Shown here piece after piece: positions 1-64,000 of a stretch of 64,000 bases of DNA. Under the pieces are notes generated by a model. It had not been told where the DNA came from and did no database searches. It was given only the letters and a program-made list of their open reading frames with translations. Origin of the DNA: Glandiceps talaboti. Lineage: Eukaryota; Hemichordata; Enteropneusta; Spengelidae. How positions within the stretch are numbered: the first letter of the stretch is position 1; each line of letters starts with the position of its first letter. The stretch covers positions 24,089,181 to 24,153,180 of the forward strand of contig NC_135552.1 of the NCBI RefSeq assembly GCF_964340395.1. Reading direction: 5' to 3'. A program made the position numbers and the translations under genes.

Positions 1-1260
1 GAAAACTTTGTAGCTCTAACCCCAAATAGGTGGATTAAAACTGTGATTCCTACTTTTGATCAATTGGCCCAAAATTTTGTAATTCTGTAGTACTTTCCAC
101 ACTGTGTTCAAAATTTTGTTATTCTAATATCCAAATACTTCTTGGTACCTGAAATAGATTTGACCACCTAGGTGTGTCATAAAAATAATAAACATTCAAT
201 TTTTTGGTGTCACACAAAGACCTCACTCAACGCACTACACAGGCATTACTATAGCCGTGTGTGGGAATAAGTTGACCTAGTCTTTTTTGACTCTTTAACT
301 AGAGGTAAAATGCCACTGCAGGTACCAAGAATTGGCTCAAGATAGTGTGATTCAGCAAAACTCTCTATATCATGTCTGTTCACATGGTCAACATCTGACA
401 TTGCATTTCTTATTCTATTTACATCCATAGCTTTATCATGCATTGAATGATAAACTGAAAGTCTACTTTACAACGACAGAGAGTGTATCTGAAGATATGG
501 AAAGGACATGTAGACTTAGAGCAAAACAGATCATGCAGGAACGGTTAATAATGGAATAATTTCGGGTTGTTCATATCCAAACCAGGAGCCGCCATCTTTG
601 TTTTCTTGACCAAATATATTCATCAGTTTGGTAATCAAATAAATTAAAAATTTATAACAGAACTGTTTGTGTATTATATCAAAATAGCCAAGACAGGTCA
701 TTAGATTTCTGGGCCTCAGACTTTATCAAAAGATTTTACCATATTTCAGTTGTATGTTTCACAAGCCATTCATTTCTGGAATGAGATGTTACAACTTCCA
801 ATTGTTTGATGGGAATTGAAACAGGATCATTTAGTTCTGATATCAACATCAGAAGCTGAAATCAACAAAAATGACTTTTTTTTGGAACTAATACTCATCT
901 TTTATCAGAGAGTTTCACATCTATTTTCATACTCATGTATTAGATATGTGGAAAGTGGTGAAAGTAGAAATTAGTGAAAGTTGTATGTACATGTCATTAT
1001 ATCAATTTTGTACTGTACTCCAAGTCTTTCCTGATTATTATCAACAATTAGTGTTTGGATTCTATAGCCGTGTAACCATAGATACCGATACATTTACCAG
1101 TTTTTGTTGAAAAATATATCATGGAACAACTGCTGTACTGTAACCATCATTTATATAAACTTTATTCATATGTATGTATTGTTTAGTAAACATGTCAGTT
1201 TACTTTCAGCTTTATGTCTGAATAAAACTGTACAAGTTGTAATGAGTGAAACAAACTGAC
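1..1260. other. AT-rich flank with dispersed repeat, no gene seen
   Basis: No coding exon is recognised. Bases about 60-310 belong to a dispersed family also found at about 59816-60050 (same strand) and, inverted, at about 11850-12060. Shared landmarks are CCACCTAGG-GTGTCATAAAA and a TTCAATTT stretch. Confidence 0.5.
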
Positions 1261-1265
1261 TACAT

Positions 1266-1420
1266 TTGTTTGTATGTATGTATGTATGTATGTATGTATG
1301 TATGTATGTATGTATGTATGTATGTATGTATGTATGTATGTATGTGTGTGTGTGTGTATGTATGTATATATGTATATATGTAGGTATGGATGGATGGATG
1401 GATGGATGGGTGGATGGGTG
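1266..1420 (+). repeat. microsatellite (ATGT)n, (GT)n, (GGAT)n
   Basis: About 20 ATGT units are followed by GT and GGAT runs. The short ORFs over it on both strands are artefacts of the simple sequence. Confidence 0.97.
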
Positions 1421-2270
1421 GGTGTGTGTATGTATGTGTGCATGTGTATGCATATGTTCTGGGGTTCTCTTGGTGTGCATGATTAGATCTTTCTTAGTGT
1501 ATTTTACCGTTTACATCTAAAAAATCAATTTGATTTGGGAGAGTTTCATAACAAGGACACAAGCCACTAACTTTTGTGACCAACTTTATTCAGAATTTTC
1601 AACAAGGCTTTCAACAATATACATAACATTGTTTGATTCTAGGAAGTAGAAAGAACCCATTCAAAACTAAACCTAGTGTTTTTGAACACAAGTATATCTA
1701 TGTTTAAAAAATATCCGAGTGTAACTCAAAAACAAATGTCTGTAACTTTAGCTCTGATGCGTCTACTCATAAAACATGAACAATTATTTTTACTTTTCTG
1801 TATATTTCGAAAATACAAACCTTCAATTAAAAGTTCCAGATAATGTTTTGATAAGACAGATGATGATATGCTACAATTCAATCCTTGGTAGACAGTCATA
1901 AAATAAGACGTGCCATTTTGGGTTCTTGTTTCAGTACTCTAAATGTTTGGATAAAATAAAATGCCAAAATACAAATCTTTCTGTGTATAAATCCTGTATG
2001 TAATATGATATGGTGAGTTTACATCTAGTTTTTCTGATGCTAGCACTGTTGTTGTGGAATCAAGCAAAAGTTGAACACTGCACTCATTTGAGTCAGTGGT
2101 ACTCGGTCACAACCAAGGTGTATTTTATATTCCTCTTGCAACAAAAGACTACTGGTACACAGAGTAACCCTACAAGACCGTCAATCAACTATATAACCAT
2201 CACATAGCCTAGTTTTCTAGTCAACACAGGCTGTTAAAGGTGAAACTGCATAACCATTACATACTAGGCC
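1421..2270. other. no gene recognised; possible distal 3' UTR of MFSD4B
   Basis: AT-rich sequence without a credible coding exon. TTTATT at 1585-1590 (AATAAA on the minus strand) could be a distal poly(A) signal for MFSD4B, but nearer candidates exist, so this is a weak inference. Confidence 0.25.
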
Positions 2271-2273
2271 TTG

Positions 2274-2390
2274 CATACTTGCTGCCTGGTGTGTTAACAT
2301 GTTATCACCACATACTTGCTGCCCAGCATGTTAACATGTTATCACCACATACTTGCTGCCTAGCGTGTTAACATGTTGTCGTCACATACT
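2274..2390. repeat. 37-bp tandem repeat, three copies
   Basis: Three copies of a unit beginning CATACTTGCTGCC and containing GTGTTAACATGTT start near 2274, 2311 and 2348. The last copy has begun to diverge. Confidence 0.9.
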
Positions 2391-2712
2391 ATCGATAGCA
2401 TACTATAAACCCGGAAATTTTTGATAAAGACTTATTTTGCTGGAAAACATAAACACAAAAATAAGTAGTGACTAAAAGGCCTTCTTGTACATGAACACAA
2501 TGTACCAGTCTGGTAATTGGTAAAAATTAGTTTTTGAGAACTAGCTGAAGACTGAAAAATCACAAAATTTTCAAGTAATGAAAACATGTAGGTTTACAGT
2601 ATGTCCTGTTTTATAGTTTATACTGTCTACTTAGCTAACACTATATTTATTGCTTTTTAAATCATAGCAAGATAATTTTCCATTGGAAAATACGTCATCT
2701 TATATACAGGCC

Positions 2713-2812
2713 TAGTCTGTAAGGTATGCTGTGACAGGGCGCCCTCACACATCGGTCAACCCGATCAGAGGAGGCTGGTGAGGGCGGAATGGCATGATGT
2801 ATCGTACAGTCT
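2713..2812 (+). mobile_element. short hairpin MITE, family member A
   Basis: A roughly 100-bp element with imperfect terminal inverted repeats, AGTCTGTAAGGTATGCTGTG on the left and ATGTATCGTACAGTCT on the right. It encloses a smaller hairpin (CCCTCAC...GTGAGGG). Related copies lie near 56075, 60870, 61030 and 63936, so it is a mobile family, non-coding and probably moved by an unrelated transposase. Confidence 0.65.
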
Positions 2813-3023
2813 AACACAGGCCTTGATTCTGGCCAGTACATGTACTTTATGTTTAATATTTAACTTTACTCAACTGTAGTTTTATTTCATTGTACAAAAT
2901 ACAGTTTGGGTTGTACATGTATGATTTCAGCATTTCAATGGCATTGTGTACATATACTTGCATTGTCTGTACATAACACAGGTAGATACATCAAAAATCA
3001 GTTAGGAAATATAGATATGATAA

Positions 3024-3046
3024 ACCCCCACCCCACCCCACCCCCA
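3024..3046 (-). promoter_or_regulatory. candidate G-quadruplex (minus strand)
   Basis: Four C-runs of 4-5 bases separated by single A bases on the plus strand. The minus strand reads four G-runs with one-base T loops, a classic stable parallel quadruplex pattern. If the MFSD4B 3' UTR reaches this far, the G-rich strand would be the RNA. Confidence 0.5.
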
Positions 3047-3929
3047 GTGAATTAAACACAACCACATGCACATCTACATGCATCTACCATGCCCACACAA
3101 CTCATGAACCTGAGTTCACTTTTGTAGAAAATATTCTCAGGGGAGAGAGCAAGAAAATAGCACCTTACAGCATTCAAGATGTGAGTAATTAAGTTTGCAT
3201 AGGATACATAGAACTTACAGAATGATCAAAATATCAATTTTATAATTCAAAATTTGGCAAGTTTTAGTTTGTTAATATCAATAATAATAATACTGGCAAA
3301 TGGTATATATTGACGTTGTATTATCACCGTTGTCATTTTAGTGTGAAGTTCAAGATATCTCTAACGTCAAAATCTCATCAACTTAAAAACATTTGCAATT
3401 CCTACATCCCTTTTGTAGGATCTAGGACAGTTTGATGTCCACCTAGGTTTACATAGACATCACATTGTAAACATAAACAGGTCCTTTAACCCTTCTGAAA
3501 TCACCCTGACTTAGGACACCACAAGTAGTACTACTGTAACTTTACATCCATACTGCAGTACTTAACTTGTTATCAGTCCATAACCCTATCTTGACTATAC
3601 ACCAATGTCTTTGAAAGCCCACAGAATACATCATGGCAACTGAAATATCTACAATCCATTATGCCAAATACATAGTCACCTTATCATGCTTAATACACCT
3701 CAGAGCTCAGCTGCATACAAGTTTTCAAAAAAATGGAAAAAACATAAACTCTCTCTCAAATTTCATAAATCAAAAGCTTATGTACCTACATCGACTATGA
3801 CATCATGAAGTCTGCAAAATTTATGTCAAGACATCATACACAGTACAATTCAACTTTGATGACATCATGAACATTACTACCATGTTTTATGAAGTCATGA
3901 CTACAGTCTGATCACAAAGGTCATGCCTA

Positions 3930-4645
3930 CAAAGACTGATGACATCATAAATTATGTGTATAAAGTCAAATGACATCATAAATCATGTCGACAAAGTCAA
4001 ATGACATCATAAATGATGTCTACAAAGTCAAATGACATCATAAATTGTGTCTACAAAGTCAAATGACATCATAAATTGTGTCTACAAAGTCAAATGACAT
4101 CATAAATCATGCCGACAAAGTCAAATGACATCATACACCATGAGTACTGATGACTTCATAAAGTCAGGTCTACAAATTCTGATGATATCTCATCAAGTTA
4201 TGTATGCCAAGTTTGATGACATCATCATGTTATGAATGCCAAGTTTGATGACATCATGTTATGAATGTCAAGCTTGCTGACATCATGTTTTGAAAGCCAA
4301 GTTTGATGACATCATGTTATGAATGCCAAGTATGATGACATCATGTTATGAATGCCAAGTTTGATGACACCATGTTATGAATGTCAAGCTTGATGACATC
4401 ATGTTTTGAATGTCAAGCTTGATGACATCATGTTATGAATGCCAAGTATGATGACATCATGTTATGAATGCCAAGTTTGATGACATCATGTTATGAATGC
4501 CAAGTTTGATGACATCATCATGTTATGAATGCCAAGTATGATGACATCATATTATGAATGCCAAGCTTGATGACATCATGTTTTGAATGCCAAGTTTGAT
4601 GACATCATGTTATGAATGCCAAGTTTGATGACATCGTCAAGTTAT
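3930..4645. repeat. TGACATCA-bearing minisatellite, 31-bp then 29-bp units
   Basis: Two abutting arrays lie 0.2 kb past the MFSD4B stop codon. The first (about 3930-4140) has a 31-bp unit with TGACATCATAAAT and ACAAAGTCAAA. The second (about 4190-4645) has roughly sixteen 29-bp units of GATGACATCATGTTATGAAT followed by GCCAAGTTT. Nearly every unit keeps TGATGACATCA, which differs by one base from a cAMP-response element and is almost self-complementary. Confidence 0.95.
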
Positions 4646-4853
4646 GACTACCAAATCTGAAATCTGTCATATGACTGAATGAATCATATAACACTTCCTA
4701 AACAATATAAGAATGCTCAAATCACACAAAAAGTCACCTAATTATTGTTCTTCTCAACCATATTGCAACATTATTGATATGTTTCCATCATAAAATATAT
4801 CACAATATATACAAGACACTCTGTTATTGGTTTATGTACTCTGGACCTGACCC

Positions 4854-10333
<5,480 letters not shown>

Positions 10334-10344
10334 CTTCAACTAGT

Positions 10345-10960
10345 ATATATACATGTGATTATAATTCAAGTCAGAGTGAAGTGATACCATATGCCTCTGT
10401 AGAATAAAACAAGGAAACAACACACAAATGACTTACATGTAGAGACAATCACAAGATGTCACACAAACTCAATGAACAAACCTTGTTCATTTAGGGAGAG
10501 GGGGTCTGGTGTCAATACAATTGCTGAACTTCATTTTTGCACTTCTAAACAGAAAACTTTCACACCTTCAACAATAACAGGTTCTGCATTTATGATGGAG
10601 ATGTTGATAAATTTAGTAAAATTTAATGCTAATGTGATATACAACACATCTTTGTACTGGGTTTCCTTTAACATTTTTATGTGTTTACATTGTATTAATC
10701 ATTTATTGAGCGTTTGTGACATTGTATGATCATATTTTACATTTTCCATGTACAGAAGTAAAAAATGTTCATTCACCCTGTAAAAGACTAGTCTCATTTC
10801 TGAATACTACAATATTTCTTTACAGCAGAGCTACAACCAAGACCATAGTTCTATTGAAAGTAAAGACTATGCATCATCATATAAAAAACCCATTGTCATT
10901 TTTTACTCTTTCGTTTAGTGGACGTGTCTTGAAATTGTGTGTAATATGTATTGATGATAA
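10345..10960. other. MFSD4B 5' intron, no feature seen
   Basis: AT-rich sequence upstream of the MFSD4B start codon. I see no coding exon or recognisable repeat. Confidence 0.3.
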
Positions 10961-10967
10961 TTGCATT

Positions 10968-11424
10968 AGATACAGACAGAATGTTACAATGTAACACTCA
11001 CAGACCAACTAGAACAATCAGCTGTGCCAAATTTCACCTGTGGCAATTTCTTCGTGCCGATTCCTCTCGGGTGTGGGCAAATTTTCATGAGATTTTGGTA
11101 ATTTGTGGCCATGAGCCAATGTGTTTTATCATTTTGGCCATGAGTGATTATCGCCAGTGCCACACATGTGCTCTTAAGAGAATGTCGTGAGCATTCTGCT
11201 CACTTTCAGCGCACACACACGAGTAAAAATTCCCACTTAGCCAAAGTGATCAAATACGCTAGATATTTGGCTCAAGGCCACGAACGACCAAAATCTCATG
11301 AAAATTTGCACAAGAGGAATTGGCACAAGGAAATTGCCATGAGTGAAATTTTGCTCAGCTGATTGTTCTAGTGTGCGCCTGGCTTTAGGTACAGACAGAA
11401 TGTCACAATGTAACACTCACAGAC
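10968..11424. mobile_element. 370-bp long-TIR element with 38-bp flanking direct repeats
   Basis: The core at about 11006-11376 begins ACTAGAACAATCAGCTG and ends CAGCTGATTGTTCTAGTGTG. The inverted arms run about 120-150 bp and share TTTCATGAGATTTTGGT. The core is bounded by direct repeats of about 38 bp, ACAGACAGAATG...AACACTCACAGAC at 10968-11005 and 11387-11424, differing at two or three bases. That is far longer than a normal target duplication. Confidence 0.7.
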
Positions 11425-11849
11425 ATTATTTATTTGGTGTAAAATAATGCCAACTTAGTCCTACATTGTTTTCCTTGTCTGGGTTAAAACCAACTGTTGA
11501 CTGATTATTACTGTAGTGAGACACTTGAAGTTACACTCATGAAATTACTACAGACTCATGGCACCCAGACTCTCGCTAAACAACGTTTCCAAAGGGAAAG
11601 AAACAGATTATTAGCTTCATTATAATGGTGCTGTGTCATCTGTACTTTCCTAACAACTACATGTATGACCTTGGTTGTATCATGTTGTCAAAAATGATTG
11701 ATACACAACACATAACTAAGTAACTATAAAATAATAATATGAAAAACAGGGAACCAATTCTTTGGTCATAAATCAAGGTCTCCTCTATCTGTTCCCATTC
11801 TTGACATACTAGACCAAAGTAAATCAATCCCCTCAATTCTCTGTACATG

Positions 11850-12060
11850 CAATGGCTTTTTACCTCATGCTAGAGGGTCAAAATAGAACAAGGAGGTCAA
11901 CTTCCCGGGGTCAACTCTCATGTACCTGTATGTCTATCAGTATCACAATGCATGTTATTACAGCACACTGGGGTAGAAATCATGGTATCAACCAAGAAAT
12001 CATATCATGTAATTTCCATGACTCTAGGGAGTCAAATTCTATTTCATAGGAAATCATGTG
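11850..12060 (-). repeat. dispersed repeat, inverted relative to copies at 60-310 and 59.8-60.05 kb
   Basis: Contains the reverse complement of the TTGTTCTATTTTGACCCC and TAGCATAAGGTAAAAT landmarks seen near 60.02 kb. No coding potential is seen and the class is unknown. Confidence 0.5.
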
Positions 12061-12399
12061 AGTTAAACACCTAAACAGAGACAGAACACAGCAATGTTGC
12101 CATGCCTACAGTAGTGTATCACTGAACATGTATGATGTTTAACATATGTATGTGGAACATGAAATTTTCACTTTGAGTACACTTTCATTTTGTGTTTTTT
12201 TTTGCAAAAATATCAAAATTACAACTACAAATACTTTTTACTGAGGTATTAATAACTATGCTTGTACCTTTTTAAACAATTCTGTAAAATTGTCTCCTAG
12301 CAAAAAAATATTCTCCTTTCCCATGAAAATGAAATAGTATTCCATAAGTATGAAATAAAATGACTTCACTTGCAAGGAAAATCCTTTTTAAAAAATCGT

Positions 12400-12580
12400 T
12401 CGTTCCAACAGCTGTGTCTATTTTAAACTCACTGTAAAGTCCTTTTAAACTCACTGTATGTATATGTATATATTCTACTTGTGTAAATTGTTTGTAAATT
12501 GTGTTTTGAGCCGAAAGACAAATTTTCGCATTCATATACGGATAATAAAGTTATTGAATTGAATTGAATTGAATTGAATT
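12400..12580 (+). mobile_element. retroelement 3' end with (TTGAA)n tail
   Basis: AATAAAG is followed by TTATTGAATTGAATTGAATT. This form, AATAAA plus a short tandem-repeat tail, is typical of CR1/L2-group non-LTR elements or SINEs sharing their 3' end. No reverse transcriptase remains. Confidence 0.45.
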
Positions 12581-12589
12581 AATAAGTAT

Positions 12590-13310
12590 GTGGGTACATG
12601 TAATACAATACACCATATATACGTGTATGTTCAACTAATCAGTAATATCTGGCGAGCACTGTTCTTGCAAAGGGAACATTTTTCAAATATGGATAATTTT
12701 GATAAGTGAAAAGAGAGGCCATAATTAGTGGTCATGTGGGATATGGTAGCAGTTAGGATCTAGAACCGGTTGCAGTAGTGGGATTATGCCAAAATTATGA
12801 AATAATGTAAGTTAGATAAAAAAAGGAGTCTATGTAAAATGTGACCCTCTCCTAATTTCCATTTTCTAAAACATGGTCCTACCAATTGTAAAAAGTGACC
12901 CACCCTCCTAATCCCCCCCCCCCCCTCGCCATTGTACTTACTGAAGACTCCCTTAAAGGTAGATTTTACCTATCGTACATGTACAATGTACTTGAATTGA
13001 AGCATTGTGTACTTTGGAATCGCAGTTACATAGCTTTAAAGTTGCACTAACTGCAACTTGATCATTTGTTTACGACTGTGTTGTTAGTCATTATGACTTT
13101 ATACTTGTAATATCTTACACCCAGAACAGAACTGAATCACCTAGTACCAGTGGGTAAACATATTTGTCTAGTTAGTAGTACACATACTATGGTGCAATAT
13201 ATCTAATCAAATTGATTTTCGGGTCTGACCAAAAAATCAGCGCACCTAATGGATCACAATTTCAAATTCTTAGTATTACTATACTACTTGTAGATAAAAT
13301 AGATCTTTGT
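12590..13310. other. no feature recognised
   Basis: AT-rich sequence in the presumed MFSD4B 5' intron, with a short C-run near 12917. No coding or repeat structure is clear. Confidence 0.3.
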
Positions 13311-13319
13311 ATTTTAAAT

Positions 13320-13728
13320 GTCTAATTCTCGCTACCTGCAATACAATTCTACACATTACTGTGGAGTCAAATGGAACGAGGTCGCGCGACAACGCATTCT
13401 TATGTCGACAACTACACTTCCGGTCGGCTATACTAATACACAGGAATGTTTCTTTCCCATTTTCAGTTGTAGACATCTCTTGTAATTTTGCTCTGGAAAG
13501 ATACTGTACATATTTAATTTTCCCACCTCCATAATTATATGAGCTTAAAACTTGCGTTTATCTTATTTGTTACAAATTAAACTGTTTGGAAGAAACATTC
13601 ACGTGTATTGACATAGGCGACCAGAAGTGTAGGTGTCGACAAATGCAAGCGCAGTCGCGAGACTGCGTTCCATTTGACTCCTTAGCGATGCATAGAATTG
13701 TATTGCAGATAGCGAGAATTATTGGTAT
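13320..13728. mobile_element. 400-bp long-TIR element
   Basis: The left arm (about 13322-13455) carries AATTCTCGCTACCTGCAATA and GAGTCAAATGGAACG. The right arm (about 13588-13726) is its reverse complement, ending TATTGCAGATAGCGAGAATT. Arms of about 135 bp enclose about 130 bp without a coding frame. The ends are unlike those of the 11.0-kb and 43.2-kb elements, so this is a separate family. Confidence 0.7.
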
Positions 13729-15089
13729 TTTTACAATTTTCGTGAATATCTTGTTTGTTCTCTGATTGAAAAATAATAACCCAGTTAGCTAGTACAGGTA
13801 AATAATCATCTCAGAACAATCAAACTGTAAGTGCCAAGTGTACAATGTATATACCTGTGTGAGCATTACTTACAAATACAATGTCTCCAAACATACCACA
13901 GGGATAATCACAGATATTATAACTAGTTGGTGTTGAAATAAAACAGATGTTACATTTTATTATAAAAAAGATCACCAAGCTGACTGTAGGCTTAAGACCA
14001 GTGGACAACTCATTACCATACTGACCACATGCACAAGCCAAAATTGTGTTTTTGTATTTTCTGTAGAAAACCATAGACCCTACTAAGATATCCTCTTCTA
14101 AACCAAGTCAATGAATTGCCTATACAGAGTAACTGAATTGTCATGTAGGTGACAACTCATGTTCCAAATAATGTATATTGTAAGACTCCTTACACTGCAA
14201 AAAGTACACTGCTGTCTAGCCTGCACAGTTATATTTTTAAACGATCCTTCATGCTAATTAGCACATGAAATACAGATAAAATAATTCAAAATATGATCCA
14301 AAATCTGTTTTATTTTTCACAAATTTAGACATAGGGTATACATGTAGGCATACTAACATTTGTCACATGAAAAAATGCAGAATTCAAAATTTTGTAGCAT
14401 TTTACTTGTATTCACTTTCTGTTATTTCATTTTTACTCATATTAAAGGAACTATTGATTAGCATATCTCAAAATGGTAATTTAACATGTTTACTTTGAAT
14501 GTAAAGATGACCAGAACAAACATAATTTCCTAGATAACATAAAATATATTTGATACAGTACTTCACAGCTCTTAGGTAAACACATTTTTGTTGTATTGCA
14601 TTACTGGGTATATACCGGTAGCAATGCAACCTTATGGGCTACATGTATATTTACCAGTATTACTATGACTATGTTTGCCTTAAACTTTCCCCAAACATTT
14701 GATTTAGACAGTTTTCGTACATGTCAATGATGCCGGTAAGAACAGCTGGTATGATAGTAGGCTTATTTTAGCAAACATCTATTTTCATTAAAAAGTTGAA
14801 GCATAGAGAACTGACAGCTGTTCACCATGTATTGTATTTTTGTGTTTTTTTATGGGATTGCAGACTACTATATCCATATTTATCCTGTGCAGTGTGATAA
14901 TACATAATTTCCGTTTATTAAACAGAATTGACAAAAATATAGCGACAACAAGAATGGACATATTGTTGACTGAATGTTGTTGAAAAAATGGTACATTTTC
15001 CTGCCAAAGATTTGTGAACATGCCATTACTATAAAAATTACATGGTCCCTGTCTCTGTCTGCACAATTCTCATGTATCCCTAATTCAAG

Positions 15090-15142
15090 CTATAATAATA
15101 ATAATAATTATTATTATAATTATTATTATTATTATTATTTTA
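15090..15142. repeat. (AAT)n/(ATT)n palindromic microsatellite
   Basis: A run of AAT followed directly by ATT units, self-complementary over about 50 bp. Confidence 0.9.
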
Positions 15143-16212
15143 ATTTCTTAGAAAACGCACTACACATACGTCACAGTGCGATGTACAGAAACTCTAAAAA
15201 GAATATGCAAAATTTAAAAATACACAATGCAAGTGGTAGGGTAAAGAACACAGTCCTGCGGTGAAATAAATGTACAGCAAAGCAAAAAAAAAATAATTCA
15301 TGAATATTTGATTTCCAAAGATTGTGCTAGACTATACAACACATGTAAAAGTCTTCTTATGGACAGTCATGTTACATTTTACAAAATGTATACATTACTA
15401 CATGAGTAACTTATCGAATGTTGGACACCAGGTACCAAAGTACAAGAAAATATTTAGATAAAGTCCCTAAATGTATCAGAAAACAAAGTACCCCAAATAA
15501 AGCATATTTCTGTTGAGTAATGTCTTTGCTTTCTATGTGTTGATATGTTAGTGCTTGACCCAAACCAGACCAAATTTCCATCATATCACCCAATTTTTAT
15601 CAAATGTTCAGCCATAACAAGGCACACAATGTCTGAAAATTGGTACTTGTATGATTGTTGGCACATTAATGGAGTTTTTGCAATTAACACTACAGATATG
15701 TACAATTGGACTTATTTTTATCATGGAAGATTCCATTGCTATATATTCAACCTAATTTTCAATACATACTACTGTTCCATAGATAATTGAAAAAAATAAT
15801 AATGAAAATGTATATACATATGTAAATTACTTTACCACAAGAAGTGTTCTTCTCAATGTTGTGTAGAAATGTCTGAGTGAGACAACACAAATCAATGACC
15901 ACTACTACAAATGTACCTGCCAAGATGGGTTTGTAAAGTGTTATTCCAAAGTACAGATGTGACATTATTCAGACAAAGGTGACACATGGTGTGTTACTGC
16001 GCCAGTCAACTGCCTGTCACGTGTTCATCAGCCATGCATAACTCTGATGTCAGACTAGTGGGAGTACATTGTATACAGAACACCTACATTGTATGGACAA
16101 AACTATGGTTTGGTGGTCATAAAAATATTCAGATGATGTTACAACATAGTGCATTTGGGAAATTGCAACTAAGAGTATTCACACAAGATTTATTTTTTTT
16201 TGCTTTGACTCT

Positions 16213-16239
16213 CCCCCCCAACCCCCCAACCCCCCTCCC
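16213..16239 (-). promoter_or_regulatory. candidate G-quadruplex in the presumed 5' intron
   Basis: The plus strand has C-runs of 7, 6 and 6 bases separated by AA or T, then CCC. The minus strand, sense for MFSD4B, therefore has four G-runs with one- to two-base loops. Confidence 0.4.
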
Positions 16240-17744
16240 TCATCCCATTCACATCCAGGACTTCATTTTTAGACGTTTATGACTACAGGAGACAGTATAC
16301 TACAACCAATATTTTAATTGACAAAACAACGCAGCCTATAGACATCAATATTTGTGTGCATGTGCTACATAAAAAGTCACTCTAAAACGAAAAAGTTTGA
16401 ACTTTAAATACTTGCACTCAGGTGAAAAATCATACTTGCTCAAAAATTTTATTTTTTCTGTACATTTAAATTTGTTTCCAGTGAGATAGTAATGTAAAAG
16501 GGTGAATTCAAGTAACGGCTACTGTCTCAAACAACTTTAATACCTATAAATGTTAAATGTCAACGGAAGTAAAAAAAACATACCACTGTAACCAGTTATA
16601 AAAAATACATGTTATTCAAAATAAAACCCTTAGGGAGGTTTCAGACTAGTCAAGTTAATGATAAATTAAGTCATTTTTATGATTTAAAAAAAATTCTAAA
16701 TCTAATATAATACTCTAGAAAATTTATATTGAAGTCACAATTCTGTTTTGATTTCTGTTTCAATTCCCTACCTTGTGAATGTATGGCAATAAGTTATGTA
16801 AGACTTTCCATTGCCCCCACCCCTCACCCCCCACACCACCCTCACCACCAAAAACCATCGATTTCAAGATTGCTCAAACTTGTTGTGATTTATAGATGGC
16901 TGACGTTTGTTATATTTCATAACTTTGTGACTGTAATTTCTAGTATTTTTAATAAAGTAATAGAATGTCATTTGTCTTCAATACTTCTACAAGTATTTGA
17001 TCAAGTGACTGTGTTCTTATCACAGAAACAAGTATTATTTCTGAGATTGTTGATTTCCTACACAAATACTACTGCTACAAATGTATCAATATACGCTCTA
17101 TATATACACTCTATACTTTAATTACATAAGTCAAAAAGTTGTTATATTTAGCCTGTAGACAAGTAAAATAACAATCTAAGAAATACTACGTGCCCTTGTG
17201 ATTAATGAAATTCAGAAACAGAATAAGCTTTCTCACTGGAGTAAAAAGAGAAGTGAAAGTATTCAAAGAAACGTAAGCACTTCCAATTGACTACTTTACA
17301 ATGTACCCCAATGGGGTCATATAATTTAATTAGTTGGAATGACCCTTATTTGCATATCAATCAAGAATATTTGAATAGTTGGCAACGGGGTACAAACGCC
17401 AAACGGTGGGTATTGTCAACCGTAACCACCGAAAGCACACAAATCCAACATGGCGTTATTCATCTCGAAGATCCTCACTTTTTTTTCACACATCATCTTC
17501 ATGTAATCAAAGGTCACAGTTCTGTCTATCTGTCTGTCATATGCATATTCGAAGTTATGTATCAATGTGTCCGTGAGCATTATTCGAATGTAAATACATT
17601 ATCACACAGCAACGTGTCATTCATTGAATGAGGAAATAGATGGAATGTTTCGGAGTCGAACTTCAAAGTCCACAGACCTCGACCATCCATGTAACGCGCT
17701 AATAAATTTTAATGCACAGACCTACAAAATGAAAACGCACTTAC

Positions 17745-17960
17745 CTATCGAATATAAATAAGAGGCGGCACGTTACAAATGTCCAGCACGGGAAAGAGTA
17801 ACGAGAGCACTGCGCCGTGAAAAGTTATAAAAATATGACTTTTAGCGGATGACTGTTACTTCCGGGTTTGTCGAAATACACCGAAGCTACCCAGTGTACA
17901 CTGCGCGGGCTGTGAACCAGAACGAGGTACTCCCCTGCCCTGGCGGCCAATTTACAAAAA
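17745..17960 (-). promoter_or_regulatory. putative MFSD4B 5' UTR exon and promoter
   Basis: On the minus strand the sequence ends in a strong donor, CGATAG|GTAAGT, at 17745/17744. The 200 bases upstream (to about 17.95 kb) are clearly richer in CpG than the surroundings. No other minus-strand gene lies between here and the MFSD4B start at 10.33 kb, where a weak acceptor (TATACTAG) sits just before the ATG. I infer a noncoding first exon joined over a roughly 7.4-kb intron. RNA-seq or CAGE would settle it. Confidence 0.4.
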
Positions 17961-19600
17961 TGTGAGGCGAAACAAATCGTACGTGTATTACAAGCCGTTA
18001 CATGTAAAACAGGACCGTAAGGGAAAACAAAATATATTTCGTTTTCTTTCGTTTTCTAATCGAATACGGAAAATTAATTGACTGTATATATATTGATAAA
18101 GTAACTGTTCAGGAAGTTCATGATATTAAAAAAAACATACATGTTTTGGTGATAGAGATAAATGTGCTATTATAGTTTTACTACTTTAATGCGCTTCTTC
18201 CCAAGAAACAAAATTTAATTTGCCATCATCACATAAAACATTTATAAAAAGGCCCTTGGTCTAAATTCGAAATTTGTTTTGTAGTCGTTCAGTGTAGTAA
18301 GTTTCGGGGTAAGTTTACGAGCAGAGCTCAGAACACAGTGGACCCAGGAACCGTGTGACAAACAAAACAAAACAAAACAAATAAATAAATAAATAAAGTA
18401 TCAAATAAATAACAAATGAACAAGCAAACGAACGACAAGTATAGGGACAAATGAAATAATTAAATAAACCAGCAAATAAACAGATACTCGTGGGGGTATA
18501 CTATAGTGTGTGTTTTTTATAGTGATGGGTATAGAAGGAAAAAAAAACACATATCTAGTATAAGAAGACCATTAATGGCATAACATTTCAAACCATACAC
18601 ATTATCAAAAGCCATAGAGTACTTGAAAATTGTCTTCAATACCCCAATTTTACTCAAGTCAAATACATTATTATACATCTGTATGGCTATATTACATATG
18701 TTTTCGTGACGCTTTTGACAAAACCAACCATGGAAGGGGGATACAACTCTAAAATAACGTAAATATATTAGATAAACCACTTATTGCAAGAAAAAAAAGA
18801 ATCCTGTACGTACACAGAATTAAGTTTACCGTGTTTCAGTATTACTGTTAGTACCTAAACAAAGTCATGATGGGTATAATCGCCTTACGATTACGTTACA
18901 TATGTGCATCTGTGACGTTCTACTTTTCAAACAAGTTCAATGCGGGGCTAAAAGTGCGACTCGCACAAATCTTTCAAGAGCACAATTAGTGCCATGGATG
19001 GCGCTCCGGTAGTTTGTATTTTGCAATCTGATAGAGCCATTATTTGTAGATTCAATCATCATGATTCAGTTGTTATCATCTCTCAAAGTTGGTAGACTTC
19101 GGATAATCAAAAGTTTCTGAGATACAAGACATTTAAACTATAGTAAGCTTATATGATTGAACTTCTGGTTCAATACCGTGGACTCAAATATCTAGTAAGG
19201 TACAGTTACATTTGTAAGGTAGCGGCCGTCAACCAGCTCAATGTGAATATGTGAATGATATGATGGAGAGGACTTGAACTTTCCTTTTGTTCAATGAACG
19301 TTCTGTTCTGTGAACACCTACTCATCCACTACCCTGGAATAGTCTACTTTTCAAGGGTATTATTTGATGGTTCTGTATTGGAGTATTTTATTTCGTTCAA
19401 GTCTAATGACAAAGTTGGTGAATTACAGGAATTACAAGGTACAGTGTACAGAATCACAGTCAGAAGTCGGATTGTTCCATTCTCGCACACCATGTGCACC
19501 AGAGCTGTTATTTCTTCCGCGATACTCGGGCTCCGATACTGCATAATGTTCAGCCACTTTTATTTCCATTTACTCTTTTAATATGGGGCGCTCGTGAAGT
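17961..19600. other. intergenic, no gene recognised
   Basis: Mixed AT-rich sequence with an (AAACA)n/(AAAT)n run at about 18361-18410. The ORF at 19294-19581 has no recognisable family and I do not call it a gene. Confidence 0.35.
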
Positions 19601-19665
19601 CATTTTCCAATGTGTTTTTTTTTAAACACATGGCAATAAAGTATCTGTATCTGTATCTGTAAAAA
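19600..19665 (+). mobile_element. retroelement 3' end with (TATCTG)n tail
   Basis: GGCAATAAAGTATCTGTATC plus a further repeat resembles the AATAAAG-plus-hexamer end of invertebrate CR1-like LINEs. Only the tail is recognisable. Confidence 0.4.
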
Positions 19666-19864
19666 TATTGACAGCGCGTTTTTGGACGGTGCCGTAAAAG
19701 AGGCTGTGGTTTACGACGATGGATTGTTCTTGGGTCTGTCTGCTTGACGCATATACTACAAGTCTTCATTGAAGGCATAGTCCAGTTTTCAACTTACTAT
19801 AAATTCATATTCTGAATGTTTTATGACAACTATGGCCAACATTTGAAGACACAGGTAGGTGGAC

Positions 19865-19902
19865 ACGCACGCACGCAGGCATGCACACACACACACAGGC
19901 AT

Positions 19903-19940
<38 letters not shown>
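19865..19940. repeat. (CA)n microsatellite
   Basis: CACG, then CACA runs with GGCATG interruptions, ending before ATGGTGGATGG. Confidence 0.95.
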
Positions 19941-19941
<1 letters not shown>

Positions 19942-19944
19942 GTG

Positions 19945-21805
19945 GATGGACAAAGACGACACCCAACATAGTATCCCACACCCCACGGTGTCCAATTGGG
20001 CTAAAAATGAATCTAATTTCTCTCTGTTGGCTTGCCTTGGTCTATCAAAACAAACAAATAAAGAAGAATATGTTGTTCATTTTTTTCCCTCTGGTTGGAA
20101 ATCAAGCTGAACAAACAGATAGAATGAGAGGATACTTATTTCAGTAACATACTACCTGAATTCCAACTGTAGCATACTACCTGTCTTTAAAACACCACAC
20201 AGCTATGTATAAAGTATCAAGCTTTGAACCTTTTTGTTTATTGAGATATAAGATCAAATGATACATTGATAAACAGTTTCCTGATATTTAATATGCAGCT
20301 TTTCAAATTATTAATTCAGGATGTTTCATCTTCTCAAAACTCTGATTATTTTTCTGAAATCAAACATTGAATGAACTCACTGCAAGGTTAACGGTTATGA
20401 CCCCATTGTTAAAGGTCATAGGTTAATTTTCGGACACATTATTTTGTTACTGAAATTTGAAGCTTTGACAATCACACAAAATTCTGTGATGTTACGTTCG
20501 CAATGCTGAAAGGATACAATTCTGAAATGAAATCAAATACGTTTCATATTTTAGTGTAGATAACCACTAAATATTTAATATTTGTCATATAAATTCATCA
20601 TATTGATAATTTCCATACCATCCATGAAAATATAATGCTTACACATGTAACACAGTTACACTGTAAATTATTCAAAAAATGCACATTTTAAATCACTTTT
20701 CATACTGCATCATAGACATAATTATATATGGTTGTACACAAAAACATAGCAAACCAGTAGAAACAGAGGATTGTTTTAGAGCAAGTGTTTACCTAGCAGA
20801 GCAAAAAGCTATCGTCCCTTACAGATTCAACCATAGACAAGTAAGAAACTTCAAATCCTAAGGCATTTCTGTCTTTATAAAATAAATGCAATAATTTTTC
20901 CTGAACTCAAATTAGTGTACACATAGGACAAAGATGACGTAGGCAAATCAACTATTGGAGAGCTAACATAGATACAAACTAAAACTATTGGCAACATGTT
21001 GATGTAGGCTAGCAACAGACACAGATGTAATTACTCTCATTGTAGGGTGACATCTCTGATAGCAGTTTTCTCCACAGAAGGGTTACATCTCTGATAGCAG
21101 TTTTCTTCAAGTAGCCACATATATAACCTTATTCAGTATTTACACTATCTTGATAACTGGGTGTTTATATCTAAATAACAAGACACTGCTATCCCCCACT
21201 TGTGTAATCTACCATGTGACAACAATACCTTTAGTTCGTGGCTATCTTAATTAGCAGATAGCTTATTTTCCATGGTAGTATATTGCAAGATATAGAGCAA
21301 ATGTATAATTTCAGCCCCCCCCCCCCCACCTCTAAATCCTAAAGTCTGAAATTTCACAATAAAAAAAATATTTACTGAGTAATAGATTTACATCTCTCAC
21401 ATTGTACATTTCAGATAATTAATGTCTGTTTAGTAGATAGGATAGAATCTGTCTATGCAAAAAGAAATTAGCAGCAATCTTTGTTTAGTTTTTCATTTTC
21501 TCAAACTGCCAACCAGTTGCTGATTAGGTTTTGATGAGAATTAGCATACAAATACAGGTAGAAATGTATACACCTCGGACTGCATCATTACAAATCATTT
21601 TAGTCACTCTAGTATATTGCAGTGTAACAATTTTGACATTGGTTTAGGATTCAACAGAAAGTACACTTTTTGGGGGAAGAATTTATTTCAGTTACATCAC
21701 CATATCAGTGTTTTAGTTGTAATTGTAATCTTGCTGACGTAACTTTTGGCCTTCTCAAAGAAATGACATGGTTGACAGAAGGATATAAATGTAAGTCAAC
21801 TTATT
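19945..21805. other. intergenic, no gene recognised
   Basis: AT-rich sequence between the MFSD4B promoter region and the NFX1 3' end. TTTATT at 21682-21687 (AATAAA on the minus strand) is one candidate poly(A) signal for NFX1, which would give a 3' UTR of about 1.35 kb. Confidence 0.3.
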
Positions 21806-21808
21806 AAA

Positions 21809-21880
21809 CCAAATAAAAGTACTAAATACCAAATAAAAGTACTAAATACCAAATAAAAGTACTAAATACCAAAAAAAAAT
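21809..21880. repeat. 20-bp tandem repeat, about 3.5 copies
   Basis: The unit ACCAAATAAAAGTACTAAAT repeats perfectly three times, then decays into A-rich sequence just before the 45-bp array. Confidence 0.9.
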
Positions 21881-21884
21881 ACCA

Positions 21885-23041
21885 AAAAAGAGTTACTGCA
21901 CCATATCAAAGTAATTATGTTGACATATGTCCTGGAGTTACTACACAATATCAAACTAATTATGTTGTTATATGTCCTGGCATTACCATACAAAATAAAG
22001 TAATTATGTTGATATATGTCCTGGAGTTACTGCACAATATCAAAGTAATTATATTAATATATGTCCTTGAGTTACTGCACAATATCAAAGTAATTATGTT
22101 GATATACATCCTGGAGTTACTGCACAATATCAAAGTTATTATGTTGATATATGTCCTGGAGTTACTGCACAATATCAAAGTTATTATATTAATATATGTC
22201 CTTGAGTTACTGCACAATATCAAAGTAATTATGTTGTTATATGTCCTGGAGTTACTGTACAATATCAAAGTAATAATATTAATATATGTCATGGAGTTAC
22301 TGCACAATATCAAAGTAATTATGTTGTTATATGTCCTAGAGTTACTGTACAATATCAAAGTAATTATATTAATATATGTCCTGGAGTTACTGCACAATAT
22401 CAAAGTAATTATGTTGTTATATGTCCTGGAGTTACTGTACAATATCAAAGTAATTATGTTGTTATATGTCCTGGCATTACCGTACAAAATAAAGTAATTA
22501 TGTTGATATACGTCCTGGAGTTACTGCACAATATCAAAGTAATTATGTTGATATATGTCTTGGAGTTACTGCACAATATCAAAGTAATTATATTGATATA
22601 TGTCCTGGAGTTACTACACAATATCAAAGTTATTCTGTTGATGCAAGTCTTGGAGTTACTGCCCATATCAAAGTAATTATATTGATATATGTCCTGGAGT
22701 TACTGCACAATATCAAAGTTATTCTGTTGATGCAAGTCTTGGAGTTACTGCACAATATCAAAGTAATCTTGTTGATGCAAACCATTACTATACCACATGT
22801 AAATACTTTTGTTAATGCAAGTTTTGAACCAAATAAAAAGTAATGTCAATGCAAATCTTGGTAATTACTGCCCATAGCAACATAATCTTGTTGGTCTGCA
22901 ATATAGCAAAATAATCATGTTGATACAAATCCTGGAGTTACTGTACAATATCAAAATAATCTTGGAGTTACTGTGCCATATCACATAATCTTGTTGATAC
23001 AAGTCCTGGAGTTATTTCCCTGTATCAAAATAATCTTACAG
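21885..23041 (-). repeat. 45-bp array in the NFX1 3' UTR built from the gene's own stop-codon region
   Basis: About twenty units of 45 bp run to about 22790, then thin into degenerate copies up to the NFX1 stop codon. On the minus strand each unit contains ATTACTTTGATATTGTGCAG followed by TAAC. The real gene end, coding DYFDMVQ and stop, reads GATTACTTTGATATGGTGCAG followed by TAAC. The array is thus an amplification of the terminal codons and stop. The unit is 15 codons long, so overlapping ORFs on both strands are artefacts. Confidence 0.9.
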
Positions 23042-23181
23042 TTACTGCACCATATCAAAGTAATCTACTGGTGATTCCTTCTTGGGGTTTACATCTTGTG
23101 ACTCTGTGCTTTTACTTAATGTCAATACAGTTTGCCTAGGAGAAAAGAAAAAAGAATTATTCATGTTAATAATATAACTGT

Positions 23182-23221
<40 letters not shown>

Positions 23222-26200
23222 GCAACAACAACAACAACAATAACAACAACAAAACTTATTTTTATAGACCAATGCATATCCATTAACTTTTATTCAATCC
23301 TTTGAATATTCCTACTTTTGACAGGAAAAAAAGAAGAGATGTCAAGTGTTTTTAAAGATATCAACTCTTACACAAACACAATATGAGTAATTTCAACCAA
23401 CAAAGAGTTGTCAATAATATTAGTTCATGATATGGATGAGACTGACCAACAATGTGCTCTTAGTTTTCATTCAAATTTCATACATCATCTCTCAAAAAAT
23501 TACTATCATACAAATTTGTGTTTCATTATTTTATTCAAATTTTATTTTTGGTCACTTGTAGGAATAGTTTAATGATGAGTTTCTGCCAACCATACCCTAA
23601 CAACTTTGTAATGTAGACTCTCATTTAGTCTCCAAAAAAAGTTAGAGGAATGTACATCATAAAGATAGCATGCCATTTACAGCACATGTTGACACAACAT
23701 ACATGCAGGGCAATATCTCTAGGTAGAATCTACTTATTTATTTTTATTTATTAATAGAAGACTAACGGGAGCAAGTCCCATTAAATCTACTTAGTTTCCC
23801 AGTTTTACAACAGCATCAAATCAAAATTATGGTGCAGTGTACAGAAACTATGCAAGCTATATCAGATTCTCCCTTTCTGTCGCTAGAGTATTGGTAATTA
23901 CCCTGTCGCTAGAGTATTGGTAATTACCAAAGAACTATTACAACTTACCTCACTTCCTGGACTGCAATACCACCATGTGGTATGGGTGGTGGTGCTTTAG
24001 GATGAAGCTGTCTTTGAGTGTAGTTTGTTAAAGTCACTGCTGGAATCTCAGACTTATTTCTGTGGAATAATGTTATATGGGGTTATATTTGTGTAAAGTT
24101 CAAATTATAATAACTTATTTGCATAACATTCCTTGTTTTCTCGTTTGTTTTGTTTTCAGAATACATTATTTCAATATTCCATGAGTTACTCTTGTAATGT
24201 TACTATCAATGAAGTCATGTTAACTTACTTGATAGCTGTGGCTACTGTATTTCTCTTTGGTTCTTGATCATAACTTTGAGTCTCACATCCGTACATCTCA
24301 GCCAATTCATGGATGACACGACGCTGATCTCTATTCCCCGGGGCAAATGAATGGCTCCTTTTCTTGTGTTTAGACTGACAATTAAAGACAAGAGAGACAT
24401 TTCTAGACACAAAAATAGACAATTGATGACCCCCTCACCTCAGGTATGCATGACAGAAATCACTTTATAGTTCAAACAAATTTCCAGTCTCAAAACATAC
24501 AAATATGAACTGAAATAGGTCAGGATTCAAAAAGATGCACATTGTGAAACAACATAAAGACAATACTTTCATTTACTGACAGTTCTAAAAATGGAATTAA
24601 CTTTTTAAAACTCAAGACTTGTCTATGTACAAACTACTTTGTGATGAGTATATACTAGTATCTGATGCATTTTGAAAGATTTCAGAATATACTCAGATAT
24701 TTTGTATTCAATCATAAACTCATCGCCACTTGATAACATCTCCTCAGCAAACTGTTTCTATGGTATCAACAAATTTGGGTTTGTTTATTATTTATTATTT
24801 AACCAAATAACTTACTTGTTGGACTGATGTAACCAAGTTCCCCAATTCTTTCTCCACAGAAGATACAAATTCTGCATTTTTCCTGAATAAGTAAATAACA
24901 ACATTCATGTATGGGTTTGAAACTTTGATAGCTATATGCAAAATATGAGACAAAGATCTCATCAGATCCTCATACTAGTATACGAATATTAGTCTTGTCT
25001 CATACAGAGCGCGATATATGTAATAGTTGTCTTGTATTCCCACACGTGTAAAGCCTTACTTATCTACCCTTGGTTAAAACAACTGCATGGTATCATACAG
25101 GGATGGTACATCACAACATGTTTATTTGTCTTCTGCACAATATCATTCATAAATAACATTACAGTTTGCAGTTGTCATCAACCTCAGTTCTAAAACAACT
25201 GGTACTGCAAATCATAAAACTGATTTTTTTTTCCAATGTGAACTTTGCATTCAAACAAATTTTCCACAGTCAAGACAATGACTGGAATGTGTAATCCATG
25301 TATTTACTTTTCAGTGAAAAAGGATGATTAAAAGAGTATTTGATAAACTTTTTGTCAGTTTCATATTTTACATATCTTGCTTGATCTAAGATATAAATAT
25401 ACAAAAATATACCTTCTACAGAAGGTACACACCTGACTTTATCTTTCACACACTCATACAAACAGCTTTGTGGCTACATATTACAAGAATTCACCCACCT
25501 GGCTTGTTCTTTTAAGAACTGACAATATGCAACTCCAGGTTTGGAAGACAGATCAGGATTCTGTATTTGTAGGGCGTCAGCAACACGTCTGCAATAGAAT
25601 TATGGAACAGCAAATACACAGTTACTGTAAAAATACTGTAGTGTCTAATTTTGGACAGAAATTACAAGATGGCTTGGCATCTTGTTCCTTTGTTCAGGAA
25701 GAACACTACATTTAACAAAAAATGCTGATAGAAATTTGTGAGGACTATTTCTCTTTTGGTCTAAAACAAAGTTGAAATATATTAACAAGTTACAGAAAAA
25801 TAAAAGTATCCTTCAAAAATTTTGGCGGGAAGCATCACTTCACAAAGTGTTTTTTCTATAATTCCAGTAGTCTGCTGTAAAGTTCAGATGTGTCAAAAGA
25901 CTTACTTAAAACATAAAATTTTTGTTCTCAAGATTTTGACAGCGAGGTAGACGGACAATAATATGTGTGGATTCAGTTTTATCTGAAATGGTGAATTATG
26001 CCAAAAACACACCAAAGTTATGCAAAACCCTACCTACATCATCTCTGCATGATTACATGTTTAGTTGGCTGTTTTTCTGATTTTAGTCACCTGTTCACAG
26101 CAACAACTAGTACTTCATTCACTTATTTCACACCATTATTTCAAATATATTGTACATACCTGTTTCTCTCAATTATAGCACAATCTTCAGTACACTCCAA

Positions 26201-29200
26201 TCTGCAATTAAATATATAACGGTATGTCTTAGAGAGAAAATGCCACAACTTCAACAACCTGGAAGACTTAGCAGACTAGAGTGTTGTGATAAATACAGCA
26301 AGGTGGCACTATAAGCGCTGTTATCTGTGTATGTCACAGGAGATTTTTTTGCAAAACACAGAATTGCTGAGAGTACTTTTTTTTATATATATTTGCTTAT
26401 AATTAAGGACTAAAATGATTAAAATGATGTAGCTGTTGATAAATCATGCCTAATCAAGTGTTGTAGAGATTTGGAGCACTTCTTGATACAATTACTAGAA
26501 TGCTGGGTTGGTGTATTTGCCTTGCCCTTAAAGAAATAATTACAGTACAATTTCGTGAGTGGCACCCCCGCCCCACATAATCTAGTTCTAGTTCACTTGC
26601 TATCTAGGGTTTTATCCTTCCTCCTGGCCCCCTATTCTAGTTAACTTACTGTCTAGGGTTTTGTCCCTCCTTCACTTGGGTCAAATATCGGATGTCTACA
26701 CTCTGACCTGACTGAATGTCACACATCTTACTTGCCAGTTGTGAGGTTGCCAGTCTGAAACAGAAAACACATTCAGTTAATAGTGTAGTTGCTGAACCTT
26801 GTCATATGCAATACACAAGAAAGACAGCATTGAAACTGTTAACACTATAGTGTGACGGAGAGTTACAACCAGTAGGTCTCTTCATCATAGGTGAACTGAC
26901 CTTCATAATGGTTTTTAGGTTTGTGTCAAATCATAATACAGTGACAAATCACACTAATCGTGTCCTCAATGAAAACAAAAAACACATTCAGTTAATAGTG
27001 TAGTTACTGAACCATGTCATATGCAATACACAAGAAAGACAGCATTGAAACTGTTAACGCTATAGTGTGACGGAGAGTAACTACCAGTAGACCAGTAGGT
27101 CTCTTCATCATAGGTGAACTGACCTTCATAATGGTGTTTAGGTTTGTGTCAAATCATGATACAGTAACAATTCACACTAATCTTGTCCTCAATGACAGTA
27201 AATATGTGTAGTTTTAGTTCAAACAACAGGAATATTCAACTTAATCCAGGAAAGATACAAGTTTGCATTCAGCATTCATATCTGCTTGCATTTCTCACCT
27301 CTGAAAAGACTGCGCCATTTGAACATAATCACCACCCTGCTGACAAACACCTTCTTCTTTTCGATTACCACATTTACAAGTAACACTAATCTAGAATTAT
27401 AAGACAAATACATCATTCATCTAAAATTTTCTGATTCAGTGAAAAACTGTCTTTTTTATTGACAGTCTCCAATCTTGGTGATCAGGCAGCTTGTATAATT
27501 CAAACATTGTTTTATTACATATTCTACAAAACAAAGACAAAAATAATTGGTTATTAAACCAATGACAAATTAACTATAGTCCCTCACAAAATCTGTGCTT
27601 CATAAGTCTTCTACATGATGTCAATCTACATTAAACTGTGATACAAATTTGAAGATATTAACAAAACACATTGCATATGCTATGATTACGTCAAATGTAA
27701 GTTCTGGTAATGATTGCCATAAAATCACTGAATGAAGACTAACATCACATTGGATTGGTAAAACTCTGAGACTTACTTTTTTCTTACATGGATGTTTAGG
27801 ACAAGGTTGACCTGGATGACAAGGTGAACTACATGCATGTCCACACTCTGGTCTAGCAATGACACATGGCTGATTACACACATCGTCACACTCTTCCTAA
27901 ATAAATAAATAGATAGATAGAAAAACATAAATACATAATGTCAATAGATAAACATTAATCTATCAATATATTTTCAGTTTTACATTATAATTTCAGTAAT
28001 GAATCTAGCTTTTAAAAACAAAACAAAAACGTCTTTGTTTCCATACATATATATATGTGTATTAGGAATTGTTGTAGTGATTGGTGATAACACATTAAAA
28101 CAGTCCCTGTAGTAGTAATAGTTAAAGTTGATAGCTGTATTTGTTGTGTAACCTTTCACAATCCTTAAGAGTTTTGTAAAGTGTTGAAATACAGAAGGTG
28201 GAAATGACACTGCATGGAAATGATTTCAGTCCATGATATGTTCTTACAATAACTAGAATACACTTTACCGCCATCTGTCTGGGACAATATTCTGAATGCA
28301 CTTCATTAAAGGTAACATTGTAGTTGTGAGGCCTAAGGTAACTATATCTTCTAGGATAACTATATGCTGTTGCAGACAGAAATGCTTGGTTCCAATGATT
28401 ACAGTAATTCAAGAATACATGCTGTTTCATGTTGCTAGGCAACACTGATGATTAGTTTACAGGTACCAAGGTATACCATTGATATTGACAAATATCATGT
28501 CATTTTCACTTGACCCCTTCATGACCTCACCTACTGCTATTTGATTGGATGTTCAGCCACCCACCTTATGACAAATCTTTTGACATCTATGTTGTTGGCA
28601 GGTTAACGTATTCCCACAAATCTTCCCACATGTGATATCCTTGATATGACAGGGAATATTACGTCTCATCTGTGAATGAAAGATAAATTTGAAGGTTATC
28701 ACAACATAGCATAGCTGATGGCAATTTGGCACAATATTCACAATTCCTAATGTTGTAAGGTATACTATATACATTTGGATAAAGGGGAGGGTTTCAATCC
28801 CAGGTTCCTGCATTAGTGTTATCTTATTAGTGAAGCAATAAGTATTACAAAGGATCATTCTTTTGTGTTGGAACATCTGTTTCTATAGCTCTGCCGAAAA
28901 CCTGATTTTGACATCCCAATTTTTAATCCTCTGCCGACATTGGCCTTTAATCCCAGGTTCTCTCATCTGTATACCTTATCTGTGGCAGCATAAGGATTTA
29001 ATACATATAATCATTCATTTGCTCTGGACCAAATTTGTCTATACTTTTAACAGACAACTCTTTTGTTCATGCAAATTTTACTAATCCAAACTGGGCCTTC
29101 AAGATACCAGAAATATTGTTTGCATAAAAAAGTGTCCCTAATCCTACAGTTCTCTAGATGTCATAGAACGATACAAAGTATAAATAACAAAGTGCTAAGA

Positions 29201-32200
29201 ATTGTTAAAAGGTGGTAAAATACACCAAAGGGCAGAGTAACCCCTTTATATGTAATAGTGGCAGAGATATCAGGCATGAGAAACAATAGGAAAACAATGT
29301 GAGAAGACTGCAGTGAAATGAAATATCTTGCTATACCTCGTGTCGTCCCATACATTGTCTTTCAACAAGGAATGTACATGGTGGACATTTCTCTTCACTA
29401 TGACATGTGTGTTGTATAGCATGATCACAGTCATGTTGTCTTGTACATGCACGACTACATTCTGGAGGTCTAGTCCCACACGGAATGGGTGGAAATAGAA
29501 TCTCAGCCCCACAATAACAGGTTAACTCATCAAAACCTATCAGGAAATTGAGACAAAATTATTACGTTAGTCCAAATATATCATGATTATCATGTCATAT
29601 CAGACAATTAACAGTAAATATTATTCCACAATATTTTGTTTCGTTAAGCCAAGGAAAATACAAGTGACCTGAGGGGCTTTGTCACTACGAGTTGCTACAA
29701 AAATAGTGACAAAACCATCAGATCACAAGCATTTTCTGACTGAAAACTGGGAAATAATATCATTATATCTCCTCTAACATGATTTATGAAAATATGGAAA
29801 AATAATTTGGAATGTTTTTTTTCTTCACATTTTGAACATCACAGAACCAATGACACAGACCGACGTTGTCTTGACACAGAATGACCTGGGTATAAAACCC
29901 ATATTTTGGTTAGAATGTGTTCAACCTGACTTGTATCTGGTAGTAGAATTTACGGTCATGCTACCAAATGTGGATATCAGATATACTTCAATATAGGGTA
30001 GAGGTAAATTACCTGTCTGCCAACACTGTTCACAGTTACCGCCATGACATGGTTCTTCACATTTATGCCAGCCACAGTTCAGTTTCCTGTTACACACCAA
30101 TGGACATTTATGTTCTTCATCCTAAAACAATAATCAGTTATGACAATCATATAATTCTTTTCTTCCGGGTACAAAGGAAATAATCATTTACGTATAATTA
30201 TCCTTCCCCTTCCCCTTCCCATCAGTATACCATCTAACCATCTAAACAGTTACACAAACAAGTTTACCTACTAAGACTACAGAGAATAAACACACTTCAG
30301 GATGTACAACATATAAAACACACCAATCTCTAAACTGCTGCCATGACAACTATTGCACCTCTGAATTCATATTTGCAAACTTACCACACAGCATCTTTGA
30401 ATACATCGATGTCTGCCACACTGTCTTTTTTTATTGCATCTTTTATCACAGGTTGGTTGTTGAGATGGTGCTGTAATTACGATGTCAATGCATGGAATCT
30501 CTTTGTCCATATAACCACATCGACATTTGACTATGGATGTACCACTACATGGATCACACTCGCCAGTGTGACATATGGACTTACACAGATGCTGATCATC
30601 TACAGACAGGCAAAGAGTTGTAAAAGTAATATTGATAAATCATGTGGTGTTACCATAGCAATTATTACCAAACAGTGACACTGCTTTGTTCTCAACATTT
30701 TACAATTAACAGCTGGTAATAAATAACTTTTGCTCATAACAAAATAACAATGTTTAGATATATTTAAAGTGTTCTCAGTGTCATGATAGCAACTACATCA
30801 GCAATTTCTAATACCAGCAGTCAAGTGTGTATGGGTATCTATTTGTGACACACGGATACGTACACACATCCAGTCACACAGCCACGCATGCACATGCAGA
30901 CACACACAAATTCACACACAACAGGGTGTCCAATATCAAACTAATACTATCTCACAAGTAAAACTGTTACCTTGACTACCACATGAATGCCGTTTGTTAC
31001 ATATCTGTTGACAAGTAGGTAATGGATCAGTGCAGGATGTCCTAGTTTTACCGTCAGATAGAAGAGTTGATATAGAAGTCTGACCACATGGACAATGAGT
31101 TGCAACAGATGGAAGGAGTTGACATGGCTGACAGGGACCTTGGTGACACTGCTGCTGACATGGATGATTACCACATGACAACTCTCTGTGTAGAAAAATA
31201 CATACATGGTTACCACATGACAACTCTCGACTGTGTAGAAAAATACATACATGGTTACCACATGACAACTCTGTGTGTAGAAAAATACATACATGGTTAC
31301 CACATGACAACTCTCTGTGTACTAAAATACACACATGGTTACCACATGACAACTCTCTGTGTAGAAAAATACATACATGGTTACCACATGACAACTCTGT
31401 GTGTAGAAAAATACATACATGGTTACCACATGACATTGCTCTGTGTACGAAAATACACACATGCTTACCACATGACAACTCTGTACAGAACATACATGGT
31501 TACCACATGACAACTCTCTGTGTACAAAATTGGTGAACAAATTTCAATAATTAAACAATTATTGGGAAAGATAAGAAAACCGACTTTTTGATCAAACTGT
31601 AGCCTGCGTCATTACTATTCAAGTCCTATCAATGGGCAAATCTTGTAACAACTTGTTGATTAGATGTTGTTTCTCAATTTAACAGCCACCGTCTTTTGGT
31701 TGCATTATCAAGATAACCTGTCTGTGTGGCTGCCACCTCCCTCCATCATCATCATCACCACCACCACCACCATGAAATATCATATATCATAATGAGATCT
31801 TAACACATACTCCTTGTCTTACATATACATACCTGCCACAAATCTGTTCACAGGCATAAAATCCTGTGCCTTCAACTGATGTACATATGGTTGAAGCATC
31901 TCCACATAAAACATCTCTATTACACCGTCCACAATAGCATTCTTTTAGGAGACAAATAAAAATATTCTTTTAACACTATACATGGCAATGAATATTAAAC
32001 CTAGCTTCAACAATTGTCAAATCCCAAAATGTACAGTGGAACTTGAGTTAACACCATCATCTATCACAATATCATTACTGTGTTCAGTGCTACAGTGTAC
32101 ATAACTGTACCATTACTACATAGCCCTACTCCTGTCTCTGTCACCACACCATCAACTGAGTGGCTTTATTACTGCACTACATTTACCACTGTACAGTTTC

Positions 32201-35200
32201 CAATGTCCTTGCTCTTTGACAATGTTTGTCACCATACTAGTTTCTTTTTAGCACAAAATATAAAACGTTCTTGACAACATAGAAATGCTGTCACCATACA
32301 GTTTATTTTAAACTATCACATAATGTAAAACTTGTTTGACAACATAGAAATGCTATGACATATACCGTTAGTTTATTTTAAACTATCACACAATGTAAAC
32401 CTTGTTTGACAACATAGAAATGCTGTTACCATACTGTTTATTTTAAACTATCACACAATGCAAAATGTGTTTTACAACATAGAAATGCTGTGACATATAT
32501 CCTGGTAGTTCATTTTAAATTATCACATAATGTAAACCTTGTTTGACAACATAGAAATGCTATGACATATATCCCGGTAGTTTATTTTAAACTATCACAC
32601 AACATAGAAATTCTGTGACATATATCGTTAGTTTATTTTAAACAATCACACAATGCAAAATTTGTTTGACAAGATAGAAATGGTACAATACCTTGGTTTA
32701 CCAATACCTGACATTGTCCACACTCTTCAGCATGACAGATTCTTTCACAGCTATGTATCTCACAATTTAGTTTCCACCCACATGTCAAATCACAGTGGAT
32801 TTCAGATACTGTACCACAACGTACTGATTTTCTGATGCACAGTTAAGTATTACATGATAACAAAACGTTTCTTTGAAATATTCGGGTTGATACGAATTAC
32901 CACATAGTTTATTGAAGAATGATTTTTCAGTGAGTGACTTTTATTGATATGAGCTAATAATGATCATGAAATTTCTCATTATTTGAAAATACAATTGTAT
33001 ATGGTAGGGGGTCAAATCATAAAATCTGACCCACTCCTAGGGGTCAACTCATAAATTTTGACCCATTCCTAGAGAGTAAAATCAGTGTGAGTTTTCAGTA
33101 AGGGTCTACAATTATTTGCTAATTTTGGTCTGTATTTTTGTTTCAGGTAGGAAGCTTAGTTCCCAGAGGTACTTTTGGGGTTCCCCATTAAAATTATGGT
33201 ACAACTTATTCAAATCTAGGCACGATAGATTAGGCCCCCTTCTGTTACCAGGGTTACAATATTTCAATAAAACACAGTTACTCTGCTCAGTATTTACATG
33301 TAAACATAAACTATCTGGCAATGGCTGACTTCAAAGGATACTTTGTTCTTCCACAGGCACAACTCTTTGTAACAGTAACTGGGCAGGTGGGACAAGGTCC
33401 TGGATGACACAATCTGTCAAGAATGGGAAAAAAAGAACTCTGGTTGAGAAAATAATACTTACATATTTGCGTGTACAATAAGACATACATTCAGGATTCA
33501 TAAATAATTTGCTTATCCTAGATCCACACATACCATTTGTTACTATTTAGTATTTCCTAACCCAGTGACAGGACACTGCATATATGGCATGAAATGGCAA
33601 GTGTTATTTTGATGACACAGATAATTACAAGCCACTACCTACATATTGAGTATTGACTATATTTAAAGTTATAGAGAACAACACATGCAATTCTTCAAAT
33701 GAACCAAAATATAACACAGAAAAATGTGATTTATCAATACTTACAGATTACAAGTGTGTGGACATGATGTTTCTGTTCGTCTTTTTCTACAGATTTCAGC
33801 ACAGCTGTGAGGTGTTTGCATCCGATGCCATTCTGGATCTCTAACTTGACCACAAAAACACCTGTACACTGACGGCACTTTATGGCAAACATTTTGACAA
33901 GCTGGGCACCTCCAGCCCTCTGCACTTTCCACTGAAATAAATGTATGAGATATACCAGATGAAAGGGATCAACAGATAATACAATGTAATAATGATGGGT
34001 TATTGGTTATAACATGTCTTGTAAAATATAATTGAAACTGTTAGGACTCCTGTTATAGAACTGCAAATATAAAATGTATATATTTTTTTTTTTGTAAACA
34101 ATAATTTCTTGCATTACAGATTAGATGGCTTATGCTTGAATACCTTATTACCAACTTTTGTTGAAGAAACTTTTATCTATTTTCTTCTTTTATTGACTAA
34201 AACGACTAAAATGCAATGTTATCAAAAATGGACTTGGATGACCTTAGTGACCTCTGATCAAAGTTCACCTGCTTGTGAGGAAAGGAGTAGTAAGTTCTGA
34301 AATGCGAGTTACAGACATACCTGCACTGGTTGCTATGGGCGACCTGGCCCATTTTCTGACACAATGTAAATGGAAGACTGTATAACATGCCTGACAACTC
34401 CATACAGCTACCTGACATCTGATGACATCAAAACACACCATACACTCATATGTACCATTGCTTAGAGATTCAATCATGGAACCTGTGAAAAATTGCAAAA
34501 TCATGGTTTTACAAAATATTGTATCCCTGCTTGAAGTAATGGCTCTAAAATGTTAATGGATTATGGCATTATTTTCAGTATTGAAAATACATTAATACAG
34601 CATAAACGTTCAACAATATAGCATGAACAGCTCAACAGAATAACATAATTCTATGGTTTGTGAAATTGAAGTCTTTGCTAATGTGACACTTGTACTCAGT
34701 CAATTTCAGTAGTCTCCATGAAAAATTGAATTACTGAGTTACAATGTAAAATGCACTACAAATTGGGAGAACTGCCTTTGTTCAAAGAACCAGATATATT
34801 GTAATAACTTGAGGGTTCAGCTAACACTTTTAATGTGTACTGGGGTCTATCTGCTATCTGCATTATGTACCATAGGGCCAGTGAACACTGCATTGTGTAC
34901 TGGGGTCTATCTGCTATCTGCAATATGTACCATATGGCCAGTGAACACTGCATTGTGTACTGGGGTCTATCTACTATCTGTGTTATGTACCATTGGGCCA
35001 GTGAACACTGCATTGTGTACTGGGGTATATCTACTATCTTGAATATGTACCATAGGACCAGTGAACACTGCATTGTGTACTGGGGTCTATCTACTATCTT
35101 GAATATGTACCATAGGACCAGTGAACACTGCATTGTGTACTGGGGTCTATCTTCATTACGTACCATAGGGCCAGTGAACACTGCATTGTGTACTGGGGTC

Positions 35201-36391
35201 TATCTGCTATCCATACTTCCAGTCAACACTGTACTATATGCACTTTCTGATTCTATGATAGATCCTACAATTCTGTTACATACCTGTTTGACTCTCCGTA
35301 GTTTGTTCTCTTCTGTTCATCATAAAATTCCTTCTTCTACTCTGCATCCCATCAGAATGGTATGATTTGGCAGACCAAGGTGTTGCTAAATCTTTGGAGT
35401 TTTTATTCTTGTTATATTTCTCACCATCAGCTGCTTTATTATTGCTCCAGTTGTTAAATCTCCTCCCTGACTGTTCTTTCACAGTCTTCATTGCTCTTGC
35501 ATGATCAATATTTTCAAATTGTCTATCAGTATTTTCCCCAGCACCTTTGGATGTTTTTGATTTGCTTTCATTCTGTTTCTCTAGTAATGAACTAATAGCA
35601 TCAAGTGTATCACTTTTGGGCTCTACTCTTTCACTTGACCTATGTTCTTTGTCTTCTGCAGAGGAAAACCTCTGTGCCTGTAGATTTCTGCTTGTGTCAA
35701 TGTCTTGATTTCCAGGGAATTTCCTGTCTTGATACTCTCTTCTGCTAGATCCACGCCCCGCAGACCTTGCCTTGGTTGGGTTTTGATCAACTTTACGTTC
35801 TGTATTCTCAGATGGGTTTCCTATTCCTTCAGCATTGCCTGTTACTTTACTGTGAGAGTCATTCTTTCGCCCAGATTCATAACCAGCGTATCTATCATTG
35901 CCATGATGTCGCCATGATTGGCTACTCTGTTGGCTGCCTTGTTGTCTCCTACTCTGTGACTCAGTTTGTCGATATCCTCCATAGCCATGATATTGTCTAG
36001 GTCTACCACCTTGATTACCAGGTCTTTGAAAATTATCTCTATAATCATTAGCACCAGTATTTTGACCATCACCAAAACCACTTCCCCCTGTGGTCATATA
36101 TGTTTGCTGCCCTCCATACATATAGTTTGGCTGGTCAAATCTTGGTTGGTGTCTTGGTGGATAGAAACCTGCCATTTGAGGGGTGTTGTTGTAGTATGGA
36201 TTATATCCTGTATTTACAAATGTATTTGGAGGATTATTGTATGGATCTGTATTATACCAGGTCACTCCAGACTGAGGATCATAGTATTCGGTGTATCCAG
36301 CACTGGGATCAATATTCATGTTGGTGTGGTAAGTGGGAGTGTTGTAAAGAGGTTGTGTACTCATAGACTGGTCATTCCATTGTCTATTCAT
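23042..36391 (-). CDS. NFX1: NFX1, NF-X1-type zinc finger transcription factor / E3 ligase
   Basis: Twenty exons join in phase: 36391-35284, 34482-34321, 33931-33745, 33413-33342, 32831-32692, 31941-31833, 31185-30971, 30599-30385, 30121-30013, 29536-29337, 28669-28565, 27896-27777, 27390-27299, 26754-26650, 26201-26160, 25588-25499, 24882-24816, 24374-24229, 24059-23949, 23135-23042. The product is 1162 aa; human NFX1 is about 1120. Exon 1 encodes a low-complexity Tyr/Asn/Gln/Ser-rich N-terminus of about 369 aa. Exons 2-3 encode the RING-type finger ([31 protein letters not shown]). Exons 4-12 encode tandem NF-X1 fingers (for example [13 protein letters not shown] and [18 protein letters not shown]). 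Exon 18 is the R3H domain ([14 protein letters not shown], residues about 1050-1095). The tail YFDMVQ resembles human DYFDVQD. The family acts in the nucleus on X-box promoters and binds RNA through R3H. Three tandem arrays abut its exon junctions. Confidence 0.95.
23178..23255. repeat. (CAA)n microsatellite
   Basis: About 24 CAA-type triplets with CAG and TAA interruptions in NFX1 intron 19. The poly-Cys ORF on the other strand is an artefact. Confidence 0.97.
23878..23929. repeat. 26-bp tandem duplication
   Basis: Two perfect adjacent copies of the unit beginning CTGTCGCTAGAGTATTGGTA, located just after the exon 19 donor in NFX1 intron 19. Confidence 0.9.
26760..27195. repeat. tandem duplication of about 215 bp in NFX1 intron 13
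   Basis: Two copies, each starting near AACACATTCAGTTAATAGTG and ending near CTAATC-TGTCCTCAATGA, separated by a few bases and differing at roughly a dozen sites. The first copy begins immediately upstream (in transcript sense) of the exon 14 acceptor. Confidence 0.9.
31160..31535 (-). repeat. 42-bp array of splice acceptor plus exon 7 start in NFX1
   Basis: Nine copies counting the genuine one, mostly 42 bp (one 45, one shortened). On the minus strand each reads TTTTTCTACACAG then AGAGTTGTCATGTGGTAACC. Each copy therefore carries a pyrimidine tract, a CAG acceptor and the first bases of exon 7 (codons ELSCGNH). The copy nearest exon 7 runs on into the real exon. The frame stays open through eight units, so use of an upstream acceptor would add about 14 residues ([14 protein letters not shown] type) per unit. 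Confidence 0.95.
32255..32683 (-). repeat. 60-75-bp array adjoining the exon 5 donor of NFX1
   Basis: Six to seven units contain GACAACATAGAAATGCT, ACATATATC and TTTATTTTAAACTATCACAC. In transcript sense the first unit starts only about 9 bases after the CAAG|GTATTG donor of exon 5. Several units carry CAAG followed by GTTTAC, a donor-like word. Confidence 0.9.
34828..35230. repeat. 60-bp minisatellite in NFX1 intron 1
   Basis: About seven units of TGTGTACTGGGGTCTATCTG followed by CTATCTGCAATATGTACCAT and GGCCAGTGAACACTGCAT. It ends about 50 bp from the exon 1 donor. The unit length allows open frames on both strands, which are artefacts. Confidence 0.95.
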
Positions 36392-36396
36392 AGCAT
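36388..36396 (-). promoter_or_regulatory. minimal uORF overlapping the NFX1 start codon
   Basis: The minus strand reads ATGCTATGA. A two-codon uORF (ATG CTA TGA) begins at 36396 and its TGA overlaps the main ATG (36391-36389) in the form ATGA. A likely acceptor (GATGAACAG) lies about ten bases upstream, so both would be near the start of the second exon. This arrangement could allow termination-reinitiation. Confidence 0.5.
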
Positions 36397-36419
36397 GATT
36401 GCTATCTGTTCATCAGTAT

Positions 36420-38285
36420 ATAAAAAGAAGAAAAACAAGCTATAGTTAAATATCACAGCAGATACAATACCACATACATTGCATCTATAAGGTAAAATTT
36501 TCAGTGTTTTTACTAAGGGCTTAAATAGGTACAATGTAAATCTAACAGGGCTCTCAGACAAAATTACTGTAAGTTTTATGGGAATCAGTGCCACTTTTAC
36601 CCCTTTCCTCTTTCTGTTACCATGGTTCCCATCCTTAACAAATACATATTCAAAATGTGGTGTGGTGGGGCAGGTATACGAAAGTAAATTAAACAGGTTC
36701 ATATCTCAAAGTTCTATGGGAGAGGGAGAAGGGAGGGGACAACTTGAACTTGTAAAATCCGAGCTGTGTCAATACATAAGGCTATAGTTAAATATAGCAT
36801 ACAGTATCACATAAATCAATTCAAATTCTAGTGTGATAGGGCAGGTATACTAACTAAAGTATATAAAATTACATTTATGTATCTCAAAATTAAGGAGGGT
36901 GGGTGGGGGGGGGGGAAATTTGAACTTGTAAAACCCCATCTGTGTTAGTATGTATGGTTATTAATCAATATATAACCAAAGGAACTGCAAGGTATTCTGT
37001 GTACAAGCCTTCTGACCAAAGTTGCATACCAAGGCTCAGACCATCTTGGCTTGGAATGGTTATTCATTCAGCTTAGGAAATGTGGGTAACATAAGGGGTC
37101 TTTTAACAACAGGTCAAAGATTCATAACAAATCCTATGTCACACTCATTTTCTGGCTAAATGAAGAAAAACATCCCCAGTATTGAGGAAAATATTAATAT
37201 ATCTGGACAAGCTTAAGCGGTATTACATAATGCCTATGAAAATAATGGCAATTTAGAAAGTTTTCACTCAGGGTTTAAGCACAGTAGAACCAATGATGTA
37301 GATGCCTGCTGTTGTGATGTGGAGTGATGAACAAATAAATCATACATTCTTTTCAAATGTGTGCAACATGGCTGGAATTTGTATGATACACAAGTGCAAC
37401 AAGTCTAGGTATCTGTCACATAGCAACAAAGGATAATCTTCGATTAAATTAACTCCCAAGACAACCATTTTATATTCCTAACATTCAAATTTCAACCAAT
37501 CAACACCATATCAACGTATTACTTTTTATTAGATCAATTACTTGAATGATTAAAAAATTGTCTGCACCACACCATTGTACAAGTTTAAAGAGATTGACAC
37601 ATAGGACAGCATCTGTCTGGACCAAACCATTGTACAAGTTTAAAGAGATGACACATATGACAGCATCTGTCTGGACCAAACCATTATATGATCATAGGGA
37701 TGATACACCTGATCTAAGTACACTACCTTGTACCAATAAAATGGCTGAACCAATACAACAAAAAATCTTCTACTAAATATTATGGTAACTACGGTTGCTA
37801 TTTATTATCTTGGTTTTTACTATGTGATTTCAACGATAAATTAATTCGGAGAAAGTGTGTCAGCAAACGGAAGTACGGATACAGATAATTAGATTTATGC
37901 TGTGGTCCATAGGAATAGTGACACTAATGTAACCATATGTGCAACGAACTATGATATTATCAATAATGTGAGCTTACAAGAAAAACAAACATCGACTCTG
38001 TATTAGTTAGCATGACAACAAAAAACATTTAGTGACAAGACCTACTTCTTCGTTTAAAGTTGGTTTGCTGTGATCATGAACACACGCATATACAGGGCAT
38101 GGATCGAAACCCTCACTACTGCTGTGCGGTAAGTATAAGAAAGTCAGTCTGTTCATATAACTACTTAATGTACTGAAAAATAAGAATTGATCATCTGTTA
38201 TCATTTTTTAAGTTACCTTAGTATTTTTGACTGGTATGTTACAGACTGAGAGGCAATCAAGAATGCGTCAGCTATGATGCATAAT
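36420..38285. other. NFX1 upstream region and GPCR 5' flank
   Basis: No coding exon is seen. A long G-run lies near 36900. A 54-bp unit (CCATTGTACAAGTTTAAAGA plus GACAGCATCTGTCTGGACCA) is repeated 2-2.5 times at 37565-37690. CGGAAGT at 37868-37874 is a possible ETS site. A pyrimidine tract and AG upstream of the NFX1 ATG suggest a noncoding 5' exon somewhere here, not located. Confidence 0.4.
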
Positions 38286-38355
38286 ATTGAAGACGCTAAA
38301 ACAGTTGCCAAGAAGTATTGAAGACACTAAAACAGTTGCCAAGAAGTATTGAAGA
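38286..38355 (+). repeat. 30-bp tandem duplication in the GPCR leader
   Basis: TATTGAAGAC-CTAAAACAGT followed by TGCCAAGAAG is repeated twice, with a third partial copy running up to the receptor start region. Confidence 0.9.
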
Positions 38356-38366
38356 CAGCAATTCAC

Positions 38367-39419
38367 ATGGAGAACAGCTCAGCTATCAACAATTTGATTC
38401 CGTCTCTCCAAACAGTAACAGGGACCGGTAATGAGCCATTCAAACCAATCGAGCCTTGGACTGAAGCACTAAGTCCTACAATTGTCACTTTACTCGTCAT
38501 ACACTTCACTCTCTGCTGTGTCTTTGGAATCATTGGTAATTCATTAACCATCATTGCCATATGTAAAATACCAAGACTCCACTCTGTACATAATTACTTC
38601 ATAGCAAATTTAGCTGTGGCTGATTTCATGATTAGTTCCATTGTTCTGCCAGGTAGAATCATCGCAATTGTACACCAAAAATGGCCCTTTGGTGACACCA
38701 CATGTCAGCTGGAATCATTCATATTGCGAATTACAATGATATCATCTTTCTTCAGTCATATCATTATTGCTATAGACAGATATATTGGTATTACCAAATC
38801 ATCAACACTATATTCTATGATTTTCACTACACGAAATATGGTCGCAATGTGTGCCTGTGCATGGCTTCTACCAGCAGGCATTTCAGTCTCTCCGTTCTTT
38901 GGGTTTGGAGAGTTTGGGTATAATTCTCTTATGGTTATATGTGCTCTGACTACTAGCCCACAGAACATGAACCTAATGCTTATATCTGTAGCCGTAAGTA
39001 TTACTCCTGGAAGTGTGGTTATTCTTATTTGTTATTATCTCATATGTAAAGAAATATGTGCTAGCACACGAAGAATAGCCAATTCTACTGAACTACCCAC
39101 TATATCAAGAAACACCGCACAAATGTTCCTACAAAATGGACATGACTCGATAAAAAGAAGAAGAAAAAAAGACAAGCAAGTGACAATAACTTTATTTCTT
39201 ATTTATATTGTTTACTTAGTTTGTTTTCTACCACTGAATGTTGTTTTCATTGTAGATAGAGAAAACACATGGGGGAGATCAGTTTGGTTGATATCAAGTT
39301 GTTTGGCCACTACCCATGCATGTTTGAATGTTGTCATTTATGCCTGGAGATACTCGCAGTTAAAAAAGGCATATATTTGTCTTTTAGCTTCAGTTTGTAA
39401 ATGTAGATGCTTTCACTGA
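38367..39419 (+). CDS. rhodopsin-class GPCR, melatonin-receptor/moody/GPR84-like, one coding exon
   Basis: A 350-aa receptor from the first ATG at 38367; the frame is open a little further upstream but without another ATG. It has an N-terminal glycosylation site (NSS), then seven hydrophobic segments. TM1 has GNSLTI and TM2 has LAVAD with the conserved Asp. A Cys before TM3 (TTCQLES) pairs with one in ECL2 (VICALTT). TM3 ends in an intact DRY (IAIDRYIGI). A basic third loop (IKRRRKKDKQ) is followed by CFLP in TM6. TM7 reads LNVVIYAW, so the usual NPxxY is NVVIY. The tail is short and cysteine-rich (CKCRC), likely palmitoylated. It presumably couples to G proteins at the plasma membrane. The ligand is unknown and the subfamily is only approximate. 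Confidence 0.88.
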   Translation: MENSSAINNLIPSLQTVTGTGNEPFKPIEPWTEALSPTIVTLLVIHFTLCCVFGIIGNSLTIIAICKIPRLHSVHNYFIANLAVADFMISSIVLPGRIIAIVHQKWPFGDTTCQLESFILRITMISSFFSHIIIAIDRYIGITKSSTLYSMIFTTRNMVAMCACAWLLPAGISVSPFFGFGEFGYNSLMVICALTTSPQNMNLMLISVAVSITPGSVVILICYYLICKEICASTRRIANSTELPTISRNTAQMFLQNGHDSIKRRRKKDKQVTITLFLIYIVYLVCFLPLNVVFIVDRENTWGRSVWLISSCLATTHACLNVVIYAWRYSQLKKAYICLLASVCKCRCFH

Positions 39420-41125
39420 GGAATCTTAAACTTAGCCCTGTTCGCATGGCCATGACCACTAAAGTAGGTCAATGGTGTCTATTCTGTCTGTTGTTGTTTC
39501 ATCACAGCTCTGCAAAAGTCTGTGGTAATACTGAGGAATTTGATTGATGGGATCGCCCATCAAAAGCCATCAAGAGCAAATGTGTCATCAAGAAAGAAAT
39601 ATTCAAATTAAGGGTTTAGCTGATATTTCTTGGTCAAAACTGTGCCCTGAAACACTTAGCATGACATATACTGGTTGATTTCCCAGTAGGTGGTTACACT
39701 CTGAAGGGCAGATCGATTATTTTGTAATTTTTTTGTTGAATTAATATTTCATCTCGCCCATCACACATGTTTACATGGATGTTTACATGTCTTAGATAAA
39801 GCAACAATAGCTGGAATTAAGTCATGGAAGTACAGCCAGACTAGTGTGTGATGAATAAATAAGTAATGTAGAATACAAAATGTGAATATTAATTTTATCT
39901 TGCTCATACATGCATGATGCGGTACTCTACAGTACAGTCACACAATTATTTTCTCTTTATAATGCTACTGAAAGCACATCTTTGGTAGAAAAAGTATGTA
40001 CTGATTCATAAATCTTGTGCTCTGTCAAAAACATCTGGCGAACAGTTTGTTTACAGTAAATGAATGATCCTATGTATATATAAACTGTATGGTCAATCAT
40101 ATTCCAACAAACCTCATTAAATTGACAGTTGTATATCTCAGTTTTTCTAGGCGATTTTTCAGATTTCACTGAGTTCAGATGGAGGAGCTATCATTTTCAA
40201 AGTCCAAAAAATAAATTTTGACTTTAAAAATAATTACTTCAATAAAAAATACACACTTCTTAGACAGACTGGAATAGAAAAAAGATTTGCAGAGAGAAAA
40301 TTATTTGGTACTATTATTTTTCATTTCCTTGGAATTTTTGATGAGGATCTGGAGCAATAAAATAAGTTTATGAAATAAAACATCCCTTATCTGTCCATTA
40401 AATATATTAAAGTCTTTCATGAATGGCATATTCTAGAATTTCAGTTCCATGTTTCATGTTACTAAGCAACAATAATGTACCCATTAAACTAATTCATAAA
40501 CATGTGATCCATATCAAAGACCTGTAAATTTTTATGATGTATATAAAGCTGGTCTCAGAATCAGATAGTCTCATATACAGAAAATCATGATGACGTCCAA
40601 AAAAAGCAGTTAAACACAAAATAATACCACCGAGACTACAAGAAATGTTCAACCTTCACTACACACCCACTTAATGGGAAAGGGCATGTCTTGGCTTGTA
40701 TTGGAAAAATTACCTAAAAGTTGGAGAGAAAAGCTTGTCATCAAGACTTTTGCAGGTCAAAGTTCAAATGTTTGTTGACACTATGGTAACCACTATTATT
40801 CCAATGATGTATCTGTAACACAGTGGTTTAGAAAGATTTAATCTAAATTTAAAGTCTGTAGAAGTGACGTTTTACAGTGGGTGTTAGGAGACCATTTCCT
40901 GTATTCTCAATGGTATTATTTTTTGTTTGACTGCTTTCGTTGGTGTGATCGTAGTTTTCTGTATGGGACTATATTATTCATTAAATTTACAAGGTACATG
41001 AACATCAAGCTTCATAATTTATAATGTGTTTTGTTATCATCAACATGTGTAATCAATTATAAGAAGTTTGCATTCTGAACATATTGCCTACTTACCAAAG
41101 ATTATTTATGCAAATGCAGCATTAA
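39420..41125. other. GPCR 3' flank, no further gene
   Basis: AT-rich sequence. AATAAA at 39854-39859 is the first good plus-strand poly(A) signal after the receptor stop. The small minus-strand ORF at 39957-40169 has no recognisable family. Confidence 0.4.
39854..39859 (+). terminator. candidate poly(A) signal of the GPCR gene
   Basis: AATAAA about 435 bp after the stop codon, followed by AGTAATGTAG. Positional inference only. Confidence 0.35.
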
Positions 41126-41129
41126 AAAT

Positions 41130-41300
41130 CATAGGCTGTTTACCAAAACCTAATCAGTACTCCACATTGGCTATCAGAATCTCTATAACAAATTTTCATT
41201 TCAAACAAGCGAGGGGTTCTTGAGATATTGATGATAGAGACAGACAGAGAGACAGACAGGCATACTAGACAGAGAGACAGACAGATAAATGCCCATTACC
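41130..41300 (+). repeat. repeat ending in (GACA)n
   Basis: A stretch with TTGGCTATCAGAATC, AAATTTTCATTTCAA and GGGGTTCTTGAGATATTGAT leads into GACAGACAGAGAGACAGACA. This type of sequence recurs in aquatic invertebrate genomes. The class is unclear. Confidence 0.5.
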
Positions 41301-41789
41301 TCTTATCTTTATAAGCTCCCCACTGTCCCCAGTGTTCTCCCTCTTTCTGTTTTCAAGCCTCTTTCGTTAAAAGTTGATTTTGTCACCATATGTGCATGAG
41401 GCCACCATACGACAGTTTATTTTGATAACATACTGTATATTCATTCAAGCATTGAAAGCTGAATAGCTTAGAGATGACAGGATGAACAACTGACATTTAT
41501 TAAGACATAAATATGAGTTTATAAGCTTGGAGACTGGCATTTATTGTAACGTTACAATTGACACAAATCAGCTACCAAATGGAAATATGATATCGTACAG
41601 TAAATTTGTGGTATAAATTAATGATCTAAAACTATTTATGGTCTGCATAGCACAAATGAACACTGTCTTAGATAAATTTTATTAGACATATACATGGAAC
41701 TAGCAAAGTACAAAAAAACAACTTTTATGATATGTGGACACATATGGAACTCTGCCTACTGTCTGATGGTTATGTAGTTGATAGACTGT

Positions 41790-42175
41790 AGTTGATCTAT
41801 CATTCCAGATCCATTTGCAAAGCTACATCCATCATTAAGGATTCCAATCATCCATCACATACATTGTTTGAATTTTTACCCTCAGGTAGGCAGTACAGGA
41901 GTATCAAAATGAAATCACATTTTAGGAAGAGCGTTTATCCATCTGTGATTTGCATTTTAAACCAGTCCTAGGATTTTTTAACATTTGTTTAGTTTCAATT
42001 CATGTTATTTGTCTCTGCATTTATATTTTTTTAGTGTCATGTATGTCAATGTTTTAGTCAATTTGTGTTTTCTTTCCAATCTTTAGTTTTCAATTTTATT
42101 CACCTCTTTTGATGAGTGCATGTGGAAAGCCAATTTCAAATGCATTTTTATGTAAATGGCAATAAAGTCAAATTA
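41790..42175 (+). mobile_element. 3' fragment of a CR1-group LINE
   Basis: A readable segment translates as SIIKDSNHPSHTLFEFLPSG, then RQYRSIKMKSHFRKSVYPSV, ending in ILNQS and stop. This matches the terminal region (DxxHPLxxxFxLLPSGRRYR) found after the reverse transcriptase of many invertebrate CR1/Rex-like LINEs. A 3' UTR follows and ends GGCAATAAAGTC. The reverse transcriptase itself is missing, so the copy is severely 5' truncated. Confidence 0.65.
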
Positions 42176-42179
42176 ATAT

Positions 42180-42835
42180 TATTAATGTTATAGTTACATA
42201 CTATAGTCTATTTTTGGCTGTGATGTGTTACTCATGGGTGGGAGGGTCTATGGATTATCTCATATCTTCAGCTTGTCCTCATCCCATATAGTTGTTATTG
42301 TGAGCTGTTACCCTTTTAGTTCTTTCAAGGGAGTTTTGTATGTATGTTGAAACACAGTCTCTCTACTCTACATATCATAGATAGCGGAACTGTAGTTAAG
42401 TAGGTGACTTATCATGCCATGTGATTGACAGGAACAGCCAAATTCAGTGTACCCTTTATAGTAAGCCCTGTTAGACACATAAATTACTCTGAGGATGGTC
42501 ACAGACTTTGGGTTGACAGTTCTGCAGTTACTATTGAAAATTTCTCCTGTGAAACATTTTAGCTAGTGAATTCCAGATTTTTGATTGGTAATGTGAGTAG
42601 AAATGTAACACAGTTTGTCACCCAAAAGATGGATACAACAGATGAAAGGAAGACAGTATTCAGTAATACATAGCAGAAATACCCCCCCCCCCCCCCCGAT
42701 TAGTTTGAATTCTGTCTCAAGCATGTAACACAATGGAATTGAATATTATTTGCTTTCTTGTGTTATCCTTGGTAGTACATTTATTAGCCCATTTTGCATG
42801 GCTGTGTCTCTGACTTGATTCTGACAGCTGTTGCT
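42180..42835. other. no gene recognised
   Basis: AT-rich sequence with a C-run near 42681. No coding exon or known repeat is visible. Confidence 0.3.
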
Positions 42836-42838
42836 CAC

Positions 42839-42955
42839 ATACCACTGGCCATAGCAGAGTCACATGAATGTCAATGGTACCACTGGCCATAGCAGAGTCA
42901 CATGAATGTCAATGGTACCACTGGCCATAGCAAAGTCACATGAATGTCAATGGTA
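42839..42955. repeat. 38-bp tandem repeat, three copies
   Basis: Three almost identical copies of TACCACTGGCCATAGCAGAG plus TCACATGAATGTCAATGG. The third copy has one A for G change. Confidence 0.95.
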
Positions 42956-43224
42956 TTACTGAGATTGAGATGTGATTGCCATGGAAAGACTTCCACTATA
43001 AAGATCATCAAAGGTGGTGTCTTTGCTACAGGTAGTTTAAAGGAAATTTGGAAAATGGGGCATTCATGCATTCTCTATGACAAAACTGTTCCTGAAATTC
43101 TAGGTACACAAGAGACAGGTCATTCAGTGTCATTTTGAAGGGTTGACTCCTACAACCCAGACAGTGCATTATGTGGAAGGAGCGCCTGGGTCTTTCAGGC
43201 TCGAGTCTTATCTTAGAGTGTCAT

Positions 43225-43510
43225 TAGCCCATCTACACTGCACTAAAAATCCTATCTGAGGTAGGATTCAGGATAGTTTGAAACCCGTGTAGACGCAAAC
43301 GCGTCCTGAAACCGTCCTGACTTGTCTTGGGACACCTTTCAGAGGTTTCCTGAAACCCTCCTGATTCGTCCTATGTACTGTCAGGACGGAGTCAGGAGAG
43401 AACGCGCGACATCTACGCCACAGCCTTCCTACGTGTAGACACAAATCTATCCTACCCCAGGTAAGACTTGGGACTGCCTCAGGTAGGATGACCTACGTCT
43501 AGATGGGCTA
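43225..43510. mobile_element. 285-bp inverted-repeat element
   Basis: It begins TAGCCCATCTACAC and ends in the reverse complement TAGATGGGCTA. Arms with GGTAGGAT and CCTGA-type words extend inward, and the element is richer in CpG than its surroundings. Internal repeats of CCTGAAACC-TCCTGA occur. No coding frame is seen, so it is MITE-like. Confidence 0.65.
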
Positions 43511-43642
43511 GTGTACCACATCAGTCACGTCCGTCCCCGGGCCACAATCCCTAGATATCACCGGGATTGTAATTCTACGCAATACACTTTAACTGTTTTC
43601 TATCGTTTACCACCTTATTCTTATGCTCTCCAAAGAATAGCC

Positions 43643-43670
43643 TAGCCCCCAATTCTCAAATTGGGGGCTA
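43643..43670. other. perfect 12-bp hairpin
   Basis: TAGCCCCCAATT and its exact reverse complement flank a CTCA loop. It could be a small element end, an RNA hairpin or chance. It shares TAGCCC with the end of the neighbouring inverted-repeat element. Confidence 0.6.
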
Positions 43671-43814
43671 AAAATTCATGACCAAAGCTCATAATCGAGA
43701 CCTCTTCGAGAGTAAACATACCGTCTAACATTTGAACTCTGGTCAGATGTTGTTCTTTAGCAGGAAACTGCCAGCGTTTACAGATCTTTACACGCAGCCT
43801 GTTCATAAACTTAC

Positions 43815-43848
43815 CTTCGTTGGACATTGTTTCACGTTCGTACTTCAC
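43815..43848 (-). other. possible first coding exon of an unidentified minus-strand gene
   Basis: The minus strand reads ATGTCCAACGAAG followed by GTAAGTTTATG, a start codon in fair context with a strong donor 13 bases on. The adjoining 43870-44200 is relatively CpG-rich, like a promoter. I could not find following exons between 39.4 and 43.8 kb, so this may be an orphan first exon or coincidence. Confidence 0.2.
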
Positions 43849-44114
43849 AAATCTGAATCAGAAAATGAGTGGGAATTATCGAAGTGAATGTGGGAGGACA
43901 GTATTGCCCAATTTGTGTTGAACGTGTCATCATGCACTTCTCGTCACGCACACCCCTCTCCATGCGAACGCAGCCATGTTGTGCATGTTGCCGAGAGTTG
44001 CGAAATCTCTTCTGCGCATGTGTAGTGGTATTAAGAGCAAAGGTTAGAAATACTCGGGACATAGCCATACATACCTGCTTCATCTTGGGGAATCAGTGCC
44101 TCGTAGCAATCAAA

Positions 44115-44190
44115 TCATCCCATACAGGTCTAACAGCATACCTCCATGCGCAGGACACTCCTCCAGGCGGGGCACCTCCAAGCCCAGGAC
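44115..44190 (+). repeat. left copy of a GC-rich inverted repeat (partner at 46640-46712)
   Basis: AGGTCTAACAGCATACCTCC and GCAGGACACTCCTCCAGGC are found in reverse complement at 46640-46712. The copies lie 2.5 kb apart facing each other, so they may be ends of one element or two insertions. Confidence 0.6.
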
Positions 44191-44199
44191 GCCCCCTAG

Positions 44200-45365
44200 A
44201 CGCCCCCTAGGAACATGCTTTCGTTTATCCTTGTGTTCTTTGTGTAACGATACCGTTCGCAGTGGTACTGTAAGCGTACGTTTATCGTTGTTCTGTCCAT
44301 CTGCCTTTTTATCGATACTCTTGTTTACCCTTTGTAGGAATTGAAATCATTAGGTTGTCCTTGTAAACTGTATTTTTTTGCTTTTTACTCTTAATTTCCT
44401 TATCACGTGTCTCTGTATGTGTTTAAATATATTGCATTTCGTACACTTTTTCTTGTTTTATTTTGTTGACAGCTAGCTATAAATAAATGCCTAATGGATC
44501 ATTGACATAACAGTAATAAATTACAATTTATTATAATTACATGTCACTCGATGTAAGCTTGTAAAAACACAAAACAAAGCCGTAGAAAACAACCTTACGT
44601 GCACAACATTGCCACCATTCCGCTATGTGTCATTTCAAACTGAAAATTAGCTCATATTAAAATATAAAACATGTGACATGTAATGTGATCTCATTCGAAG
44701 TAGGCCCACGCTTCCAAGTGGAGGGCTTATAAGTACACTATGTACATAACCACCCAAAAGTTTAGTAAAGGGGGGGGGGCTGGGGGGAGGATTAATATTC
44801 TTATAAACATCAAGGAGGTCCCTTGAATACGACTAAAAGAACACTGTGAATACATCTAAAATAATAATTCCTGGCTACTTATTTAACTAATTGCTACACT
44901 CTATGATATCACCATTGTTTAATGTTTTTATTTATTATGCTTCATCACTGGGTATACACAAAAAATTGACAAGTACAATGCAGAATAAAATTGAAACAGA
45001 TCAATAACGTTGCCATTATTTTGTTACGATAACCAGGTATCAAGTCCCAGACGAGTATTCCATAGCATTCTTACTTGATTGATTGATTGATTGAAATTAA
45101 AAGTAAAATGTGATGAAATAAAACTAAAATAGATTACAAATTTATTTAGAAAACATGCATAAATACTTGCTAAGATCATAATTATAAATTCTCACAGTTT
45201 CGACAATATTACGGAAAGCTAAATCATTGTCTGTAAATTTGAAACGCACAAGCCTATTGAAATAGGAGTGAGTGAAAGACCGTGTGAAAAAAAAACTAAG
45301 GTGTCAGAGTTAGATGATAATTCAAAGACCTGGTATTGGGATAGCCTAGTTGAGATGTATTTAAA
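44200..45365. other. no gene recognised
   Basis: AT-rich sequence with a G-run near 44770 and a (TTGA)n run near 45064 that resembles an L2-type tail. No coding exon is seen. Confidence 0.35.
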
Positions 45366-45369
45366 TGAA

Positions 45370-46440
45370 CGAACATTTTCCAAGACTGTCTCCAGCCTTG
45401 AAATACCTATAATATGATATTACATTAGCACAATTACATTTACCCAGCCATGAGCTTCTTACAATACGATATTAGACTGGTACATTAACATTGACTGAGA
45501 CCGACCCCACCTGGCGCTACTTACAATAGCATATGCTAGACTAGTATATTAATATTTCCTGAAACCGTCCCCAAGCTGGAGCTACTTACAATACGTTATT
45601 ACACTAGCACAATAACATTCTATTTTTATTCCAGGCGGGGCTCGGTTTTTCAGAATAGTTTTGTTTAAACAGCCAGTGTGCAACGGAACAAAGTACAAAG
45701 TAATGTTCAGAGCGTAACTTCTAGTACTCTTTTTAAGAAATGGTTGAAAGGATACTTTTATGAATTAATGGACCGATGTACGGTGTAAAAGATGACTTCC
45801 TTTTTTACTGATTGTTGTTTATTCTCTTGTGAGTTTAATCTGTACTTTTGTAAAATTGATTTTGTCTGTTCTATGTGGGACAACAGTGGAAATAAGTTTT
45901 TAACTTTTCAGTGTTATCCCAGCACAATAACGTTTATTTTGTTTGTTGTAACTGTTTTCTCTATAACTGCATACTGAATGTTTATTTTATTGTGCTGAAA
46001 TAAATCAAATCAAATCAATACCATATTAGACTAGTATATTAACATTTACCGAGACCGTCCCCAAGTTGGAGCTACTTACAACAGCATATTAGACTAGTAT
46101 ATTAACATTTACCGAGACCGTCCCCAAGTTGGAGCTACTTACAACAGCATATTAGACTAGTATATTAACATTTATTGAGACCGTCCCCAAGTTGGAGCTA
46201 CTTACAACAGCATATTAGACTAGTATATTAACATTTACCGAGACCGTCCCCAAGTTGGAGCTACTTACAACAGCATATTAGACTAGTATATTAACATTTA
46301 CCGAGACCGTCCCCAAGTTGGAGCTACTTACAACAGCATATTAGACTAGTATATTAACATTTACCGAGACAGTCTCCAAGCTGGAGCTACTCACAATAGC
46401 ATATTAGACTAGTACATTAACATTTACCACATTTAAAGTG
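45370..46440. repeat. 63-bp satellite array split by a LINE end
   Basis: The unit starts CATATTAGACTAGTATATTA and continues ACATTTACCGAGACCGTCCC and GGAGCTACTTACAA. Six near-identical copies fill 46020-46440, and diverged copies fill 45370-45620. The two halves are parted by about 400 bp of inserted sequence. Homogeneity on the right and decay on the left suggest recent amplification of one end. Confidence 0.95.
45623..46019 (+). mobile_element. LINE 3' end with (AAATC)n tail, inserted in the satellite
   Basis: A short segment reads TLFKKWLKGYFYELM, like the last helix of CR1/L2-group LINE polyproteins, followed by a 3' UTR and GAAATAAATCAAATCAAATC. It interrupts the 63-bp array cleanly, so it inserted after the array formed. 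Confidence 0.6.
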
Positions 46441-46639
46441 GGCAGTGGAAAGACATGAACTTGGGTCTGCTGGAGCAACATCTCCTACAAAGCCGAACTT
46501 GTTGCTCCAGTTCGTCAAGCTCACGACATACACCGACATCCATCTTCGATCTTGTAGTGCATGTGGTGTACTTCCCTGCGCACACGGAGAACGCCATCTA
46601 TGTTTAAGTTTACATTGAACTGCACATGCGCAAACAATG

Positions 46640-46712
46640 CGGCCTGCGCCTGGAGGTGCCCGGCCTGGAGGAGTGTCCTGCGCCGAGAGGTATGCTGTTA
46701 GACCCTGCTCAA
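46640..46712 (-). repeat. right copy of the GC-rich inverted repeat
   Basis: Reverse complement of the sequence at 44115-44190, with GGAGGAGTGTCCTGCGC and GGTATGCTGTTAGACC. It lies in a CpG-rich stretch (46430-46720) that stands out from its AT-rich surroundings. Confidence 0.6.
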
Positions 46713-46724
46713 TCATCCCCTTGA

Positions 46725-47595
46725 CTCTTTATAAAAAAAAACTCAAAAAAATAAGGGGAGAACCATTTGATTTCGGGGGGGGGGGGGTTTAGAGGAAAAA
46801 ATTATCGGCAGGTGAAGGATGAAAAAAAATGGTCCCGTAATGGCCTGAATAAAAAAATATAGAAGTAAAAAAATTGTTGCGATGTGCTACAAAATTGGTA
46901 ACCGAGAATAAAAATTGCACTGCTCCTGCAAATGGAAAACATAATTTGATACAGGACTGACAATAGAAAAACAATTTGCTGTCACAGTGATAGGAAAAAA
47001 AAACCCTCCCCCAAAATCAAATGGTTCTTCCATAAGCTTAATTAAAAATGATGGATTATGAAAAGTACGGACAAACAAATGTCAAAAAGTGAAACGAACA
47101 TGATGGAGGAGATATCAGATGGGATGAGACGCCTATTACTTGAAGCTGTAAAATTTATGACCTACCACCTTGACCGTGCCGTGTAATGAAATGTACAGCT
47201 GATAGTAAAGAAATCAAGTACTTATGAACCCTTCTGGTCTTTATCAAATCTTCGGAAAAAAGGTCTGAACAAGCAACGAATCCCCGAAATTAATCACCAA
47301 ATGATAAATATATCACCTCATATTACACATTAATAAAGTGCAAGGAAGCCAAGACTTATTTTTAAGTTACACTCCATAGTATATTCCTCTGGTATTCCAT
47401 CCACATATTCTGATAAGAGTTCAAGTGAATTTACCCAAGTTATAAAACAGTTACATCATAGACCCTCCACCAACGAGGGTCTATGGTTACATATACCAAT
47501 ATTTGTCATCACTAATGGGAAATGTTTGTCTATGGAGTAGCTACATTGTTTCTGTTTATCCCCTCTTTCAAAGTATCACAGATAACGTGTAGCTT
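46725..47595. other. no gene recognised
   Basis: G-run near 46777, A-rich tracts, and an approximate inverted pair GAACCATTTGATTT (46763) / AAATCAAATGGTTC (47016). No coding exon is visible. Confidence 0.35.
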
Positions 47596-47599
47596 CTAG

Positions 47600-49470
47600 T
47601 CTATTTCAGATATTTTCCACTCTGTCCAGTAACTCTCAAAAAGATGACCTACCAGATCACACTTCAGTCAACGATATCACTGAGAAATTCAGTCAATATT
47701 TTATTGACAAAATAAGAAATATCCGCCTAAACTTTTATAATTCACAACCAACACCTGCATTTGACTCCCTGGAAACCCATACTTCATCTTCTCTGTCTGT
47801 CTTTAACCCAGTGAATGCAGATGATATCAGCAAAATTATTAACAGCACGCCGTCTAAAACCTGTTCCCTCGATCCTATCCCCACACCGCTTCTGAAACAG
47901 TGCCAAGAACACTTGTGGACCATTCTGTCTTTCATCATTAACTCATCTCTTACTCGTGGTAATGTTCCAGAATCACTCAAGTCTGCCGTCGTTAAACCAA
48001 TTCTCAAGAAATCCTTACTTGATGCCAATGTATTCAAGAACTACAGACCTGTCTCCAATCTACCATTCGTTTCTAAAATAATGGAGAAAATTGTTGCAGC
48101 CCAACTAACTGCATACCTTACAGCTAATTCATTACTAGAGCCACTACAATCTGCCTACAGGAAACATCACAGCACAGAGACAGCACTCATCAAAGTAAAC
48201 AACGACATCTGTATAGCACTTGACAGAGAACAATGTGTACTACTTGTTCTTCTTCTAGATTTGTCAGCTGCTTTCGATACAATAGACCACAACATACTCA
48301 TTTCAAAATTATCAAACCTTGGCATTACCGGCATCCCACTGCAATGGTTTAAATCATACCTGCAGAACCGACATCAATCAGTATTAATATCAGGCAATAC
48401 CTCCAAAGCACAACATCTACAATATGGCGTACCCCAGGGCTCTGTGCTAGGCCCACTGCTCTTTTGCATCTACATTTCTCCATTTGCCACCCTATTATTA
48501 AAAGACGTCATGATTTGAATTTTATACAATATGCTGATGATAATCAACTATATGAAGGATTTGCTTTGGCTGACACATCCACCACTGTTGCCAAGATGGA
48601 AACTGCAGTACTGGACATAAAATCATGCATGACACAAAACAAACTTCAACTAAATGATGGTAAAACTGAGGTACTACTCATTAGGTCTCAGTTTATGCGC
48701 ATACCCCGTCCCATTGACAGTATAAACATTGGATCATGTTCTGTTCACTTGGTTAACTATGCACGCAATATTGGTGTAACTTTCGATGATAAGCACACTC
48801 TTAGGAAGCACATTACCATAACATGCAATTCGATCTATTACAATCTTCGAAAAATTGGTCGCATCCGTCGCTATCTGACAAGTGAAGCACGTGGGAAAAT
48901 CTAGTCCATGCTCTTGTCTCATGCAAACTGGATTACTGTAATGGACTCTTATATGGTTTAGCATCTAAAGACATTACTCATCTACAACACGCTCAAAACA
49001 CAGCAGCCAGAATTGTTTCACGCTGCAAGAAATCAGACCATATCTCCCCAGTTCTCAAGGATCTACATTGGCCACCAGTCTACTACAGAATACACTACAA
49101 AATACTCTTGATGACCTACAAAGCTCTCAACAATGCTGCACCTAGTTACATATCGGATCTGATCAGTTATATAAAGCATGCTCCACGTGTACTTCGCTCC
49201 AACAACAAAGGTCTATTACACATCCCACCCTGCAAACTTAAATCCTATGGTGAACATGCTTTTTCACCTGCTGCCCTGCAATTATGATAGTCTTCCGGTT
49301 GCTCTGCGTCAATCACCAACTCTGGACAAGTTCAGGAAAGACATTAAGACTCATCTTTTTTTGAAAGCATTTTGATAAGAACTCTTTTTAGTGTCATGTA
49401 AAGTGCCTTTGAACATTCTGAGTAATGGATTCAGGCGCTATATAAATTGTTTGATTGATTGATTGATTGA
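47600..49470 (+). mobile_element. 5'-truncated L2/CR1-like LINE (reverse transcriptase plus 3' tail)
   Basis: The reverse transcriptase is recognisable in order: KNYRPVSNLPFVSKIMEKIV, SAYRKHHSTETAL, LDLSAAFDTIDHNI (first catalytic Asp), YGVPQGSVLGPLLF and FIQYADDNQLY (YADD box). The downstream part carries CKLDYCNGLLYGL, LHWPPVYYRIHYKIL and the end region FRKDIKTHLFLKAF. The copy has about three frame breaks: near 48500 just before YADD, at about 48902, and near 49290 before the last block. The endonuclease half is missing. The 3' end is GCGCTATATAAATTGTTTGA followed by a TTGA-type run, typical of the L2 group. It is inactive. Confidence 0.92.
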
Positions 49471-49545
49471 TAGTCCACTGTCCCCCTCTCTCCTATGTGC
49501 CCATGCGCACACGTGCATGTGCACACACACACACACAAACAATCA

Positions 49546-49803
49546 CACTTCGTAGTATTCAATTTGAACTTTTGTTCCAAACACAACTAGAAAATTTACC
49601 TGAAATTTTCGACTGTACACTTCAGTCTTTGTCAACAGATTGACCCACTATTCAGCACACGTGACCTTACAGGACACGTGAGCCTAATAAGGGGTCAAAG
49701 GTGCCTGGAAGTTGACTGTTGACAAAGACTGAAGTGTACAGTCGAAAATTTCAGGTAAATTTTCTAGTTGTGTTTGGAACAAAAGTTCAAATTGAATACT
49801 ATG
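49546..49803. mobile_element. 260-bp palindromic element
   Basis: Two arms of about 97 bp (49546-49643 and 49706-49803) are near-perfect reverse complements. The left arm contains TTCCAAACACAACTAGAAAA and the right TTTTCTAGTTGTGTTTGGAA. The 60-bp centre contains CACGTGACC-type words. A solo arm lies at 7414-7515. It sits within about 100 bp of the PINX1 poly(A) site. Confidence 0.8.
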
Positions 49804-49909
49804 GTTTACCAACACAGATGAATTTCCATTTGAAAATCACACTTCGTGTTTGGTCATTGATCATACACACTTCTTTAAAAAAAACACTTTCAACTGACTA
49901 AAATGCACA

Positions 49910-49915
49910 TTTATT
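49910..49915 (-). terminator. candidate PINX1 poly(A) signal
   Basis: TTTATT on the plus strand is AATAAA on the minus strand, about 73 bp after the PINX1 stop codon. It implies a very short 3' UTR ending before the palindromic element. Confidence 0.5.
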
Positions 49916-49987
49916 GAAATCCATCCAAATTGTAAATTTTAGGCATACAACAGAAGTGATATTGTGTGTTCCCTGCCATAAATTGAT

Positions 49988-52900
49988 TTATTCTATATCC
50001 TTCTGTTTCTTCTTCTTTTTCTTTTTTGATTTTTTACTTGGAATGACCTCAGTACAGTCAGTTGAAGATTCTGTAATTTTCTGCTTTTTCTTTTTCTTCA
50101 CCTGCTCCTTGTCTGTAGTATTGGTTACCATGGCCACAACCTCCAACTCCTTAGATTCATCATCATCATCACAGTGTTTCCTTTTCTTTGATTTCTTTCT
50201 CTTTCTGACAACTTCAACTACATCTTTTTCCTCTTCTTTGTTATCAGTTTTGCTATCTACAATCATTTCTTGTTGGGTTTCTATCAAATGTGTGAGACGT
50301 TTCTTTTTCTTCGACTTTTGTTTTTTCCCAGTTACTTCACAGTTTTCCTGTTTCTTATCATCATCGTGATGACTTTCCCTGTCTACATCTACACTATTAC
50401 TAACTTGATCATCTAGGCTATCACATTTTTTGCTCTTTTTCTTTTTCTTTTTCTTGTCCTTTTTCTCAACTTTAAATGATATCCTGTTTTCTGAAGAATC
50501 ACTTTCAGCACCACTGTGTTCTCTAGACTGTTGAGGAGTGAAATTCCCTTGCTTGTTTTTCAGCTTCTCCATCTTGGCTGAGAAATAGTCCTGTAGACTC
50601 TGTGTGCTGGTGACAGTAACAATGCCATGTGATGTGCTTTGGTCTGTTTCTGGTGAACTACGTTCAGCTATCTCCTAAGAACAAAGACAGACAAGGTTTG
50701 GACACTGTTGATTATCTGAAGTAAAATGCACCAAACCATCCATGTATAATGCCTTGGTAAACAGATGTATAATATTTTGCATATTATATTTGAATAACAA
50801 TTTGCATGTAATTACTTATGGGTAATAATTTACATATGACATTGCAATTCATCACAGATATAATAACATCTTGGTGAGAATTATTTATCAAAGAATTTGG
50901 TTTCTTTTTGGAACAGCACCTTCAAAGTAAGGGGTAAACATATGTTTTCACTTATACTTCGTGGTGCTTGAATAGGATGAAAAAAGGCTCAATAAAAGTA
51001 ACTCTTTAAATAATCAATATTCTGCTGTCTCCACATGAAATAAATTTGAAGAGGCAAGAAAGCAGGTTACCAATCCATCAAATCTCATAATGAACTTGAA
51101 GATCGTTCTTTAAAGGCCCATGATTCAATCCTACACTTTTGCATTAATGAGCTTATTAGGAAGCCACAAGATTATTCCTTTGTACTGACAACTTTTTCTA
51201 CAGCTCTACCAATGAATGTTATTCACACTCTAATTTTACTCCTAATCTGACATGGGCCTTTAACTCACTTGCCCTCATGATAAACTGAGAATAGATTATT
51301 ACGATGAAACTTTTCTGAAAACATTTCAGTATTTTATTCTTCTGTAATTTTCATTATTTCATTCATTATTAAAGCATGTGTCTAGTTGAGAAAAGTATGA
51401 AATTTTAGTTTTATCCTGTTCTTTTTGCAATTCTGAGGAAATCACTCCTCCATCAAAGTCATATATGTACATTTCATAGACTGCTAATCACAATACACAA
51501 CTGTTAACTCACCTCAGATGATTGTTGAGATACACTCTCTTCTCGTTTTGGACTGGATGAAGGTGTATTTTCATTGCTTTTCTTTCCAATAATGCATGCC
51601 AAGTCCTTTTTACTGTACAAACTAAGATTTTTACCCCTTGTAAATTTCATGTAACTGAAACAAAAAACAACAAACAACATTAATGTGAGGAAAGGATATA
51701 ATCACCCATTCTTGTCTAAAATGTTTTATGGTACTGTTTCAGTCTACTATGTCCTTCACATCACAGGAACTTTTTACACATTAACAGGTAGATGTAGCTA
51801 GAATAGCAATCTGTTGGTCCTATTCAGAATACATGTGTTACTGGTAGTTAGCCCTATACTGTGAATTCACACCACATTTACTTGTAATCATACAATGCAT
51901 GGTACAGCACTTTTAAAATCTGTTCACTACTACCTCTATACTGAATTATTGCAAAGCTGTTTGTGATGGCATGACATGTTAAGATTTGGGGCAGTTATTA
52001 ATCAGGTAATTGGGATTGGAAAGAAATGATTATGAACTGCACCAGACTTGTGAGGCTCATTTGTGTACTAGACTGCTTTACAATCACCCTTGTCAGGGAC
52101 CTCACTGCAAGCAGGTACAAGCATGGAGTGAAAGACTCCTACTTTTCAGCCAAAAGAGAATAATCAATACCACACTTACTGCACCCTTTTCTTAGATTTC
52201 TTTGATGTTTGTTCTAAATCTGTACAGGTAGTAGATGGTGAATCGTCATCTTGTGTTTTACTGTCCTCAGTTTTACTATTTCCATAATGTTGGTTCAGGT
52301 CTGTAAGCAGTGATTCAAACTCATCTTGATGTGCCATCCATCTCTCTTCAGTTTTGTGATTTGCGCCAAGACCTGAAATGCAGGAAATCTGTCAAACCAT
52401 AGTTTTGTATGCATGCACACTTTTCCCCACTAACCAATTTATGAATTTGCAAGTTACAACACGAAAGAAAAGAAAGTAAGAAAGATAGAAAGAAAAGAAA
52501 ACAATAAAAACTTTATTTACCAAAAGAAACAGTTATTTTTTCTTGAAACTCTTGAATTTGAATATTTGTATATACATTTTATATAAATGACCATACACAT
52601 GTGGTTGGTGGGCAAATATTTTCTGCTTTCAATAATTACATCTCACCTATATTATCTCTATTCTTAGTAACTCTGATGTGGTCTGTTATGCCATGTTCTT
52701 TGGCACCTAGGCCACTACCTGGCTTCCATCCCATCTTTTGCAGCATACGTTGTCCGAACTTATCAGAATCTGTAAATACAAAAGTGATGAAATCTGAAGG
52801 GTAAACGATTTGCACAATACATAGGACGTAAAATGACATCGTGAGAATTGTTTTACACTTTTGATGACCAGATATATCAAAGACGGTTGGAGTACCCCCT

Positions 52901-53383
52901 CCCCCGGCCCCACCCCCTTACAGATGTATGTAAAGTTACCGGAGATCGCTGTACATCCTGATCATGTACACAGGGGCGTGTAATATTTCATAGATTGTTG
53001 TTTTCCAGGTCTACAGACTAAATATAACAACCTTTTGATTACTATATATTCCCAAATGTAAGGGGAAGAGACGTAGCATAGAGATTGATACATTTGTAGC
53101 AGCAAGATTCGTACGATATTTTCCTAAGAAAACGACATTCTAAGCAACAATCTATGAACGGACCATCTATGAAATATTACACGCCCCTGTGATATCATGT
53201 ATGCCGTAGGGACCGGCGATGGATTGGCCAGCATCAAGTACTACATTATATGGGTGTGTCAAGTCATTTGTCTATTCAAAATGTTACAGGGATCAGATTC
53301 TACGACTTACCATTCGCCCAAAGTGTATTTCTTGGGTCTGAGGACCATTTATTACGTCGTTTACCATCTGCGAGCATCGCCAT
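49988..53383 (-). CDS. PINX1: PINX1, G-patch telomerase-inhibitor and nucleolar protein
   Basis: Five exons join in phase: 53383-53311, 52769-52647, 52372-52180, 51654-51513 and 50674-49988, giving 405 aa (human 328). The start MAMLADGKRRNKWSSDPRNT matches human MSMLAERRRKQKWAVDPQNT. The G-patch follows (DKFGQRMLQKMGWKPGSGLG, residues about 26-70). A conserved middle reads KKRVHYMKFTRGKNLSLYSK, and a further conserved element is LQDYFSAKM. The C-terminal third is dominated by Lys-rich blocks and acidic stretches, longer than in human. Known family roles are TERT inhibition and, through the G-patch, stimulation of the DHX15/Prp43 helicase in rRNA processing; the protein is nucleolar. It is head to head with PLK1. 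Intron 1 contains a MITE. Confidence 0.95.
50675..51512 (-). other. PINX1 intron 4, no feature seen
   Basis: An 838-bp AT-rich intron with donor GAG|GTGAGT and acceptor TTCTTAG. No exon or recognisable repeat is seen inside. Confidence 0.6.
52969..53191. mobile_element. hAT-like MITE in PINX1 intron 1
   Basis: A perfect 27-bp terminal inverted repeat starts CACAGGGGCGTGTAATATTT and closes in reverse complement at 53191. The CAGGGGCG word is typical of hAT termini. The 223-bp element has no ORF. ATCATGTA flanks it on the left, and the same word occurs two bases beyond the right end, so an 8-bp target duplication with a small edge change is possible. Confidence 0.8.
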
Positions 53384-53734
53384 GATGAACCTCGTGTGCG
53401 ATTTTGACCTTTGTCCCTTTAATTTTTTAAATCACGCATCTCGCGAGATGTGGAGTTATCGTCATTGGAATTTACGATTTAAAAATCCCGATTTCAACCA
53501 ATCAAATCACTGCATTGTTCCACCTCTGACCAATCGGCTTTCGGTCGTAGTCGAACCGCTTATTTCAAACGCCATTCATCTTGTAAATGAACACGACGTC
53601 GTAGTGTACACTAGTTCGACATTTGATTACATTTTTCAACCGAGTTTCACGATCGACGGAAATTTGTTCGTAGAAACAGTGGCACTTGCAATTTTGTAAT
53701 ATTTCATTGTTGAAATTGCACTTGCGGTAGGAAA
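53384..53734. promoter_or_regulatory. bidirectional PINX1-PLK1 promoter
   Basis: The 351 bp between the two start codons hold TCTCGCGAGA (53439-53448), the palindrome bound by BANP and typical of TATA-less bidirectional promoters. They also hold NF-Y boxes: ATTGG at 53464-53468 and CCAAT at 53498-53502 and 53530-53534. TTCAAA at 53564-53569 is a CHR (TTTGAA) on the minus strand with a GGCG word beside it. Start-to-start spacings are 34, 32 and 34 bp, the spacing needed for cooperation of NF-Y sites and CHR in G2/M genes. No TATA box is evident. Regulation is inferred from motif layout. Confidence 0.75.
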
Positions 53735-62181
<8,447 letters not shown>

Positions 62182-63935
62182 ATTAGAAAGGTTTGAAGTC
62201 ATTACAACTTTAGTACCCTGCAGTGACTTTAAGGGCTTGATTGCAGGCTGATTTGATTTCAGACTCATTTTAAGACTGCATATTTACAAAGTCTGCAGGC
62301 AGATTCTGTTTGCCCTGTGTGTATAAATAATAATGCCATTCAAAATGGTCAGCATGTTACTTATGCATAGTATCTAAGCTTTGGTGAGTTTTGCTGTGGA
62401 TTTTGTCATCTAGATCTAGATAATGAAACCCATTGTAACCTCATCAAAGTTTTGATACTAAACTACTTGTTACTGTGGTCTTCTTTGAGTATCATACATA
62501 TGAAGGTCTGTATGTTTGATCTACTTCTTGATAGACCCAAACTTTGACCTTTTACCAGTGACATTGTTTAAGGTCGGGTCACCTGTGTAACTGTAGACAT
62601 CTTAGCTCTTTTATCTGACATTGTTCTCTTTAGTATTGGAAGTTTAAGAATAATAAAAAATTAAGCAAACAGTGTCCTTTTCTTGTACAATGCAGACCCA
62701 GGACACAAGTGTACAGTTTTCAATCAAATCAGATCTTTTTGTATCAGGACTGCTGCAACAAACTTTACTAGTCAGTGTAACTTGTCTTTCATAGTTCATA
62801 AACGACTAAGTTATAATATGTATGCAGCTGTTAGCAATATTGAAATCGTAATATCTTTGTGTCAAGTTTTTGTTTTGTATCTTACATATTTTATACGTAT
62901 CAAACTATCATGAAATTTTGTGTTTAAATGTGCATTATTTTGGACTTGCCGCATTTCCTTCAGTCTTATTTTTGTGTAGTTAAATGTCACCATGATTACA
63001 TATGGTCATATTTGTGTAACGGTATTTGACCAAATCTGTATTATTTGAAGTTTTGAAAGCGATTATGATATTTGGCACGCTTCTGTCATATCACCCTGTA
63101 GCCCAAATTTCACACAAAATCAAAACATGTAATGAAGCTATCAATAATATTTTACTATGGCACTGTTAAGGAGAAAAGGGTTCTTTTTTGAATTATTAAC
63201 CAGTATACTAAGGTAATACTGTTTAGTTTAAAATGCATTTACTGTTTAAATATTTCTGACAACATTATTCTAACAATCGATGTATGTAATTTTTGGACCA
63301 GATGTTCACTTGAGTGAGGACAAAGGATTAGGGTAAATAATGGACTGTTTCTTTGCTTACTTGCTTCCAAGTCAAATTCATATCTAATCAAGTACACTAA
63401 TAAAGGAATTTTTCATCAACTGTTTTGACATTTTGACATTTTCCCTGCTTGACTTGAAAGTTAGTTGATAGCCACGGCAAAGCTAAGTAAAGTCTTGAGT
63501 AGAAAAGAATAGTACCACTGTGATGAAATGTAGTTGCCTTGCTGATATTGTATAGTTTTTAGATCTGAATTGAAATCACAGCAACTTTTTGTACAGCCTA
63601 TTACAGTTCATTGACAACCATGCATTGTGGAAATCTGTATTGTCAAGAAAGCTGATATGGTTTATTCTGCTGATACGTATTCACTTTTGTTGTTGACTGG
63701 ATAAATTTATCTTTATTGTCATCTTTTGTTTCTCAGTTGTTATCCTGTTTACAGATGTGGGGAGTTCTACAGAACATACTAGTATTCTCTTTCTTCTCAC
63801 TAGATGTGTTATACCAGGGACGTCCCTGGTTATACTCAGTTTAACATATCTACAAGCAGGATACATATAAGTATATATGTTGACGATTCGTGTGTATAGT
63901 ATGTCACAGTAGCAAAGTCCTGGTTCCAAGAAGTC
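62182..63935 (+). other. PLK1 3' UTR and flank, no further gene
   Basis: No second gene is recognised. Two plus-strand AATAAA signals occur, at 62652-62657 and 63399-63404, so 3' UTRs of about 0.5 or 1.2 kb are possible. Confidence 0.5.
62652..62657 (+). terminator. candidate PLK1 poly(A) signal
   Basis: AATAAA about 470 bp after the PLK1 stop, followed by A-rich and then GT-containing sequence. A second signal lies at 63399. Confidence 0.45.
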
Positions 63936-64000
63936 TGTAACCATAGATGCTGTGTTGGGGCTCCCTCACGCACCAGCCAACCCTGGGGAGTTAAGCCATT
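63936..64000 (+). mobile_element. short hairpin MITE-like copy, cut by window end
   Basis: AGAAGTCTGTAACCATAGAT and GGGGCTCCCTCACGCACCAG resemble the left half of the family seen at 2713. The right half is outside the window. Confidence 0.4.

Follow-up and report, generated by a model that had tools for sequence, protein, structure and literature searches.

In a 64,000-nucleotide window of the Glandiceps talaboti genome (contig NC_135552.1; all positions below without a contig name are those of this window, the whole stretch of DNA that was analysed), the boundary between intron 6 and exon 7 of the NFX1 gene is present as nine tandem copies (31164..31529, minus strand), each comprising an intron 6 end and an exon 7 start. 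Very probably this is a mirage-type minisatellite, a class known from amphioxus, which is mostly silent in splicing, with the last acceptor at 31186 in regular use and perhaps some low-level mis-splicing. The array, its boundaries, the reading frames that it offers and the spacing seen in homologues are directly established.

The NFX1 gene and its genuine exon 7 acceptor

Both features by which NFX1 was recognized, namely the NF-X1 fingers and the R3H domain, are encoded at this locus. Exons 2-12 as modelled extend over 27777..34482 on the minus strand and, once joined, match PF01422 at five places (E up to 1), with a PF01424 match in an R3H exon further downstream (24225-24434). The top homologue, showing 56% identity over 99% of the query, is itself named NFX1. 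Exon 6 (31833..31941, minus strand), followed by the donor GTATGT, is separated from exon 7 (30971..31185, minus strand, as placed by the spliced gene model) by an intron of 647 bp, the last part of which is occupied by the array.

The CAG of the most downstream copy (copy 9; 31186..31188, minus strand) is the genuine exon 7 acceptor, as seen from two lines of evidence. Firstly, splicing there joins the modelled exons in a frame that is open over 544 aa. Secondly, it places the cysteines flanking the junction at a spacing of seven residues, both counted, which is the spacing in 117 of the best 120 of 280 homologues (118 of 121 aligned rows when the window is included). The other three of the 120 listed homologues are shorter at this point (two with none and one with three), and none of these best 120 of 280 has a longer exon 6-7 junction. 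Splice variants are on record for human NFX1 and, in the available text of PMC8067315, differ at the C-terminus. Two further minisatellites lie in the same gene, one at 32252-32671, in the intron that follows exon 5, and one at 34834-35211, upstream of exon 2; among the arrays checked only that at 31164-31529 overlaps a modelled NFX1 exon. Elsewhere in the assembly a region of contig C9 (11716909-11717046) weakly matches the protein of NFX1 exons 6-8 (54% identity, E 3.6e-5) and perhaps represents a related NF-X1-type gene.

Anatomy of the array

TRF delimits the array at 31164-31529 with a period of 42 bp, 8.8 copies and 86% matches, and as a tandem repeat it is more than chance. The TGTCATGTGGTAA core occurs nine times on the minus strand, at 31512, 31477, 31435, 31393, 31351, 31309, 31267, 31222 and 31180, the successive spacings being 35, 42, 42, 42, 42, 42, 45 and 42 bp. 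Each unit consists of a T-rich tract and CAG, corresponding to the intron end, and of ~20 bases from the start of exon 7. The array displays three features of mirage minisatellites: a tandem arrangement, units spanning an intron-exon boundary, here the acceptor with the start of its exon, and splice signals within the copies, here a CAG shortly 5' of the core in all nine together with GTAACC and GTATGT words. A preliminary description of this DNA had assigned the array to intron 6 of NFX1, with duplication of the acceptor and exon start and with 31186 as the true acceptor, all of which the gene model and unit map bear out; its unit length of 42 bp applies to most of the spacings, but not to the single ones of 35 and 45 bp.

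The copies differ among themselves, and do so in irregular order. In an ungapped count that left out copy 8, copies 4, 5 and 7 show 98-100% mutual identity, and copies 1 and 2 at the upstream edge are only 52-82% like the others, a figure that for copy 2 partly reflects its 7-bp shorter spacing, since ungapped comparison is poor for copies 2 and 8 with their unequal spacings. The divergence of copies 1 and 2 beside the alike copies 4, 5 and 7 resembles the edge exclusion reported for mirages in the available text on these elements, copy 9 excepted: because this copy, at the downstream edge, stays 93-95% like copies 4, 5 and 7, such exclusion would apply at one end only. In predicted folding the array transcript did not surpass its shuffled versions (z -0.68), 27 of 100 of which equalled or bettered it.

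Relationship to known repeats at splice sites

By its sequence organization the array is of the same kind as the amphioxus mirages and constitutes a hemichordate case in NFX1. In PMC3087553 mirages are described from the globin genes BflGb6 and BflGb9 and from Adh3, with splice signals in many but not all units, and are called a possibly general phenomenon in cephalochordates. Their clusters show length instability, at Adh3 also somatic, and RT-PCR suggested that regular splicing was unaffected. They share with the NFX1 array the tandem duplication of an intron-exon boundary, the splice signals in many copies and, apparently, the homogenisation of some copies; furthermore, BflGb6, like NFX1, combines the 3' end of an intron with the 5' part of an exon. 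The differences are in the lineage, hemichordate as against cephalochordate, in the host gene, and in the unit, which is 42 bp in NFX1 as compared to 150-160 bp in BflGb6 and 10-72 bp in Adh3. By analogy with the amphioxus mirages the length of the array likely varies between individuals, the nine copies described here being those of one assembly.

Three other systems are related more loosely. The VNTR in intron 18 of human ABCA7 similarly includes a splice site in its repeat unit, but on the donor side, as the repeat starts with the donor of exon 18 and its 25-bp unit with the GT of that donor; cDNA revealed retention of a single unit (PMC5954066). VNTR6-1, an intronic repeat in intron 6 of human TERT, likewise affects splicing and decay but, unlike the NFX1 array, reportedly does so through an expandable G-quadruplex and not through a copied splice site (PMC11830802). 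Intron gain by tandem genomic duplication likewise involves duplication of a sequence bearing splice signals; there an exonic AGGT segment is duplicated to yield a new intron (PMC3443670), whereas the NFX1 array is the duplicated edge of an existing intron, with no intron gain seen. Our literature search for repeats at hemichordate intron-exon boundaries, which did not use the term mirage, found no title on the subject among the papers listed, and absence from print is not claimed.

Predicted products of the nine acceptors

We joined exon 6 computationally to each of the nine copies, followed the resulting frame, and scored the acceptors with a matrix derived from the ten other acceptors of NFX1, a set of only ten sites, which in a leave-one-out procedure themselves score 0.7-9.9. 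NFX1 stays open with five of the nine acceptors, all CAGs being on the minus strand: the genuine copy 9 (+0 nt, score 6.7), copy 8 (31231..31233; +45 nt, 5.0), copy 6 (31315..31317; +129 nt, low score of 1.4), copy 5 (31357..31359; +171 nt, 6.7) and copy 3 (31441..31443; +255 nt, 3.4). The remaining four lead to a stop. Copies 2 (31481..31483; lowest score, 0.1), 4 (31397..31399) and 7 (31271..31273) are out of frame and terminate after 5 codons, and copy 1 (31518..31520; score 5.8), which the 35-bp spacing puts out of phase with exon 7, terminates after 65 codons. A TAG is additionally present 7 nt upstream of the CAG of copy 6, and splicing at it would bring a stop after 8 codons. Eight of the nine copies score between the lowest and the highest of these ten sites. 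The joint top score of 8.1 belongs to copies 4 and 7, both of which end in a stop; as this exceeds the 6.7 of the genuine acceptor, these two copies are possibly used appreciably.

In copies 2, 4, 5, 7, 8 and 9 the AG is preceded, at 18-25 nt, by an exon-derived GTAAC word, and the GTAACC word pointed out in the preliminary description could possibly act as a branch point for the next copy. In the AG-free stretch of copies 3 and 6 a UnAy branch-like word is absent, while copy 1 has others. The branch-point reading is weakened by the presence of a second branch-like word, GTCAT, 26-33 nt before the AG in the same six copies, and by the genuine exon 4 acceptor, whose AG-free stretch likewise has no branch-like word.

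We infer that a segment of ~42 bp, taking in the 3' end of intron 6 of NFX1 together with ~20 bases at the start of exon 7, underwent tandem duplication and then turnover as a minisatellite or 'mirage', with the genuine boundary remaining at the downstream edge of the array. Most of the mRNA would be joined to the acceptor at 31186, giving the conserved protein. As a CAG is present in all nine copies and GTAAC stands, in six of them, at a distance from the AG that would suit a branch point, low-level use of upstream acceptors is likely; in-frame products would then come mainly from copies 8 and 5 (+15 and +57 residues), and the use of copies 1, 2, 4 or 7 would result in a stop and presumably in decay of the message.

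The same predicted stops invite another reading, in which the upstream acceptors would divert part of the message to decay and copy number would tune the dose of NFX1 between individuals. A precedent of sorts is the ABCA7 VNTR, whose length is inversely correlated with expression (PMC5954066). However, in the available text of that study one-unit retention was unaffected by repeat length, the length-dependent effect being skipping of exon 19, and the corresponding account of the amphioxus mirages judged them harmless to regular splicing (PMC3087553). We regard such attenuation as improbable. Marginally less probable again is a set of expandable competing 3' splice sites, in which GTAAC would furnish the branch point of the next copy and allele length would determine in what proportions NFX1 messages are canonical, finger-extended or decaying.

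Open frames, inserted residues and micro-exons

Lower still we place a regulated ladder of zinc-finger isoforms, in which several in-frame acceptors would be used and units of ~14 residues would alter the finger array of NFX1. This was the reading of the preliminary description, which spoke of an in-frame array of nine acceptors, and it has points in its favor: five of the nine acceptors do keep the frame, Cys and His are regularly spaced in the inserted units, and copies 5 and 8 score inside the span set by the other acceptors of NFX1. Moreover, the frame of exon 7 is, as had been stated, open through eight copies, from 31499 downwards. However, the nine copies, each with its CAG, are not all in frame, since copies 1, 2, 4 and 7 run into stops, two of these being the top-scoring ones, and none of the best 120 of 280 homologues has an insertion at the junction.

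The open frame is itself unremarkable. Over the array three of the six frames are open for at least 85% of its length, and two of these are on the opposite strand. We sampled 160 kb of the genome at 16 places on four contigs for arrays with a period of at least 20 and at least 3 copies, and found 16 arrays covering 10.3% of the sample, mostly in four long arrays; in six of them the period is a multiple of three, and three of these six have a frame open over at least 85%. The window, with 13 arrays (7.6%), likewise contains six with a period divisible by three, of which three are open, the NFX1 array included. As openness is common in the arrays of this genome and extends here to two opposite-strand frames, it is not telling of coding. 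A coding origin of the array was considered and is not needed, given the open frames in half of the comparable arrays. Nor does the position on a splice edge call for a special cause, because random placement readily gives it: when the five arrays lying in the NFX1 region, 27700-36400, were repositioned there at random, a mean of 2.1 fell on a splice edge and at least one did so in 96% of trials, the observed number being 1.

The inserted ~14 residues had been likened to half of an NF-X1 finger, a comparison that the finger model does not bear out, as the inserted units have no match to PF01422. The sole matching stretch is formed by the last copy with exon 7: in an isoform piece of 82 residues it covers residues 65-82 (E up to 1), and in the complete open frame through eight copies it covers residues 109-127. 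Skipped micro-exons, also suggested, fare no better. Among 56 single routes enumerated with the donor words GTAACC, GTAAGC, GTATGT and GTGTGT and with 50 nt as the minimum for the inner intron (GTATTT and other donor-like words lie outside this enumeration), 50 run into a stop, and the six open ones rejoin at copies 4, 7 or 8 and none at copy 9. From GTATGT to the next CAG the distance is ~20 nt, as against 263 nt for the shortest modelled NFX1 intron. Taken together, the sequence bears out the ladder reading in part only and favors a largely silent repeat with a single regular acceptor; a functional isoform ladder is improbable.

An assembly artefact or a wrong copy number, for which one seemingly misassembled BflGb6 haplotype in the amphioxus draft offers a parallel (available text of PMC3087553), is very improbable, since the copies differ irregularly, the array measures just 366 bp within a 29-Mb contig, and a query of one and a half units reported no second place in the assembly (590 Mb, 47 contigs), though such searches can miss repeats.

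Other features of the window and assembly

Among the other arrays of the window, a 33-bp repeat of 28.6 copies at 5884-6824 is apparently a coding minisatellite: it specifies a stretch of the EDSGDKDTDKT type and lies in a minus-strand frame of 794 aa, whose MFS_1 match is weak and falls short of the Pfam cut-off. A reverse-transcriptase frame (RVT_1) at 47586-48518, which frames on to 49287 appear by eye to continue, is probably part of a decayed non-LTR retrotransposon. A rhodopsin-type receptor (7tm_1) is encoded in a single frame at 38331-39419 and has distant relatives only (top match at 26% identity; 17 matches at 21-31%). Contig C40 of the same assembly contains three equal-scoring COX1 matches exactly 15,435 bp apart, as if a mitochondrial genome had been assembled head to tail. 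COX1 from this contig shares 93% identity with that of Glossobalanus marginatus and 89% with that of Saccoglossus kowalevskii, both acorn worms, against 81% or less for the remaining rows of the 120 listed, and so indicates an enteropneust hemichordate; an NFX1 tree of 29 rows gave the window no supported position.

Implications

The NFX1 array suggests that mirages can arise outside the cephalochordates where minisatellites are dense. That repeats containing a splice site can matter is seen from ABCA7, as described in the available text of PMC5954066. In the hemichordate gene, the array offers a natural experiment on the choice by the spliceosome of one AG among nine near-identical ones.
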